Origin: Streptomyces misionensis
Lineage (GTDB): Bacteria > Actinomycetota > Actinomycetes > Streptomycetales > Streptomycetaceae
Assembly: GCF_900104815.1 (NCBI RefSeq)
Contig: NZ_FNTD01000004.1
Span: forward strand, 2,930,501-2,994,500
DNA length: 64,000 nucleotides
Direction: 5' to 3'
The first letter of the stretch is position 1, and the number at the start of each line of letters is the position of its first letter. The translations under genes were made by a program, and so were the position numbers. Positions 1-64,000 of the stretch are shown here, piece by piece. Under the pieces are notes generated by a model. It was not told the origin of the DNA. It searched no databases and was given only the letters and a program-made list of their open reading frames with translations.

Positions 1-1101
<1,101 letters not shown>

Positions 1102-1108
1102 CCCGGCA

Positions 1109-1138
1109 GGGCGGCCACGGACGCGTGGCCGCCCTTTT
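1109..1138 (+). terminator. Rho-independent terminator after asd
   Basis: An 11-bp perfect stem (GGGCGGCCACG with CGTGGCCGCCC), a 4-nt loop and TTTT immediately after it, 8 nt downstream of the asd stop. Confidence 0.85.
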
Positions 1139-1173
1139 CCGTGCCCCGGCGCCTTCCCGCCGGACACGAGGAA

Positions 1174-1202
1174 GGGGCGCCCGGCGATCCGCCGGGCGCC
1201 CC
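1174..1202 (-). terminator. Hairpin terminator after pepN
   Basis: A 13-bp perfect stem (GGGGCGCCCGGCG with its complement) with a 3-nt loop, just downstream of the pepN stop on the minus strand. It has no T-run on that strand, so it is a Streptomyces-style hairpin terminator that could act on both convergent transcripts. Confidence 0.65.
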
Positions 1203-1217
1203 TTCGGGTACCGCGTG

Positions 1218-3785
1218 CTACTCGGCCGCGTCCGCGGCCTGTGCCTTCAGGGCGCGCTCGATGCCCGCGCGGGACTCGGAGACCAGGCGGCGCAGGGCCG
1301 CGCCCGGCTCGGCCGCCGCCAGCCAGGCGTCCGTCCGGTCCAGGGTCTCCTGGGACACCTGGAGCGACGGGTAGAGGCCGATGGCGATCTGCTGGGCGAT
1401 CTCGTGCGAGCGGGAGTCCCAGGCGTCCTTGACGATCTCGAAGTACCGCTCGGTGTAGGGCGCCAGCAGCTCACGCTGGTCGGTCTGGACGAAGCCGCCG
1501 ATCACGGCCTCCTGCACCGCGTTGGGCAGCTTGTCGGAGTCGACCACCGACGACCAGGCCTCCGCCTTCGCCTCCTCGGTCGGCCGGGCCGCGCGCGCGG
1601 TGGCCGCGTGCCGCTCGCCGGCCGCGGTCTTGTCGCGCTCGTACTCGGCGGCGATCTCCGCCTCGTCGAACCGGCCCACCGCGGCCAGCCGCTCCACGAA
1701 CGCCCAGCGCAGCTCGGTGTCCACGGCCAGGCCCTCGATGCTCTGCGAGCCGTCCAGCAGGGCCTCCAGCAGGTCCAGCTGCTCCGGGGTGCGCGCGGTC
1801 GCCGCGAACGCCCGCGCCCAGGCCAGCTGGTGGTCGCTGCCCGCCTCGGCCGCGCGCAGGTGCGCGAGCGTGGCGTCGGTCCAGCGGGTGAGCAGGGCCT
1901 CGCGGGCGGCCGGGTCGGCGTACAGGTCGATGGCCAGCTTCACCTGGCGGTGCAGCGACTGCACCACGCCGATGTCGGACTCCTTGCCGATGCCGGACAG
2001 CACCAGCGAGAGGTAGTCGCGGGTGGCCAGCTCGGCGTCCCGCGTCATGTCCCAGGCGGAGGCCCAGCACAGGGCGCGCGGCAGGGACTCGGTGAAGTCG
2101 CCGAGGTGCTCGGTGACGACCGCGAGGGACTGCTCGTCCAGGCGGACCTTGGCGTACGACAGGTCGTCGTCGTTGAGCAGGATCACGGCCGGCCGGCGCT
2201 TGCCGGTCAGCTGCGGTACGGCGGTCAGCTCGCCGTCGACGTCCAGCTCCACGCGCTCGGTGCGCACCAGCTTGCCGTCGGCGTCGAGGTCGTACAGGCC
2301 GATGGCGATGCGGTGCGGGCGCAGCACCGGCTCGCCCTTGGCGCCCGCGGGCAGCGCGGGGGCCTCCTGGCGGACGGCGAAGGAGGTGACGACACCCTCG
2401 GCATCGGTGGCGATCTCGGGCCGCAGGACGTTGATCCCGGCGGTCTCCAGCCACTTCTTCGACCAGGTCTTCAGATCGCGGCCGGAGGTCTCCTCAAGGG
2501 CGCCCAGCAGGTCGGACAGGCGCGTGTTGCCGAACGCGTGCCGCTTGAAGTACGCCTGCACGCCCTTGAAGAACTCGTCCTCGCCGACGTACGCCACCAG
2601 CTGCTTGAGGACGGAGGCGCCCTTGGCGTAGGTGATGCCGTCGAAGTTGACGAGGACGTCGTCCAGGTCGCGGATGTCCGCCATGATCGGGTGCGTGGAG
2701 GGCAGCTGGTCCTGCCGGTACGCCCAGGTCTTCATGGAGTTGGCGAACGTGGTCCACGAGTGCGGCCAGCGCGAGCCGGGCGCCGCCGCCTGGCAGGCGA
2801 TGGAGGTGAAGGTGGCGAACGACTCGTTCAGCCACAGGTCGTTCCACCACTCCATGGTGACCAGGTCGCCGAACCACATGTGGGCCAGCTCGTGCAGGAT
2901 CGTCTCCGCGCGCACCTCGTACGCCGCGTCGGTCACCTTGGACCGGAAGACGTACTGGTCGCGGATGGTGACCGCGCCCGCGTTCTCCATGGCGCCCGCG
3001 TTGAACTCGGGCACGAAGAGCTGGTCGTACTTCTCGAACGGGTACGCGTGGTCGAACTTCTCCTGGAACCAGTCGAAGCCCTGCCGGGTGACCTCGAAGA
3101 TGGCGTCCGCGTCCAGGAACTCGGCGAGCGAGGGACGGCAGTAGATGCCGAGCGGCACCCGCTGCCCGTCCTTCTCGTAGACGCTGTGCACGGCGTGGTA
3201 CGGGCCGGCGATCAGCGCGGTGATGTACGTCGAGATGCGCGGGGTCGGCGCGAACGTCCAGACGTCGTCCTGCGGCTCCGGGGTCGGCGAGTTCGAGATC
3301 ACCGTCCAGCCGGCGGGCGCCTTCACGGTGAACTGGAAGGTGGCCTTGAGGTCCGGCTGCTCGAAGGAGGCGAAGACCCGGCGGGCGTCCGGCACCTCGA
3401 ACTGGGTGTACAGGTACGCCTGCTCGTCCACCGGGTCGACGAAGCGGTGCAGGCCCTCGCCGGTGTTGGTGTACGCGCAGTCGGCGACGACCCGCAGGAC
3501 GTTGCGGCCCTCCAGCAGGCCGGGCAGCGCGATCCGCGAGTCGGCGAAGACCTCGGCGGGCTCCAGCCGGTCGCCGTTGAGCACCACCTCGTGGACGGCC
3601 GGGGCCACCAGGTCGATGAAGGACTCCGCCCCTCCACGGGCGACGTCGAAGCGCACCGTGGTCACGGACCGGTAGGTACCGCCCTCCTGCGCGCCGGAGA
3701 GGTCGAGATCGATCTCGTACGAGTCAACGGTGAGCAGCTCGGCCCGCTGCTGCGCCTCTTCGCGAGTCAGGTTTGTGCCAGGCAC
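1218..3785 (-). CDS. pepN: Aminopeptidase N (M1 family)
   Basis: Cytosolic zinc metallo-aminopeptidase that removes N-terminal residues from peptides. The 855-aa protein shows the M1 substrate motif GAMENAG (about residues 264-270) and the zinc site HELAHMWFGDLV with the downstream glutamate in LNESFA, plus the C-terminal ERAP1-like helical domain, so it looks complete and active. The N-terminus PGTNLTREEAQQRAELLT matches what I remember of Streptomyces lividans PepN and fixes the start at GTG 3785, with AGGAG 8 nt upstream. An ATG at 3793 lies out of frame. Monocistronic and convergent with asd. Confidence 0.96.
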   Translation of the reverse strand: MPGTNLTREEAQQRAELLTVDSYEIDLDLSGAQEGGTYRSVTTVRFDVARGGAESFIDLVAPAVHEVVLNGDRLEPAEVFADSRIALPGLLEGRNVLRVVADCAYTNTGEGLHRFVDPVDEQAYLYTQFEVPDARRVFASFEQPDLKATFQFTVKAPAGWTVISNSPTPEPQDDVWTFAPTPRISTYITALIAGPYHAVHSVYEKDGQRVPLGIYCRPSLAEFLDADAIFEVTRQGFDWFQEKFDHAYPFEKYDQLFVPEFNAGAMENAGAVTIRDQYVFRSKVTDAAYEVRAETILHELAHMWFGDLVTMEWWNDLWLNESFATFTSIACQAAAPGSRWPHSWTTFANSMKTWAYRQDQLPSTHPIMADIRDLDDVLVNFDGITYAKGASVLKQLVAYVGEDEFFKGVQAYFKRHAFGNTRLSDLLGALEETSGRDLKTWSKKWLETAGINVLRPEIATDAEGVVTSFAVRQEAPALPAGAKGEPVLRPHRIAIGLYDLDADGKLVRTERVELDVDGELTAVPQLTGKRRPAVILLNDDDLSYAKVRLDEQSLAVVTEHLGDFTESLPRALCWASAWDMTRDAELATRDYLSLVLSGIGKESDIGVVQSLHRQVKLAIDLYADPAAREALLTRWTDATLAHLRAAEAGSDHQLAWARAFAATARTPEQLDLLEALLDGSQSIEGLAVDTELRWAFVERLAAVGRFDEAEIAAEYERDKTAAGERHAATARAARPTEEAKAEAWSSVVDSDKLPNAVQEAVIGGFVQTDQRELLAPYTERYFEIVKDAWDSRSHEIAQQIAIGLYPSLQVSQETLDRTDAWLAAAEPGAALRRLVSESRAGIERALKAQAADAAE

Positions 3786-3897
3786 GCGGTCATCTCCTCG
3801 TTATGTGTGGGTTGCGCCATCCTTCCATGCCACCTGGCGGGAAGGCGATGTCCGCATCCCGCCGGTGACGCGGGCGCCGTCGGCGGAGGGTGAACTC

Positions 3898-4368
3898 ATG
3901 ACGACCTACACCGTGTGCCCCGTACCCGCCGACACCCTGCGCGCCCTGCGGACGGTGGACGACGCGGGCCGCCCCGCGGCCCCGTACACCGACGAGGAGG
4001 GTGGCGCCCCGCTGCGCTGCTGCCTGCGCCGCAGCGCGCCGGGCGAGCGCATCGCCCTGGTCTCGTACGCGCCGCTGCGCCGCTGGGCGGCCGCGACCGG
4101 CGCCCGCCCCGGCGCCTACGACGAGCAGGGCCCGGTCTTCGTCCACGCCGGGGAGTGCCCGGGCTGGGCGGGCCCGGACCTCCCCTTCGACAACTCCCAC
4201 CGCGTCCTGCGCCGTTACTCCGCCGAGGGCCGCATCCTCGGCGGCCGGTTGGTCCCGGCCGGCTTCCACCACGCCCTCACGGCCGCGTTCGAGGACCCGG
4301 AGGTGGCGCTGGTGCACGTCAGGGCGGTGGAGTACGGGTGCTTCCTGTACGAGGTGCGGCGGGGCTGA
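3898..4368 (+). CDS. DUF1203 family protein
   Basis: A 156-aa cytosolic protein of unknown function. Recognisable DUF1203 features are the N-terminal PVPADTLRALR, the PLRCCLRRSAPGERIALVSYAP core and the C-terminal VALVHVRAVEYGCFLYEVRR strand. Start ATG 3898 follows GGAGGG by 7 nt. It is divergent from pepN, with about 110 bp between the starts, and its last 50 nt overlap the convergent methyltransferase gene, so the two 3' ends would form complementary transcripts. Confidence 0.8.
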   Translation: MTTYTVCPVPADTLRALRTVDDAGRPAAPYTDEEGGAPLRCCLRRSAPGERIALVSYAPLRRWAAATGARPGAYDEQGPVFVHAGECPGWAGPDLPFDNSHRVLRRYSAEGRILGGRLVPAGFHHALTAAFEDPEVALVHVRAVEYGCFLYEVRRG

Positions 4369-5218
4369 CCGGCCCGGGGCGGCGCCGGTAGACGGTCGCG
4401 AGGACGGAGACGGTGACGCGCCCGGCCCCGGCCCCGGCGCCGGCCGCGTCCAGGTGGCGGGCGCTCGGCGTCATCCCGACCAGGTCGGCGGCCCGTTCCG
4501 CGTCGAGGGACAGCCCGTACTCGACCCGTTCGGTGCGGGCGGCCTCGAAGAAGGGGTGCAGCGCCCGGTGCAGCCGCCGCTCCTTGTCCGGGTCGGCCGC
4601 GACCGCCCCGGGCAGCCGGTGGCGCAGCTCGGCCAGGTGCCGCGCGGTGGGCCGTACGACGACCAGCCGGCCGCCCGGACGCAGCACCCGGTGGAACTCC
4701 CCGGGGTTGCGCGGGGCGAACACGTCCAGCACCACGTCCGCCGCCCGGTCGACGAGCGGGAGGGGCCGGAAGAGGTCCCAGCTCGCCGCGGCGGCCCGGT
4801 CGTGGGCCCGGGCGGCCGAACGCAGGGCGCGCGCCGAGGAGTCGAGGCCCAGTCCGTGCGCGCCGGGCAGCCGGTCGAGGACTCCGGCGAGGTAGTAGCC
4901 GGTGCCGCAGCCGGCGTCCAGGACGGTGCCCGGCTCCGCCGGCCGGGCGGCGACCAGCCGGGCCACCGCGCGGCGGATCGGCTCGTACCCGCCGGCGGCC
5001 AGGAACCGCTGCCTGGCGCGGACCATGGGCGCGTCGTCGCCGCTGGTGGCACGGGCTCCGGTGAGGAGGCCGACGTAGCCGTGGCGGGCGATGTCGAAGG
5101 CGTGCCCGGCCGGACAGCGCAGGGCGCCGTGGGCGGGACTCAGGTGGGGCGCGCCGCACGCGGGGCAGCGCAGCAGGGGGAGGAACGGTATGAGGGCAGG
5201 GGGATACGACGGGGGCAT
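4319..5218 (-). CDS. 23S rRNA (guanine-N1)-methyltransferase, RlmA/TlrB type
   Basis: SAM-dependent methyltransferase of the RlmA(I)/RlmA(II) family, which methylates G745 or G748 in helix 35 of 23S rRNA; the TlrB member gives tylosin-type macrolide tolerance. The 299-aa protein begins with the family zinc finger (LRCPACGAPH near residue 16, then LRCPAGHAFDIARHGYVGLL) and then the SAM loop VLDAGCGTGYYLAGV. The C-terminal 30 residues are low-complexity and overlap the DUF1203 gene. Whether the target is G745 or G748 cannot be read from sequence. The upstream region holds a short ORF and two hairpins resembling an attenuator (see findings). Confidence 0.85.
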   Translation of the reverse strand: MPPSYPPALIPFLPLLRCPACGAPHLSPAHGALRCPAGHAFDIARHGYVGLLTGARATSGDDAPMVRARQRFLAAGGYEPIRRAVARLVAARPAEPGTVLDAGCGTGYYLAGVLDRLPGAHGLGLDSSARALRSAARAHDRAAAASWDLFRPLPLVDRAADVVLDVFAPRNPGEFHRVLRPGGRLVVVRPTARHLAELRHRLPGAVAADPDKERRLHRALHPFFEAARTERVEYGLSLDAERAADLVGMTPSARHLDAAGAGAGAGRVTVSVLATVYRRRPGPVSPAAPRTGSTRTPPP

Positions 5219-5253
5219 GAGCGGGCACTCCTGGCGGACCGAAGGGGAGGGGA

Positions 5254-5315
5254 GGTGCCCGCGGGTTCAGGCCGACGGGCACGCCGAGGAGGGCGATGCC
5301 GTCCGGCACCGCCCT
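5254..5315 (-). promoter_or_regulatory. Two hairpins between leader ORF and methyltransferase start
   Basis: In minus-strand transcription order, an 11-bp stem with one G-U pair and a 4-nt loop (5315-5290) is followed by a 7-bp stem (GTGCCCG with CGGGCAC, 5282-5255). They sit between a 9-12 codon ORF and the methyltransferase start at 5218. This arrangement resembles translational attenuators of inducible rRNA methyltransferase genes, but the alternative pairing has not been computed. Confidence 0.35.
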
Positions 5316-5328
5316 CGCCGCCCTCCGG

Positions 5329-5367
5329 TCAGAGGAAGCAGCAGTGCGGAGTGCTCATGAACGCCAT
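5329..5367 (-). CDS. Putative leader peptide MAFMSTPHCCFL
   Basis: A 12-codon ORF (or 9 codons from the second ATG at 5358) ending in His-Cys-Cys-Phe-Leu, upstream of and co-oriented with the rRNA methyltransferase gene. It lacks a Shine-Dalgarno sequence. TAGGCT at 5375-5380 ends 7 nt before the first ATG, so the transcript could be leaderless. No -35 box was convincing. It may be chance; the paired rare Cys codons and the hairpins behind it are the argument for a regulatory role. Confidence 0.35.
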   Translation of the reverse strand: MAFMSTPHCCFL

Positions 5368-5377
5368 GACGGAGAGC

Positions 5378-5433
5378 CTAGTGCTGTGGCCGGGAAGGTT
5401 CGCGAGCCGGTGAACCTTTCCGGTCACAGCACT
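5378..5433. mobile_element. Internally deleted MITE-like palindromic element
   Basis: Begins CTAGTGCTGTGGCCGGGAAG and ends in the near-complement GAACCTTTCCGGTCACAGCACT, so almost the whole 55 bp is an imperfect hairpin. The same ends bound the 168-bp element at 49119-49286. The octamer GGAGAGCC occurs directly on both sides (5371-5378 and 5434-5441), which looks like a target-site duplication. It has no coding capacity. Confidence 0.7.
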
Positions 5434-5533
5434 GGAGAGCCGGAAAACGCCGAGGGCGCCGACCTACCCCGGGGTACGGCTTTCGCGCGTACCGGCGGGA
5501 GGACAGGCGCCCCCGGCGAGGAGAACCGGACGG

Positions 5534-5764
5534 TCAGGCCTTGTTGGCCTGCGCGTCGGACTTGACGGTGATGTTGGACGAGGTGGTCTTCCCCTTCGCG
5601 CGGGACTTGTCCAGCACCATCACCAGACCGGCGATGACCGCGAACAGGGCGAGCGGGATCAGCACGTACAGGCCCAGCGTCTGGATGACGCTCAGGCCCG
5701 GGCCGGGGTCGTCGCCGTCGTCGCGGGTCAGCGCGAGCGCGGGGGACGACATGAGCAGCATCAT
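5534..5764 (-). CDS. Small single-pass membrane protein
   Basis: 76 aa from ATG 5764: a short hydrophobic start ending SSPALA, an acidic stretch TRDDGDDPGPG, one transmembrane segment (TLGLYVLIPLALFAVIAGLV) and a Lys-rich tail. No function recognised. In frame upstream, without ATG, GTG or TTG, lie codons for DKKNALRAGALAAGTTL, which would complete a normal signal peptide; the true start may therefore be an unusual codon near 5815-5821, a sequencing error or a lost start. It follows malQ closely, whose stop is at 5823, so it is probably co-transcribed with it. Confidence 0.65.
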   Translation of the reverse strand: MMLLMSSPALALTRDDGDDPGPGLSVIQTLGLYVLIPLALFAVIAGLVMVLDKSRAKGKTTSSNITVKSDAQANKA

Positions 5765-5822
5765 CAGCGTCGTACCGGCGGCCAGGGCGCCGGCGCGCAG
5801 GGCGTTCTTCTTGTCCCCGATC

Positions 5823-8018
5823 TCAAGTTAGCGAATCACCCGGAAGGCCGCGCGCCCGGGGTCCCGTAGCGGCCGCTCCCCCGCCCCTGAGCTGCCCGAA
5901 CACCTCCAGCAGCGCGCGCAGCCGCGGTGCGGCGGTCAGCTCCTCCAGCGGCACCGGCCGGCCCGTGCGGTCCGCGATCGGCAGCCGCCAGTTGGGGTAC
6001 TCCGCGCTGGTGCCCGGCAGGTTCTGCGGACGGCGGTCGCCCACCCCGTCCGGGAGCCAGACGCCGATCAGCCGGGCCGGGGTGCGCAGCAGGAAGCGGT
6101 GGACGGCACGGATCTCGGCCTCCTCGTCGGTGCCGGGCGGCCCGGTGGCCGTGCTGTCCAGCAGGCCGAGGCTGCCGAGCAGGGCGAGCCATTCGGCGGC
6201 GTCCGCGGCGGCGGCGGTGCGTTCCTCGCCGGCGGGGCGGGTGAGCAGGCCGAGCCGGTCGCGCAGCTCGACGTGGTCGCCGGTGAGCCGGGCGGCGGTG
6301 GGCGGCAGGTCGTGGGTGGTGGCGGTGGCCAGGCAGTCGGCGCGCCAGCGCTCGGGGGGCAGCGGGCGGCCGTCGCCAGTCCAGTCGCGCTCGAACCAGA
6401 GCACGGAGGTGCCGAGCACTCCGCGCCGTTGCAGCGTCTCGCGGACGCCGGGCTCGACGGTGCCGAGGTCCTCGCCGATGACGACGGCCCCGGCGCGCCC
6501 GGCCTCCAGGGCGAGGACGGCGAGCATGGCCTCGGCGTCGTAGTGGACGTAGGTGCCCTCGGTGGGCGGGCTGCCCTCGGGCACCCACCAGAGCCGGAAC
6601 AGGCCCATGACGTGGTCGATGCGCAGGGCGCCGGCGTAGCGGAACAGGGCGCGCAGCAGGGCGCGGTAGGGGGCGTACCCGGTGGCGGCGAGGCGGTCGG
6701 GGCGCCAGGGCGGCAGGCCCCAGTCCTGGCCGCGGGCGTTGAAGGCGTCCGGCGGGGCGCCGACCGACATGCCGGCGGCGAAAACATCCTGCTGCGCCCA
6801 GGCGTCGGCGCCGGCCGGGTGCACCCCGACGGCGAGGTCGTGCACGATCCCGACGGCCATCCCGGCCTCCCGGGCGACGCGCTGCGCGGCCCGCAGCTGC
6901 CCGTCGGTGAGCCAGGCCAGCCGGGTGTGGAAGGCGACGCGGTCGGCGAGGTGGGCGCGGGCGCGGGCGGTCGCCGCGGAACGCGGGTCGCGCAGCCCGT
7001 CCGGCCAGGCGCGCCAGTCGGGGCCGTGGACCTCGGCGAGGGCGTGGTAGGCGGCGTGGTCGTCGAGGGCCTGTCCGTGGGCGGCGCAAAAGGCGTCGTA
7101 GGCGGCCTGCCGGCCGGGGCCGAGGGGCACGGCGAGTACCTCTTCCAGCGCCTGCCGCTTCACCTCCCACACCGCGTCCCGGTCGATGAGGGCGCCCTTG
7201 TCCAGGACGGCGGCGCGCAGCCGTGCGGCCCGCTCCAGGAGCGCGTCGAGCCGGGTGCGGTCCGCGACGTACGCGTACTCGGGCACGTCCTCGATCCGCA
7301 GGTGCACGGGGTCGGGGAAGCGCCGGGAGGAGGGCCGGTAGGGCGAGGGGTCGGTGGGTGCGCCGGGCACGGCCGAGTGCAACGGGTTGACCTGCACGAA
7401 CCCGGCCCCGGCGGTCCGCCCGGCCCAGCCCGCCAGCTCCGCGAGGTCCCCGAGGTCGCCCATCCCCCAGGAGCGCCGGGACAGCAGCGAGTACAGCTGG
7501 ACGAGCAGTCCGTGGGAGCGGCCGGGCGGGGCGGGCAGCCGGTCGGGGGCGACGACGAGGTGGGCGCGGGCGGTGCGGCCGTCGGGGGCGAGGGCGGTCA
7601 GCCGGTGGACGCCGAGGGGCAGTCCGGCGACGAGGGCGGCGGCGGACGAGGGGGCGTCCTCTCCCGCCCCGGCACCGCCGTACGACTCCCAGCCCGTGCC
7701 CTCCGTACCCTCCTCGGCCTCCACCCGCAGCCGGGTGCCGGCGGGCAGGTCACCGAGGGCGGCGGGGCCGCCCGGGTCGCCCGCCCAGTGCACGACGGTC
7801 GGCGGCAGCAGCCGCTGACGCAGCTCGCGCTCCCTGCCGGCGAGCGCGGCGCGGACCGCGTCCGGGGTGCCCGCGTCGACGCCGAGGGCGGCCAGCGCGG
7901 CGACCACGGCGGAGGCCGGGACGGTGACCGTGCGGTCGGGGGCGGGGCGGTAGGAGACGGCGACCCCGTGCAGCCCGGCGAGCCGGGACAGTTCCGCGTC
8001 CGCGGGCGCCCCGGTCAT
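5823..8018 (-). CDS. malQ: 4-alpha-glucanotransferase (amylomaltase, GH77)
   Basis: Transfers maltosyl units between alpha-1,4-glucans in maltodextrin and glycogen metabolism; cytosolic. The 731-aa protein has the GH77 core: FVQVNPLHSAVPG, SPYRPSSRRFPDPVHLR, LRIDHVMGLFRLWWVPEGS with the catalytic Asp of RIDHVMG, VIGEDLGTVEP with the acid/base Glu, and THDLPPTAARLTG with the stabilising Asp. All expected catalytic segments are present. ATG 8018 directly follows the TAG of the 95-aa gene, so translation is probably coupled. The 3' end abuts the small membrane protein gene. Confidence 0.93.
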   Translation of the reverse strand: MTGAPADAELSRLAGLHGVAVSYRPAPDRTVTVPASAVVAALAALGVDAGTPDAVRAALAGRERELRQRLLPPTVVHWAGDPGGPAALGDLPAGTRLRVEAEEGTEGTGWESYGGAGAGEDAPSSAAALVAGLPLGVHRLTALAPDGRTARAHLVVAPDRLPAPPGRSHGLLVQLYSLLSRRSWGMGDLGDLAELAGWAGRTAGAGFVQVNPLHSAVPGAPTDPSPYRPSSRRFPDPVHLRIEDVPEYAYVADRTRLDALLERAARLRAAVLDKGALIDRDAVWEVKRQALEEVLAVPLGPGRQAAYDAFCAAHGQALDDHAAYHALAEVHGPDWRAWPDGLRDPRSAATARARAHLADRVAFHTRLAWLTDGQLRAAQRVAREAGMAVGIVHDLAVGVHPAGADAWAQQDVFAAGMSVGAPPDAFNARGQDWGLPPWRPDRLAATGYAPYRALLRALFRYAGALRIDHVMGLFRLWWVPEGSPPTEGTYVHYDAEAMLAVLALEAGRAGAVVIGEDLGTVEPGVRETLQRRGVLGTSVLWFERDWTGDGRPLPPERWRADCLATATTHDLPPTAARLTGDHVELRDRLGLLTRPAGEERTAAAADAAEWLALLGSLGLLDSTATGPPGTDEEAEIRAVHRFLLRTPARLIGVWLPDGVGDRRPQNLPGTSAEYPNWRLPIADRTGRPVPLEELTAAPRLRALLEVFGQLRGGGAAATGPRARGLPGDSLT

Positions 8019-8306
8019 CTACGCCCCCGCCGCGTACGCGTCCGGCTCGCTGGTCAGGGAGCCGGTGTCGGCCAGTGGGGGTTCGCTGGTCAGGGGCTCG
8101 GCGTCGGGCAGCGGTGGTTCGCTGGTCAGCGGCGCGGTGGTGGCGGCGGCCTCCGCGTTGAACGCGTACAGCCTGATCTCACCCGTCTCGCTCGACTCCA
8201 TCGACTCGATGGTCTCGGCGGACGTCTCCACCAACGGTTTTCGCTCGCCGGAACCCCGCCCGTGTTTCCACTGGGCCGGGATCGGGCTTCGGGCCGGTGC
8301 GGCCAC
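8019..8306 (-). CDS. Unrecognised 95-aa protein with LTSEP repeats, coupled to malQ
   Basis: Starts at GTG 8306 with a strong Shine-Dalgarno AAGGAGG 5 nt upstream and stops immediately before the malQ ATG, so it is very likely translated. It has no cysteine, signal peptide or membrane segment. The C-terminal third repeats a short motif three times at 12-13 residue spacing: APLTSEPPLPDAE, PLTSEPPLADTG, SLTSEPDAYAAGA. The middle, IESMESSETGEIRLYAFNAEA, is Ser/Glu-rich. I do not recognise the family. Leader-plus-repeat architecture is seen in some peptide-product precursors, but no maturation enzyme is adjacent, so this is only a speculation. Confidence 0.7.
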   Translation of the reverse strand: MAAPARSPIPAQWKHGRGSGERKPLVETSAETIESMESSETGEIRLYAFNAEAAATTAPLTSEPPLPDAEPLTSEPPLADTGSLTSEPDAYAAGA

Positions 8307-8377
8307 GGGGGCCTCCTTGTCTGTGCGGCGGCCTGGGTTATCGCAGCCCTACCCCGTGAACGCGACCCCACTCACTA

Positions 8378-8414
8378 TTCACTCAGTACATGTACTTGAT
8401 GCATACTGATCACC
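8378..8414 (+). promoter_or_regulatory. PadR promoter with internal palindromic operator
   Basis: TTCACT (8378-8383) and CATACT (8402-8407) are spaced 18 bp, with the 12-bp perfect palindrome AGTACATGTACT (8385-8396) in the spacer. The putative -10 ends 7 nt before the ATG at 8415 and there is no Shine-Dalgarno sequence, so the message is probably leaderless and autoregulated. Confidence 0.55.
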
Positions 8415-8948
8415 ATGAGCACCCGGCACATCCTCCTGGGCCTGCTGGAGGCGGGGCCGAGCCATGGCTACGACCTCAAGCGCCGCCACGACGAACGCTT
8501 CCCGCAGGCCCGGCCGCTGGCGTACGGGCAGGTCTACACGACCCTGCAACGCCTGGTCAGGGACGGTCTCGCGGAGATCGAGGGGACGGACGCGGACGGC
8601 GGGCCCGAGCGCACGCTGTACCGGTCGACCGCCGCCGGGGCGAGGGAACTGGCCCGGTGGGCCGGGGAGATCACCCCACCCGCGCCCTTCGTGGCGAACG
8701 AGATCTTCGCCAAGGTCGTCGTCTCCATCCTGGCCGGCGGCGATCCGGCCGCCTACCTGCGCGCCCAGCAGGCCGCGCACAAGGCGCGGATGCGGGAGCT
8801 GACGGCGGTGAAGACGGACCCGGGCGCCGATCTGGCGACCGTGCTCTCGGCGGACTACGCCCTGAACCACCTCGACGCCGACCTCCGCTGGATGAACACC
8901 ACGGCGGCCCGGCTGACCACTTTGACCGCGGAGGTCGACACCGCATGA
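8415..8948 (+). CDS. PadR-family transcriptional regulator
   Basis: A 177-aa winged-helix regulator. N-terminal RHILLGLLEAGPSHGYDLKRR and YGQVYTTLQRLVRDGLAEI are the PadR DNA-binding helices and wing; the C-terminal 90 residues form the dimerising helical domain (Vir-C type). It overlaps or abuts the ABC ATPase gene and is transcribed with it, the usual arrangement in which PadR represses an adjacent exporter until a drug or other ligand binds. Ligand unknown. Confidence 0.88.
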   Translation: MSTRHILLGLLEAGPSHGYDLKRRHDERFPQARPLAYGQVYTTLQRLVRDGLAEIEGTDADGGPERTLYRSTAAGARELARWAGEITPPAPFVANEIFAKVVVSILAGGDPAAYLRAQQAAHKARMRELTAVKTDPGADLATVLSADYALNHLDADLRWMNTTAARLTTLTAEVDTA

Positions 8949-8965
8949 ACCACAGGGGGGACACG

Positions 8966-9664
8966 ATGACGGACGAGGGGGGTTCCCGGACGCCGCTGCT
9001 GGCGGGCCGGGGCCTGGTCAAGGCGCACGGCAGGACGCCGGCGCTGCGCGGCGCCTCGATCGCGCTGGCGGCCGGCGAGATCCTCGCCGTGACGGGGGCG
9101 AGCGGCAGCGGCAAGTCCACGCTGCTGCACCTGCTGGCGGGGATCGTCCGGCCGGACGAGGGTTCGGTGACGTACGCCGGGCAGCGGCTCGACCGGCTGC
9201 CGGAGCAGCGGCTGACCGAGCTGCGCCGCACCGACTTCGGCGTGGTCTTCCAGTTCGGGCAGCTGATCCCGGAGCTGACGGCCGTGGACAACGTGGGGCT
9301 GCCGCTGCTGCTGGCCGGGGCCTCCCGCGCCGAGGCCCGGCGGCGGGCGGGCGAGTGGCTGGAGCGGTTCGGGGTGCGCGGCCAGGAGGAGCTGCGGCCC
9401 GGGGAGCTGAGCGGCGGGCAGGCGCAGCGCGTGGCACTGGCCCGGGCGCTGGTGACCGGCCCCAAGGTGGTCTTCGCGGACGAGCCGACGGGCGCCCTGG
9501 ACTCGCTGGCGGGCGAGCAGGTGATGACGGCCCTGGCGCGCACGGCCCGCGAGGCGGGCACGGCGGTCCTGCTGATCACGCACGACGCGCAGATCGCGGC
9601 GTACGCGGACCGCGAGGTGCGGCTGAGCGACGGTCTGGTGCTCCCGGCGGAGGTGGCGGCGTGA
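8966..9664 (+). CDS. ABC transporter ATP-binding protein (MacB/LolD-like)
   Basis: 232-aa ATPase with Walker A GASGSGKST, Q-loop FQFGQLIPELT, signature LSGGQAQRVALARAL, Walker B VVFADEPT, D-loop GALDS and switch H in LITHDAQ. Start ATG 8966 follows AGGGGGG by 5 nt; an alternative ATG at 8945 overlaps the padR stop (ATGA). It pairs with the FtsX-type permease that begins in the next overlapping frame. The substrate is unknown; PadR control points to export of a toxic compound or lipid. Confidence 0.9.
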   Translation: MTDEGGSRTPLLAGRGLVKAHGRTPALRGASIALAAGEILAVTGASGSGKSTLLHLLAGIVRPDEGSVTYAGQRLDRLPEQRLTELRRTDFGVVFQFGQLIPELTAVDNVGLPLLLAGASRAEARRRAGEWLERFGVRGQEELRPGELSGGQAQRVALARALVTGPKVVFADEPTGALDSLAGEQVMTALARTAREAGTAVLLITHDAQIAAYADREVRLSDGLVLPAEVAA

Positions 9665-11025
9665 CGCGCCGGGCGCCGGGCGGCGCGATCGCGGCCGAGG
9701 CGCGGCTGGCCTGGCGGCTCGGCCGGGGCGCGGACCGGCGGGAGTGGTGGCGGGCCGCCCTGACCGCGGCCGGGGCCACGCTGGCGACGGGCGTCGCGCA
9801 GGCCGCCGTGGCACTGGCCTCGCTGCGGGGGCAGTACCACGTGTCCGTGGGCGGCGGTCTGCTGGACCGGCCGGGCGAGCGTTCGGGCGTGGTCCTCACC
9901 CTGCTCCTGCTGCTGGTGCCGGTGCTGGGGTTCCTCGGGCAGTGCGCCCGGATCGGTGCCGTGCACCGCGACCGCCGGCTGGCCGGGCTGCGGCTGGCCG
10001 GTGCCACCCCGGCCCAGGTGCGCCGGATCGCCGCGCTGGAGACCGGCCCGGCCTGTCTGCTGGGCTCGCTGCTCGCCACGGCCGCGGCCGCCCTGGTCCT
10101 GTCCCGGCTGTGGAGCGGCCCGCCGCCGGCGGCCTGGGCGGGCCTGGCGCTGGTCGCCCTCGCGGTGCCGGTGCTGGGCACGGCGGTGGCCCTGCTGGCG
10201 CTGCGCCGGCTGGTGGCGTCCCCGCTGGGCTGGGTGCGCCGGGTGCGGCCGCGCGACGGAGGACGGCGGTGGCCGCGCTACGCGGCCGGGCCGCTGATCG
10301 TCCTGCTGTCGGCGCTCTGCGCCTTCGGCGGTGCCCGCGGCCGGCTTCCGCTGGTGGTGTGCGCGCTGGTCGTCGCGGTCGGCGCGGGCACGGTGGGACT
10401 GGCCGGGGGCACCGCGCGGCTGGCCGGCCGGCTGGTGGCGCGGCGGGCCCGCACGGCGGCGGCGCTGATCGCGGCGGAGCGGCTGCGCGACGACCCGTGG
10501 GCCGCGGCCCGCACCCACGCGGCCGTGCTGCTGGTCACGGTGGTCGGCACCGGTTTCGTGGGGGTCCGGCAGGCGCTCCTCGCCGATCTGCACCGGATGC
10601 GCCGCGACCATCAGCTCGGCATGCCGATGGCCTTCTACACCACCGGCATCGCCCTGGCGGGCGCCGCGGTCCTCGTCGCCCTCGCGATCACCCTGTGCGG
10701 TCTCGCCGTCGGCACCGCGGAGTCGCTGGCGGCCCGCCGCCGGGGGCTGGCCGCGCAGCTCGCGGCCGGGGTGCCGAGGGCGGTGCTCGGCCGGGCGCTG
10801 CTGCTGGAGACGGCGCTGCCGCTGCTGCCCGCGGTGGTGCTGGCGGGCGCCGGGGGCATGGCGATCGGCACCTGGTACGCCGCGCTGACCGGCCCCGGCC
10901 TGGTCGTGCCGTACGCCGCCCTGCTGGTGCCGGTCCTCGTGTACGGCTGCTGTCTCGCGGCGGCGGCCACCGCGCTGCCGCTGCTGCGCCGCTCGGCGCG
11001 CCCGGCGGAGCTGCGGTACGCCTGA
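9661..11025 (+). CDS. FtsX-like ABC transporter permease
   Basis: 454-aa integral membrane protein. GTG 9661 overlaps the ATPase stop (GTGA), so the two are coupled. Hydrophobic segments include LTAAGATLATGVAQAAVALA, VLTLLLLLVPVLGFLG, PLIVLLSALCAFGG, MAFYTTGIALAGAAVLVALAI and LLVPVLVYGCCLAAAA. The RDRRLAGLRLAGATPAQVRRI and ARRRGLAAQLAAGVPRAVLGR stretches are the two FtsX-domain coupling regions. The downstream hairpin closes the three-gene operon. Confidence 0.85.
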   Translation: MTRRAPGGAIAAEARLAWRLGRGADRREWWRAALTAAGATLATGVAQAAVALASLRGQYHVSVGGGLLDRPGERSGVVLTLLLLLVPVLGFLGQCARIGAVHRDRRLAGLRLAGATPAQVRRIAALETGPACLLGSLLATAAAALVLSRLWSGPPPAAWAGLALVALAVPVLGTAVALLALRRLVASPLGWVRRVRPRDGGRRWPRYAAGPLIVLLSALCAFGGARGRLPLVVCALVVAVGAGTVGLAGGTARLAGRLVARRARTAAALIAAERLRDDPWAAARTHAAVLLVTVVGTGFVGVRQALLADLHRMRRDHQLGMPMAFYTTGIALAGAAVLVALAITLCGLAVGTAESLAARRRGLAAQLAAGVPRAVLGRALLLETALPLLPAVVLAGAGGMAIGTWYAALTGPGLVVPYAALLVPVLVYGCCLAAAATALPLLRRSARPAELRYA

Positions 11026-11050
11026 CGCGCGCGGGACCGGGTGCGCGGGC

Positions 11051-11101
11051 ACGGCCGTACGGTCCCGGGGGCGCGGGGGGCTCCCGGGGCCGTACGGCCG
11101 T
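11051..11101. terminator. Bidirectional hairpin terminator
   Basis: A 19-bp stem with one G-U pair (ACGGCCGTACGGTCCCGGG and complement) and a 13-nt loop, between the convergent permease and HNH genes. Confidence 0.75.
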
Positions 11102-11124
11102 CGGATGCGCGAAGGCCCGGATCG

Positions 11125-11661
11125 TCAGGCTGAGATGCCGTCGATCCGGGCCATGGCGTCGTCCGCGCCGTACGGCTGGAGGTAGGGCAGCCAGCGCGGG
11201 TCCCTGTGGCCGGTGCCGATGATGCGCCAGGCCAGACCGGTGGGCGGGGCCGGTTTGTGGCGCAGGCGCCAGCCGAGTTCGACGAGGTGGCGGTCGGCCT
11301 TCACGTGGTTGCAGCGGCGGCAGGATGCCACCACGTTGTCCCAGACGTGCTTGCCCCCGCGACTGCGCGGGATGACGTGGTCGACGCTGGTTGCGACGCC
11401 ACCGCAGTACATGCACCGGCCCCCGTCCCGCGCGAAGAGCGCACGACGGGTCAGAGGTACGGGCCCCCGATAGGGGACCCGGACGAATCGCTTGAGCCGG
11501 ACCACGCTGGGTGCGGGGACTGTGACGGTCGCGCTGTGCATATAGGCGCCGGATTCCTCGAGGGAGACGGCCTTGTTCTCCAGGACGAGGACGAGCGCGC
11601 GGCGGAGCGGTACGACGCCGAGCGGCTCGTACGACGCGTTGAGGACCAGGACATGCGGCAC
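11125..11661 (-). CDS. HNH endonuclease family protein
   Basis: 178-aa protein with an HNH nuclease fold: zinc-binding CMYCGG, then DHVIPRSRGG, then CRRCNHVKADR. N-terminal VPHVLVLNASYEPLGVVPLRRALVLVL is conserved in actinobacterial homologues. Starting at GTG 11661 with AAGGAGG 5 nt upstream is better supported than the longer frame from 11784, whose extension is low-complexity. This is a widespread housekeeping-like member of the family; its in vivo substrate is not established. Confidence 0.88.
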   Translation of the reverse strand: MPHVLVLNASYEPLGVVPLRRALVLVLENKAVSLEESGAYMHSATVTVPAPSVVRLKRFVRVPYRGPVPLTRRALFARDGGRCMYCGGVATSVDHVIPRSRGGKHVWDNVVASCRRCNHVKADRHLVELGWRLRHKPAPPTGLAWRIIGTGHRDPRWLPYLQPYGADDAMARIDGISA

Positions 11662-11850
11662 GGGTGCCTCCTTGGGCGTCGGCGGCGCGTGGCTCGCGCC
11701 GGGACGATCTGCAGCCAGTCTCCCCTCATGCCTGGTGGCGGCGCCACCATGTCCCGGTAACGGGCTGGGAGTGTTTTCGACCACAGGTGATTCATCCCCC
11801 GTTTCACCGCCTGTTCAAGCCAGGGTGAGCCGTGTCTCTCCTGCGCCCCT

Positions 11851-11870
11851 CCTTGGCGGATCCGCCAAGG
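11851..11870. promoter_or_regulatory. 20-bp perfect palindrome in a divergent intergenic region
   Basis: CCTTGGCGGATCCGCCAAGG is fully self-complementary with no loop. It lies between the HNH gene (start 11661) and the mscS gene (start 11985). A loop-free palindrome is better explained as a dimeric repressor site than as a terminator. The rest of 11662-11984 shows no ORF or other motif I can support. Confidence 0.45.
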
Positions 11871-11984
11871 GCACACACAATGCCCCGTTAGTGTGGTGGT
11901 CCTGTCCGACCGGTGGTCCTTTCGTGATCTCGCAGCCCTTGACCGCCCCGCCGGTGCGGACGCGCAGCACTGGAGGTACCTGCC

Positions 11985-13094
11985 GTGTCGTCCTTGCCCG
12001 TGGTCCTGACGGCCGCCGGTGCGTCACCGTCCCCGTCGCCGTCGCCGTCCGGTACGGCGCCGGCCGTGCCGACGCTCCAGGACGCCCAGGAGAGCGCGAC
12101 GAACGCGGCGAGCTGGGTCGAGGAGAACTGGTCGACCTGGCTCGCGATGGGTCTGCAGATCCTGCTGATCATCGTGGTGGCGGTGGCGCTGCGCGCGGTG
12201 GTGCGGCGGGCGATCACCAAGCTGATCGAGCGGATGGCGCGCACCGCGCAGGCCGTGGACGGCACCGCGCTGGGCGGGCTGCTGGTCAACGCGGAGCGAC
12301 GGCGGCAGCGTTCGGCGGCGATCGGGTCCGTGCTGCGCTCGGTGGCGAGCTTCCTGATCCTGGGCACGGCGGCACTGATGGTGCTGTCCACCTTCAAGAT
12401 CAACCTGGCTCCGCTGCTGGCGTCGGCCGGTGTGGCCGGTGTGGCGATCGGTTTCGGCGCGCGCAACCTCGTCACGGACTTCCTCTCCGGCGTGTTCATG
12501 ATCCTGGAGGACCAGTACGGCGTCGGTGACGTGATCGACGCGGGCGTGGCCACCGGCGAGGTGATCGAGGTGGGCCTGCGCGTGACCAAGCTGCGCGGCT
12601 CCGACGGCGAGATCTGGTACGTCCGCAACGGCGAGGTCAAGCGGATCGGCAACCTCTCCCAGGGCTGGGCGACGGCCGGGGTCGACGTGACCGTGCGGGC
12701 GAGCGAGGACCTGGACCGGGTCAAGGCGACGCTGGACGAGGTCGCCGAGAAGATGAGCAAGGAAGAGCCCTGGAACGAGCTGCTGTGGGGCCCGATCGAG
12801 GTGCTCGGCCTGGACTCGGTCCTCATCGACTCCATGGTGGTGCGCCTGTCGGCCAAGACGATGCCGGGCAAGTCGGTGACGGTCGAGCGCGAGCTGCGCT
12901 GGCGGGTCAAGCGCGCCTTCGACGCGGCGAGCATCCGGATCGTCGGCGGCGCCACGGCCGTCGAGGACGTCGAGGACACCCCGGACCCCACCGCCACGGT
13001 GGCCGCCCCCTCCGCCTTCTCCAACGCCGACTCGCCGCAGTCCGCGGCGGCGACACCGATCACCACCCAGCGGACGGCTCCGCCGCGGAAGTAG
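11985..13094 (+). CDS. Mechanosensitive ion channel, MscS family
   Basis: 369-aa membrane channel that opens under membrane tension to release solutes. A Pro/Ser-rich N-terminus (SPSPSPSPSG) precedes TM1 (MGLQILLIIVVAVALRAVV), TM2 (AIGSVLRSVASFLILGTAAL) and the pore helix with GVAGVAIGFGARNLVTDFLSGVFMILEDQYGVGD, the MscS signature. The beta domain follows (GEVIEVGLRVTKLRGSDGEIWYVRNGEV) and the C-terminus is a Thr/Pro tail. GTG 11985 follows GGAGG by 8 nt. Confidence 0.92.
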   Translation: MSSLPVVLTAAGASPSPSPSPSGTAPAVPTLQDAQESATNAASWVEENWSTWLAMGLQILLIIVVAVALRAVVRRAITKLIERMARTAQAVDGTALGGLLVNAERRRQRSAAIGSVLRSVASFLILGTAALMVLSTFKINLAPLLASAGVAGVAIGFGARNLVTDFLSGVFMILEDQYGVGDVIDAGVATGEVIEVGLRVTKLRGSDGEIWYVRNGEVKRIGNLSQGWATAGVDVTVRASEDLDRVKATLDEVAEKMSKEEPWNELLWGPIEVLGLDSVLIDSMVVRLSAKTMPGKSVTVERELRWRVKRAFDAASIRIVGGATAVEDVEDTPDPTATVAAPSAFSNADSPQSAAATPITTQRTAPPRK

Positions 13095-13228
13095 GGGAAC
13101 GGTTCAGCACGCTCGTTCGAGTGAGGGGTGGGGCATTCCGGCGCGGTGGCGCTCGGGGTGCCCCATCGTTCTGCCGGGGCGCCCGGAGCGGGCTTAGCCT
13201 GGCATCGATGCGACAAGGAGAACGAGCG

Positions 13229-13849
13229 ATGAGCGCCGGACCTCTCGTGGAGCCGATGATGACGCAGGACCCCATCGATCTGCTGATCGCGTTCGAGAAG
13301 GCGTCGGTGGCGCCGATTCGACCCGAGTACGTCGAGGGGACGGTCATCGTGCCGCCGCAGCCGGATTACAACCACAGCAAGGGAGCAGTCAAGCTCACCT
13401 TCCAGCTTCACATGGCCGGACTCGATCTGGCGGGTATGGGCATGGGCTTCCGCGCGGCCCACCAAGACGGCAGCACCATGGCACTGGTGATCCCCGACTT
13501 CTACATCTTGCGCCGTGAGCCGACCGAACTGGACAGCTCATATCTCAGGGTTCACAAGGGTTGGTACCCGATCGGCATGATCGCCTTGGTCGGCGAGGTC
13601 ACGTCGTCCAACCACGCCATCGACACGGGCGCCAAACTGGCCACCTACGCCGCCGCCGGAATTCCGGTCTACGTCCTGATCAACCGCGAGACGAGGACGG
13701 CCCACTGCTACACCGGACCGTCCCTTCCCGGTGACAACCCCGCCGAGGCCTACTACACGCACGACACCGAAGTCGACCTCGGCGACCCCCTCCCGCTGCC
13801 CGCGCCGTACCCCGCCCTCGACACCAGCCCCTTCCTCGTGGCCGGCTGA
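13229..13849 (+). CDS. Uma2 family (DUF820) protein
   Basis: 206-aa protein with the restriction-endonuclease-like Uma2 fold: YVEGTVIVPPQPDYNHSKGAV (Glu in the first motif), VIPDFYILRRE (PD core) and ALVGEVTSSNHAIDTGAKLATYAAAGIPVYVLIN (ExxS core with K). Families of this type are numerous in Streptomyces and mostly uncharacterised. Start ATG 13229 follows AAGGAG by 8 nt rather than the upstream ATG at 13208, which lacks a site. Confidence 0.85.
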   Translation: MSAGPLVEPMMTQDPIDLLIAFEKASVAPIRPEYVEGTVIVPPQPDYNHSKGAVKLTFQLHMAGLDLAGMGMGFRAAHQDGSTMALVIPDFYILRREPTELDSSYLRVHKGWYPIGMIALVGEVTSSNHAIDTGAKLATYAAAGIPVYVLINRETRTAHCYTGPSLPGDNPAEAYYTHDTEVDLGDPLPLPAPYPALDTSPFLVAG

Positions 13850-13902
13850 GACACCCTCCGCGACCCGAGGTAACGACTCTGTTGCCTCACGGCTCCCGCG
13901 TA

Positions 13903-13956
13903 TTGACGCCCCCTGCGCACCGGGCTTACGTTCGGCCGCAATAGGAAAGTTTCCTA
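13903..13956 (+). promoter_or_regulatory. csn operon promoter and CsnR-type operator
   Basis: TTGACG (13903-13908) and TACGTT (13927-13932) are 18 bp apart. The perfect palindrome TAGGAAAGTTTCCTA (13942-13956) lies just downstream of the expected transcription start. GGAAAGTTTCC-type palindromes are the operators of ROK repressors, including CsnR of S. lividans. The position suggests CsnR autorepression of the whole operon. Confidence 0.8.
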
Positions 13957-13980
13957 ACAGTGAGGCAGGTGTCGACCCCC

Positions 13981-15192
13981 ATGGCAGGAACCGCCGGTAC
14001 GCCGGGCACCCCGCGCGTGCTGCGCGCCATGAACGACCGGGCCGCACTCGATCTGCTGCTGGAGCACGGGCCGCTGACCCGGACCCGGATCGGCAATCTG
14101 ACGGGACTGTCCAAGCCCACCGCCTCCCAGCTGCTGGCCCGGCTGGAGGCGGCCGGGCTGGTACGGGTGACCGGGACCAGTGCCGGACGGCCGGGGCCCA
14201 GCGCCCAGCTCTACGCGGTGAACCCGCGCGCCGCCCACGCCGCCGGGCTCGACGTCACCCCGGACCGCATCCGCGCCGCCGTCGCCGACATCACCGGCCG
14301 CACGGTCGGCGAGTACGAGCTGCCCACCCCCGGCCGGCGCCCCGCGCAGCCCGTCGTACGGCAGGTCACCGACGCCCTCGACGGCGCCGTGAAGGCGGCC
14401 GGCCTCGCGCGCGGCGAGGTGCACCGGCTGGTCATCGGGACACCCGGCGCGTTCGACCCGAACACCGGGCGGCTGCGGTACGCCTCGCACCTGCCCGGCT
14501 GGCACTCCCCCACGCTGCTCGACGAGCTGGCCGCCGCGCTGCCGATGCCGGTCGAGTACGAGAACGACGTCAACCTCGTCGCCCTCGCCGAACAGCGGCT
14601 CGGCGCCACCCGCGGCCACGGGGACTTCGTGCTGCTGTGGAACGAGGAGGGCCTCGGCGCCGCCCTGGTGCTCGGCGGCCGGCTGCACCGCGGCTGGACC
14701 GGCGGCGCCGGCGAGGTCGGTTTCCTGCCGGTGCCGGGCGCGCCCCTGGTGCGGCAGGTGACCCGGGCCAACAGCGGCGGTTACCAGGAGCTGGCCGGCG
14801 CCCAGGAGGTGCCGAAGCTGGCCCGCGCGCTCGGCGTCCCCGACGTGCCGTCGGGGCCGTACACCGAGGTCGCCGCGGAGCTGCTGGCGCGCGCCGCCGA
14901 CCACGCGGGCGGGCCGCACCGGGCGCTGCTGGAGTCCTACGCGACCCGGCTCGCCACCGGTCTCGCCTCGCTGGTCTCGGTCCTCGATCCCGAGCTGGTC
15001 GTGCTCAGCGGCTCCGCGCTGACCGCCGGCGGCGAGGTGCTGCGCGCCCTCGTCCAGGCCGAGCTGGCGGAGCTGGCCGCGGCCCGCCCCCGGCTCGTCC
15101 TCGGTGACATCCGTGAACACCCGGTGCTGCGCGGTGCGTTGGAGGCCGCGCTCGCCACGACCCGCGACGAGGTGTTCGACACCTCGCGCTAG
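13981..15192 (+). CDS. csnR: ROK-family transcriptional repressor CsnR
   Basis: N-terminal winged helix (AALDLLLEHGPLTRTRIGNLTGLSKPTASQLLARLE) followed by the ROK sugar-kinase-like domain (HRLVIGTPGAF, YENDVNLVALAEQRLG, WTGGAGEVGFLPV). In S. coelicolor and S. lividans the homologue represses chitosanase and the chitosan-oligosaccharide uptake operon until glucosamine oligomers are present. The catalytic zinc site of ROK kinases is not evident, consistent with a regulator. Starts possible are ATG 13981, GTG 13969 and GTG 13960; I choose ATG, with GAGGCAGG 11 nt upstream. Confidence 0.85.
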   Translation: MAGTAGTPGTPRVLRAMNDRAALDLLLEHGPLTRTRIGNLTGLSKPTASQLLARLEAAGLVRVTGTSAGRPGPSAQLYAVNPRAAHAAGLDVTPDRIRAAVADITGRTVGEYELPTPGRRPAQPVVRQVTDALDGAVKAAGLARGEVHRLVIGTPGAFDPNTGRLRYASHLPGWHSPTLLDELAAALPMPVEYENDVNLVALAEQRLGATRGHGDFVLLWNEEGLGAALVLGGRLHRGWTGGAGEVGFLPVPGAPLVRQVTRANSGGYQELAGAQEVPKLARALGVPDVPSGPYTEVAAELLARAADHAGGPHRALLESYATRLATGLASLVSVLDPELVVLSGSALTAGGEVLRALVQAELAELAAARPRLVLGDIREHPVLRGALEAALATTRDEVFDTSR

Positions 15193-15237
15193 AGCACGCG
15201 TCCTCCCCTTCCCTACCCGCCCCCGGGAGACCTCGCC

Positions 15238-16581
15238 ATGCCCACAGCGACGCGCAGAGCCGGCGGACCAGCCGCGCTCGCCCTGACCGTCTCCGTCGTG
15301 CTGCTCGGCGCCGCGTGCACCGGGCAGTCCGGCGCGGGCGCCACGGACGACCCCACCAAGGACACGACCATCACCTTCTGGCACGCCTGGAGCGCGCCGA
15401 ACGAGGTCCGGGCCGTCACGTCCCTGGTCGCCGGCTTCGAGAAGGCGCACCCCAACATCCATGTGCGCGTCGTCGGCGACATGACCGACGACAAGATCAA
15501 CCAGGCGCTGCGCGCCGGTGGCGACCGGGCCCCCGACGTCGTCTCCTCGTTCACCACCAACAACGTGGGCAAGTTCTGCTCCTCGGGCGCGCTCGTCGAT
15601 CTGGACCCCTTCCTGAAGAAGGACGGCATCGACGCGGCCACGACCTTCCCCAGGGCGATGAACGAGTACACCCGGTTCGACGGGAACCGGTGCACCCTGC
15701 CGCTGCTCGGGGACGCGTACGGGCTGTACTACAACAAGACGGCGTTCCGGAAGGCCGGCATAGCCCGGCCGCCCAGGACCTGGAGCGAGTTCGAGGCCGA
15801 CGCCGAGAAGCTGACGATTCCGGCGGGGGACTCCTACCGGCAGCTCGGTTTCATGCCGGACTACCACGGCTGGGAGACCACCACCGAGCACTACCTCGCG
15901 CAGTTCTCCCCGACGTACTTCGACGCGAAGGGGAAGTCGCGGGTGGCCACCGACCCCGCCTTCCGGCAGGGGTTCGCGCTGCAGAAGCGGCTCGTGGACG
16001 AACTCGGCGGATTCCGGCGGCTGGAGCGGTTCCGGTCCACCCTCGGCGACGAGTGGGGCCCCAGGCACCCCTTCCACACCGGCCAGGTGGCCATGCAGCT
16101 GGACGGCGAGTGGCGGCTCGGCATGGCCGAGGCGGCCAAGCCGGACTTCGAGATCGGCGTCGCCCCGCTGCCCGTACCGGACGGCAGTGAGGACCAGTAC
16201 GGCAAGGGGTACATCACCGGCACCGTCACCGGCATCGCCGCCACCAGCCACCGGCAGAACGCCGCCTGGGAGTTCGTCAAGTACATCACCACGGACACGG
16301 ACGCCGTGGTCGGCTTCGCCAACGACATCCACAACGTGCCCTCCACCCTCGCCGCCCTCAAGTCCCCGAAGCTCAGGTACGAACCGCGTTTCAAGACCTT
16401 CCTGGACATCGCCGCGAACCCCCGCTCCACCACCACCCCGCCCTCCGTCAACGGCGGCCAGTACCTGGTGACCATCCAGCAGTTGGGCTACGACTACGAG
16501 AGCGGCAAGGTCGGGGATCTGCGCGCCGGTCTGAAGAAGGCGGCCGCGCAGATCGACACGGACATCGCGCAGGCGGAGTAG
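15238..16581 (+). CDS. csnE: Chitosan-oligosaccharide ABC transporter, solute-binding lipoprotein
   Basis: 447-aa family-1 extracellular binding protein. The N-terminus has a positively charged start and lipobox LLGAAC, so it is anchored as a lipoprotein on Cys27 or close to it. ITFWHAWSAPNEVRAV, WSEFEADAEKLT and GKGYITGTVTGIAATSH are typical for sugar-binding members. Start ATG 15238 follows GGGAG by 8 nt, 45 nt after csnR. The ligand assignment (glucosamine oligomers) rests on synteny with the S. coelicolor csnR-K operon. Confidence 0.85.
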   Translation: MPTATRRAGGPAALALTVSVVLLGAACTGQSGAGATDDPTKDTTITFWHAWSAPNEVRAVTSLVAGFEKAHPNIHVRVVGDMTDDKINQALRAGGDRAPDVVSSFTTNNVGKFCSSGALVDLDPFLKKDGIDAATTFPRAMNEYTRFDGNRCTLPLLGDAYGLYYNKTAFRKAGIARPPRTWSEFEADAEKLTIPAGDSYRQLGFMPDYHGWETTTEHYLAQFSPTYFDAKGKSRVATDPAFRQGFALQKRLVDELGGFRRLERFRSTLGDEWGPRHPFHTGQVAMQLDGEWRLGMAEAAKPDFEIGVAPLPVPDGSEDQYGKGYITGTVTGIAATSHRQNAAWEFVKYITTDTDAVVGFANDIHNVPSTLAALKSPKLRYEPRFKTFLDIAANPRSTTTPPSVNGGQYLVTIQQLGYDYESGKVGDLRAGLKKAAAQIDTDIAQAE

Positions 16582-16584
16582 CCG

Positions 16585-17526
16585 ATGACCGCGGTCACTC
16601 TCGCCGCCAAGCGCCGCCGCGCGGCGCTGCGCACGCTCGGCTTCCTGTCACCCTGGCTGATCGGCTTCGCGGTGTTCTTCGCGTACCCGCTGGTCTCGAC
16701 GCTCTACTTCTCGTTCATGCACTACGACGGCTTCCGGCCGCCGGTCTGGAGCGGCGGGAAGAACTGGTCCTACGTCTTCACCCACTACCCGCTGTTCTGG
16801 CCCGCCCTGCGCAACACCCTGTGGCTGGTCGTGGTGATGGTGACCCTGCGCGTGGTGTTCGGGCTGGGCGTCGGACTGCTGATCACGAAGATCAAGACGG
16901 GTACCGGGGTCTTCCGCACCCTGTTCTACCTGCCCTACCTCGCCCCGCCGGTCGCGGCCACCATGGCCTTCGCCTTCCTCCTCAACCCCGGTACCGGGCC
17001 GGTCGATTCGATCCTGGGCGAGATCGGGATACCGGCCCCGGGCTGGTTCAACGACCCCGCGTGGTCCAAGCCGGCGCTGACCCTGCTGGCGCTGTGGGGC
17101 GTCGGCGACCTCATGGTGATCTTCATGGCCGCGCTGCTCGACGTGCCGGCCGAGCAGTACGAGGCGGCCGAGCTGGACGGCGCCTCCGCGTGGCAGCGCT
17201 TCCGGTACGTCACCCTGCCGAACATCTCCCCCATCGTGATGTTCGCCGTGGTCACCGGGGTCATCCAGACCATGCAGTACTACACGCAGCCGCTGATCGC
17301 GGGAAAGGTCGCCTCCGGGGTGATCCAGGGCGCCGGCACCCAGTTCGAGCCCGGCTACCCGGACAAGTCCACGCTCACCCTGCCCCAGCTCGTCTACAAC
17401 CTCGGTTTCCAGCGCTTCGACTACGGCGCCGCGTGTGTCGTCGCCCTCGTCCTCTTCGCCCTGTCGATGGCGTTCACCGCACTTCTGATGCGGCGCCGGG
17501 GCGGTCTGATCCAGGCAGGTGACTGA
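16585..17526 (+). CDS. csnF: Sugar ABC transporter permease
   Basis: 313-aa membrane protein with six predicted helices, from LSPWLIGFAVFFAYPLVSTLYF to ALVLFALSMAFTALL, and the MalF-type EAA loop EQYEAAELDGASAWQRFRYVT. It starts 3 nt after the csnE stop. No ATPase is encoded in the operon; Streptomyces carbohydrate importers of this class use the shared ATPase MsiK. Confidence 0.88.
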   Translation: MTAVTLAAKRRRAALRTLGFLSPWLIGFAVFFAYPLVSTLYFSFMHYDGFRPPVWSGGKNWSYVFTHYPLFWPALRNTLWLVVVMVTLRVVFGLGVGLLITKIKTGTGVFRTLFYLPYLAPPVAATMAFAFLLNPGTGPVDSILGEIGIPAPGWFNDPAWSKPALTLLALWGVGDLMVIFMAALLDVPAEQYEAAELDGASAWQRFRYVTLPNISPIVMFAVVTGVIQTMQYYTQPLIAGKVASGVIQGAGTQFEPGYPDKSTLTLPQLVYNLGFQRFDYGAACVVALVLFALSMAFTALLMRRRGGLIQAGD

Positions 17527-17528
17527 CG

Positions 17529-18422
17529 ATGACCCACGTACTCGACCAGCCGGTGCGGACGGAGGCGGGCGAGCCGCCCGGCGACCGCGCCGCGCGCCGG
17601 CGGGAGCTGCTGCGGTGGATCGCCGTGCACTCCCTCGGCGTCGCCGCCGCCCTCTTCTTCGTGCTGCCCTTCGTGTTCCTGCTGCTGACCTCGCTGATGA
17701 GCGACAGCCAGGCGCTGAGCCGGGACCTGGTCCCGCACACCTGGGAATGGGGCAACTACCGCAAGGTCCTCGCCACCCCCGGCTTTCTCACCTGGTGGAA
17801 GAACACCCTGCTCTACGCCGGTCTCGGCACCGTGCTCACCGTGGTGTCCTCGGTCCCGGTCGCCTACGCGCTCGCCAAGTTCCGCTTCCGGGGCCGGAGT
17901 CTCGCCCTGATGCTGGTGATCTCGACGATGATGCTGCCCCCGCAGGTCGTCGTCATCCCGATGTACCTCTTCTGGGCGAAACAGCTGGACCTGTCCGGGA
18001 CGCTGTGGCCGCTGATCGTCCCGATGGCGTTCGGCGACGCGTTCTCCGTCTTCCTGCTGCGCCAGTTCCTGACGACCATCCCGGACGAGTACGTCGACGC
18101 CGCCAAGGTGGACGGCTGCGGCGAACTGCGCACCCTCGTCCGGGTCGTCCTGCCGATGGCGAAGCCCGGCATCGCCGCCGTGGCCCTCTTCCAGTTCTTC
18201 TACGCCTGGAACGACTACTTCGGCCCCCAGATCTACGCCTCCGAGAACCCCGGTGCCTGGACGCTCAGTTACGGCCTGGAGTCCTTCAAGGGCGCGCACC
18301 ACACCGACTGGAACCTCACCATGGCCGCGACCGTGCTGGTCATGGCCCCCGTGATCCTCGTGTTCTTCTTCGCCCAGAAGGCGTTCGTCGAAGGCGTCAC
18401 GCTCACCGGAGTGAAGGGTTGA
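17529..18422 (+). CDS. csnG: Sugar ABC transporter permease
   Basis: 297-aa MalG-type permease. Helices include LGVAAALFFVLPFVFLLLTSL, TLLYAGLGTVLTVVSSVPVAY and VLVMAPVILVFFFAQKAF; the EAA loop is EYVDAAKVDGCGELRTLVRVVLP. It starts 2 nt after csnF and pairs with it to form the membrane channel of the importer. Confidence 0.88.
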   Translation: MTHVLDQPVRTEAGEPPGDRAARRRELLRWIAVHSLGVAAALFFVLPFVFLLLTSLMSDSQALSRDLVPHTWEWGNYRKVLATPGFLTWWKNTLLYAGLGTVLTVVSSVPVAYALAKFRFRGRSLALMLVISTMMLPPQVVVIPMYLFWAKQLDLSGTLWPLIVPMAFGDAFSVFLLRQFLTTIPDEYVDAAKVDGCGELRTLVRVVLPMAKPGIAAVALFQFFYAWNDYFGPQIYASENPGAWTLSYGLESFKGAHHTDWNLTMAATVLVMAPVILVFFFAQKAFVEGVTLTGVKG

Positions 18423-18429
18423 TCTCTGT

Positions 18430-19695
18430 ATGAAACTCACCGTGGTCGGCGGCGGCTCGACCTACACCCCCGAACTCATCGACGGCTTCGCCCGGCTCAG
18501 GGACACCCTGCCGGTCGAGGAACTGGTGCTGGTGGACCCGGCCGCCGAACGCCTGGAGCTGGTGGGCGGGCTGGCCCGCCGGATCTTCGCCAGGCAGGGG
18601 CACGGCGGCCGGATCGTGACCACCGCCGACCTGGACGCCGGCATCGACGGCGCGGACGCCGTCCTGCTCCAGCTGCGCGTCGGCGGGCAGGCGGCCCGGC
18701 GGCAGGACGAGACCTGGCCGCTCGAATGCGGCTGCGTCGGCCAGGAGACCACCGGCGCGGGCGGCCTCGCCAAGGCGCTGCGCACCGTACCGGTGGTGCT
18801 GGACATCGCCGAGCGGGTGCGCCGGGCCAACCCGCGCGCCTGGATCATCGACTTCACCAACCCGGTCGGCATCGTCACCCGCGCCCTGCTGCACGCCGGG
18901 CACCGCGCGGTCGGCCTGTGCAACGTGGCGATCGGCCTCCAGCGGAAGTTCGCCGCCCGCCTCGGGGTGCAGCCGGCCGACGTCCATCTCGGCCATGTCG
19001 GGCTGAACCACCTCACCTGGGAGACCAGCGTGCGGCTCGGCGGCCCCGAGGGCGCGAACGTGCTGCCGAAGCTGCTGGCCGAGCACGGCGACGCCATCGC
19101 CGACGACCTGCGCCTGCCCCGCGCCCTCCTGGACCGCCTGGGCGTGGTCCCCTCGTACTACCTGCGCTACTACTACGCCCACGACGAGGTCGTCCGCGAC
19201 CTTCGCGGCAAACCCTCCCGCGCCGAGGAAGTCGCCGCGATGGAGAGCGAGTTGCTGGAGATGTACGGCGACCCGGCCCTGGACGAGAAGCCGGCGCTGC
19301 TCGCCCGGCGCGGCGGCGCCTACTACTCGGAGGCCGCCGTCGACCTGGCCGCGGCCCTGCTCAGCGGCGGGGGCAGCCCGTACCAGGTGGTGAACACGCT
19401 CAACAAGGGCACCCTGCCCTTCCTCGCCGACGACGCGGTGATCGAGGTGCAGGCGGCGGTCGGCCCCACCGGCCCCGTGCCGCTGCCGGTCCCCGAGCCG
19501 GACCCGCTCTACGCGGGCCTGATCGCGAACGTGACGGCGTACGAGGAACTGGCCCTGGAGGCGGCGCTGCGCGGGGGCCGGGACCGGGTCTTCCGCGCCC
19601 TGCTCGCCCATCCGCTGATCGGCCAGTACGGGTACGCCGACACGCTCACCGACCGACTGATCGCACACAACAGGGAGCACCTCGCGTGGGCCTGA
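18430..19695 (+). CDS. csnH: GH4-family glycosidase (6-phospho-beta-glycosidase-like)
   Basis: 421-aa NAD- and divalent-metal-dependent glycosidase. MKLTVVGGGSTYTPEL is the GH4 dinucleotide loop; IIDFTNPVGIVTRAL, GLCNVAIGLQ and GLNHLTW contain the Asn, Cys and His that bind substrate and metal. The context (importer plus kinase) suggests it splits phosphorylated or free glucosamine oligomers after uptake. GH4 enzymes work by a redox mechanism rather than by classical acid/base hydrolysis. Confidence 0.88.
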   Translation: MKLTVVGGGSTYTPELIDGFARLRDTLPVEELVLVDPAAERLELVGGLARRIFARQGHGGRIVTTADLDAGIDGADAVLLQLRVGGQAARRQDETWPLECGCVGQETTGAGGLAKALRTVPVVLDIAERVRRANPRAWIIDFTNPVGIVTRALLHAGHRAVGLCNVAIGLQRKFAARLGVQPADVHLGHVGLNHLTWETSVRLGGPEGANVLPKLLAEHGDAIADDLRLPRALLDRLGVVPSYYLRYYYAHDEVVRDLRGKPSRAEEVAAMESELLEMYGDPALDEKPALLARRGGAYYSEAAVDLAAALLSGGGSPYQVVNTLNKGTLPFLADDAVIEVQAAVGPTGPVPLPVPEPDPLYAGLIANVTAYEELALEAALRGGRDRVFRALLAHPLIGQYGYADTLTDRLIAHNREHLAWA

Positions 19696-20684
19696 CCTCG
19701 ACCGGCACCGCGAGCGTGCTCGCGATCGACGCGGGCAACAGCAAGACCGACGTGGCCGTGGTGGACACCGCGGGCCGGGTGCTGGCCACGGCCCGCGGCG
19801 GCGGCTTCCGGCCACCCGCGGTGGGCGTGCCGGCGGCCTTCGACGCGCTCGCCGAACCGGTGCGCCGGGTGCTCGCCGAGGCGGGACTCGACCGGGTCAC
19901 GCACGTCTCCGCCTGTCTCGCCAACGCCGATCTGCCGGTGGAGGAGGAGCAGTTGGCGACCGCGCTGGAGGAGCGCGGCTGGGGCGGCTCGGTGGAGGTC
20001 CGCAACGACACCTTCGCGCTCCTCCGGGCGGGCGTCGCCGAGCCCCTGGGCGTGGCGGTGGTCTGCGGGGCGGGCATCAACTGCGTGGGGATGCGGCCCG
20101 ACGGCCGTACCGCGCGGTTCCCGGCCATCGGCCGGATCTCCGGTGACTGGGGCGGCGGCTGGGGCCTCGCCGAGGAGGCGCTGTGGCACGCGGCGCGCGC
20201 GGCGGACGGGCGGGGCGAGGCCACGGCGCTCGCCCGGACGCTGCCCGCCCACTTCGGCCTGTCCTCCATGTACGCGCTGATCGAGGCGCTGCACCTGGAG
20301 CACATCGCGCACGAGCGCCGGGGCGAGCTGGCGCCGGTGCTGTTCGCCACGGCGGCCGGCGGGGACCCGGTGGCCGGCGCGATCGTGGACCGGCTCGCCG
20401 AGGAGGTGACGGTCATGGCCACGGTCGCGCTGACCCGCCTGGACCTGCTGGACGAACCGGTCCCGGTGCTGCTCGGCGGCAGCGTGCTCACCGCCGGGCA
20501 CCCGCGGCTGGACGACGGCGTCCGGGCCCTGCTGGCGGCCCGCGCGCCCAAGGCCCGGGTCCGGGTCGTCACCGCGCGTCCGGTGCTCGGCGCGGCCCTG
20601 CTGGGCCTGGACCGGCTTTCCGCCAACCCTGAGGCGCTGGCGCGGGCGCGGACGCACTGGGAGGTGTCCGGGAAAGGCCGTTGA
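19686..20684 (+). CDS. csnK: BadF/BcrA-type sugar kinase (glucosamine kinase-like)
   Basis: 332-aa ASKHA-fold kinase. SVLAIDAGNSKTDVAVVDTAG is the phosphate-1 motif, VVCGAGINCVG the phosphate-2 region and GRISGDWGGGWGLAEEALW the family signature also found in N-acetylglucosamine kinases. GTG 19686 overlaps the csnH stop by 10 nt, and GGGAG lies 8 nt upstream. It probably phosphorylates glucosamine or its oligomers inside the cell. Last gene of the operon. Confidence 0.85.
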   Translation: MGLTSTGTASVLAIDAGNSKTDVAVVDTAGRVLATARGGGFRPPAVGVPAAFDALAEPVRRVLAEAGLDRVTHVSACLANADLPVEEEQLATALEERGWGGSVEVRNDTFALLRAGVAEPLGVAVVCGAGINCVGMRPDGRTARFPAIGRISGDWGGGWGLAEEALWHAARAADGRGEATALARTLPAHFGLSSMYALIEALHLEHIAHERRGELAPVLFATAAGGDPVAGAIVDRLAEEVTVMATVALTRLDLLDEPVPVLLGGSVLTAGHPRLDDGVRALLAARAPKARVRVVTARPVLGAALLGLDRLSANPEALARARTHWEVSGKGR

Positions 20685-20787
20685 CGGGAAAGGGCCGGTT
20701 TATCCGGGCGATCGCCGGGATCGCGCGCCGCGCCGGAACCCGCGCGGCTAGTTTCCCCGGGTCTCGCAACCGGCGAAAGGACAGCCC

Positions 20788-21876
20788 GTGGAACACCAGC
20801 CCATATCCCGATGGCGCCGGGCCCGGCGCGCGGCCGCGGTCGGGCTCGGCGCGCTCGCGGTGCTCGTGGGGGTCACCGCCGGGACGGCGGCCCCCGCGAG
20901 CGCCGCCACCGCCGCCCCCGACCCGGCCCAGCTGACGGGCCTGACGCTGACCTCGGTGAGCAACGGCCGCGGTCTGGACGTGCAGAACGGCAACACCGGC
21001 GACGGCGTCTTCCTCGTCACCAACAGCGCGCCCGGCTACCACCAGAAGTGGAGCGCCAACCTGGGCACGGACGGCTCCTTCACCCTCGTCAACGACGCCA
21101 CCGGCAAGTGCGCCACCGCCGGGCTGCCGCTCACCCAGCAGCCCTGCGACGGCCGCGGCGGCGAGCGCTGGTACTTCCAGCCGGTGGCCGGCGGCTCCGG
21201 CGCCTTCATGGTCCGCAACACCCAGGACGACAAGTGCCTGGACGTCTGGTACAACGCGCAGTACAACGACGCCTGGACCGACACCTACGGCTGCAACAAC
21301 AGCCAGGCCCAGCAGTGGCGGCTGCCCGCGGGCGCCCAGGAGGCCGCCGTCGCGTCGGCCGTCGACCACGCGGCGGCCCGCTGCGTCAAGGACACCTCCA
21401 GCTGCTCCTGGCGCACCCGGGTCCAGGCCCCGGCCGCGCCGCTGCCGCAGCAGTGCGTCTCGCCCGTCTGGTACAACGGCACGACGGCGGCGGTGCCGTG
21501 GACGTTCTCCATGAAGCGCACCACCGGCTGGCAGTCCGAGCTGGGCTTCAGCCTCGGCACCGACCTCGGCACCGGCGGCGCGACCCCGGTCACCGCGAAG
21601 ATCAGCACGCAGATCAGCGGCAAGGTCACCCAGAGCCTGACCGACGAACTCGGCAACAGCCTCACCATCAGCGTGCCGCCGGCGCAGTACGGCTGGGTCG
21701 CCCTGTCGGAACTGGCGACGAAGGTCACCGGCACCTGGACCTTCGACGTCAACGGCTACCCCTGGACCGCCGACGACACCCTGACCGTCCCGCTGCTCAG
21801 CGACGACCAGGGCGGCGCCAGCATCTACCTGGCCCGGACCAGCGACACCTTCTCCGGCTGCGGCAGCGCTTCCTGA
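20788..21876 (+). CDS. Secreted ricin-type lectin with possible pore-forming C-terminal domain
   Basis: 362 aa. Signal peptide with an Arg-rich start and cleavage near APASA (residue 35). Residues 45-185 form a beta-trefoil ricin-B lectin with three W motifs (YHQKW, GERWYF, AQQWRL) and paired cysteines. Residues about 220-355 are beta-rich with long alternating Ser/Thr strands (KISTQISGKVTQSLTDELG), a pattern like aerolysin/ETX pore-forming proteins; this part is an inference. GTG 20788 follows GAAAGGAC. The gene lies 103 bp after csnK; the downstream hairpin suggests its own transcription unit or an operon tail. Confidence 0.75.
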   Translation: MEHQPISRWRRARRAAAVGLGALAVLVGVTAGTAAPASAATAAPDPAQLTGLTLTSVSNGRGLDVQNGNTGDGVFLVTNSAPGYHQKWSANLGTDGSFTLVNDATGKCATAGLPLTQQPCDGRGGERWYFQPVAGGSGAFMVRNTQDDKCLDVWYNAQYNDAWTDTYGCNNSQAQQWRLPAGAQEAAVASAVDHAAARCVKDTSSCSWRTRVQAPAAPLPQQCVSPVWYNGTTAAVPWTFSMKRTTGWQSELGFSLGTDLGTGGATPVTAKISTQISGKVTQSLTDELGNSLTISVPPAQYGWVALSELATKVTGTWTFDVNGYPWTADDTLTVPLLSDDQGGASIYLARTSDTFSGCGSAS

Positions 21877-21907
21877 CCGTCCCGCGCCGGATCTCCGCAC
21901 GGTAAGA

Positions 21908-21936
21908 GGTTCCTCGGGCCGCCGGTCCGAGGAACC
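21908..21936 (+). terminator. Hairpin terminator after lectin gene
   Basis: A 10-bp perfect stem (GGTTCCTCGG with CCGAGGAACC), 9-nt loop, 32 nt after the stop. It has no T-run. Confidence 0.6.
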
Positions 21937-22067
21937 GAACACCTGCTTGGCACGTATATATGAACAGCGCACACCGAGATCCCCGCGAGATCCAGTGAAG
22001 GCCGGTGCGGAACGTCGGTCCGTGCGGCGATACTTGCTGTCGTACGGATGACCATGGGGGAGGTCGA

Positions 22068-23495
22068 GTGACACACCCGCCGCAGAGCGCGGCACCGCCC
22101 GTCGCGGGTCCCGCCGCGCCCGCCGCCCCCGGCATCCCCGCCCAGCCCGGCCCCCCGCTCCCGCCGCCCGCCCCGCCCGCGCGGCGTTCCGCGTTCGCCG
22201 AGGGCACCGACCGGCTGCGGGCCGCCGCGACCACCGAGCCGGGCCGGCTGCGGATCATCGGTGCCGTCCTCGCCCTGCTGGTCGTGGCGTTCGGCGCGGT
22301 CACCGCCTGGCAGTGCGACCAGCGCGCGTCCGCCGCCGACGACGTGCTGCACCGCAGCCAGCCCCTCAGCTCCGGCGCCGCCGACATCTACCGCTCGCTG
22401 GCCGACGCCAACACGGCCGCCTCCAGCGGCTTCCTGGCGGGCGGCGCGGAACCGGCCGCCACCCGTGACCGGTACGAGAAGGACATCAGCACCGCCGCCT
22501 CCGGCCTGGTGACCGCCGCCGCCAACGCCGAGCCCGGCTCCGCCTCCGAGGCCACCATCGCCCGGCTGAACCGGCTGCTGCCCGAGTACAAGGGCCTGAT
22601 CGAGCGGGCCCGCACCTACAACCGGCAGGGCTATCCGGTCGGCGGCGCCTATCTGCGCTACGCCAACGAGAAGATGCAGCAGGACATGCTCCCGGCCGCG
22701 GAGGACCTGTACACCCGGGAGAACGCCCGCCTGGACGCCGACTACGCGGACGCGACGCCGTACCCGTGGGCGGCCATCGCGCTCGGTGTGACCGCGCTCG
22801 CGGCGCTCGGCTGGGCCCAGCGCCGCGACTTCCTGCGCACCAACCGGGTCCTCAACCGCGGACTGGTGGCCGCCGGTTCCGCCACACTGGTCGCCCTGCT
22901 GTGGCTGACCGTCGGGCACACCGTCGCCCGGTCCGGCCTCGACGGCTCCTACGACCACGGCATCCGCTCCCTGACCGTCCTGCACGACGCCCGCATCGCC
23001 TCCCTGAAGGCGCGGGGCAACGAGAACCTGGGCCTGGTGGCGCGCGGCGCCGAGACCGTCACGGTCGACGGCGAGCAGTACGACGTCTACTACCACGACT
23101 TCGACAAGGACATGGCGGTGCTCGGCGAGGGACTGAGCCGGGCGGCCCGGCTCGCCGACGACTCGGGAGGCACCGCGCCCGTCAAGGCGGCCCAGGACAG
23201 CGCGGCGCTGTGGCGCCAGCGGCACACCGCGGCCCGCACCGACGACGAGAACGGCGACTACCAGCAGGCGCTGGACGAGGTGATCGGCGCCAAGGGCACC
23301 ACCGGGGAGTGCTTCGACGGTGTCGACGGCGACCTCGCCCGCGCGATCGGCCACGAACAGGGCGAGTTCCAGCGGGCCGCCACCGCCGGGCGGGACGCCA
23401 TGACCGGGCTGCCCGCCGGCGTGGCCGTGCTCGCCCTGCTCGGCGCGGCGGGCGCGCTCGCCGGGATCGGCCGCAGGCTTTCGGAGTACCGGTGA
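22068..23495 (+). CDS. glnX: GlnX-like four-helix membrane sensor
   Basis: 475 aa: Pro-rich cytosolic N-terminus, TM1 (RIIGAVLALLVVAFGAVTAW), an extracellular helical region (about 90-235), TM2 (WAAIALGVTALAALGW), a short loop, TM3 (GLVAAGSATLVALLWLTVG), a second extracellular helical region (about 290-440) and TM4 (PAGVAVLALLGAAGALAGIG). This layout matches GlnX, the partner of GlnH and PknG in mycobacterial aspartate/glutamate sensing. GTG 22068 has GGGGGAGG 4 nt upstream. The next gene overlaps or follows within 14 nt, as does a PknG-like kinase further on. Confidence 0.75.
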   Translation: MTHPPQSAAPPVAGPAAPAAPGIPAQPGPPLPPPAPPARRSAFAEGTDRLRAAATTEPGRLRIIGAVLALLVVAFGAVTAWQCDQRASAADDVLHRSQPLSSGAADIYRSLADANTAASSGFLAGGAEPAATRDRYEKDISTAASGLVTAAANAEPGSASEATIARLNRLLPEYKGLIERARTYNRQGYPVGGAYLRYANEKMQQDMLPAAEDLYTRENARLDADYADATPYPWAAIALGVTALAALGWAQRRDFLRTNRVLNRGLVAAGSATLVALLWLTVGHTVARSGLDGSYDHGIRSLTVLHDARIASLKARGNENLGLVARGAETVTVDGEQYDVYYHDFDKDMAVLGEGLSRAARLADDSGGTAPVKAAQDSAALWRQRHTAARTDDENGDYQQALDEVIGAKGTTGECFDGVDGDLARAIGHEQGEFQRAATAGRDAMTGLPAGVAVLALLGAAGALAGIGRRLSEYR

Positions 23496-23509
23496 GAAGG
23501 GGCGAGGCG

Positions 23510-24535
23510 ATGGGCGCGAGCCGGCTGCGCGGCTGGGGCGGCGTCGGCACGATGGCGGTCCTGTGCGCGCTGGCGCTGGCGTTCGTCCTGCTGCTGCCGC
23601 GCACCCTGGCCGCGCACCACCACCACGCGCCGGACCGGGCCGGGCAGCAGCTCGCCGAGGGCAGCCAGGTCCGCGCCGGCGCCTGCGAGGACGCCGAGGC
23701 GCAGAACCAGACGCTCGCCCCGTCCGGCGCGGACGGCCCCGCGATCGACGCCATCAAGGCCCGGCAGGGCGCCAAGCGCAAGCTGATCGTCGGCGTCGAC
23801 CAGAACAGCTACCGCTGGGGCTACCGCAACCCGAACACCGAGGGCGCCCGGCTGGAGGGCTTCGACATCGACCTGGTGCACCGCATCGCCCAGGACATCC
23901 TCGGCGACCCGGACGCGGTGCAGTTCAAGGCGATACCGACCAACCAGCGCATCCCGGCGATCCAGGACGGCCGGGTGGACATGGTGGTGCGCACCATGAC
24001 CATCACCTGCGACCGGCTCGGCCAGGTCGCGTTCTCCGCGCCGTACTTCAAGACCGGGCAGCAGGTCCTCGCCCCCAAGTCGTCCGCCGTCACCGGCTAC
24101 AACGGCTCGCTCACGGGCAAGAAGGTGTGCACGGCGGCCGGTTCGACGGCGTACGCGAAGCTGGCCGCCGACAAGAAGTCCGGGACGCTGCCCGCCTCCA
24201 CCGACATCTCCACCACGGTGCCCAACCAACTGGACTGCCTGGTGCGGCTCCAGCTCGGCGAGGCGGACGCGGTGGTCACCGACGGCGCCCTCGCCGCGAG
24301 CCAGGCCGCCCAGGACCCGACCGTGGAACTCAAGGGCGCGCCGTTCACGACCGAGTACTACGGAGTGGCGATGAAGAAGGACGCCACCGATCTGGTACGC
24401 CGGGTCAACCGGGTGCTGGTCGCCTACCGCGCGAGCGGCTGGCAGGCGTCGTACGACACATGGCTGTCGGCGACACTGGGAAGGGACTCCTCGGCCTCCA
24501 GGCCGCCCGCGCCGCAGTACCTGCGCACCAGTTGA
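23510..24535 (+). CDS. glnH: GlnH-like amino-acid-binding protein, membrane-anchored
   Basis: 341-aa bacterial solute-binding protein family 3. It has one N-terminal anchor (GVGTMAVLCALALAFVLLLP) with no lipobox, unlike the mycobacterial lipoprotein, then a His cluster (HHHH). The ligand fold contains KLIVGVDQNSYRWGYRNP, LEGFDIDLVHRIA and VDMVVRTMTITCDRLGQVAFS. No transporter permease is adjacent, so it should report to GlnX rather than feed uptake. The start is ATG 23510 (AAGGGG, 8 nt); GTG 23492 overlapping the upstream stop is an alternative. Confidence 0.78.
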   Translation: MGASRLRGWGGVGTMAVLCALALAFVLLLPRTLAAHHHHAPDRAGQQLAEGSQVRAGACEDAEAQNQTLAPSGADGPAIDAIKARQGAKRKLIVGVDQNSYRWGYRNPNTEGARLEGFDIDLVHRIAQDILGDPDAVQFKAIPTNQRIPAIQDGRVDMVVRTMTITCDRLGQVAFSAPYFKTGQQVLAPKSSAVTGYNGSLTGKKVCTAAGSTAYAKLAADKKSGTLPASTDISTTVPNQLDCLVRLQLGEADAVVTDGALAASQAAQDPTVELKGAPFTTEYYGVAMKKDATDLVRRVNRVLVAYRASGWQASYDTWLSATLGRDSSASRPPAPQYLRTS

Positions 24536-24576
24536 ACCGCAGCCGACCGGAACACACAGCAAGCGAGAGGTGATCG

Positions 24577-25851
24577 ATGGGCGTCACGGACCCCGCCGGG
24601 CCGGTGATGGACCGGGACGAGGTGGACCGTGCGCTGGCCCGGCTCGGCCAGGAGCACGAGGCCATCGAGACCTCCCTGCTCGCCCTCCAGGACCACGCGG
24701 GCCGCAGACTCCTGGAGGGCGCCGAACTGACCGGCGTCACCAAGGAGCGCTGGCAGGCGGCCGAGGCGCGGATCACCCTGCTGTGGACGTACTTCGACGC
24801 CTACACGGACGCGCTGCGCGGCGCCCGCGACATCCGCGCCCGGCGCCGCTGGTCCAGCCGCGAGGACCTGGCCGAGCTGACCGGACTGCTGCGCGGCACC
24901 TGCGTCGCGCTCCCCGGTCCGGGCGACGGCCGGCTCAGCGAGAGCTTCTCGCTGGCCGAGCTGGTGGACCGGATGAACGAGCTGTACGCGACCAGCCTGG
25001 ACCTGGTCGTCGCCGCCGACGCGGTCTGGTCGGCGCTGCCCGCGCGGATCGACCTGCTCGCCGCCGAACTCCAGCGCACCCGGCAGCTCGCGCACTCCGT
25101 CGGCGTCCGCCCCGGCGAGCACCCGGCCGGTGACGACCTGGAGCGGATCACCCGCACCCTGACCCGGCTGCGCGCCGACGTGGTCTCCGACCCGCTGGCC
25201 TTCTGGGTGCCCGCCGAGGGCAGTTCGGCGCCCGGCGGCGGCCGCCCCGACACCACGGTGTACGACCGAGAGGCGCGCGCCCTGGAGGACGTGCGGCGGG
25301 AGATCGACGCGGTGCTGACCGTGCGCCAGGACGCCGAGGCCCGGCTGATCCGGCTGCGGGACGTGCTCTCGCGCGCCGACCGCACCCTCGCCGAGGCCCG
25401 CACCGCGCGCGGCGAGGTGCTGGCGAAGATCGCCGCGACCGAGGTGCCGGTGGTCAGCGGCCCGCCGACCGTGCTCCAGGAGCAGCTGGCGACCGCGGCC
25501 GAGTACCGCAGGCAGGGCCAGTGGCACCGGCTGTCCCCGCTGCTGGAGTCCCTGGAGCGCAAGGCGGAGGAGGAACTGCTGCGGGCCCGCGAGCAGTTGA
25601 CCGCGGTGACCGCGCCGCTCGCGGTCCGTGCCGAGCTGCGCGGCCGGCTCGACGCCTACAAGGCCAAGGTGGCCCGGCACGGCCTGGCCGAGGACCCCTT
25701 CCTGGTGGAGCGGTACGACGCCGCGCGGCGGATGCTGTGGAGCGCGCCCTGCGATCTGCGGGTGGCCGGGCAGGCGGTGCTGCGCTACCAGCGGGCGGCG
25801 GCCGAACTGCTGGACGGGGCGCCGGAGGACCGCAGGGGGGAGCAGTCGTGA
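24577..25851 (+). CDS. Coiled-coil protein of the PknG cassette
   Basis: 424 aa, cytosolic, mostly helical with heptad-like stretches (ALEDVRREIDAVLTVRQDAEARLIRLRDVLSRAD and neighbouring segments, about residues 230-365). No enzyme motif. It overlaps the kinase start by 4 nt (GTGA), so it is translated with it. I do not recognise a named family; it may be an adaptor linking the membrane sensor to the kinase, which is inference from position only. Confidence 0.8.
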   Translation: MGVTDPAGPVMDRDEVDRALARLGQEHEAIETSLLALQDHAGRRLLEGAELTGVTKERWQAAEARITLLWTYFDAYTDALRGARDIRARRRWSSREDLAELTGLLRGTCVALPGPGDGRLSESFSLAELVDRMNELYATSLDLVVAADAVWSALPARIDLLAAELQRTRQLAHSVGVRPGEHPAGDDLERITRTLTRLRADVVSDPLAFWVPAEGSSAPGGGRPDTTVYDREARALEDVRREIDAVLTVRQDAEARLIRLRDVLSRADRTLAEARTARGEVLAKIAATEVPVVSGPPTVLQEQLATAAEYRRQGQWHRLSPLLESLERKAEEELLRAREQLTAVTAPLAVRAELRGRLDAYKAKVARHGLAEDPFLVERYDAARRMLWSAPCDLRVAGQAVLRYQRAAAELLDGAPEDRRGEQS

Positions 25852-28352
25852 GCGGGGCCGGTCGGGCCTGCCAGCGGCCGGGCTGCGCGGGGTCGTACGA
25901 GGACGTCGGCGGCGGCGAGCTGTACTGCGGCCTGTGCGGCCTGGCGCCCGTGGTGTCGGCCGGGGGTCCCGCCGCCGGGGCGGGGCCGGTCGGCTCGCCG
26001 CCCACCGGCGTGACCCGGGGCGCGGCCGGCGGCCGCGGCTCCGGCAGCGCCCCCAGCGCACGCACCTCCTCGCAGTCCGCCCGGTCGCGCCGTTCGGTCT
26101 CCGGGCGGCTGTCGCGCTCCCTGTCGGGCCGCTCCACCAGCCGCTCGGTGTCGGTGCGCAGCTCCGGCTCCTCCTCCGGCTCCTCCTCGGGGCGGGGCCG
26201 GCTGGGCGCGGGCCTGGTGGACGTGCCGCAGGTGCCGCGGCCCGACCCGCACACCATGGTGCTGGAGAATCCCGAGGTCCCCGAACGCAAACGGTTCTGC
26301 TCGCGCGCGGACTGCGGGGCGCCGGTCGGCCGGGCGCGGGGCGAACGGCCGGGCCGTACCGAGGGGTTCTGCACCAAGTGCGGGCACCCGTACTCCTTCG
26401 TGCCCAAGCTGAAGGCCGGGGACATCGTGCACGGCCAGTACGAGGTCGCCGGCTGCCTCGCGCACGGCGGTCTGGGCTGGATCTACCTCGCGGTGGACCG
26501 GGCCGTCTCCGACCGGTGGGTGGTGCTCAAGGGCCTGCTGGACACCGGGGACCAGGACGCGATGGCCGCCGCCATCTCCGAGCGGCGCTTCCTCGCGGAG
26601 ATCGAGCACGCCAACATCGTGCGGATCTACAACTTCGTGGAGCACCTGGACCAACGCACCGGCTCCCTCGACGGCTACATCGTCATGGAGTACCTGGGCG
26701 GCAAGTCCCTCAAGGAGATCGCCAACGCCCGCCGCACACCGGAGGGCAGACGCGATCCGCTGCCGGTGGAGCAGGCGTGCGCGTACGGCATCGAGGCGCT
26801 GGAGGCCCTCGGCCACCTGCACAGCCGCAACCTGCTGTACTGCGACTTCAAGGTCGACAACGCCATCCAGACCGGCGACCAGCTCAAGCTGATCGACATG
26901 GGCGCGGTGCGCCGCATGGACGACGACGAGTCCGCGATCTACGGCACGGTCGGCTACCAGGCGCCCGAGGTCGCCGAGGCCGGCCCCTCGGTCGCCAGCG
27001 ACCTGTACACCGTGGGCCGCACCCTGGCCGTGCTCACCTTCGACTTCCAGGGCTACACCACCGTCTACGCCGACTCGCTGCCCGACCCCGACACCATCGA
27101 GGTCTTCCGCCGCTACGAGTCCTTCTACCGGCTGCTGGTGCGCGCCACCGACCCCGACCCGGCCCGCCGCTTCGGCTCCGCCCAGGAGATGGCCGAGCAG
27201 CTGACGGGGGTGCTGCGCGAGGTCGTGGCCCTCCGGTCGGGGCAGGCCCGGCCCGCCCTGTCGACCCTGTTTGGCCCCGAAGTGCGGGTCGTCGACACGG
27301 AGTTGTTCCCCCCGCTCGCCGGGGACGTGTCGCGGCTGGGGGCGCGGGAGATGGGCGGGCGGGGCAGACGGCGCCCGCCGGCGGCGCCCGCGCCGCCCGT
27401 CTCCACTCTGGTGCGGCCGGTCGACGTCCCCGCCGCCGCGCTCGCGCTGCCGGTGCCGCTGGTCGATCCCGGTGACCCCGACGCGGGCTTCCTCGCGGGT
27501 CTGGTGGCCTCGGCGCCCGGTGAGCTGATCGGGGCGCTGGCGGCGGCGCCCGCGCGGTCCGTGGAGACACGGCTGCGGCAGGTGCGGGCCCGGCTGGAGA
27601 CCGGCGACCGGCACGGCGCGCTGGCCGGCCTGGCCGCGCTGGACGAGGAGCGGCCCGAGGACTGGCGGGTGGTCTGGTACCGCGGGGTGGCCGCCCTGGT
27701 CACCGGCGACTTCGAGGGCGCCGCCCTCGCCTTCGACGCGGTCTACGACGCCTTCCCCGGCGAGGCCGCGCCCAAGCTGGCGCTCGCCCTGTGCGCCGAG
27801 GTGCTGGGCCAGTTGGACAACGCGGCCGAGTACTACCACCTGGTGTGGGCCACCGACCTCAGCTATGTGAGCGCCGCGTTCGGACTCGCCCGGGTACGGC
27901 TCGCGACCGGGGACCGGCAGGGCGCGGTGCGCACCCTGGAGTCGGTGCCGGAGTCCTCCATCCACTACACGGCCGCCCGGGTCGCCGCGGTGCGGGCGCG
28001 GCTGAGACAGCGCACGGCGGGCGCGGGTGACGTACCGTTCCTGGACGACCTGACCGCCGCCGCCGGACAGGTCGAGGCCCTCCGGGCGTACGGTCTGGAC
28101 CCGGCGCGGCGCGAGTCGCTGTCGGCGGAAGTGCTCGGCTGCGCCCTGGACTGGATACTCTCCGGGGGCACGGACACCGCCCGGCCGGCCGCCGGCGGGC
28201 GGGTGCTGCTGGGCAGCGGACTGGACGAGCGGGGGCTGCGCTTCGGCCTGGAGCGCGCCTACCGCACGCTGGCCCGGCTGGCGCCCGGCGGCGAGGAGAG
28301 GAACGAACTGGTGGAACGGGCCAACCGTTACCGCCCCCGGACGTGGGTGTAG
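25848..28352 (+). CDS. pknG: PknG-like Ser/Thr protein kinase with zinc-ribbon and TPR regions
   Basis: 834 aa. A first Cys4 site (C8, C13, C27, C30), a Ser/Arg-rich disordered linker (about 60-120), a second Cys4 site (FCSRADC to FCTKC, about 150-177; the position of the PknG rubredoxin), then the kinase domain: glycine loop LAHGGLGWIY, Lys228 in VVLKG, catalytic Asp333 in YCDFK and metal-binding Asp350 in LIDMGAV. The kinase lacks the HRD arginine, as PknG does. TPR-like helices fill the C-terminal 330 residues. In mycobacteria PknG phosphorylates GarA to regulate glutamate metabolism. GTG 25848 overlaps the preceding stop. Confidence 0.88.
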   Translation: MSGAGRACQRPGCAGSYEDVGGGELYCGLCGLAPVVSAGGPAAGAGPVGSPPTGVTRGAAGGRGSGSAPSARTSSQSARSRRSVSGRLSRSLSGRSTSRSVSVRSSGSSSGSSSGRGRLGAGLVDVPQVPRPDPHTMVLENPEVPERKRFCSRADCGAPVGRARGERPGRTEGFCTKCGHPYSFVPKLKAGDIVHGQYEVAGCLAHGGLGWIYLAVDRAVSDRWVVLKGLLDTGDQDAMAAAISERRFLAEIEHANIVRIYNFVEHLDQRTGSLDGYIVMEYLGGKSLKEIANARRTPEGRRDPLPVEQACAYGIEALEALGHLHSRNLLYCDFKVDNAIQTGDQLKLIDMGAVRRMDDDESAIYGTVGYQAPEVAEAGPSVASDLYTVGRTLAVLTFDFQGYTTVYADSLPDPDTIEVFRRYESFYRLLVRATDPDPARRFGSAQEMAEQLTGVLREVVALRSGQARPALSTLFGPEVRVVDTELFPPLAGDVSRLGAREMGGRGRRRPPAAPAPPVSTLVRPVDVPAAALALPVPLVDPGDPDAGFLAGLVASAPGELIGALAAAPARSVETRLRQVRARLETGDRHGALAGLAALDEERPEDWRVVWYRGVAALVTGDFEGAALAFDAVYDAFPGEAAPKLALALCAEVLGQLDNAAEYYHLVWATDLSYVSAAFGLARVRLATGDRQGAVRTLESVPESSIHYTAARVAAVRARLRQRTAGAGDVPFLDDLTAAAGQVEALRAYGLDPARRESLSAEVLGCALDWILSGGTDTARPAAGGRVLLGSGLDERGLRFGLERAYRTLARLAPGGEERNELVERANRYRPRTWV

Positions 28353-28355
28353 TTG

Positions 28356-29729
28356 ATGTCGCAGAAGCCCCAGCAGGCCGCACCGGCCACGTGCCCGAGC
28401 TGCGCGGAGCCCGTCGAGCCGGGTGACCTCTTCTGTGGTGCGTGCGGGCACGACCTCTCGGTGGTGCCCGCCCCGCCGCAGGACCATCCGACGCTGACCA
28501 TGACCGGCTCCCCGGAGCCCGCGGCCCCCGCCACCGGGGAGGGTGTCCGGTGGCCCGCCCCCGAGCCGCCCGGCTCCGGCGCCACCCCGCCCGCGACGCA
28601 TCTGCCGACCGATCTGCCCGGCACCGACTCGGGCGGCCACCCGCTGCACCCCATGGAACCGGCCGCGCCACCCGCGCCCGCCGGACCGGCCACGTCCGGC
28701 GTCCGCCTGGACCGGCCGGCGGAACCGGAGGAGTACCCCTTGCAGGCACCGGACCCCCAGGCACCGAACGCGCGGACGGCCCAGGCCGGCCCGTCGCAGG
28801 AGCACCCGCAGCCCGTCCCGACCTGTGTCGCCTGCCGGGCCGGCCGCGTGGACAGCGACGGCTACTGCGAGCACTGCGGGCACGCCCAGCCCCGCGAACG
28901 CGACCACATGGAGCGGGAGTCGGGCCCGGTGGCCGCCGTCAGCGACCGCGGGCTGCGCCACCACCGCAACGAGGACGCCTTCACCGTCGGCCACACCGCG
29001 CTGCCCGACGGCACCCCGGCGGCCCTCGCCGTCGTCTGCGACGGCGTCTCCTCGGCCACCCGCCCCGACGAGGCGTCGGCCGCCGCCGCCCGGGCGGCCG
29101 GTGACACCCTGCTCGCCGCGCTGCCGCGCGGCACCCACCCGCAGGCGGCCATGCACGAGGCGATCGTCGCCGCCGCCCAGGCCGTCAACGCGCTCGCCGG
29201 GGAGCCGGACGCGGCCCGCGAGCACGACCCGCACCACAACGCCCCGGCCTGCACCATCGTCTCCGCCGTGGTCGCCGCCGGACTGCTGGTGGTCGGCTGG
29301 GTCGGCGACAGCCGCGCCTACTGGGTGCCGGACGACCGCGGCGCCCCGCCCGCCCGGCTGACCGAGGACGACTCCTGGGCCGCGCAGATGGTCGCCGCCG
29401 GGCTGATGAGCGAGGCCGAGGCGTACGCCGACGAACGGGCCCACGCCATCACCGGCTGGCTCGGCGCGGACGCCTACGAACTGGACCCGCACACCGCCTC
29501 GTTCAAGCCGGACCGGCCCGGTGTCGTGGTGGTGTGCACCGACGGGCTGTGGAACTACGCCGAGACGGCCGGGGAGATGGCCGAGACGATCCCGGCGGAC
29601 GCCGCCGTCCGCCCGCTGCACAGCGCCCGTGTCCTGGTCGGCCACGCCCTGGACGGCGGGGGCCACGACAACGTAACGGTGGCGGTCCTGCCGTTCCCGG
29701 CACCACCGCGGGGGGCAGGATCGGCCTGA
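28356..29729 (+). CDS. PP2C-family protein phosphatase with zinc ribbons
   Basis: 457 aa. Two zinc ribbons, CPSCAEPVEPGDLFCGACGH (about 10-29) and CVACRAGRVDSDGYCEHCGH (about 150-170), joined by a Pro-rich linker. Then the PPM domain: SDRGLRHHRNEDAF, VVCDGVSS, VVGWVGDSRAYW, VVVCTDGLWNY and GGHDNVTVAV; all metal-binding aspartates are present. Predicted to remove phosphates added by the adjacent kinase. ATG 28356 is 3 nt after the kinase stop (a TTG at 28353 is possible); no good Shine-Dalgarno, so coupling is likely. Confidence 0.88.
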   Translation: MSQKPQQAAPATCPSCAEPVEPGDLFCGACGHDLSVVPAPPQDHPTLTMTGSPEPAAPATGEGVRWPAPEPPGSGATPPATHLPTDLPGTDSGGHPLHPMEPAAPPAPAGPATSGVRLDRPAEPEEYPLQAPDPQAPNARTAQAGPSQEHPQPVPTCVACRAGRVDSDGYCEHCGHAQPRERDHMERESGPVAAVSDRGLRHHRNEDAFTVGHTALPDGTPAALAVVCDGVSSATRPDEASAAAARAAGDTLLAALPRGTHPQAAMHEAIVAAAQAVNALAGEPDAAREHDPHHNAPACTIVSAVVAAGLLVVGWVGDSRAYWVPDDRGAPPARLTEDDSWAAQMVAAGLMSEAEAYADERAHAITGWLGADAYELDPHTASFKPDRPGVVVVCTDGLWNYAETAGEMAETIPADAAVRPLHSARVLVGHALDGGGHDNVTVAVLPFPAPPRGAGSA

Positions 29730-29809
29730 GGCCACGGGCCGGAGGGGACCGGCCCGTACACAGCCATCGCCCGGCGTGAGCGGGGCGGTCGAGGGGGATT
29801 TGAGTCTGT

Positions 29810-31147
29810 ATGGCCAACTTCGCGAAACCTGATGTGCCGCGGTTCTCGGTGGACGTGTACCAGAACGAGTACCTGCCCGAGGGCGGCCGCGAGGTCAACG
29901 CCATCGTCACGGTGACGGCGACCGGCGGGGGCACGATCGGCAAGGGCCCGGGCGCCGCCGTTCCCGGACGGCGGCCGTCCGCCGCGGTGGCGCTCATGGT
30001 CGACTGCTCGGGCTCCATGGACTATCCGCCGACCAAGATGCGCCACGCCAGGGACGCCACGGCCGCCGCCGTCGAAACCCTGCGCGACGGCACGCACTTC
30101 GCGGTGATCGGCGGCACCCATGTGGCCACCGAGGTCTACCCGGGCGGCGGCCGGCTCGCCGTCGCCGGTCCGGCCACCCGGGAGGAGGCCAAGCGGGCGC
30201 TGCGCCGGCTGAGCGCGGGCGGCGGTACGGCCATCGGCACCTGGCTGCGGCTCGCCGACCGGCTGCTGGCCTCGGCGGACGTCACCCTGCGGCACGGCAT
30301 CCTGCTCACCGACGGCCGCAACGAGCACGAGTCGCCGGACGATCTGCGGGCCGCCCTGGACGCCTGCGCCGGACGGTTCACCTGTGACGCGCGGGGTGTG
30401 GGCACCGACTGGGAAGTGAAAGAAGTCACAGGCATCGCCTCGGCGCTCCTCGGCACCGCCGACATCGTCGCCGATCCGGCGGGCCTGGCCGCGGACTTCA
30501 CGCGGATGATGGAGACGGCGATGGACAAGGAGGTCGCCGACGTCGCCCTGCGGGTGTGGACGCCGGTCGGCACGGCCATCCGCTTCGTCAAGCAAGTCGC
30601 GCCCGCCGTCGCGGACTTGACCGGCAGACGCACCGAGGCCGGGCCCCGCGCGGGGGACTACCCCACCGGCTCCTGGGGCGACGAGTCCCGCGACTACCAC
30701 CTGTGCGTGGAGGTCCCGCCGGCCGGCCTGGGCCGGGAGATGCTGGCCGCCCGCGTCTCGCTGGTGGTGCCCCAACCGGACGGAACGGCACAGAACCTCG
30801 GCGCGCAGGGTCTCGTACGGGCGGTGTGGACCGACGACATGACGGCCTCCACCGCGATCAGCCCCCAAGTCGCCCACTACACCGGGCAGGCCGAACTGGC
30901 GCAAGTCATCAAGCAGGGGCTCGACCTTCGCAAAGTGGGCGATTTCGATGGAGCAACGGCCAAACTAGGACGGGCCGTTCAGCTGGCGAGCGCCTCCGGG
31001 AACGCGGATACTGCGAAACTGCTTGCGAAGGTGGTGGACGTGGTCGACGCCGCGACAGGTACTGTGCGGTTGAAGACGAGGGTCGCGGAGGCTGACGAGA
31101 TGACTCTGGAGACCCGGTCCACAAAAACTGTTCGTGTAAAGAAGTGA
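29810..31147 (+). CDS. VWA-domain protein of the PknG cassette
   Basis: 445 aa. The von Willebrand A domain (about 55-240) has the metal site DCSGSMD and the TDGR motif; a beta-rich region follows, then a helical C-terminal domain (GQAELAQVIKQGLDLRKVGDFDGATAKLGRA). The end, TLETRSTKTVRVKK, carries several threonines in a basic tail that could be a kinase target. No signal peptide. It is the second-last gene of the cassette, before the FHA protein. Confidence 0.85.
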   Translation: MANFAKPDVPRFSVDVYQNEYLPEGGREVNAIVTVTATGGGTIGKGPGAAVPGRRPSAAVALMVDCSGSMDYPPTKMRHARDATAAAVETLRDGTHFAVIGGTHVATEVYPGGGRLAVAGPATREEAKRALRRLSAGGGTAIGTWLRLADRLLASADVTLRHGILLTDGRNEHESPDDLRAALDACAGRFTCDARGVGTDWEVKEVTGIASALLGTADIVADPAGLAADFTRMMETAMDKEVADVALRVWTPVGTAIRFVKQVAPAVADLTGRRTEAGPRAGDYPTGSWGDESRDYHLCVEVPPAGLGREMLAARVSLVVPQPDGTAQNLGAQGLVRAVWTDDMTASTAISPQVAHYTGQAELAQVIKQGLDLRKVGDFDGATAKLGRAVQLASASGNADTAKLLAKVVDVVDAATGTVRLKTRVAEADEMTLETRSTKTVRVKK

Positions 31148-31205
31148 CCCTGGAAGCGACACCAGGCGAGCCAGCCCAGCCCTGAGACGAAGGGGAAGCC
31201 CCGAC

Positions 31206-32999
31206 ATGCCGACCTGCCCGAACGGACACCAGTCGGGTTCCGACGACTGGTGCGAGGTCTGCGGTCACCGCATGGCCGGTGCCGTGCCTCCGCCCCCGCC
31301 GCCCCCGCCGCCCGGCGGCTACGGCTTCCCGCCCCCGCAGGGCGGCCCGGCCGGTGCCCGGCCGCCCGCCGCGCCCGGCGGCGAGCCGGAGCTGTGCCCG
31401 CAGTGCCGTACCCCCCGCGAGGGCGGCGCGCCGTTCTGCGAGGAGTGCCGGTGGAACTTCCTGACCAACACGGCCACCTCGTACACCCCGGCGGCCCCGC
31501 GCCCCTCCACCCCCTCGACGCCCCGCTTCCAGCCGCCGAGTTCGACGTACGGCAGCGGTGACGGGTTCGAGTACCAGGGCTCGCGGCCCTCGCAGGTGAA
31601 CCGGCCGGCCGAGCCGATCCCGTCGTTCGGCAGCGAGCCGTCGGGGCCGACCCCGTTCGACCGCGGCACCCCGCCGGCCCCGCCGGCCAACCCCGGGCCG
31701 CCGGCCCCGCCCGCCTTCGGCAACGAGGGCCGTCCGTCCCCGTTCGGGGGCGGCCAGGGCGGTCCGTCCAGGCCCAACCCCTTCGGCGGCGACCGCGGTG
31801 GCCCGGCCGGTGGCCCCTCGGGCCCCGGCCAGGGACCCGGCCAGGGCCAGGGCGGCGGCTACGGCTACCCCCAGCCCGGCGCCGACCAGACCCCGTCCGC
31901 CTTCGACCGCCCGGGCCGGAACCAGGGCCAGGGCCCCGGCGGCCAGGACCAGAGCGGTGGTTACGGCTACCCGCAGCCCGGCGGCACCCAGGCCCCGCCC
32001 GCCTTCAACCGTCCGGGCCAGGGCCCGGGCGGCCCGGCCGGCGGCCCCTCCGTCCCCGGCCAGGGCCCCGGCAACCAGGGCCAGGGCGGCGGCTACGGCT
32101 ACCCCCAGCCCGGCGCCGACCAGACCCCGCCGAGCTTCGGCGGCGACCGCGGTCCGGGGCAGGGCCCCGGCGGCTTCGGCAACGGCCCCGGTCAGGGACC
32201 GGGCGGCCCCGCCGTCCCCACCCCCTTCGGCACCGACCCGTCCCGTCCCGTCCCGCCGCCGCCCGGCCCGACGCCGCCCGCCGGCCCCGGCGGCCAGGGG
32301 GGTCCCGGTGGTGCTCCGCAGGCGTTCTCGCCGTCCGGACCGCCCGCGCCGCCCGCCTTCCCGCGGGAGACCGGCCGTCCCCCGGCCGGTGGTCCCGGCG
32401 GCCCCGGCTCCGGCCCCTCCTTCGGCGGCGGCGAGGACGACTGGGTGATCTCCCCGCCCTCGTCCACCGGTCCCTCCGCGCCGGGCCAGGGCGGCGGCTA
32501 CGGCTACCCGCAGCCCGGCAGCGCCCAGGCCCCCGCCGGACCCGGCTTCCAGAAGGCCCCGGCCGGTCCCGCGTTCCCGGACGCGCCGGGCCAGGGCACC
32601 TGGACGGCGACCATCGGCCCGGACCGCGAGTACTTCATGGCGATGATGCAGCGCTCGGGCCCCGAGGCCACGGGCCTGAACCTGCCCGCCTACTCCCCCG
32701 AGCAGCAGCGCACCCTCACCGGTGACCAGGTGACGATCGGCCGCCGCCGGCACTCCACCGGCGACACCCCGGACATCGACCTCGCGGTGCCGCCGGAGGA
32801 CCCGGGCGTCTCGCACCAGCACGCGATGCTGGTGCAGCAGCCGGACGGCAGCTGGGCGGTGGTCGACCAGAACTCGACCAACGGCACCACGGTCAACATG
32901 TCGGAGGAGCCGATCCAGCCGTTCGTGCCGGTCCCGCTGCGGGACGGCGACCGGGTGCACGTGGGCGCCTGGACGACGATCACCGTCCGCCGGAGCTGA
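31206..32999 (+). CDS. Zinc-ribbon, Gly/Pro/Gln-rich repeat and FHA-domain protein
   Basis: 597 aa. Zinc ribbons CPNGHQSGSDDWCEVCGH (about 4-21) and CPQCRTPREGGAPFCEEC (about 66-83). Residues about 120-470 are disordered, with four copies of a GGYGYPQPG motif (near 220, 255, 300 and 430). The FHA domain (about 500-597) has TIGRRRHSTGD, SHQHAMLV and NSTNGTTVN, the phosphothreonine-binding loops. Expected to read phosphothreonine made by the cassette kinase. ATG 31206 lies 58 nt after the VWA stop. Confidence 0.88.
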   Translation: MPTCPNGHQSGSDDWCEVCGHRMAGAVPPPPPPPPPGGYGFPPPQGGPAGARPPAAPGGEPELCPQCRTPREGGAPFCEECRWNFLTNTATSYTPAAPRPSTPSTPRFQPPSSTYGSGDGFEYQGSRPSQVNRPAEPIPSFGSEPSGPTPFDRGTPPAPPANPGPPAPPAFGNEGRPSPFGGGQGGPSRPNPFGGDRGGPAGGPSGPGQGPGQGQGGGYGYPQPGADQTPSAFDRPGRNQGQGPGGQDQSGGYGYPQPGGTQAPPAFNRPGQGPGGPAGGPSVPGQGPGNQGQGGGYGYPQPGADQTPPSFGGDRGPGQGPGGFGNGPGQGPGGPAVPTPFGTDPSRPVPPPPGPTPPAGPGGQGGPGGAPQAFSPSGPPAPPAFPRETGRPPAGGPGGPGSGPSFGGGEDDWVISPPSSTGPSAPGQGGGYGYPQPGSAQAPAGPGFQKAPAGPAFPDAPGQGTWTATIGPDREYFMAMMQRSGPEATGLNLPAYSPEQQRTLTGDQVTIGRRRHSTGDTPDIDLAVPPEDPGVSHQHAMLVQQPDGSWAVVDQNSTNGTTVNMSEEPIQPFVPVPLRDGDRVHVGAWTTITVRRS

Positions 33000-33014
33000 G
33001 CCCGCGGTCGGTGG

Positions 33015-33989
33015 TCACGGGAGGGGCCAGACGTACGGCCCCTCCGGGTCGTCCAGCCAGGCCCGGACGTGCTCGCCGGCGACCGTGACGCCGTACCGCT
33101 CGCGCTCCGGTTCGCCCTCGCGCTCCCACAGCGCCCAGGCGCCTCCCGGATCGAGGGCGCCGCGGGTCAGCGCCAGCAGGAAGTGGAACGAGTCCTGTTC
33201 GCGGGCCCGGCCCGGCAGCCCCGCGAGCGAGACGCCGTCCGGCTCGGCCCTGCCCTGACCGCGCAACGGCACGAAGTAGGCGGCCGTGGAAAGGAAACGG
33301 CCCTGCGCGTGCCGCGCGTCCCGCACGGTCAGCGCGAGCAGTCCGGTGGCCAGCGGGACCACGATCCGCGCACCGGGGCGGCACTGGGCGAGCCAGGCGC
33401 GCGGCACCGTGGACAGCGCGCAGGTGGCGATGATCCGGTCGAAGGGGGCGCGTTCGGGCACCCCGCGCGCCCCGTCCCCGGTGACGACCGCCGGGTGGTA
33501 CCCGGCGGCCGCCAGGTGCCGGCGCGCCGACTCGGTGATCTCCGGTTCCAGGTCGACGGTGGTGACGAGGCCGTCGTCGCCGAGCCGGTGGGCGAGCAGG
33601 GCCGCGTTGTAGCCGGTGCCCGCGCCCACTTCGAGCACCCGGTCCCCGTCCGCCACCCGCAGCGCGGCCAGCATCCGCGCCATCAGGGAGGGCTGGCTGC
33701 TGGAGGACAGCAGCTCGCCGTCGCGCAGCCGGGTGGCCAGCGGTACGTCCGCGTAGGCGCCGCGCACCCAGCGCTCCCGGTCCTGTGGGTCGGGGCTCTC
33801 GCCCCAGCGGCGTTCGTAGCCGCGCGGCCCGGTCACGTAGTAGTACGGCACGAACAGGTGCCGGGGCACCTCGGCGAACGCCTCCCGCCACCGCGGGTCC
33901 CGCGCGAAGGCGCCGTCGGCCTCGATCTCCCGCACCAGCGCGGCCCGCGCGGCGACGGCGAGCCCCTCGATCTCGTCGGCACCTGCCAT
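33015..33989 (-). CDS. Protein-L-isoaspartate O-methyltransferase-like methyltransferase
   Basis: 324 aa, SAM-dependent. VPRHLFVPYYY, the PCMT substrate loop SSSSQPSLMARMLAAL and motif I VLEVGAGTGYNAALLA are clear; ALSTVPRAWLAQCRPGARIVVPL follows. A 100-residue C-terminal extension is common in actinobacterial members. It may repair isoaspartyl residues or act on another substrate; some relatives modify peptide natural products, but no such genes are nearby. The stop is 16 nt from the convergent FHA gene stop. Confidence 0.82.
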   Translation of the reverse strand: MAGADEIEGLAVAARAALVREIEADGAFARDPRWREAFAEVPRHLFVPYYYVTGPRGYERRWGESPDPQDRERWVRGAYADVPLATRLRDGELLSSSSQPSLMARMLAALRVADGDRVLEVGAGTGYNAALLAHRLGDDGLVTTVDLEPEITESARRHLAAAGYHPAVVTGDGARGVPERAPFDRIIATCALSTVPRAWLAQCRPGARIVVPLATGLLALTVRDARHAQGRFLSTAAYFVPLRGQGRAEPDGVSLAGLPGRAREQDSFHFLLALTRGALDPGGAWALWEREGEPERERYGVTVAGEHVRAWLDDPEGPYVWPLP

Positions 33990-34057
33990 ACGACAAGCCT
34001 AGGTCCGGTGGTCGCAAGCCCCGGGTCCTCGTCCGCCGCGTCTGAGACGATGGACGG

Positions 34058-34462
34058 GTGAATGAGATTCGGCGCGGCACGCTTCAGGAGCAGACCTTCT
34101 ACGAGCAGGTCGGCGGGGAGGACACCTTCCGCCGGCTCGTCCACCGTTTCTACCAGGGAGTCGCCGAGGACCCGGAGCTGCGGGCGATGTACCCGGAGGA
34201 GGACCTGGGCCCCGCCGAGGAGCGGCTCACCCTCTTCCTCATGCAGTACTGGGGCGGCCCGACCACCTACGGCGAGCGCCGGGGCCACCCCCGGCTGCGG
34301 ATGCGGCACGCCCCCTTCGCGGTGGACCGGGCGGCGCACGACGCCTGGCTGCGGCACATGCGGGTGGCGGTGGACGAACTGGGCCTCTCCGAGGAGCACG
34401 AGCGGACCCTGTGGAACTACCTGACGTACGCGGCCGCCTCGATGATCAACACCGCGGGCTGA
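34058..34462 (+). CDS. glbO: Truncated haemoglobin, group II (trHbO)
   Basis: 134-aa haem protein. TFYEQVGGEDTFRRLVHRFYQGVAEDPELRAMYPEEDL, YWGGPTTYGERRGHPRLRMRHAPF with the proximal His, and the WG8-type Trp region of group II near DAWLRHM. Group II globins bind oxygen and NO and are linked to oxidative and nitrosative protection. GTG 34058 is used; start to start it is divergent from the PCMT gene with 68 bp between. Confidence 0.88.
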   Translation: MNEIRRGTLQEQTFYEQVGGEDTFRRLVHRFYQGVAEDPELRAMYPEEDLGPAEERLTLFLMQYWGGPTTYGERRGHPRLRMRHAPFAVDRAAHDAWLRHMRVAVDELGLSEEHERTLWNYLTYAAASMINTAG

Positions 34463-34480
34463 CCGGCCCGCACTGAACGT

Positions 34481-34510
34481 CGGATTCCGGTCGCCCGGCG
34501 CCGGAATCCG
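34481..34510 (+). terminator. Hairpin terminator after globin gene
   Basis: A 10-bp perfect stem (CGGATTCCGG with CCGGAATCCG), 10-nt loop, 18 nt after the globin stop. Confidence 0.6.
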
Positions 34511-34624
34511 GTCACGATCCGGTATAGACCGGCCGACGACCGCTTACCCCGCGCCGGTCCGTTCTGTCACCATCGCCCGAAGTCCTGGAAGCGCCAGGCA
34601 GCACGTCCGGACGACGGGGGCCGG

Positions 34625-37600
34625 ATGACGGGGTTCGTCTTAACACGCGCGCGTGCGCACCGGCTGCTGCTGGGCGCCGCGCTGCTCACCGTGGTGCTGA
34701 CCACCGCGGTCCTGACGACGCTCACCGCCTACGCGGGGGCGATCGGGGACGCGGCGCTGCGGCACGCGCTGGCCGACCCGGGCACCGCGGCCGACGCCGC
34801 GCTGATCGTCAAGGCGGAGGTGCCGCCGGGACAGCGGGCCGCCGCCGACCGCGCGGTGCGCACGGAGGCCCGGCGGACCTTCGACCACCTGCCCGTGACG
34901 GTACGGACGCTGCGCCGCTCGGGCCCGTACGCGCTGCCCGCCGCGCTGCGGCCGCCCGCGGACCGCTCCGGCGACCCCGACCTCACCTACCTCGCCGCCC
35001 TGGACCGCTCCCGGCTGCGGCTGTCCGCGGGCCGCTTCCCGCGCGCGACCCGCGACGCCGTCGAGGTCGCCCTCCCGCAGACCGCCGCCCGCGCGCTGCG
35101 GCTGCGCGTCGGCGACCGGCTCACCCTGGCCGACCGGCTGGGCGGCCCGGCGCTGCGGGTGCGGATCAGCGGGCTGTACCGGCCGGCGTCGGTGACGGCG
35201 CCGTACTGGCGGCTCGACGACCTGCTGGGCCGCGGGGTGAAGGAGTCGGGCTTCACGACGTACGGTCCGCTGCTCGCCGACCCCTCGGTGCTCGCCGGCG
35301 GCCGGGTCAGCGCCGGCCCGACGGCGTGGCTGGCGTCGGCGGACTTCGGCCGGACGACGACGGGACGGATCGGGCGGCTGCGCACGGCGGCACGCGAGGG
35401 CAGCGCCCGGCTGCGTGCCCGCCCGGAACTGCACGGGGCCACGATGGCGCAGACCGGGCTGCCGGAGGTGCTGGACCGGCTGGAGCGCTCGCTGCCGGCC
35501 GCCCGCTCCACGCTGCTGATCGCCGCGCTCCAGCTGGTGCTGCTCGCCGGGTACGCGCTGCTGCTGGTGGCCCGGCTGCTGGGCACCGAACGGGCCGCCG
35601 AGACCCGCCTGTTGCGTGCCCGGGGCGCCTCCCGCGCCCGCCTCGCCGCCCTGGCCGCCGCGGAGGCCGGCCTGCTGGTCCTGCCCGCCGCCCTGGCCGC
35701 CCCCTTCCTCGCCGCCCCGCTGACCAGGGTCCTGGCCGCCCACGGTCCGCTGTCCCGCCTGGACCTGCGGCTCACCCTGCCGCTCGCGGGCGGTCCGCCG
35801 GTGCGGCTCGTCGCCGTCGCGGTGGCGGCGGCCTGCGCGCTCGCGATCGGGTGCGCCGGGGCGGGCCGTCGCGGCAGGCGGCCAAAGGACCGCCGTGGCG
35901 GCCGGCGCGCGGCCCTGCGCCGCTCCGGGGCCGACCTCGGGCTGCTCGCCGTGGCGGCCGTGGCCTACGGGGAGTTGGCGCGTCAGGGCTCCGGCGGTGT
36001 GGTAGCGGACCGGTCGGGGACGCTCGGCGTGGATCCCCTGCTGGTGGCGGCGCCCGCGCTGGCGCTGCTCGCCGGGACGGTGCTGACGCTGCGGCTGCTG
36101 CCGCCGGTGGCCCGGCTGGCGGAGCGCTGGGCGGCGCGCGGGCGGGGGCTGCCGCTGGCGCTGGCGGGCTGGCAGTTCAGCCGGCGCACCGCGCGCGGCG
36201 CCGGGCCGGTGCTGCTGCTCGTGCTCGCCGTGGCGCTCGGCATGCTCGCGCTCGGGCAGGCCGCCTCCTGGCACCGTTCGCAGGCCGACCAGGCCGACTT
36301 CCGCGCGGGCGTGCCGGTGCGGGTGACAGGGGCCGGGGCGGGCGGGCTCGGCAGCACGGACGGGTACGCGCGGCTGCCGCACGTGCGCGCGGCGGCCCCC
36401 GCCGTCCGCGCCGACCAGCCGCTGTCCGGTGACCGTACGGCGACCGTGCTGGCCCTGGACACCCGGCGGGCCGCGGACGCGGTGCTGATGCGCCCGGACC
36501 TCGCCGACGTGCCGGTACGGCCGCTGCTGGCCGGGCTGGCCGCAACGCGCTCCCCGGCCGGGACCCGGGTGCCCGCGGGCACCGCCCGGCTGCGGCTCGC
36601 GGCGACCCTGACCAGCTCGGCCGGTCCGGGGCTGGTCACCGATGTGACGGCGACGCTGACCGACGGGTACGGGGTGTCGTACCGGATGCCGTTCGGGCAG
36701 CTGCCCGCCGACGGCCGGCCGCACGCCCTGGCCCTCGACGTGCGCGCGGCCCGCGGCGCGCTCACCCTGACCGGTCTCCAGCTGGAGATGATCCAGCCGG
36801 CGGCGCCCGCCCGGCACCGGCTCGCCCTCACCGGGCTGACGGCGACGGACGCGGCCGGGACGGAACGCCCGCTGGCCCTGCCCGCCCGCTGGCGCACCGC
36901 CGCGGAGGCCGGGGGCGACGCCGTGCCCAACGCCACCACCAGCCCCACCCGGCCCCGGCTGACCGGCGCCCGCCCCCTGGCCTTCGCCTACGGCACCGGC
37001 TACCTCCCGGACGCCGACCTGTGGCGGGTCGCCTCCGTCACGGTGCGGCTCCAGGTGCCGCAGCCCGCGCCCGCCGCCGTACCGGCCGTCGTCACCGACC
37101 GCTATCTGGCCTCGGCCGACGCCCGCCCCGGCCAGCGCGTCGACCTGACGGTCGGCGGCCACCCGGTGCCGGTGCGGATCGTCCGGGCGGTCCGGGCGCT
37201 GCCCACCACCACCGAGGACGACGGCGGCGCCGTCCTCCTCGACCTGCGCGCCCTGAACCTGCTGCTCGGGACGCGGTACGGCGACGCCGCCCCGCCCACC
37301 GAGTGGTGGCTGGCCACCGCCCCCGGCGCGGCGGCCCAGGTGGCCGCCGAGGTACGGGCGTTGCCGGACGTCGATCCCGGCCAGGTGACGGTGCGCGACG
37401 AGATCGCCGACCGGCTGCGCGACGACCCCTTCGGCGCCGGTCCCACGGCCGCGTTCGCGGCGGCGGCCGTGGTGGCGGCGGCGCTCGCGGCGGTGGGCTT
37501 CGCGGTGGGCGCGGCGGCCGCCGTGCGGGCCCGGGACGCGGAGTTCGCCGTCCTGCGGGCGCTCGGGGTGCCCCGCCGCCGGCTCACCCGGGCGACCGCC

Positions 37601-37864
37601 GCCGAGCAGGCGGTGCTGGTGGCCCTGGCCCTCGCGGTGGGCCTGGCCCTGGGCACCGTACTGGCCCGCACGCTCCTCCCGCTGATCACCCTCACCTCGG
37701 ACGCCACCCGGCCCGCACCGCCCCTGCTGGTCCAACTCCCGCCGGGGCAGGTGGCGTTGCTGCTCCTCGCCGTCGCCGCGCTCCCGCTGGCCCTCACCGC
37801 GCTGCCCGCCGTCCGCCGCCAAGCGGACCTGGCCCGGACGCTGCGCGCCCCGGGAGGTGAGTGA
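34625..37864 (+). CDS. Large FtsX-family ABC permease with TTA codon at residue 6
   Basis: 1079-aa membrane protein. TM1 (LLLGAALLTVVLTTAVLTTL), an extracellular domain (about 45-290), a cluster of helices (STLLIAALQLVLLAGYALLLVARL, then about 350-560), a second extracellular domain (about 560-930) and a C-terminal FtsX bundle (AFAAAAVVAAALAAVGFAVG; VALALAVGLALGTVLA; LLLLAVAALPLALTALPAV). ATG 34625 follows GGGGG. Codon 6 is TTA (34640-34642), read by the bldA tRNA. It forms an operon with the second permease and the ATPase. Confidence 0.88.
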   Translation: MTGFVLTRARAHRLLLGAALLTVVLTTAVLTTLTAYAGAIGDAALRHALADPGTAADAALIVKAEVPPGQRAAADRAVRTEARRTFDHLPVTVRTLRRSGPYALPAALRPPADRSGDPDLTYLAALDRSRLRLSAGRFPRATRDAVEVALPQTAARALRLRVGDRLTLADRLGGPALRVRISGLYRPASVTAPYWRLDDLLGRGVKESGFTTYGPLLADPSVLAGGRVSAGPTAWLASADFGRTTTGRIGRLRTAAREGSARLRARPELHGATMAQTGLPEVLDRLERSLPAARSTLLIAALQLVLLAGYALLLVARLLGTERAAETRLLRARGASRARLAALAAAEAGLLVLPAALAAPFLAAPLTRVLAAHGPLSRLDLRLTLPLAGGPPVRLVAVAVAAACALAIGCAGAGRRGRRPKDRRGGRRAALRRSGADLGLLAVAAVAYGELARQGSGGVVADRSGTLGVDPLLVAAPALALLAGTVLTLRLLPPVARLAERWAARGRGLPLALAGWQFSRRTARGAGPVLLLVLAVALGMLALGQAASWHRSQADQADFRAGVPVRVTGAGAGGLGSTDGYARLPHVRAAAPAVRADQPLSGDRTATVLALDTRRAADAVLMRPDLADVPVRPLLAGLAATRSPAGTRVPAGTARLRLAATLTSSAGPGLVTDVTATLTDGYGVSYRMPFGQLPADGRPHALALDVRAARGALTLTGLQLEMIQPAAPARHRLALTGLTATDAAGTERPLALPARWRTAAEAGGDAVPNATTSPTRPRLTGARPLAFAYGTGYLPDADLWRVASVTVRLQVPQPAPAAVPAVVTDRYLASADARPGQRVDLTVGGHPVPVRIVRAVRALPTTTEDDGGAVLLDLRALNLLLGTRYGDAAPPTEWWLATAPGAAAQVAAEVRALPDVDPGQVTVRDEIADRLRDDPFGAGPTAAFAAAAVVAAALAAVGFAVGAAAAVRARDAEFAVLRALGVPRRRLTRATAAEQAVLVALALAVGLALGTVLARTLLPLITLTSDATRPAPPLLVQLPPGQVALLLLAVAALPLALTALPAVRRQADLARTLRAPGGE

Positions 37865-37865
37865 G

Positions 37866-40586
37866 ATGAGCCGCTCCGCACGGCAGGTCGTCGCGCCCTG
37901 GGTGCGGACGCGGCTGCGGGTCGCGCCCGGGGCCGCCGGGGCGCTCGCGCTGCTGGTCGCGCTGGCCGCGTGCCTGGCGGGCGCCGGTCCGCGCGCGGTC
38001 GACCGGTACGAGGACGCGGGCCTGCGCCGGGCGTTCGCCCAGGCGGGCCCCGACCGCACCACCGTGCAGGTGACGGCGCCCCAGCCGGACCCGGGGCTGC
38101 CCGCCGCCCGCCGCTCCGCCGCGCTGCGCCCCGCCGCGCTGGAACGGCAGTACGCCAGGCTCCGCACCGCTCCCGACGCCCCGCTGGCGATCGACCCCGC
38201 CCAGTCCATGTACGGCGTCGCCGCCCGGGAGGAGCTGCCGGTGCCCGATCCCTGGCTGCCCCGCCCGAGCGGACTGCCCGCGCGGGTCGCCCTGTACGCG
38301 CCGAGCGGCCTCGCCGAACACGCCCGCGTGCGCACCGGCCGGCTGCCGCGCGTTGACCGCCCGGTGGACGCGGCCACCGCCGAGGTGGAGGCCGCCGTGA
38401 CCGCCGCCACCGCCGACCGCCTGCACATCACGGCGGGTTCGGTCATCCACGTCCCGGCGCCGGGCCGGCCGCCGCTGCGGGCCCGCGTCACCGGCATCCT
38501 CCTCCCGCGCGATCCCGGCGGCGCCTACTGGTCGACCGTCCCGCGGCTGCGCACCCCGGCCCTGATGACCGTCCCCACCCCCGGCGCGGACCCGCCCAGG
38601 TACTGGCTCGGCGGCCTGCTGCTCCCCCAGGGCGCCGCGCCCGCACTGCTGGGCACGGACGCGGACCCGGTCCGCTACTGGTTCCTCGCCCCCGACCCCG
38701 GCGCCCTGCGCGCCCACGACCTCGGCGCCCTGAAGTCGGCCGTGGCCGCGCTGGAGTCCGGGCCCGGCCTGCGCCGCGCCCGCGCCGCCACCGCCGACGA
38801 CGGCACCGGCGTCACCACCCAGCTGGACGACACCCTCGCCTCCTTCGCCCGGCTGCGGTCCGGCATCGCCCCGCTGGTGTCCATCGCCGGCGCGGGCGCC
38901 GCCACCGTCGTCGCCGTCGTACTGCTCATGGCCGGGGCGCTGGCCGCCGACCGGCGGCGCGCCGAACTCGCCCTGCTGCGCGCCCGCGGCGCCGCCCTGC
39001 CCGCGCTCGCCGGCCGGCTGCTGGCCGAGACCGCGGTGATCGCCGTACCGGCGGGGGCGCTCGGCCTGCTGGCGGCCCTGCTCGCGGTCCCGGCCGGCCG
39101 CACCGGGTACGCGCTCGCCGCCGCGGGCGCCGTCACCCTCACCGCCTGCGCCGCGCTCCCGCTGCGCGCCGCCTGGGCCCACCGCACGGTACGGTCGGCC
39201 GTCCCCCGCGCGGACCTGGCGACCGTACGGCCCTCCCGTCGCCGCACCATCGCGGAGCTGACGGTGCTGGTCCTGGCGGCCGGCGCGGTCGAGGCGCTGC
39301 GCCGGCGCGGCGCGACCGGCGACCAGCTGGTGGCCCTGGCGCCCGTACTGATCGGTGTCGTCGCCGCGCTGATCGTGCTGCGCCTGACCCCGTTCCTGCT
39401 GCGCCGCCTCACCGCCCCGGCCGGGCGGCTGCGCAGTGCGGTGGTCCCCCTCTCGCTGGCCCGCGCGAGCCGCGGCCGGTCCTCGGCGGTGCTGCCCCTG
39501 CTCGCCCTGCTCACCGCGCTCACCACGGCCGCGTTCGGCGGCTCGGTGCTGGCGGGCGTGGCCGCGGCCCGCGACCGCGCGGCGCTGCTCGCCGTCGGCG
39601 CCGACGCCCGCGTGGCCTCCGACGCGCCGCTGCCGACCGCCACCGCGGACCGGCTGCGGGCGGTGCCGGGGGTACGGTCCGTCGCCCCGGTCGGCATCGA
39701 CTACCAGGCCAAGCCGATGGACGGCCAGGACTCGGTCCCGTTGATCGGCGTGGACCCCGCGTCCTACGGCCGGTTGGCGACCCACACGGGCCTGGGCCCC
39801 TTCCGCGCGCCGGAGTTGAGGCCCTCTGGCGGCACGCTCCCCGCCCTCGCCTCCCCCTCCGTCGCCGCGCGGTACGGCACCGGGCACCCCTTCACCGTCC
39901 GTCTCCAGGACGGCGGTTCGGTCACCGTGCGGATCACCCTGGTCCGGGACGCCACCCCGGCCCTGCCAGGCGGGGACTTCCTGGTCGTGGACCGCGCGGG
40001 ACTCACCGCCCCCGCCGACCGCCCGACCGCCCTGTTCCTGACGGGCGACGGCCTGACCGCCTCCGCGCTACGGCGTGCCGCCGGCACCTCGGCCACCGTC
40101 CAGCTGCGCGCCACCGAACGCGCCCGCTACGCCAGGTCCCCGCTCCAGTCCGGCGCGGAAGACGTCTACACGGCCGCGGTGGCCGCGGGCGCGGGCTTCG
40201 CCGTCCTCGCGCTGCTCCTGTCCCTGCTGCGGGCCGCCCCCGAACGGGCCGCGCTGCTGGCCCGGTTGCGCACGATGGGCCTGTCCCGCGCCGAGGGCCG
40301 CCGCCTGCTGGTCCTGGAGTCCCTTCCGCAGTCCGCCCTCGCCGCCGCGGCGGGCGCCCTGACCGGCTGGGCCACCACCCGCCTCCTCTCCCCGGCCCTC
40401 GACCTCACCGCCGTCGCCCTGCCCGACACCCAGGCCGTGGCGGCCCGGCTACGCCCCGACGCCTGGTCCCTGACCGTCCCGGCCGTGCTGCTCCTCGTCA
40501 CGACGACCGGGGTCGCCGCGGCGCAGGCCTGGTGGGCGGTGCGCCGGGGCGCGGTGACGGAACTGAGGGCGGGCGACGACCGATGA
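37866..40586 (+). CDS. Large FtsX-family ABC permease
   Basis: 906-aa membrane protein of the same architecture as the preceding one: TM1 (GALALLVALAACLAG), an extracellular domain, helices around 350-560, a second extracellular domain and a terminal FtsX bundle (VAAGAGFAVLALLLSLLRAA; LRTMGLSRAEGRRLLVLE). ATG 37866 follows GGGAGG by 8 nt, 1 nt after the upstream stop; GTG 37857 is an alternative too close to the ribosome site. The two permeases probably form a heterodimer. Confidence 0.86.
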   Translation: MSRSARQVVAPWVRTRLRVAPGAAGALALLVALAACLAGAGPRAVDRYEDAGLRRAFAQAGPDRTTVQVTAPQPDPGLPAARRSAALRPAALERQYARLRTAPDAPLAIDPAQSMYGVAAREELPVPDPWLPRPSGLPARVALYAPSGLAEHARVRTGRLPRVDRPVDAATAEVEAAVTAATADRLHITAGSVIHVPAPGRPPLRARVTGILLPRDPGGAYWSTVPRLRTPALMTVPTPGADPPRYWLGGLLLPQGAAPALLGTDADPVRYWFLAPDPGALRAHDLGALKSAVAALESGPGLRRARAATADDGTGVTTQLDDTLASFARLRSGIAPLVSIAGAGAATVVAVVLLMAGALAADRRRAELALLRARGAALPALAGRLLAETAVIAVPAGALGLLAALLAVPAGRTGYALAAAGAVTLTACAALPLRAAWAHRTVRSAVPRADLATVRPSRRRTIAELTVLVLAAGAVEALRRRGATGDQLVALAPVLIGVVAALIVLRLTPFLLRRLTAPAGRLRSAVVPLSLARASRGRSSAVLPLLALLTALTTAAFGGSVLAGVAAARDRAALLAVGADARVASDAPLPTATADRLRAVPGVRSVAPVGIDYQAKPMDGQDSVPLIGVDPASYGRLATHTGLGPFRAPELRPSGGTLPALASPSVAARYGTGHPFTVRLQDGGSVTVRITLVRDATPALPGGDFLVVDRAGLTAPADRPTALFLTGDGLTASALRRAAGTSATVQLRATERARYARSPLQSGAEDVYTAAVAAGAGFAVLALLLSLLRAAPERAALLARLRTMGLSRAEGRRLLVLESLPQSALAAAAGALTGWATTRLLSPALDLTAVALPDTQAVAARLRPDAWSLTVPAVLLLVTTTGVAAAQAWWAVRRGAVTELRAGDDR

Positions 40587-40650
40587 CCCCGCCGGCCGCG
40601 ACCGCCCCCGGCCCGCCACGGCCCGGCGCACCGTTCCCGCAGGAGACCCG

Positions 40651-41559
40651 ATGACCACCACCCACGCTCCCGCCGGCATGATCACCTGTGACCGCCTGGT
40701 CCGGATCTTCTCCACCGACGGCATCGAGGTGCAGGCCCTCCAGGGCCTGGACCTCCTCGTCCGCGAGGGCGAACTCATGGCCCTCGTCGGCGCCTCCGGC
40801 AGCGGCAAGTCCACCCTGATGAACATCCTCGCCGGCCTGGACACCCCCACCGCGGGCGCCGCCCGCGTCGCCGGCCGCGACCTGCTCACCATGAGCGCCG
40901 CCGACCGGCTGTCCTACCGCCGCGAGACCGTCGGCTTCGTCTGGCAGCAGACCTCCCGCAATCTCCTGCCCTACCTCACCGCCGCCCAGAACATCGCCCT
41001 GCCCCTCCGGCTCGCGGGCCGCGCGCGCCGCACCGCCCGCCGCGCCCACGCCCGACGCGCCCTGGAACTGCTGGAGTTGCTGCGCGTGGCCGACTGCCGC
41101 GACCGCCGCCCGCACGAGATGTCCGGCGGTCAGCAGCAACGCGTCGCCATCGCGGTGGCCCTCGCCAACGACCCCGCCGTGCTGCTCGCCGACGAACCCA
41201 CCGGCGAACTCGACTCCCACACCGCCGCCGAGATCTTCGACGCGTTCCGCACCGCCAACGAGACCCTCGGCACCACGATCGTGATCGTCACCCACGACCA
41301 GGCGGTGGCGGGCGAGGTGCGCCGCACGGTGGCCATCCGGGACGGCCGCACCTCCACCGAGGTGCTGCGCCGCAGCGAGGTGGACGCCGGCACCGGCAGG
41401 GAGACGGTCGTCGCCCGCGAATACGCGATGCTCGACCGCGCGGGCCGGCTCCAGCTGCCCGCGGACTACGTCCGCGCCCTGGACATGCGCGACCGGGTGG
41501 CCCTGGAACTGGAGTCCGACCACATCGCCGTACGGCCGGACGACAGCGGGGAGCCGTAG
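40651..41559 (+). CDS. ABC transporter ATP-binding protein (MacB/LolD-like) with C-terminal extension
   Basis: 302 aa. Walker A GASGSGKST, Q-loop WQQTSRNLLPYLT, signature MSGGQQQRVAIAVAL, Walker B VLLADEPT, H-loop VTHDQ. About 60 residues after the ATPase core (REYAMLDRAGRLQLPADYVRALDMRDRVALELE) resemble an AbrB/SpoVT-like swapped-hairpin segment; this is an impression only. It completes the permease operon. The stop codon lies in the first unit of a tandem repeat. Confidence 0.9.
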   Translation: MTTTHAPAGMITCDRLVRIFSTDGIEVQALQGLDLLVREGELMALVGASGSGKSTLMNILAGLDTPTAGAARVAGRDLLTMSAADRLSYRRETVGFVWQQTSRNLLPYLTAAQNIALPLRLAGRARRTARRAHARRALELLELLRVADCRDRRPHEMSGGQQQRVAIAVALANDPAVLLADEPTGELDSHTAAEIFDAFRTANETLGTTIVIVTHDQAVAGEVRRTVAIRDGRTSTEVLRRSEVDAGTGRETVVAREYAMLDRAGRLQLPADYVRALDMRDRVALELESDHIAVRPDDSGEP

Positions 41560-41645
41560 GAGGGGCCGCGGGAACCGTAGGAGGGACCGCGGGGAGCGCG
41601 GTAGGAGGGAGGACCGCGGGAGCCGTAGGAGGGACCACGGGAAGA
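41551..41645. repeat. Four imperfect tandem copies of a ~22-bp unit
   Basis: GAGCCGTAGGAGGGGCCGCGG and three diverged copies (GAACCGTAGGAGGGACCGCG, GGTAGGAGGGAGGACCGCGG, GAGCCGTAGGAGGGACCACG). The first copy contains the last two codons and the TAG of the ABC ATPase gene, so the array appears to have grown from its 3' end. Confidence 0.75.
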
Positions 41646-41699
41646 CGGCCGTGGAAGAGCCCCCGGACGGGACGGTCCGTCCGCCCCGGTGCCGGTGCC

Positions 41700-42389
41700 T
41701 CAGCCAGTGGCGTTGACGCTGACCGCGAGCGCGCCGAGCGTCCCCGCCCGCCGCACCGCGACCGACCCGTAGGGGGTGCGCAGCCGCAGCCACGTCCCCG
41801 AGGACAGCAGCCCGGTGTCGGCGGCCTCCGCGCCCGGCCGCAGGAAGCCCAGCGACTGGGCCGCGTGCACGGCCCGCACGGGCAGCCGGGTGTGCCCTAT
41901 CTCCCGGGACCAGATGTCCCGGCCGATCCGGTCCAGCTCCGTACGGGTACGCCGCTCGGGCGCCAACTCCTCCGTACGCGCCCGGAATTCACCGACCGCC
42001 GCGGCCACGGTCGCCCGCAGCGCGTCCGGCGCCGGCAGTCCGGGCTCGGCCCGCCAGCCGCCGCGCGGCGGCAGCACGCCGGCCCACGGCGGCCCGGTGA
42101 CCGCGCCCGGCACGACGGCGGTGGCCGCCCGCTCGTCCACCGACTCCAGCAGCTCACCGGCGGAGACGGTCACGTCGAGGGTGGCGTCGAGCCCGTCCTC
42201 GTACGGCTTCGCCAGCCGCACCGCGCGCACCGCGAGCACCTCGAAGGACGGCGGCCGGCCGAAGACGGCGAGCGCGGTGCCCGCCGCCTGGAGGCGCACC
42301 GCGGCACCGCGGTCGTAGTGCAGCAACCGGGAGAGGAAGGCGGCGAGGTCCGCCGCCTCCGTCTCGTCCACGAGGTGCAGCTCCGTCAT
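41700..42389 (-). CDS. Conserved hypothetical protein
   Basis: 229 aa, no signal peptide or membrane segment. Features seen: FLSRLLHYDRGAAVRLQ near the start, ATAVVPGAVTGPPWAGVLPPRGGW in the middle, and GTWLRLRTPYGSVAVRR near the end. Start ATG 42389 overlaps the thioesterase stop (ATGA), so the two are translationally coupled. Function not recognised. Confidence 0.82.
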   Translation of the reverse strand: MTELHLVDETEAADLAAFLSRLLHYDRGAAVRLQAAGTALAVFGRPPSFEVLAVRAVRLAKPYEDGLDATLDVTVSAGELLESVDERAATAVVPGAVTGPPWAGVLPPRGGWRAEPGLPAPDALRATVAAAVGEFRARTEELAPERRTRTELDRIGRDIWSREIGHTRLPVRAVHAAQSLGFLRPGAEAADTGLLSSGTWLRLRTPYGSVAVRRAGTLGALAVSVNATG

Positions 42390-42808
42390 GCGGCGACGGC
42401 CTCGCCCTCTTCGGTCTCGGCCGGCTCCGTGTACTGCTGGAGGAACTCGCGTTCCTGCGGGGTGATCCGGCGCGGCCGCTGGGCCTCGAAGTCGAACGGC
42501 ACGACGACGGTCGAGGCCCGCACGTACACCACGTCCTCGTCCTTCACCTCGTAGGCGATGGTGAAGGACGCGGCGCGGATCTCGGAGACCCACAGCTCGA
42601 TGTCCACCGGGTGGTGCCGGTGGACGAGCTGGCGCTTGTAGTCGATCTCATGGCGCGCCACCACGGAGCCCTGCTGGAACTCCTTGTCCGGACGGAACAG
42701 GAAGTTGATCCGGGCCTCTTCCAGGTAGCGGACGAAGACCGCGTTGTTGACATGGCCGTAGGCGTCCATGTCGGACCAGCGCATCGGGCACGCGTAGACG
42801 TGGCGCAA
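42386..42808 (-). CDS. Hotdog-fold acyl-CoA thioesterase (4HBT family)
   Basis: 140 aa. MRWSDMDAYGHVNNAVFVRYLEEAR is the 4HBT-type active-site segment with the catalytic Asp and central helix; QLVHRHHPVDIELWVSEI and YEVKDEDVVYVRASTVVVPFD are the hotdog strands. Hydrolyses a fatty or aromatic acyl-CoA; the substrate is not predictable. TTG 42808 is the likely start, just after the ettA stop at 42815, giving the order ettA, thioesterase, hypothetical. Confidence 0.85.
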   Translation of the reverse strand: MRHVYACPMRWSDMDAYGHVNNAVFVRYLEEARINFLFRPDKEFQQGSVVARHEIDYKRQLVHRHHPVDIELWVSEIRAASFTIAYEVKDEDVVYVRASTVVVPFDFEAQRPRRITPQEREFLQQYTEPAETEEGEAVAA

Positions 42809-42814
42809 GACCGA

Positions 42815-44479
<1,665 letters not shown>

Positions 44480-44706
44480 GAGAAACCGTCCGGCAGCTTG
44501 AAATCTGGCAGTGGGCAGATACACCCCATCTTGCCGTATCGCCACCCCTGCGCGGAAACCCGTAAGGCTGGACCGCTCTGACCTGGTCTTTCTCCGATGG
44601 CGGCCGTGGCGCGCCAGTCGCCGTCGAGTGCTCTCGGGCACCCTCGGACCGCAGGGACGGCCCAGCGCCCCGGGGTCTGCCTGAACTCGGGCCGTGATCG
44701 TGGATG

Positions 44707-44967
44707 TCAGACGGCCCGGCGGACGATGCTCACCGCGCGATAGTCGTACCCGTCCTGCTTGAAGCCGGGCGCTTCCCAGACGAGATCGACTTCTTGCCCT
44801 GGTGACAGCGTGCGAAAGGCCGCCCCCTGGATGTCGGAGTAGTGGCCGAAGCACCCTCCGGGAGTCTCGGCCGAGTCGAGCACGCCCCACCCCTCCTCGT
44901 CGCTCCACTCACGCACGATCGCGGTCACGGTGGCGGGGACCTTGCGGGTCCCTCTTCGACGACGCAT
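44707..44967 (-). CDS. Cold-shock-like OB-fold protein
   Basis: 86 aa. VTAIVREWSDEEGWGVLDSAETPGGCFGHYSDIQ followed by GQEVDLVWEAPGFKQDGYDYRAVSIVR resembles the cold-shock domain, but the RNA-binding FGFI and VFVH aromatic motifs are degenerate (GWGVL and CFGHY). A basic N-terminus MRRRRGTRK precedes it. ATG 44967 follows GGGAGAGG. Probably a divergent nucleic-acid-binding relative; function not known. It lies upstream of ettA, with 227 bp between. Confidence 0.75.
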   Translation of the reverse strand: MRRRRGTRKVPATVTAIVREWSDEEGWGVLDSAETPGGCFGHYSDIQGAAFRTLSPGQEVDLVWEAPGFKQDGYDYRAVSIVRRAV

Positions 44968-45007
44968 CCGCCTCTCCCATTCCACAAGATCTGTTCGGAC
45001 GTACCCG

Positions 45008-45053
45008 GGGCCCAGGCCCCGCCGCATCTGATGGGAGCGGCGGGCCTGGGCCC
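45008..45053 (-). terminator. Hairpin terminator after SGNH-like gene
   Basis: A 17-bp stem (GCGGCGGGCCTGGGCCC with its complement, one bulged C) and an 11-nt loop, immediately downstream of the minus-strand gene ending at 45064. Confidence 0.65.
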
Positions 45054-45063
45054 GCTGGTGGGG

Positions 45064-47178
45064 TCAGTTGGGTGGATAGATGAGGGCACCGGCGTCGATG
45101 TCGTCGACGTATCGGCCGGCGAGGTCGGCGTAGTACGCGGCGGACGGGTTGCCGTCCGAGAGGTCGGCGGCCTTGACGGTCGAGGATGTGGCGTTGCCGT
45201 CGGTGGAGACCGCTGCGGCGAAGTCGATGATCTGACCGGGGTAGTTGTCGAGCAGGTAGGTGTTGACCTCCTCGCGGGCGGCCTCCTGGGTCGCGGTGCC
45301 GGGATGGGCGGCGGTGAACGGCGCGATGGTGGCGAGATAGACGGTGATGTCGGAGTTCTGGGTGACCGGCTGCTGATTGATGGAGAGCTGGCTGTCATCG
45401 GTGGAGTACCCGCTCAGCCGGATGTCGAGGGAGGCCAGTCCGTCCTCCACCTCGGTGGCGCAGGTGTAGGCGTTGCCGGTGCAGTTCAGCAGGTCGGTGG
45501 CGCCGGTGGAGACGAGGACCGTTCGCACGTTGCCTTGGGTCAGCACATCGCGGTCCAAGGGGTTGAGCACGCCGAACGGGCTGGTGCTGCTGGTGATCTG
45601 CGGCAGCAGGCTGTTGCTGTCGGCGCCCGCGTTGAGCACGCCGTAGCGCACGGAGGCGTCCCCGTGGGGATCGTCGGCCAGGGCGTCGGTGATCGCATCG
45701 CTGAGGTGATGCCGGCCGTCGGCGCTTGCGGTCCCCCCGTTGACGCTCTGGTCTCCGTAGAGGACCAGCGAGCCGGCGGGATTTGAGGTGGAGGTGGTGA
45801 CGTCGATGCCGGAGAGGTACGGCAGACCGGTGTACGTGGTCTGCGTGTAGTGGGTGGCGTCCGTGTCACTGGTGCGGTCCGCGTGGTCGCTGACCCAGAC
45901 GGGAGTCCGGGCCACAGAGTGGCCGGGCATGGCGGGCGCCATGCCGCGCACCTGCAAACTGACCAGGACGGTTGCTTGCTGTTCGACGGTCAGGGTGACT
46001 GGGTCGCTGGTGGCGTCGCCGCCCGCCGGAATGGTGACGGAGGGGGAACCGTCGAAGGTCAGCGTCGCTGGTGCCGCGGCTGCGGTGGCGCCGGCTGCGG
46101 TGGTGTCCTGCAGGGCGACGGAAGCCGCGTCGAAGGTCACCGGAGTGGCACCCATGGCGTTGGACAGATGTACGCGTACTCCGCTTCCGCTGTCGGTGCC
46201 GATGCTGACGTGAGCCGGGATGCGCAGGGTCTGGCTGTCGACGGCCGCTGTGCTGCCGTCGGACGACTGCACTTTGCCGGTGTCCTGAACCGAGGCCCAG
46301 GTGCCGACCCAGTGCCGAGCGCTGGATCCGCTGCCGGTGGCGGTCGTCGGCCGTACACCCAGCCCGAGGATGTGCAGGGCGGGTCGGCCCGCCTGGACAC
46401 CGTTGGTGAGCTGGGGCAGGGAGACGCTGCTGATGACCGAGCCGGGGCAGGTCAGCGGGACGCTGATGGCATAGACCTTCGGACCGGAGCTCGGGCTGGT
46501 TTGGGTGTCGTCGCTGTGGTTCTCGTGGACAAGGGTGATCGAGGCCGCGGAGGACGGGCCGGAGAGCCAGTCCGGCACGGCGCTCAGGTCATAGCTCTGG
46601 TCGCTGGGGACGCCGTTGGGGTCCAGGCAGTTGTTCTTGGCGTAGGTGATGGTGCCGGTGGCGTTCGTGACTGGGGCGCCGGTGGCGAACGCGAGGAAGA
46701 CCACGGCGGCGCCGGTGTTGACCACACCGCTGTCCGGCAGGGTGACGGTCTGGCCGGAGGCCAGCATGTTGTCGTAGGCGCCGGTGCCGAACTCCGGCAG
46801 CGTGATGGTGGCGCCGTCGATGGTCACGGTTTTGCCGCTCTGCCAGCCCGCGGTCCCCGTCAGGTCGGTGGCGTTGAGGCTGTTGCCGGAGCCGTCGGCG
46901 TCGGCAGGGCTGGTCGTGGTGGTGAAGGTACTGGTGGCGGTGTTGTTCAGGCAGCCACTGGTGTCGTCGATCGCACAGGTCGGTCGGGCCACGGACAGGG
47001 AGCGGGTGCTGGGCGATGCGGTACGAGGTGGTTGAGCCGGGGTGCCGGACGCCGCGTGGGCCGACGCCGCGGTGGTCAGGAACCCGGCAGCCAGGGCCGC
47101 GGCCGCGACAGTGACGGCGACGACCGGTCTTGACCTGGGACGTCTGGATGCGTGCCTGGGTGAGCGGAAGACTGACAT
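45064..47178 (-). CDS. Large secreted SGNH/GDSL-family protein, catalytic residues apparently lost
   Basis: 704 aa. Signal peptide (RPRSRPVVAVTVAAAALAAGF to AHAASG, cleaved near residue 42). Residues 60-260 are a Thr/Ser-rich domain of unknown type. From about 310 the protein follows Streptomyces SGNH hydrolases (RHWVGTWASVQDTG; LRIPAHVSIGTDSGSGVRVHLSNAMG). Where the family has GDS, this has YGDQSVNGG (Gln477 in place of Ser by ungapped alignment), and the C-terminal DxxH site reads SDGNPSAAYY, without the His. ATG 47178 is used. It may be a binding protein rather than an esterase. Confidence 0.78.
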   Translation of the reverse strand: MSVFRSPRHASRRPRSRPVVAVTVAAAALAAGFLTTAASAHAASGTPAQPPRTASPSTRSLSVARPTCAIDDTSGCLNNTATSTFTTTTSPADADGSGNSLNATDLTGTAGWQSGKTVTIDGATITLPEFGTGAYDNMLASGQTVTLPDSGVVNTGAAVVFLAFATGAPVTNATGTITYAKNNCLDPNGVPSDQSYDLSAVPDWLSGPSSAASITLVHENHSDDTQTSPSSGPKVYAISVPLTCPGSVISSVSLPQLTNGVQAGRPALHILGLGVRPTTATGSGSSARHWVGTWASVQDTGKVQSSDGSTAAVDSQTLRIPAHVSIGTDSGSGVRVHLSNAMGATPVTFDAASVALQDTTAAGATAAAAPATLTFDGSPSVTIPAGGDATSDPVTLTVEQQATVLVSLQVRGMAPAMPGHSVARTPVWVSDHADRTSDTDATHYTQTTYTGLPYLSGIDVTTSTSNPAGSLVLYGDQSVNGGTASADGRHHLSDAITDALADDPHGDASVRYGVLNAGADSNSLLPQITSSTSPFGVLNPLDRDVLTQGNVRTVLVSTGATDLLNCTGNAYTCATEVEDGLASLDIRLSGYSTDDSQLSINQQPVTQNSDITVYLATIAPFTAAHPGTATQEAAREEVNTYLLDNYPGQIIDFAAAVSTDGNATSSTVKAADLSDGNPSAAYYADLAGRYVDDIDAGALIYPPN

Positions 47179-47486
47179 GGACGTCGGGGTCCTTCCCGGG
47201 GCACAAGCGGTCCCCCAGTGGGCCCGCGCCGCTGTGCATTCTGGAAGCTCGCCGTGCGCGCGGTCCATCGCTATTCGATCGCCAGGCGCCGACCGGCAGT
47301 CCCCTTCTGGCTCATGTGATCGGAGTTATGCCCTTAAGTTGGGTGACTCTTTCGTTCTTCTCGGGCCGATTTTTTACGCTCTGTTTCGACTTCGGGGCCG
47401 GATCGCGCGCGGTCAGGTTGTGGGTCGTCTACGCCTAGATCGATGAGCGGCTGGAGGCTCCGGTTCTCGGCGAGGTGCGTGACCGG
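47179..47486. other. Intergenic region, no gene supported
   Basis: About 300 bp between the SGNH-like gene and the hydrolase terminator. It is less G+C-rich than its surroundings (for example TTCGTTCTTCTCGGGCCGAT near 47352) and should contain the promoter of the SGNH-like gene; no sigma site is clear enough to name. Confidence 0.5.
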
Positions 47487-47523
47487 CCGTTCCTGTCCGG
47501 CCTGGTTGGCCGGACAGGAACGG
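47487..47523 (-). terminator. Hairpin terminator after alpha/beta hydrolase gene
   Basis: A 16-bp perfect stem (CCGTTCCTGTCCGGCC with its complement) and a 5-nt loop, 7 nt downstream of the hydrolase stop on the minus strand. Confidence 0.8.
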
Positions 47524-47529
47524 GATGGG

Positions 47530-48498
<969 letters not shown>

Positions 48499-48555
48499 GG
48501 TGAACTCCCTGGTCGGAACGGTTGTGAGTGGCTGCCCACCCCCAGAAGACTATGA

Positions 48556-48587
48556 CGCAATTACATTGTGCGCAATGCAATTGTGCG
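48556..48587. promoter_or_regulatory. Two overlapping 17-bp operator-like sites
   Basis: CGCAATTACATTGTGCG (48556-48572) and CGCAATGCAATTGTGCG (48571-48587) differ only in the central three bases and are spaced 15 bp. Each is a dyad around CAATnnnATTG. They lie in the divergent region between the hydrolase and the MarR gene, where a MarR dimer pair would bind. Confidence 0.65.
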
Positions 48588-48660
48588 CGTTGAAATTTAG
48601 CCATCGGTGACCTACGCTGGTGCGCGCGGACGACGCGTGTGACGCGAGAGGAGACCCGGC

Positions 48661-49122
48661 GTGAACAGCACCGAGAACGACACCGAGGAGGGCTTTTCCC
48701 TGCTCCTGGACGACCAGCTGTGCTTCGCCCTGTACGCGGCCTCCCGCGCCGTGACCAACCGCTACCGGCCGCTCCTGGAAGCCTTGGGACTGACCTACCC
48801 GCAGTACCTGGTGATGCTGGTGCTGTGGGAGCACGACACAGTGCCGATCAAGGACATCGGGGCCGCCCTCCAACTCGACTACGGCACGCTCACGCCACTG
48901 ATCAAGCGCCTGGAGCAGGCCGGCCTGGTCCGCCGCGAGCGACGCCCCGACGACGAGCGCACCGTCCTGGTCACCCTCACCGGGCAAGGACAGGAACTGC
49001 GCGAGCGGGCCCGGACGATCCCGACGGCAATCGGTGACGCCATGGGCCTGTCGCCCGCCCAGTTCGACCAGGCACGCCGACTCCTGCGCCTGCTGACCGC
49101 CAACGTCTCCGCCGGTGGCTAG
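48661..49122 (+). CDS. OhrR-type MarR-family transcriptional regulator
   Basis: 153 aa. LLDDQLCFALYAASRAVTNRY contains the single peroxide-sensing Cys of OhrR (about residue 21); GLTYPQYLVMLVLWEHDTVPIKDIGAALQLDYGTLTPLIKRLEQAGLVRRERRPDDERTVLVTLT is the winged helix. Such repressors release DNA when the Cys is oxidised by organic hydroperoxides. The usual ohr peroxidase gene is absent; the divergent partner is an esterase. The stop codon TAG (49120-49122) lies inside the CTAG end of the adjacent MITE-like element. Confidence 0.88.
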   Translation: MNSTENDTEEGFSLLLDDQLCFALYAASRAVTNRYRPLLEALGLTYPQYLVMLVLWEHDTVPIKDIGAALQLDYGTLTPLIKRLEQAGLVRRERRPDDERTVLVTLTGQGQELRERARTIPTAIGDAMGLSPAQFDQARRLLRLLTANVSAGG

Positions 49123-49286
49123 TGCCGTGGCCGGGAAGGTTCGCCGGAAAGCTCGCGGCGTCCGGTGCGGTGCATCGCAAGGCGGAGCGTCGCCCGCGTA
49201 CTGGATGTACTCGGGTGACGCGACAACGCGGCGAGGTGCCGTGCCGGGCGTCGCGAGCCGGTGAACCTTTCCGGTCACAGCACTAG
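49119..49286. mobile_element. MITE-like non-coding element, 168 bp
   Basis: Bounded by CTAG at both ends, with inverted termini: left AGTGCCGTGGCCGGGAAGG, right (as complement) AGTGCTGTGACCGGAAAGG. A shortened copy with the same termini lies at 5378-5433. No ORF has coding character. It resembles interspersed elements I recall from other Streptomyces genomes; a transposase in trans would be needed to move it. Confidence 0.75.
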
Positions 49287-49440
49287 ACGATTCCTCGACC
49301 AGAGCGTCCCGCCCGCGCCCTGTTGAGCGAACACGGTCCGAGCCTCCTCCCGACGGGTGAGGGTGCTCGGTTGTTCCCAGTCGGCGCCCGCCTTGCACGG
49401 CCGCCCCGCTCCCTTTCGAGGTGGGGGTCGGCCGGCCGGA

Positions 49441-50841
49441 TCACTCGTTCGGCTGCTCGCGTTTGCGGAGGATGACCAGGACGGCGCCGCCGATGACGAC
49501 CAGGCCGATGGCGACGCCGGCGATCAGGGGGGTCAGGGCGGAGCCGCCGGTCGCGGCGAGGTTCGTGTCGTCGGGGGTGGGGGTGGTGATCGGGGTGGGC
49601 TCGCCCATGGTCTGGGTGGTGGTCTTCGAGACGATCGTGCCCTGGATCTTGCAGTCCAGGACGCCCGTGAAGCGCCGGCTGAAGCCGTCGGGGCCGGTGA
49701 TCGTGAAGTCGTAGCCCTGGTCCTCCTGGAGGGGGACGCCGATGGTGCGGGTGGCACCGGCCGGGACGGTGTGCTCGGTGTCCATCAGGCGGAAGGTGAA
49801 GGGCTGGTCGCCCTTGTTGACGGCCAGGATGTCCACCGTGCCCTTGGCGCAGTTCTTGCGCGCCGAGACCGCCGGTATCGCGCCCCGCGCCGCCCAGCCG
49901 GCCGTCGCCGTCGCGGAGACCGCGGACTCGCTGGAGCCGGCCAGGATCTGGGTCTGGCTGCGGCTGTCGGAGGCGAGCGCGCGGCCCACCGGGACGGTCG
50001 TCGACGCCTGCACGGTCAGCTGGGCGGAGCCGTCCGCCGCGTCCTGCGGGATGCGGAAGTAGATCCGGCTGCCGTTCTTCGCGACCGTCAGCGGCTTGCC
50101 GGCCTTGTCGGTGATCCGGGCGCCGCCGGCGGCCACGCCCGCGGGCGGTATCACCGTGACGGCACTCGCGTTGGTGTGCACGGTCACCGGGCCCACCAGC
50201 GCGCCGGGCCGGCCGGAGACCGCGGACGGGTCCAGCGACAGCGAGGCGGGCGGCTCGGCGCTGTCCCGCGCGCTGCGCTCCAGATAGTCGGCGAGCTTCT
50301 CGGCCTGCGGATCCACGGCGTCGACCTTGGCGTGGTCCGAGTACCGCCAGATCGCCACCTGCGTGCCGACCGCCGCGTCCTGCTCGGTGAGGCCGTGCGT
50401 CCCGGCCCGCCGGGCGAGCGCGGCGAGATCGTTGACCTGCGGATAGGAGTTGCGCAGGATCCAGCGGATCTTGCCCGCGTCCCGGTTGGTGCCGAGCGAC
50501 GTGCCGCTCCAGGACGTCTCCTGGTAGTGGGCGTCGCGCTGGACCGGGTTGTGCAGGTCGACGCAGTACGTCTGCAGGGTGCCGCCGCCGTCCACGGACA
50601 TCTCGAAGAGTCCCGCGGACACCCGCTGGTCGCCGCCCGCGTCGTGGACCACGGCCTCGCCGAAGGTCTTCAGGCCGTCGATGGTGGCCGTCGCCCCGCC
50701 CTCGGTCTGCGGTGCCACATCGGCCGAGGCGGTACCCGCGCCGGACAGCATCCCGACCGCCACGAGCCCGGACACCGTGGCGGTGGCGGCCAGGCGGGCC
50801 ACGGCGGTGGACCGGCAGAACCCAGACAGCGCAACAAGCAC
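49441..50841 (-). CDS. Thioester-domain (TQXA) LAxTG cell-wall-anchored protein
   Basis: 466 aa. Signal peptide (RLAATATVSGLVAVGMLSG to ASADVA). The thioester domain (about 45-175) has the Cys in QTYCVDLHNP and the TQVAIW motif that together form an internal Cys-Gln bond used for covalent attachment. Beta-sandwich repeats follow. The sortase signal LAATGG, a hydrophobic stretch (PLIAGVAIGLVVIGGAVLVIL) and RKREQ end the protein; LAxTG is the class E sortase motif of Streptomyces. GTG 50841 with AAGGGG 8 nt upstream. Confidence 0.88.
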   Translation of the reverse strand: MLVALSGFCRSTAVARLAATATVSGLVAVGMLSGAGTASADVAPQTEGGATATIDGLKTFGEAVVHDAGGDQRVSAGLFEMSVDGGGTLQTYCVDLHNPVQRDAHYQETSWSGTSLGTNRDAGKIRWILRNSYPQVNDLAALARRAGTHGLTEQDAAVGTQVAIWRYSDHAKVDAVDPQAEKLADYLERSARDSAEPPASLSLDPSAVSGRPGALVGPVTVHTNASAVTVIPPAGVAAGGARITDKAGKPLTVAKNGSRIYFRIPQDAADGSAQLTVQASTTVPVGRALASDSRSQTQILAGSSESAVSATATAGWAARGAIPAVSARKNCAKGTVDILAVNKGDQPFTFRLMDTEHTVPAGATRTIGVPLQEDQGYDFTITGPDGFSRRFTGVLDCKIQGTIVSKTTTQTMGEPTPITTPTPDDTNLAATGGSALTPLIAGVAIGLVVIGGAVLVILRKREQPNE

Positions 50842-51054
50842 AGAATTCCCCTTCGAGCAGGACCCGTCGGACGTCGGGGAAGGTCCCACCAGCAGAATCG
50901 GCGGCCCCGAGAGGCACGCCCGGCATCCTATGAACCGGGCGACGCCTCCCCCGCCGGTCGGATGATCCGACGGCTGATCCGATCCGGAATCGTTATCGCC
51001 GGACCGCACTTGAGCAGGGCTTATCGACAAATCCACTCGCCGCGGACGCTGACA

Positions 51055-51531
51055 TCACGTCACCGTGGCTGGTTCTGACTGCTGTTGGGCGAGGGCGCCG
51101 TCCCCCGTCGCCGCAGGTGCCGGTGTCTCCCAGTCGGGTTCCGGGCGGGGCTGCGCGACCGGCGGCTCCGGTTTCGCCGCGCGGCGGAAGACCGCCGTGC
51201 CCCGGGAGAGGTCGTGTCCGATCGCCGTGGCGTCGATGTCCGCCGACGCCCACTGCTGCTGCCCCTCGCGCCCGTCCGTGCGCACCTTCAGCCGGCCCTG
51301 CACCACGAGCGGCTGGCCCACCTCCACCGACGCCATCGCGTTGGCGGCGAGCTGACGGTTGGCCCACACCGTGAAGAAGTTGGTGTGCCCGTCCGTCCAG
51401 GCGCTCTTCTCGCGGTCCCAGTAGCGCGCGGTGGCCGCGAGCCGGAACCGGAGCGACGGCCCCGCCGCCAGCTCCCGGTACACCGGCGCGGTCGCCACAT
51501 TGCCCACCACGCACACCACGGTCTCGTTCAC
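51055..51531 (-). CDS. ssbB: Single-stranded DNA-binding protein SsbB
   Basis: 158 aa with an N-terminal OB fold (VVCVVGNVATAPVYRELAAGPSLRFRLAATARYW, then NFFTVWANRQLAANAMASVEVGQPLVVQGRLKV). The tail is short, Gln/Pro-rich and lacks the acidic C-terminal tip of SsbA, which is the mark of SsbB paralogues; in S. coelicolor SsbB serves chromosome segregation at sporulation. GTG 51531 with GGAGGGGAG upstream. It lies next to dynB, another sporulation gene. Confidence 0.88.
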   Translation of the reverse strand: MNETVVCVVGNVATAPVYRELAAGPSLRFRLAATARYWDREKSAWTDGHTNFFTVWANRQLAANAMASVEVGQPLVVQGRLKVRTDGREGQQQWASADIDATAIGHDLSRGTAVFRRAAKPEPPVAQPRPEPDWETPAPAATGDGALAQQQSEPATVT

Positions 51532-51738
51532 TTCTCGCTCCCCTCCGCCCGCCCCGTGCGGTCCGCCGATGCGGTCCGGCCGAGCGGGCGACACGTACGG
51601 GCCCCTCCCGTACGGCGGCGTCCGCCACGACCTCAGACTGCCCGCCTCGGGCCGAGCCCGCCGAGCGCTGTGGACGGTCCCCCGCCTGTGGAAAACCCCG
51701 CCACCCACACGAGTGCCGACCCGCCGGGGAGACCGGGT

Positions 51739-54099
51739 TCAGCCCGCCGCGGCGTCCGCCCGCACGACCTTCCCGTACTGCTCCCGCACCTCCCGGTACC
51801 GCAGCAACTCCGCCGCCACCGGATCCAGCACCCGCGCCCGGCCGCAGCTCGCGGCCGCCTCCCGCAATCGCCGTTCCGCGTCCTGGCCATGGCGCCGCGC
51901 GGGCCCCCGTGCCGCCATCCGGCACCCCCACTCCACCAGCGGCCCGCCGATGATCCCGCACACCATCAACAGCACCGGAACACCGAGGTTGGGCGCCATC
52001 ACCCCGGCGATCTGACCGACCAGCCACAGCCCGCCGGCGATCTGCACCAGGGTCATCGCCGCCTGCACCAGCACCGCCGCCGGCCACCAGCCCGGTCGCG
52101 GCGGCCGCCCGGACGGCTCCCCGGCGCGTTCCGCCAGCTCGTCCAGCGCCTCCGGCAATCCCCGCGCGCCGCGCACGGCGGCCTCGCGCACCGCCTGCGC
52201 CCACGGCACCGGCAGCCCCGCCGACGCCCGGTCGGCCACCGTGCGCACCGCCTGCTCCACCCGCTGCCGCGCCGTCGCCTCCTCCTCCGTCTGGACGCGC
52301 ACCTGGTGCCGGCCGGTCGGGGCGGTGCCGCGCCGCTGGTACCAGCGCCACAGCCGCAGCCAGGGTGTGCCGCAGGCCCGGTTGGCGTTGCGCAGCCAGG
52401 CCCGCTCGGCGGCGTCGCCCGCCGCGGTGGCGCCCACCGCGTCCGCGAGCCGCGCGGCGAACTCCTCGCGCGCCTCCTCGCTGAGGCCGACTCGGCGCCC
52501 GGCGGCGTAGACCGGCCGCAGCTCGGCCGCGGCGGCGTCCACGTCGGCGGAGACCCGGCGGGCCGCCGCACCCCGCTCGGTCACGAACTCGCCCAGCGCC
52601 TCGCGCAGTTCGCCGACGCCCTCCCCGGTGAGCGCGGACAGCGCGAGCACCGTGGCGCCGGGTTCGCCGTGCTCGCCGAGCGCCACCCCGTCGTCGTCCA
52701 GCAGCCGCCGCAGGTCGTCCAGGACCATGTCGGCCGCCTCCCCGGGCAGCCGGTCCACCTGGTTGAGCACGATGAACATGACCTCGGCGTGCCCGGCCAT
52801 CGGCCGCAGATAGCGCTCGTGCAGCACGGCGTCGGCGTACTTCTCCGGGTCGACCACCCAGATCACCGCGTCGACCAGCTTCAGGATCCGTTCGACCTGC
52901 TCACGGTGCTGTACGGCGGCGGAGTCGTGGTCGGGCAGGTCGATCAGGACCAGTCCGCGCAGCTGCTTCTCGCCGTCCGGGCTGTGCAGCGGACGGCGGC
53001 GCAACCGGCCGGGGATGCCGAGCCGGTCGATGAGGCCCGCGGCGCCGTCGCTCCAACTGCACGCGATCGGCGAGGCGGTGGTCGGGCGCCGTACCCCGGT
53101 CTCCGAAATGGCTACCCCGGCCAGGGTGTTGAACAGCTGCGACTTGCCGCTGCCGGTGGCACCCGCGATGGCGACGACCGTGTGCCGGCCGGACAGCTTG
53201 CGGCGCGCCGCCGCCTCGTCCAGGACCCGGCCCGCCTCGGCGAGGGTCTGGCCGTCCAGCCTGGCCCGGGAGAGTCCGACGAGTTCGCGCAGCGCGTCCA
53301 GCCGGGAGCGCAGGGGACCCTCGTAGGCGAGCGGGACCGGGGGGACGGCACCGCCCGGACCACGGCCGGGAGCCGGTTCCAGGGCGGTGGCGCGTCCGGC
53401 GGTGAGGGCGGCGGCGTCGGTGACGCGACGGGCGATCAGACCGTCGTCCCACGCTCCGGTGGAGTCGGCGGGAGCGGACGGGTCCGTGCCGGATGGGGCG
53501 GAAGTGGCGGACGTTGCGGAAGTGACCGGCGCGGTCTCGGATGCGGACCCGGACCCGGACCCGGAGGGGGAACTGGAACCGGCCCCCGATGGGGAGCCCG
53601 AACCGGAGCGCAAGCCGGGGCGTGAGCCGGAGCGCGAGCCGGCTCCGGCCGCATCGGACGCAACCCCCGCTTCCTCCGCCTCCCCGCCATCCCCCGCATC
53701 GGAACCACCGGAGGCCTCGGAACCACCGGCAACGCCACCGGAACCCGGGCCGTCCCGCTCCCCATCCCCATCCGCCTCCGCCTTCTCCACCTTCTCCTTC
53801 TGCTCCGTCTTCTCCCACTCCTCCCCCTGCTCGCCGTTCCCCCCGTTCCCCGCGTCCTCCCTGTTCTCCGGCTCCTCCCCTCCCCCGGCGCTCCCGTCGT
53901 CCGCCCCCGCCTCCGGGGCCGGACGAGTGCCGGCCGCGTCGTCCCCCTCGACGCGTTTCCCGAGGTCGATGACCCGCGCCCGCGCGTGCCCGGTGTCCTG
54001 CCGCACGAGTCCATCCCCGGCTCCGCTGTGACTGCTGGAACCGGTGTGCTCGACGTGCTCCATGTGCTCGATGTGCTCCTGGTCAGTGACGGCGGTCAC
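51739..54099 (-). CDS. dynB: Dynamin-like GTPase DynB (YfjP family)
   Basis: 786 aa. A disordered acidic/Ser-rich N-terminus (about 1-220), then the GTPase: P-loop AIAGATGSGKSQLFNTL, switch region and VLIDLPDHDS, and NQVD-type specificity motif VLNQVDRL. Two membrane helices near the C-terminus (VLVQAAMTLVQIAGGLWLVG; APNLGVPVLLMVCGIIGGPLV). This matches DynB, which with DynA stabilises FtsZ rings at sporulation septa in S. venezuelae. GTG 54099 lies 3 nt after the dynA stop, whose last codons AAG GAG AGG supply its ribosome site. Confidence 0.82.
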   Translation of the reverse strand: MTAVTDQEHIEHMEHVEHTGSSSHSGAGDGLVRQDTGHARARVIDLGKRVEGDDAAGTRPAPEAGADDGSAGGGEEPENREDAGNGGNGEQGEEWEKTEQKEKVEKAEADGDGERDGPGSGGVAGGSEASGGSDAGDGGEAEEAGVASDAAGAGSRSGSRPGLRSGSGSPSGAGSSSPSGSGSGSASETAPVTSATSATSAPSGTDPSAPADSTGAWDDGLIARRVTDAAALTAGRATALEPAPGRGPGGAVPPVPLAYEGPLRSRLDALRELVGLSRARLDGQTLAEAGRVLDEAAARRKLSGRHTVVAIAGATGSGKSQLFNTLAGVAISETGVRRPTTASPIACSWSDGAAGLIDRLGIPGRLRRRPLHSPDGEKQLRGLVLIDLPDHDSAAVQHREQVERILKLVDAVIWVVDPEKYADAVLHERYLRPMAGHAEVMFIVLNQVDRLPGEAADMVLDDLRRLLDDDGVALGEHGEPGATVLALSALTGEGVGELREALGEFVTERGAAARRVSADVDAAAAELRPVYAAGRRVGLSEEAREEFAARLADAVGATAAGDAAERAWLRNANRACGTPWLRLWRWYQRRGTAPTGRHQVRVQTEEEATARQRVEQAVRTVADRASAGLPVPWAQAVREAAVRGARGLPEALDELAERAGEPSGRPPRPGWWPAAVLVQAAMTLVQIAGGLWLVGQIAGVMAPNLGVPVLLMVCGIIGGPLVEWGCRMAARGPARRHGQDAERRLREAAASCGRARVLDPVAAELLRYREVREQYGKVVRADAAAG

Positions 54100-54102
54100 C
54101 GG

Positions 54103-55713
54103 TCACCTCTCCTTCTGCAGTACGGACAGGGCGGCGATGAGTTCGGCCTGGGGCTCGGGATGGATGTCGAGGGCGTCGAGCGGGGCGAGTCGGCGTTCGC
54201 GTTCGCGGTGCACGACACGGTCCACGTGCTCGGTGAGCAGCCGTTCGGCCCGGTCGCGCAGGCGCAGCGCGCCATGGGCGCCGACCCGGTCGGCCAGCCG
54301 CTCGCCCGCGTTGCGCGCCCGGCGCCCGCCCAGCAGGGCGGTGGCGGCGAGGGCGGCCACGGCCTCGGGGTCGGGCGCGACGGCGCGCTCCAGTTCGCGC
54401 GCCTCCTCCTCGGCGTACTCCTCCAGCTCGCGCCGCCAGCGCCGTACCGCGAGGCCGATACGGTGCTCGGCGCTCTCCGGGGAGGGATCGCGCCCGGCGA
54501 GGCCCGGGGCCTGCGCGGCGGGCTCGCGCTGCCAGGCCTCGGCCACCCGCTCGTCGGCTGCGGTGACGGCGCACAGCAGCAGCGCGGCCAGACTCTCCAC
54601 CAGGGCGTCGAGGAGTTCGCCCGCGGTGCAGTCCAGGGGGAAGGCGCGCCAGCGTTTGAGGGCGTCCCCGGCGAGTACGGCACCCGACTGGAGGCGGGCT
54701 CGGAGCCGGGCGTGCTCGCCGTCGTACGCGCCCTCCACGGCGGAGGTGAGCCGGAGCGCCGCCGCGTACTGGGCGGCGGCGGCACCGGCCAGCTCGGGCA
54801 TCCGGGTGCGCAGCGAGTCGAGCAGGCCGTGGGCGGTACGGGCCATGACGTACTGCCGGGCGCCGGGGTCCTGGGCGTGGTGGGCGAGCCAGGCGCGCAG
54901 CGGCGCGACGGCGGTGGCGGGCAGCAGGCCCGCGCTCCACACCGACTCGGGCAGCTCGGGCACGGTGAAGCGGGGCACGTCGCCGAGGCCGGCCTTGGTG
55001 AGCAGGGCGGCGTACTGCCGGGACACCTCCGAGACGACCTGGTGGGGCACCCGGTCCAGGACGGTGACGAGGGTGGCGTCGTACTCCTTGGCGGTGCGCA
55101 GCAGGTGCCAGGGGACGGCGTCGGCGTAGCGGGCGGCGCTGGTGACCATCACCCAGATGTCGGCGGCGCACAGCAGCTCGGCGGCGAGGACGCGGTTCTC
55201 GGCGACCAGGGAGTCGACGTCGGGGGCGTCGAGGAGGGCGAGGCCGCGCGGGAGGGTCTCGGCGGTCTCGATGCGCAGGGCGCGCGCGGGCTGATCGGCG
55301 GGGAGCAGGAGGTCGTCGTCGCGGGGGTCGTGGTGGGGCAGCCAGACGCGGGCGAGGTCGGGCAGCACGCGCACACCGCTGAACCAGTGGTGATCCGCCG
55401 GATGGCAGACCAGGACCGGGGTGCGGGTCGTCGGCCGGATCACGCCCGCCTCGCTCACCCGGCGCCCGACGAGAGAGTTGACGAGCGTCGACTTCCCGGC
55501 GCCGGTGGACCCGCCGACGACGGCCAGCAGCGGCGCCTCGGGCGCCCGTAGTCTGGGTACGAGGTAGTCGTCCAACTGGGCGAGGAGCTCGTCCCGGTTG
55601 GCGCGGGCGCGGGGGGCACCGGCCAGCGGCAGCGGAAAGCGTGCGGCGGCGACACGGTCGCGCAGAGCGGAGAGTGTGTCGAGCAGCTGGGGCCGTACGT
55701 CCAAGGTCACCAC
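54103..55713 (-). CDS. dynA: Dynamin-like GTPase DynA
   Basis: 536 aa. P-loop [31 protein letters not shown] (switch II) and VTVLDRV (specificity region) make an intact GTPase of the dynamin/YfjP type; the remainder is helical, without membrane segments. Upstream partner of DynB in the same operon. Start GTG 55713 ([11 protein letters not shown]) is chosen over ATG 55752. TAAAAT at 55731-55737 suggests a promoter close to the start and a short or leaderless message. Confidence 0.82.
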
Positions 55714-55987
55714 ATGCGAAGAATGCCCAATTTTAGGGGAATTCTGAAGCATATAGACATGTCTGCGCGCCGACAGAACAGAAAGGGCAGAAGGGGCGAC
55801 CGGGACACGGGCGCGCGTCAGGCATAACGAGTGCACAACACCCTGCGGCCTCGGACGCCAAAAGCGCTGCACGATTCGTACCTGCCTGCGATTATCGGGA
55901 CCGCTTCACCGAACCTCCACATCGAGCCACGGAGGGGAAGCGACAGGGTCGGCAAGCAGGGAGCTTTATCCTTGGTCCCGCCACCAG

Positions 55988-56063
55988 GCCCCCGTAGCTC
56001 AGCGGATAGAGCAGGCGCCTTCTAAGCGCTTGGCCGCAGGTTCGAGTCCTGCCGGGGGCGCCA
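55988..56063 (+). tRNA. tRNA-Arg (anticodon TCT)
   Basis: 76-nt cloverleaf: acceptor GCCCCCG with CGGGGGC, D-arm GCTC/GAGC, anticodon stem GGCGC/GCGCT with loop CTTCTAA (anticodon TCT, reads AGA), T-arm GCAGG TTCGAGT CCTGC, discriminator G and encoded CCA. Confidence 0.96.
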
Positions 56064-56068
56064 TCCGA

Positions 56069-56094
56069 AGCCCTCCCTTCGGGGAGGGCTTTTT
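56069..56094 (+). terminator. Terminator of tRNA-Arg
   Basis: A 9-bp perfect stem AGCCCTCCC with GGGAGGGCT, UUCG tetraloop and TTTT, 5 nt after the tRNA CCA. Confidence 0.9.
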
Positions 56095-56267
56095 GCTGGT
56101 CAGGGCGGGTGCAGCAGGGCGCGCGTCAGCCCCGGGAACGCCCCTGACGATCAAGGGCGGACTCCGGGGCCGTCCGGCTGTCACCGGGTTTTCGCGGGTG
56201 GCCGTGTCGAATACGTGTCGAAGCTTCCGGGGCGACGGATCAGCTAGGGGACGGCTCCCAGGGACTC

Positions 56268-56459
56268 CTAGGGAAGATCTCCAGCCGCTTCGAGCCGCCT
56301 CTTCAGATCGGGCAGCTGCCCGTCGACACAGCGGGCGTAGGTGGCCAGGAGCACGGCGACGCTGTTCCCGGCCCACTCCGCCACCTGGGCGGGCGGGACG
56401 CCGTCGTTGAGCCACTTGGCGCCGTGACCGCGCAAGCGCCGGCCTGTCGATCGCCGTGG
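56268..56459 (-). pseudogene. C-terminal remnant of a tyrosine-recombinase integrase
   Basis: The minus-strand frame reads HGAKWLNDGVPPAQVAEWAG, then NSVAVLLATYARCVDGQLP and ends at TAG 56268. It is the characteristic C-terminus of Streptomyces phage/AICE integrases, including the catalytic Tyr in ATYARC. Nothing N-terminal to it (no Arg-box region) is recognisable. It lies 205 bp from the 3' end of tRNA-Arg, the usual geometry of an integration site. Direct repeats CGTGTCGAA at 56203-56211 and 56214-56222 lie between them. Confidence 0.75.
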
Positions 56460-56558
56460 AGGTCGTGCCGGTCGGCAAGTCCGGTCAGGCCGAGCCGCCG
56501 GCCGGGCAGGCCGTCGGGGCCGCCGTCGAACGGGTGACCGGACTCCGGAAAGTGGTGA

Positions 56559-56933
56559 TCAGCCGTCGGGTGCGCCGGGCACGGGACGGGGAGCCTCAAG
56601 GCGCAGCACGAGTGCGCGCAGGGCCCGGAGTTCGGCGTCCAGTGCCTGGGCACCTGCCCGGGTGAGGGTCACTCAGGTGCGGGGACGCCGGCCGGCGTAG
56701 CCCTTCTCCACGGTGATCATTCCGGACTCCTCCAGCACCTTCAGATGCCGGGAGAGATTCCCGTCGGTGACGGCCAGTTGCTTCTTCAGGAAGCCGAAGT
56801 CGACCCGGTCGGCCTCACGGGCCACGGTGAGGACGCCGAGCCGTACCCGCTGGTGGACGGTGTCGTCCAGCGCCTGGGTGGGATGCGGTGCCTCTAGGTC
56901 GCCCTGTGCAGCGGTCGAGTCTTCGACGCTCAT
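56559..56933 (-). pseudogene. Winged-helix regulator truncated by an internal stop
   Basis: ATG 56933 begins an 86-residue winged-helix protein (RVRLGVLTVAREADRVDFGFLKKQLAVTDGNLSRHLKVLEESGMITVEKGYAGRRPRT) that ends at TGA 56673-56675. The same frame continues beyond the stop as VTLTRAGAQALDAELRALRALVLRLEA and stops at 56559, which is the expected family C-terminus. Family members have Trp where the stop is (RRPRTW), so TGG to TGA would explain it. The truncated product keeps its DNA-binding helices but not the final strand and dimerisation helix. Overlaps the membrane gene stop by 4 nt. Confidence 0.75.
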
Positions 56934-57760
56934 GAGAGGACCGTACCCGCAACCGCGGCACCGGGCGTGCCCCGGCGGCGGGCGGCCGCCCACTCGCCCA
57001 GGCCGGCGAGAAGCAGGACGGCGGCGAGCAGAAAGGCCTTGACCTGCGGTCCGTCGGCCCAGCCGGGGTGGGCGGGGTGCTGCCAGGGAAGCCATCCACT
57101 GCCCGGGGAGGCTCCGAGGTACCCCGTGAGCACCAGGGCGTGGACGGTGCCGGCCGTCGCGGTGACCCAGCTGCGTTCGGCGATGCCGAGCGCGAGAAGT
57201 CCGACGCCGACCAGGTACCACGGGGAGGCGTAGCTGTTCTCCAGCAGCACGGCCTCCCACGGCTGGTCCTTGCCGAACAGCAGCGCCACCAGAGCCGCCG
57301 TGATCACCGCGGTGGCCGCGGCGGTCGCGCGTACCCACATGCCGCGCCGGGGGACGACGCCCCGGGCCTCGCCGCGCAGTCGGTACCAGCGGGCGAAGAC
57401 GAACCAGGCAAGGGGGAGGAGCGCGAACCAGACGCCCCATGCCACGAAGCGCAGCACCGCGCCGTCGAACTCGCCCTTCAGGCAGGGGGTTCCCGGTTCA
57501 TGGACGACGCACAGTCCGGTCAGTTCGGCGTAGGCGAAGGTCGGGTAGGACCCGACGTCGCGCCCGTGGGCTCCGAAGTTGAAGGCGAACCGGGCGATCG
57601 GGACAGCCGCCAGCGCGAGGAGCCCGAAGCCGAGGAGGGGGGCCCACGCGCCGTTCAGCTGGCTGCGGGTCTTGGTCCGGAGGCCGTCCGTCGCCGCCAG
57701 TAAGGCGGCCGCGGCCGCGCTCGGTTCCGGTCCCGCACTGCTCGGTGCCGATGTTCCCAT
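56930..57760 (-). CDS. Multi-pass membrane protein partnered with winged-helix regulator
   Basis: 276 aa with about six hydrophobic helices (PLLGFGLLALAAVPIARFAF; FVAWGVWFALLPLAWFVFA; AATAVITAALVALLF; YLVGVGLLALGIAE; FLLAAVLLLAGLGEWAA). Function unknown; the pairing of such a membrane protein with a small winged-helix regulator (ATGA overlap) recurs in Streptomyces. ATG 57760 has GAGGGGGAG upstream and is preferred to ATG 57808. Confidence 0.8.
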   Translation of the reverse strand: MGTSAPSSAGPEPSAAAAALLAATDGLRTKTRSQLNGAWAPLLGFGLLALAAVPIARFAFNFGAHGRDVGSYPTFAYAELTGLCVVHEPGTPCLKGEFDGAVLRFVAWGVWFALLPLAWFVFARWYRLRGEARGVVPRRGMWVRATAAATAVITAALVALLFGKDQPWEAVLLENSYASPWYLVGVGLLALGIAERSWVTATAGTVHALVLTGYLGASPGSGWLPWQHPAHPGWADGPQVKAFLLAAVLLLAGLGEWAAARRRGTPGAAVAGTVLS

Positions 57761-57897
57761 CTTCTCCCCCTCGCGGCCCGCGCCCGGTGCGTCGTCATCG
57801 AGCCGCATGGTGAGGCGCGTGTTCCGGTTGTCTTACTCGCGCCGTCCCGTGGTCGACCGGGTTCCGGGCTGTCACCGGTTGTCCTAGCCTGGCCGGC

Positions 57898-59406
57898 ATG
57901 ACACCGGGGGACAGGGTCGGCGGGCGCTTCGAGCTGATCGAGCGGCTCGGCAGCGGGGGGATGGGGACCGTATGGCGCGCCAGGGACACGCTGCTGGACC
58001 GTGAGGTGGCCCTCAAGGCGGTGCACCAGGACGCGGACGCCTCGCACACCGTACGGGAGCGGATCATGCGGGAGGCCAGGGCGCTGGCCCGGCTCAGCGA
58101 CCCGCACGTGGTGACGGTGTACGAGGTCGTCGAGGCGGAGCCGCACCCGTGGATCGTGATGGAGCTCGTACCCGGCACCTCGCTCCAACAACGCATCGAC
58201 GCGGGGCCGCTGACTCCGGCGGAGACGGCCCGCATCGGCCGCCAGATCCTCTCCGCCCTGCGCGCCGCGCACGCCGCCGGCATCCACCACCGGGACGTGA
58301 AACCGGCGAACATCCTGATCCGCCCCGACGGCACCGCCGCCCTCACCGACTTCGGCATCGCCGCCCTCCAGGGCACGACGGCACTGACCGCGACCGACCA
58401 GCTCGTCGGCACCCCGGAGTACATGGCTCCCGAACGCATCCGCGGCCGCGACGACGACCCGGCCTCCGACCTGTGGTCCCTCGGGCTGGTCCTGTACCTG
58501 TGCACGGAGGGGGCGAGCCCGCTGCGCCGCGCGACCACGCCCGCCACCCTGGCCGCGGTCCTCGAAGAGCCGGTCCCCCCGCCCGTACGGTCCGGGCCCC
58601 TGGCTCCCGTCCTGCGGTCCCTCCTCGTACGGGACCCGGCGGCCCGCCCCGACGCCGGGCAGCTGGACGCGATGCTCGCCCAGGTCGAGGCCGGCACCAC
58701 ACCCAGCTGGGCTCAGCCGACGCTGACGGCGGCCCGCACACCGGCCCCGGTGCTCCAGGCGACCCCCACGCAGCAGGACGTCCCCAAGCCCGGGACGTTG
58801 GCGCCGGCCCGCCGCCGTGCACCGGCGCTCCTCGCAGCGACGGCCGCCCTGGCCGTGATCACGGCGACCGCGCTGGTCCTGACCCTGCACACGGGCGGGG
58901 ACGACGGAGCGGCCGCCGGTCCCGCCGTCGCCGCGACCACGCCCGCCTCGCCCACGTCCGCCCCTGACACGCGGCCGGCGAGCCCCGGTCCTGAGCACAG
59001 CCCGGACCCGGCGCCGAGCGCGTCCTCCTCCCCCGAACCGAGCGCGTCACAGCGGTCGTCGGCCCCGGCGGACGGCGGCCGCTGGATCGCGCAGCTGTAC
59101 TCCGAGCCCGTCTCCTCGGGCGCCGCCGCCCGCGACCGGCGCCTCGAACGCATCCGCGCCTCCGTGCCCGAAGCGCTCTACCTGCGCAGCGACGACTACG
59201 CCTCGCTGCGCTCCGGCTACTGGGTGATCTACGCCCCTGGCCCCTTCCCCGACGGCCGCGCCGCGCTCGCCTACTGCGCCGAGCACGGCCGCACCACCGC
59301 GAACACCTGCATCGGCCGCTACCTGAGCACCAGCCACGCCGACTTCCCCCTCCAGTGCCGCCCCCCGACCTCCGGTCCGAAGGGCCGCTGCACACGCGGC
59401 AGTTAG
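57898..59406 (+). CDS. Membrane Ser/Thr protein kinase with extracellular C-terminal domain
   Basis: 502 aa. Hanks kinase (about 9-270): GSGGMGTVW, VALKAV, HHRDVKPANIL, TDFGIA, APERIRG, all active-site residues present. Pro/Thr linker, one membrane helix (ALLAATAALAVITATALVL, about 305-323), Ser/Pro-rich stalk, then about 110 extracellular residues (WIAQLYSEPVSSG, YLRSDDYASLRSGYWVIYAP) resembling an SPOR-like or peptidoglycan-sensing domain with two Cys. It is divergent from the membrane gene. Confidence 0.9.
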   Translation: MTPGDRVGGRFELIERLGSGGMGTVWRARDTLLDREVALKAVHQDADASHTVRERIMREARALARLSDPHVVTVYEVVEAEPHPWIVMELVPGTSLQQRIDAGPLTPAETARIGRQILSALRAAHAAGIHHRDVKPANILIRPDGTAALTDFGIAALQGTTALTATDQLVGTPEYMAPERIRGRDDDPASDLWSLGLVLYLCTEGASPLRRATTPATLAAVLEEPVPPPVRSGPLAPVLRSLLVRDPAARPDAGQLDAMLAQVEAGTTPSWAQPTLTAARTPAPVLQATPTQQDVPKPGTLAPARRRAPALLAATAALAVITATALVLTLHTGGDDGAAAGPAVAATTPASPTSAPDTRPASPGPEHSPDPAPSASSSPEPSASQRSSAPADGGRWIAQLYSEPVSSGAAARDRRLERIRASVPEALYLRSDDYASLRSGYWVIYAPGPFPDGRAALAYCAEHGRTTANTCIGRYLSTSHADFPLQCRPPTSGPKGRCTRGS

Positions 59407-59494
59407 GGTTTTTCGTTTGATCAGGCCGGATCAGGGAGCGGGGTCTGGTGCGCGCAGGCGCAAGGCGGGGGAGAGAGTCAACGCGATGGGGGCG

Positions 59495-59524
59495 CCCCCA
59501 CGCGAGCGAAGCCGGGCGTGGGGG
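59495..59524. repeat. Streptomyces interspersed hairpin (REP-like)
   Basis: CCCCCACGC with GCGTGGGGG, a 9-bp perfect stem whose 12-nt loop contains GAGCGAAGCC. I recall this sequence family as a frequent intergenic hairpin in Streptomyces. The surrounding 59407-59612 has no gene. Confidence 0.6.
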
Positions 59525-59612
59525 AGTTGGCGACCCTGTCGGGCACCCCCGGCAGGCATGATCGCGCCGTCCGCCATACTGCGGACCCGGAGGATCGAGA
59601 GGGGAGCCAAGC

Positions 59613-60572
59613 GTGCGGCTTCGTTGTGCGGTGCTGGACGACTTCCAGGGGGTGGCCGCCGAGTCGGCCGACTGGTCGGTGATCGAGGACGCGGTGGAGG
59701 TCGTCGCGCTGCGCCGGCACCTGGAGGGTGAGGACGCCCTCGCCGCGGCGCTCGCGGAGTACGACATCGTCGTCACCCTGCGCGAACGCGTCGCCTTCCC
59801 GGGTTCGCTGCTCGCCCGGCTGCCCCGGCTGAAGCTGATCGTGGCGACCGGGATGCGCAACACCGTGATCGACTACGCGGCCGCCGAGGCGCGGGGCGTC
59901 ACCGTGTGCGGCACGCAGAGTTCCGGCACTCCGCCGGTGGAGCTGACCTGGGCGCTGCTGCTGGGCCTGGCCCGCGGGATCGTGCCGGAGAACACCGCGC
60001 TGCGCACCGGCGGCCCCTGGCAGTCCACGGTCGGCGCGGATCTGGACGGGGCCCGGCTGGGCGTGCTCGGGCTCGGCCGGATCGGCGGCCGGGTCGCCCG
60101 GGTGGGGCTCGCCTTCGGCATGCGGGTGAGCGCGTGGAGCCCGAGCCTGACCGAGGAGCGCGCCGCGGCGGCCGGGGTCGAAGCGGCGGCCTCGAAGGCG
60201 GAGTTGCTCGCCGGCAGCGACTTCGTCACCGTGCACGTGCCGGGCGGCGAGCGCACCCGGGGTCTGATCGGCGCGGCCGAACTCGCCCTGCTGAAGCCGA
60301 CCGCCTACCTCGTCAACACCTCCCGCGCCTCCGTGGTGGACCAGGACGCGCTGCTGGCCGCGCTGTGCGAGGGCCGGATCGCGGGCGCCGGCGTCGACGT
60401 CTTCGACATCGAGCCGCTGCCCGCGGATCACCCGATGCGCACCGCGCCCCGGCTGCTCGCCACGCCCCACCTCGGCTACGTCTCCCGCGCCAACTACCGC
60501 ACCTATTACACCCAGGCGGTGGAGGACATCCGGGCGTACCTGGCGGGCGCCCCGATACGCCGGCTGCCGTGA
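59613..60572 (+). CDS. D-2-hydroxyacid dehydrogenase family protein
   Basis: 319 aa. Lower catalytic domain, then the NAD-binding loop GVLGLGRIGGRVARVGLAFGM, FVTVHVPGGERTRGLIGA, NTSRASVVDQDAL (catalytic Arg region) and GAGVDVFDIEPLP with the active-site Glu; TPHLGYVS holds the His. All catalytic elements (Arg, Glu, His) are present. Reduces a 2-keto acid with NADH; the specific substrate is not predictable. GTG 59613 with AGAGGGGAG upstream. Confidence 0.88.
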   Translation: MRLRCAVLDDFQGVAAESADWSVIEDAVEVVALRRHLEGEDALAAALAEYDIVVTLRERVAFPGSLLARLPRLKLIVATGMRNTVIDYAAAEARGVTVCGTQSSGTPPVELTWALLLGLARGIVPENTALRTGGPWQSTVGADLDGARLGVLGLGRIGGRVARVGLAFGMRVSAWSPSLTEERAAAAGVEAAASKAELLAGSDFVTVHVPGGERTRGLIGAAELALLKPTAYLVNTSRASVVDQDALLAALCEGRIAGAGVDVFDIEPLPADHPMRTAPRLLATPHLGYVSRANYRTYYTQAVEDIRAYLAGAPIRRLP

Positions 60573-60608
60573 ACGTGCCTGTTGAAAGAGTGATCCCCGG
60601 GTGATCAC

Positions 60609-60636
60609 CGTGACCACCCCAGAGCCGCGGCGTTGA
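60609..60636 (+). promoter_or_regulatory. Sigma-BldN-like promoter of the chaplin gene
   Basis: CGTGAC (60609-60614), a 16-bp spacer and CGTTGA (60631-60636). Chaplin and rodlin genes are known targets of sigma-BldN, whose promoters I recall as CGTAAC-16-CGTTGA; one base differs in the -35 here. Confidence 0.6.
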
Positions 60637-60696
60637 ACGGGGAGTGCGGCGGCTGGTCCTGCCGTCGCGCTTCCCGAGCGACAGAAGGAGAACGTG

Positions 60697-60975
60697 ATGT
60701 CTCGCATCGCGAAGGCAGCCGCCGTGGCCCTCGGCACCGGTGCCGTGGTGATCAGCGGAGCCGGTCTGGCCATGGCCGACGCGGGTGCCCAGGGCGCGGC
60801 CGTCGGCTCCCCCGGCGTGCTGTCGGGCAACGTCGTCCAGCTCCCGATCAACATCCCCGTGAACGTCTGCGGGAACACGATCGACGTGATCGGCCTGCTG
60901 AACCCGGCCTTCGGCAACACCTGCGTCAACCAGGGCGGCGGCTACGCCCAGCCCAACGGCGACTACGGCAACTGA
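60697..60975 (+). CDS. chpG: Short chaplin (ChpG-like)
   Basis: 92 aa secreted hydrophobin-like amyloid protein that coats aerial hyphae. Signal peptide (KAAAVALGTGAVVISGAGLAMA) and one chaplin domain: SPGVLSGNVVQLPINIPVNV, CGNTIDVIGLLNPAFGNTC with the two conserved cysteines. A 13-residue tail (NQGGGYAQPNGDYGN) follows. Next to melC2/melC1, as chpG is in S. coelicolor, which supports the name. ATG 60697 with AAGGAG 6 nt upstream. Confidence 0.9.
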   Translation: MSRIAKAAAVALGTGAVVISGAGLAMADAGAQGAAVGSPGVLSGNVVQLPINIPVNVCGNTIDVIGLLNPAFGNTCVNQGGGYAQPNGDYGN

Positions 60976-60990
60976 GCCACGCCGTGACCA

Positions 60991-61030
60991 GCGAAGAGCC
61001 CCGGCACCTCCGAGCGCCGGGGCTCTTCGC
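60991..61030. terminator. Bidirectional terminator between chaplin and tyrosinase
   Basis: A 15-bp perfect stem (GCGAAGAGCCCCGGC and complement) with a 10-nt loop between the convergent genes. Confidence 0.85.
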
Positions 61031-61047
61031 GTGCGCCGCGCGGGCCG

Positions 61048-61914
61048 TCAGACGTACCGGTAGATCCGGCTCACGTCCTCCAGCTGGTCCGGGGTGTCGT
61101 CCCACGGCGGCAGCTTCTGGTGCCGGGCGACGACCCGGCCGCGCTGCGCGTCACCGGCACCGGGCGGCTCGGCCGGCAGATAGCGGTGGTTCTTGTGCGC
61201 CCGCTGCCAGCGCTCCCACAGCATGTCCAGGAAGGCGTGGTGTAGCCAGAACACCGGGTCGTTGACGGACGCGGCGCCGAGCATCGCCCCGCCCACCCAG
61301 CGGTGCACCCGGTTGTGGTTGTGCCAGGACGCGCTGCCGCTGCCGGTCCCCCAGCCCTCCAGTTTGTTGCGGAAGCCCCGGGTGACGGTCGAGTCCCAGG
61401 GGTGCACGTCGTACGCCGCGTCGTTCAGCGCCCAGTCCACGTCGCCCTGCGTGGGCAGTTGGAGGGGGGAGGCGGCGCGGCCCAGGTCCCGGGTGAGGTA
61501 GCGGCCGTCGGTGACGCCCTCCCGGATGGTCCAGTGACCCGCCGAGTAGGCGAACGGCCCGGTCGTGACCTGCTGGTCGGAGCGGCGCCCGTTGCCGCCG
61601 AGCAGATCGGCGGTCCAGGGCACGGAGGTCGCCGAGCGGTCCCGGGTCCAGTCCCAGTACGGCACGGTCACCGAGGAGTCGACGCGGCGCAGCGCCCCCT
61701 CCAGTTCCAGCAGGAACCGGCGGTGCCAGGGAAGGAAGGAGGGCGCCATGTGGGCGGTGCGCAGACCGGTCTCGCCGTCGGCGGCGTAGTACGCGATGTG
61801 GATGCGCACGAATTCGTCGTACTCCCCGCGCCGTTTGAGTTCCAGCAGGGCGTTGACGAACCGCCGCCGCTCGCTCGCGGTGAGGGAGCCGACGTTCTTA
61901 CGCACGTACGCCAT
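61048..61914 (-). CDS. melC2: Tyrosinase MelC2
   Basis: 288-aa type-3 copper enzyme that makes melanin precursors from tyrosine. CuA ligands His39, His55 and His64 (FVRIH, TAHMAP, FLPWHRRF); CuB in WHNHNRVHRWVGG and NDPVFWLHHAFLDMLW. Length matches Streptomyces MelC2. It has no signal peptide and is exported with MelC1. Its ATG overlaps melC1 by 17 nt. Confidence 0.93.
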   Translation of the reverse strand: MAYVRKNVGSLTASERRRFVNALLELKRRGEYDEFVRIHIAYYAADGETGLRTAHMAPSFLPWHRRFLLELEGALRRVDSSVTVPYWDWTRDRSATSVPWTADLLGGNGRRSDQQVTTGPFAYSAGHWTIREGVTDGRYLTRDLGRAASPLQLPTQGDVDWALNDAAYDVHPWDSTVTRGFRNKLEGWGTGSGSASWHNHNRVHRWVGGAMLGAASVNDPVFWLHHAFLDMLWERWQRAHKNHRYLPAEPPGAGDAQRGRVVARHQKLPPWDDTPDQLEDVSRIYRYV

Positions 61915-62410
61915 GCCGGTCCCCCCACTCCATGCCCAGGTGTTCCACCAGGTCCAGGACGCTGTCGGACCGGGCGTGGCCCAGTGGGCCGGGGGCCAGG
62001 TCGCGCAGCCGCTGGCCGGGACCGAGTTCGTCCACCGCGGCCCGGGCCGCCTCCTGCGGCGTCCGGTACGAGGTGTAGTGGTCGACCATGCTCAGCCAGG
62101 TGCCGTCGGCGCGCCGCATCAGGTGCAGCGGGCGGCCGTCGACGGTGATCCGCCAGTCGGCGTCGAAGCCGCTGCGGCCCTCCTCGGGCATCCGCACGCC
62201 CCGGATGTGCCGGCCCCGGTAGGTCTCGTCGAAGGAGTCGCCGCCGGGGCCCGCGACCGGGGGCACCGGCCGGGCGGCGGCGACGACCGGCGCGAGGGAG
62301 AGGACCGCGGCGCAGGACAGCAGTCCCCGCGCCACCCGCCTCCGTGTCGGCCCGGCCGTCGTATCCGCTCTGGCCCGCTCCCTCGCGCCCACCGCTTCGC
62401 CGTCGGTCAT
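61898..62410 (-). CDS. melC1: Tyrosinase co-factor MelC1
   Basis: 170 aa. Copper chaperone and secretion partner of MelC2. The twin-arginine signal TRRRVARGLLSCAAVLSLAP leads the pair through the Tat pathway. FDETYRGRHIRGVRM, HLMRRADGTWLSMVDHYTSYRTPQEAARAAVDEL are MelC1 signatures. ATG 62410 with GAGGAGG 5 nt upstream. Confidence 0.9.
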   Translation of the reverse strand: MTDGEAVGARERARADTTAGPTRRRVARGLLSCAAVLSLAPVVAAARPVPPVAGPGGDSFDETYRGRHIRGVRMPEEGRSGFDADWRITVDGRPLHLMRRADGTWLSMVDHYTSYRTPQEAARAAVDELGPGQRLRDLAPGPLGHARSDSVLDLVEHLGMEWGDRHGVRA

Positions 62411-62559
62411 CGCACCCTCCTCGTCCGGGATCGGTTGTCGCACCCGGTAACCGGCCGGGGGCGGCCCCGGTCACCGGGATACGGCCGAACGCGCGGGCAA
62501 GGGAGCCGTGCGGGTCACCCGCGTACGGCCGAACGGCGCTGTCGGGGAGGCCGTGCGGG

Positions 62560-63072
62560 TTACCGGCCGGAGTCCGTGCCGAGGCCGGCGCCGGCGACGG
62601 TGCGCACCACGGGGGCGAGGAGGCCGGCCTCGGGGGCCTTGAGGCCGGGCAGGCCGAAGTTGTGCGGGTCGGGCTGGGTGAGGGGCGCGTCCAGGTCCAG
62701 CCCGGGGCCGAGGGTGTGCAGGCCGGAGGCGGGAGCGTCGACGTCGAGGTGGTCGAAGCCCTCGCCGAGCAGCCGCGGCAGCGGCGCGCGCAGGTCGGCG
62801 CCGGGCAGGGAGCCGCTGATCGGGACCTGGGGCAGGATGCCCTCGGGCAGCAGCCGGCCCGTGGTGTAGCGCGGGCCGTCGGGGGTGCCCGGGGTCAGCA
62901 GCGGCACGTCCAGGGAGGCCTCAGGCACCGGAGTGCCGAGGGACTGGGAGACGCCGCCCAGCGGCACCGGGACGGGGACCGAGCCGGCCGCGGCGGCGGG
63001 GGTGGCGGCCAGGGCGGCGGCCGCGGCGCCGGTGACGACGGCGGCAAGGGTTCCTCGGGTGGTCGGCTTCAT
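62560..63072 (-). CDS. Secreted hypothetical protein
   Basis: 170 aa. Signal peptide (TRGTLAAVVTGAAAAALAATPAAAAG). The mature part is Pro/Leu/Gly-rich with no cysteine and runs of short PxP and LPG motifs (VPVPVPLGG; LPGADLRAPLP). No domain recognised. Similar small secreted proteins accompany chaplin genes in Streptomyces. Start ATG 63072 has a purine-rich sequence upstream. Confidence 0.75.
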   Translation of the reverse strand: MKPTTRGTLAAVVTGAAAAALAATPAAAAGSVPVPVPLGGVSQSLGTPVPEASLDVPLLTPGTPDGPRYTTGRLLPEGILPQVPISGSLPGADLRAPLPRLLGEGFDHLDVDAPASGLHTLGPGLDLDAPLTQPDPHNFGLPGLKAPEAGLLAPVVRTVAGAGLGTDSGR

Positions 63073-63294
63073 CTCGGCTACGGTCCCTTCACGGATGCGG
63101 GAGTTGACGTCCGTACCGCGTAACTGGCGTTGCCGGAGGGGGAAAACGGCGTCGGCGCGCTTTTCCCCCGGCTGCCGTAATAGTCGGCTGGTCGTGCCGG
63201 GCCGCTCCGCGAGTCCCCTCGCCGGGCCGGCCCGGTGCGGCCACCGGGCGGCGGGGGCGTCCCCGAGTCGGCCGGGCGGCTCGGGTCGGCCGCG

Positions 63295-63783
63295 TCAGCG
63301 CAGGCTGGTGGCGGGCAGTACGACGTGGGCGGCGGCGTTCAGGGTCTCCTGGGCGCCGGCGAACGCGGCCAGCGCGGCGGGCGACACGATGGTGCCGGGG
63401 GCGCCCTCGGGCCAGGCTCGGGTGGTGAAGACGAGGTAGGCGTAGCCGCGGGCGCGGACGGCGGCGAGCCATTCCGGCGGCGCGGGGGCCTGGGCGATCA
63501 GCCGCGGCATCCGCACGACCGCCTGCCCGGCCTCCACCAGCAGGCTGATGGGCAGGCTGGGCCGGTACGTGCCGTCGACCAGGTCGCCGCCGACCGGCAG
63601 CCCGTTGCTCACCAGCAGGTGCTCGACCGCGGCGGCGGTGGTGTCCGGGCCGCCCGGCGCGTCCCCGAGGGAGTAGGCCAGCAGATAGGGCATGTCGGTG
63701 CCGTCGGGGGCCGCGCCGCTCCAGGGCAGCACGACGAGCGTGCCGAGGTCGGCGGGGTGTGGTGCGGTGGGGGTTGAGGTCAC
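63295..63783 (-). CDS. DUF5949 family protein
   Basis: 162 aa, cytosolic. LGTLVVLPWSGAAPDGTDMPYLLAYSLGDA and YRPSLPISLLVEAGQAVVRMPRLIAQAPAPPEWL are the conserved stretches. GTG 63783 gives the family-like start MTSTPTAPHPADLG. Function unknown. Confidence 0.75.
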   Translation of the reverse strand: MTSTPTAPHPADLGTLVVLPWSGAAPDGTDMPYLLAYSLGDAPGGPDTTAAAVEHLLVSNGLPVGGDLVDGTYRPSLPISLLVEAGQAVVRMPRLIAQAPAPPEWLAAVRARGYAYLVFTTRAWPEGAPGTIVSPAALAAFAGAQETLNAAAHVVLPATSLR

Positions 63784-63891
63784 CGCGCGACCTTATCGAC
63801 GGGCCCGGGGGCGGTCCGGCGGCTTCTCACCCGTCCGGACCAGTGGTCCGGGGGGCTCCACACGATCGAGGGAAGGGGCCTCGAACGGGTC

Positions 63892-63923
63892 GGGGCCGGT
63901 GCCGCGGATGCGGTACCGGCCCC
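63892..63923 (-). terminator. Hairpin terminator
   Basis: A 14-bp stem with one G-U pair (GGGGCCGGTGCCGC and complement) and a 4-nt loop, 16 nt downstream of the partial minus-strand gene. Confidence 0.6.
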
Positions 63924-63938
63924 GGGGCGCGAGGGGTG

Positions 63939-64000
63939 TCAGCTCTGCAGGGGCAGGCCGCCGAGCAGCGGGTTGTGCTGGTTCAGCGCGGTGGTGGCGC
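63939..64000 (-). CDS. Partial gene, C-terminal end only
   Basis: The last 19 codons, ATTALNQHNPLLGGLPLQS, then TGA. The start lies beyond the window. The hairpin directly downstream supports a real gene end. Too short to identify. Confidence 0.5.
   Translation of the reverse strand, partial: ATTALNQHNPLLGGLPLQS

Follow-up and report, generated by a model that had tools for sequence, protein, structure and literature searches.

A seven-gene cassette built around a PknG kinase was found in the window, i.e., the whole 64,000-nucleotide stretch of Streptomyces misionensis DNA that was analysed. We read the locus as a five-gene core, i.e., coiled-coil, PknG, PP2C, VWA, and zinc-ribbon/FHA proteins, joined by a movable GlnX-GlnH sensor. 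The cassette may be a self-contained nutrient-responsive phospho-switch comprised of a sensor, PknG, a VWA tail, an FHA reader, and a PP2C reset, and our confidence in this reading is evenly balanced.

Gene organization and sensor pair

Seven ORFs on the plus strand were placed at 22068-32999, and the gene positions of the initial annotation were verified (Table 1). The GlnX, SBP_bac_3, PknG, PP2C_2, VWA, and FHA families were confirmed by profiles. Of the several 4-nt overlaps described before, two were present, i.e., GlnX/GlnH and coiled-coil/PknG, whereas the remaining four junctions were separated by 3 nt (PknG/PP2C) or by 41, 80, and 58 nt. The scan of the locus for sigma-70 promoters and terminators gave no match, which says little because the DNA is 75% GC and the test is weak there. 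No effector domain was detected in the seven genes by Pfam scan.

Table 1. Features of the PknG cassette in the window.
Feature	Position	Strand	Evidence
GlnX, 475 aa from a GTG start, membrane sensor-transducer	22068..23495	+	NF058618 484 bits, NF041460 189.6 bits
GlnH extracytoplasmic solute-binding protein, 347 aa	23492..24535	+	SBP_bac_3 1.4e-26; 6H1U 6.9e-44
Coiled-coil all-helical protein, 424 aa, proposed scaffold	24577..25851	+	AlphaFold2 model; family-less
PknG kinase, 834 aa	25848..28352	+	PknG_rubred, Pkinase, PknG_TPR; 2PZI 3.1e-169 over 117-831
Additional Cys4 ribbon at the PknG N-terminus, residues 8-30	25869..25937	+	Cys pattern
PknG rubredoxin-like Cys4 site, residues 151-178	26298..26381	+	Pfam profile and Cys pattern
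PknG TPR domain, residues 525-832	27420..28343	+	PknG_TPR 8.6e-90
PP2C phosphatase, 457 aa; two zinc ribbons on the N-terminal side	28356..29729	+	PP2C_2 2.8e-13; Cys sites 13-30, 157-174
VWA protein, 445 aa, with VWA_3_C domain and complete MIDAS	29810..31147	+	VWA_3_C 3.2e-22; 4FX5 4e-133 over residues 7-445
Proposed phospho-acceptor: Ser/Thr tail at the VWA C-terminus, LETRSTKTVRVKK, residues 433-445	31106..31144	+	S437/T440 invariance
Proposed reader, 597 aa: zinc ribbon, low-complexity linker, and FHA domain	31206..32999	+	FHA 9.8e-15
FHA domain, residues 509-587	32730..32966	+	Pfam profile

Rubredoxin, kinase, and PknG_TPR domains all scored above Pfam cut-offs on the single chain of PknG, and its catalytic residues were kept when the alignment to 2PZI was inspected by eye. 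The Cys pattern of its extra N-terminal ribbon was not found in mycobacterial-type rows. The available part of PMC8546545 describes the TPR domain of PknG as the likely docking surface of GlnX. The coiled-coil protein matched no Pfam, NCBIfam, or PADLOC family, and its AlphaFold2 model (mean pLDDT 93.2) was helical nearly throughout.

Cys4-type sites were counted in three proteins, i.e., PknG, PP2C, and the FHA protein (residues 64-81, with an additional C-H-C-C site seen by eye at residues 4-19), and not in four as proposed earlier. A shared metal or redox input through these sites was not supported, and the small ribbons could equally be structural or docking elements.

In NCBIfam, GlnX passed the cut-off of its subfamily NF058618 (250 bits) but failed that of the protein kinase G-activating equivalog NF041460 (780 bits). 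The best solved relative of GlnH was the GlnH structure 6H1U. Cys25 of the window GlnH lies within VLC, which is at odds with the lipobox rule. Of the pocket residues listed for M. tuberculosis GlnH, i.e., R147, T162, S164, R169, W232, and D250 (PMC6069109, in the portion available), R147, T162, R169, and D250 were retained and S164 was replaced by Thr. The ligand-contacting W232 was Trp in 9/9 mycobacterial-type proteins and Gln in all 19 Streptomyces GlnH proteins examined. Because of this replacement, Asp or Glu is doubtful as the ligand, and the glutamate/aspartate input known from mycobacteria does not simply carry over.

Conservation of the core and its link to PknG

Of 80 near-relative loci fetched, 18 were not long enough for gene order to be assessed, and the seven-gene order was identical in the 62 eligible loci (62/62). 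The flanking genes were likewise conserved among these relatives, and a PCMT gene adjoined the cassette in 60/60 Streptomyces-type loci. Outside the genus, all seven genes occurred in the same order at ten loci of three families (L084, L086, L088, L092, L097, L098, L101, L103, L146, and L147). The sensor pair was moved 3' in three further loci outside the genus (L089, L096, and L111) and was divergent from the core in L135, which belongs to another class. None of the six flanking genes was common to any of the 17 core-bearing loci outside the genus (0/17). A loss of synteny between the kinase and the downstream genes would have refuted the initial annotation, but the core remains next to PknG beyond the genus, where the flanking genes do not. 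The cassette composition was kept in six families (f1, f11, f17, f18, f26, and f72), which supports the earlier proposal of a write-erase-read system with its own sensor.

Core loci without a sensor were also found. In L119, L120, and L123, the kinase lacked the TPR domain as well; these three belong to one family and may represent a single event. In L085, the sensor was missing from a stretch cut by the contig end, and the kinase retained its TPR domain. L144, with a split kinase frame, was left out of the PknG tree.

In a sample of 148 genomes of the class, 25 of the 32 counted VWA_3_C matches were located less than 6 kb from a PknG_TPR match, against a rough expectation of 0.002 per match. 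Two marginal VWA_3_C rows (G132 and G100) and three sub-cut-off PknG_TPR rows were excluded from this count. VWA_3_C was not universal, being present in 29/148 genomes of the class sample and in 9/246 genomes of a phylum-wide sample, eight of the nine in the genus of the window. PknG has been studied as a metabolic kinase of mycobacteria and corynebacteria with a GarA/OdhI readout. Because 25/41 PknG matches outside the mycobacterial family in the class sample adjoin such a VWA gene, many PknG kinases may own a substrate system, so far without tests in the open literature searched.

The GlnX-GlnH-PknG-GarA/OdhI system of Mycobacterium and Corynebacterium has a homologous sensor, transducer, and kinase. 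An ordinary PknG-GarA operon would govern the TCA cycle and glutamate use through GarA, with the four additional genes as neighbours or modulators, e.g., PP2C dephosphorylating GarA. The same genome encodes a GarA orthologue with the ETTS motif, and sensor, kinase, and effector are conserved in Actinobacteria including Streptomyces according to the available part of PMC6069109. A fusion of FHA to glutamate dehydrogenase, described below, also indicates glutamate metabolism. However, we consider this explanation unlikely. The additional genes remain with PknG across families when the flanks change, core clusters without a sensor exist (L119 and L120), and the four genes were absent from 11/11 mycobacterial-type loci, which consist of sensor and kinase only. 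The cassette differs further from the mycobacterial system in the N-terminal PknG ribbon, the GlnH pocket, and the low equivalog score of GlnX. Because the GarA orthologue keeps ETTS, the kinase probably acts on GarA too, in parallel with the switch.

VWA tail and FHA reader

The VWA protein is homologous to the solved structure 4FX5, and its MIDAS residues were invariant in an alignment of 22. It terminates in a conserved S-T-x-T tail, of which S437 and T440 were invariant in 30/30 counted PP2C-bearing loci. L085, L111, L121, L122, and L123, whose VWA reading frames are short or degraded, were left out of this count, and L003 was outside it owing to row selection. In the FHA domain, the phosphothreonine-site residues, i.e., Arg (at least 90%), Ser, His, and Asn, were conserved in an alignment of ten. 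The linker DNA of this protein contains tandem repeats. The two features did not always co-occur, which counts against the proposed switch: the tail was present without an FHA match in L115, L116, and L117, FHA was present without the tail in L102 and L090, and both were absent in L003 and L091.

A published precedent for these two proteins is archaeal. In the ArnA-ArnB motility repression module of Sulfolobus, ArnA, a zinc finger and FHA protein, binds the C-terminus of ArnB, the site of ArnB phosphosites, in a nutrient-dependent manner, and Ala changes of phosphosite pairs abolished neither function nor, where tested, binding (available part of PMC6509490). The complex is dissociated by PP2A (PMC7472852, likewise in part). 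Both systems have zinc-finger/FHA and VWA proteins, a Ser/Thr kinase (ArnC/ArnD in Sulfolobus), and a phosphatase; nutrient input and a phosphorylated VWA C-terminus as in ArnB are predicted for the cassette. PP2A belongs to another phosphatase family than PP2C. The VWA fold would be shared through 4FX5, which is reported to have the tripartite fold of the ArnB paralogue vWA2, with its C-terminal helical domain (Hoffmann et al., PMC6509490). The connection to vWA2 depends on that published comparison of folds, because the sequence profile search of the VWA protein reached the vWA2 structure 5A8J at E 0.85 only. The available Sulfolobus descriptions mention no sensor pair or coiled-coil partner. 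The ArnA-ArnB precedent fits the VWA and FHA proteins, two of the last three members for which the initial annotation had offered no role. The cassette also places 4FX5 in a genetic setting with a partner that can be tested, and it connects archaeal ArnA-ArnB signalling with a bacterial operon with known input proteins.

The threonine phosphorylation pathway of T6SS (TagQRST-PpkA-PppA-Fha) has matching parts as well, i.e., an outside sensor, a kinase with vWA (PpkA), PP2C (PppA), and an FHA reader, in the available portions of PMC6082577, PMC1262709, and PMC3953482. The FHA protein would then control how a membrane or secretion machine is put together. This is improbable, as vWA is fused to the kinase there but is a separate protein in the cassette, and no T6SS or other secretion gene was found among the 13 genes scanned with Pfam, i.e., the seven cassette genes and six neighbours.

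Proposed switch and its output

In the proposed phospho-switch, GlnH would bind a small extracellular ligand, probably an amino acid. The signal would pass to GlnX and on to PknG via the TPR domain, a route with published support from mycobacterial and corynebacterial orthologues. PknG is predicted to phosphorylate Ser/Thr residues of the VWA tail, and the phosphorylated tail would be bound by the zinc-ribbon/FHA protein, as the Sulfolobus pair suggests. The assembled VWA-FHA pair may act on a target encoded outside the locus, and PP2C would strip the phosphate and reset the switch. The coiled-coil protein is a putative helical scaffold, its translation presumably tied to that of the kinase. 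Kinase, phosphatase, candidate substrate, reader, and sensor make a ready-made set that can be rebuilt and assayed in a laboratory strain of Streptomyces.

At L085, one open frame encodes FHA, a STAND-like NTPase/TPR region, and NAD-glutamate dehydrogenase, and it adjoins VWA, PP2C, and PknG. Because the reader is fused to it there, NAD-glutamate dehydrogenase is hinted as the best lead for the output of the switch; the fusion is a single case among the 60 genomes with an FHA-reader match (1/60).

The STAND-like NTPase of this fusion and a trypsin-like protein with a weak coiled-coil match at the second PknG-VWA locus of the genome would also suit a response to conflict or envelope assault, with the core acting as a damage sensor that frees an effector. 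According to Kaur et al. 2020 (PMC7159879), a zinc-ribbon kinase linked to PP2C and a standalone vWA, as in the window, adjoins actinobacterial GAP1-N2 genes. The name PknG occurs 0 times in that paper, and the sensor pair and coiled-coil protein are features of the window. We regard such a response as quite improbable, since no effector domain was detected by Pfam in the seven genes, PADLOC yielded generic kinase matches and one weak PP2C match, and the constant PCMT neighbour is unlike typical defence loci.

As for the origin of the switch, a tentative and rather unlikely scenario is that actinobacterial PknG originally worked with a VWA/FHA phospho-switch that had a scaffold and a phosphatase of its own. 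An exchangeable extracellular sensor would have been attached to this switch, and glutamate dehydrogenase would have been part of its output. The three-gene operon of mycobacteria, with its role in GarA control, would be a remnant after loss of the switch. If so, the VWA-FHA switch logic would be common to bacteria and archaea.

The genome holds two PknG genes and two relatives of the window VWA (E <= 0.001), arranged as two adjacent pairs, the second of which is the one with the trypsin-like protein.

The cassette and its conservation

The gene set is real and conserved, and it extends a known pathway. Seven genes on one strand fill positions 22068–32999, as a core (coiled-coil protein, PknG, PP2C, VWA and zinc-ribbon/FHA protein) plus a GlnX-GlnH sensor. 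Their families were borne out by Pfam and NCBIfam, except for the coiled-coil protein, to which no Pfam or NCBIfam family matched. The catalytic residues of PknG matched those of the solved PknG 2PZI in an alignment read by eye, and the metal-ion Asp set of PP2C seems complete by eye. In alignments, VWA MIDAS residues D65, S67, S69, T140 and D168 were invariant (n=22), as were FHA residues G512, S536, H539 and N559 (n=10), with R513 almost so. The initial annotation counted four proteins with Cys4-type sites, but three were found by reading Cys patterns. The FHA-protein linker is Gly/Tyr/Pro/Gln-rich with repeated GGYGYPQPG, is encoded by tandem DNA repeats (window 31800–32291), and differs widely in length from family to family.

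Features of the cassette, its flanks and related loci
Feature	Location	Strand	Length	Remark
GlnX			475 aa	4-nt overlap with GlnH
GlnH			347 aa	4-nt overlap with GlnX
Coiled-coil protein			424 aa	4-nt overlap with PknG
PknG			834 aa	4-nt overlap with coiled-coil gene
PP2C			457 aa	starts 3 nt past PknG
VWA			445 aa	80 nt after PP2C
Zinc-ribbon/FHA			597 aa	58 nt after VWA
PCMT methyltransferase	window 33015–33989	-		adjoins cassette
Bacterial globin	window 34058–34462	+		adjoins cassette
FHA-NAD-glutamate dehydrogenase frame	L085 413–7363	-	2316 aa	family f27
Second PknG cassette, rearranged	L003 7203–15744 = own genome C4:6323203–6331744

GTDB species genomes were scanned with the VWA protein, and the best 80 of 577 relatives were kept, 79 of them Streptomyces. 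All 62 loci with enough sequence on either side had the seven genes in identical order and strand (59 exact, three with one additional match). This is a weak test, because the neighbouring PCMT and globin genes were kept too (60/60 and 59/60 near-relative loci >20 kb). A protein with a Ricin-type lectin domain, encoded immediately upstream of glnX (window 20788–21876), was present in only 2/60 of the near-relative loci. One Streptomyces locus (L144, genome G133) has its PknG frame split, which may be real or a sequencing error.

The test outside the genus is stronger. In a class sample of 148 genomes, the Pfam domains PknG_TPR and VWA_3_C were found in 40 and 29, and 25 of 32 counted VWA_3_C matches lay ≤6 kb from a PknG_TPR match. 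VWA_3_C was found in 9/246 genomes of a phylum-wide sample, eight of the window's genus and one (G321) of another class. Fifty-seven neighbourhoods were fetched and searched in six frames with profiles from the Streptomyces genes and first matches. Families f11 (L084), f18 (L086, L092, L097, L098, L101; the coiled-coil gene of L098 is divided between two frames) and f26 (L088, L103, L146, L147) have one, five and four loci, respectively, with all seven genes in window order. Three f17 loci (L089, L096, L111) had all seven with GlnX-GlnH placed after FHA, the VWA match being weak in L111. Judged by named coiled-coil protein matches, f18 appears to be Frankiaceae and f17 to include Nocardiopsis. 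The coiled-coil gene was not detectable in L100 by six-frame profile search, the set was seen only in part in L112 and L113, and L094 (f18) had only GlnX-GlnH-PknG-PP2C. In L135, from another class, the five-gene core points away from GlnX-GlnH. The six window flanking genes were sought at 17 core-bearing loci outside the genus, and none of the loci shared any.

A movable sensor and its possible ligand

The position of GlnX-GlnH varies: the pair precedes the core, follows it or is divergent from it, and some loci lack it. Sensorless loci had a complete core (L119, L120) or a partial one (L118, L121, L122, L123). In L119, L120 and L123, the three sensorless loci that retain a kinase and are uncut by a contig end, this kinase has no TPR domain, whereas kinases sharing a stretch with the sensor retain TPR at least partly. 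This absence agrees with the TPR-GlnX contact proposed in PMC8546545, although all three loci are Frankiaceae. TPR was retained though no GlnX was seen in L105, L108, L113 and L085 (the last two at contig ends). Frankiaceae PknG paralogues (L087, L093, L095, L099) had GlnX-GlnH alongside and no core.

Of the M. tuberculosis GlnH pocket positions given in PMC6069109, R147, T162, R169 and D250 of the solved GlnH 6H1U are kept in the window, Thr replaces S164 and Gln replaces W232. At the W232 position 9/9 mycobacterial-type GlnH have Trp and 19/19 of the Streptomyces GlnH examined have Gln; other lineages carry Tyr, Ile, Leu, His or still other residues. GlnH likely binds an amino acid, and specificity for Asp/Glu is doubtful. 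PMC6069109 predicted Asp/Glu for the Actinomycetales, and the pocket comparison argues against carrying that prediction straight over to Streptomyces.

A putative phospho-switch and its possible output

VWA residues 7–445 are homologous to solved 4FX5 (4e-133). The window VWA ends in LETRSTKTVRVKK, and 4FX5 ends with the same motif. S437 and T440 were invariant in 30/30 counted loci also having PP2C (13 Streptomyces), even in lineages with varying neighbouring tail positions. PknG would write on this tail, the zinc-ribbon/FHA protein would read it, and PP2C would erase the mark. Loci with FHA and no tail motif (L102, L090), or with the motif and no FHA (L115–L117), count against a simple tail-FHA rule.

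The Sulfolobus pair ArnA (zinc-finger/FHA) and ArnB (VWA) is comparable. According to Hoffmann et al. (PMC6509490), 4FX5 has the tripartite fold of the ArnB paralogue vWA2, ArnA binds ArnB at its phosphosite-bearing C-terminus, and nutrient limitation weakens their interaction; changing phosphosite pairs of ArnB to Ala abolished neither function nor, where tested, the interaction. A later paper (PMC7472852) reported phosphorylation of ArnB by kinase ArnC and dissociation of the complex by PP2A. By sequence alone, the VWA profile reached 5A8J, the ArnB paralogue vWA2, at only E 0.85.

The L085 frame, which adjoins VWA, PP2C and a PknG-like kinase, opens with an FHA domain; a STAND-like NTPase/TPR part comes next, and then an NAD-glutamate dehydrogenase that is complete (Bac_GDH_CD 2e-229). 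Besides this fused enzyme, the genome encodes another, separate NAD-glutamate dehydrogenase. FHA-reader profile matches were found in 60/246 class genomes, and the dehydrogenase frame in 1/60, L085's, possibly an assembly error. Glutamate dehydrogenase is one of GarA's targets. This one fusion suggests that the cassette's FHA reader may also act on it. The GarA orthologue in the window's genome scores 189.5 bits, just below the 200 cut-off, and has the ETTS motif; therefore the classical output may coexist. GarA restrains entry of glutamate into the TCA cycle (PMC12321487).

The coiled-coil protein is possibly a scaffold. AlphaFold2 gave a confident, nearly all-helical model (108-row alignment, pLDDT 93.2), and in structure comparison no solved chain exceeded the guide value for helical bundles. 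Its invariant positions are mostly in the C-terminal part (R351, L354, R355, G356, L387, P391).

Related systems and a second PknG locus

Here the PknG sensor-kinase is joined to a putative VWA/FHA phospho-switch of a kind whose outline is known in archaea. Searches of the open literature listed no account of such a combination. The switch resembles the T6SS threonine phosphorylation pathway in parts list, and the nearest described system found is the GAP1-N2 kinase-PP2C-vWA theme (PMC7159879 section 29), from a paper in which PknG is absent.

In eleven f4 loci, PknG had GlnX-GlnH adjoining in nine and stood alone in two; coiled-coil, PP2C, VWA and FHA genes were found in 0/11 over stretches of ~18–19 kb. 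Family f4 was treated as mycobacterial on the strength of one PknG that reaches 1279 bits to 2PZI, a mycobacterial structure. In a 51-row PknG tree rooted on TPR-less kinases, the f4 clade (100/100) was nested among core-bearing PknGs, which favours a putative loss of the core in mycobacteria; the surrounding forks had 80–91% bootstrap, several branches were long, and moving the root to the f4 branch would reverse the reading.

PknG and relatives of the cassette VWA each occur twice in the window's genome, as two adjacent pairs. In the second system (L003), paralogues of PknG and VWA are joined by a trypsin-like protein, a family-1 solute-binding protein and, at 62.5 bits, a GlnX-like protein; this suggests that the sensor class is exchangeable. 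L091 and L115–L117 (the latter in other Streptomyces) resemble it. The trypsin-like proteins of this system weakly share a stretch including the coiled-coil C-terminal part (E 6e-5 in L003, 3e-4 in L115, 2e-3 in L116).
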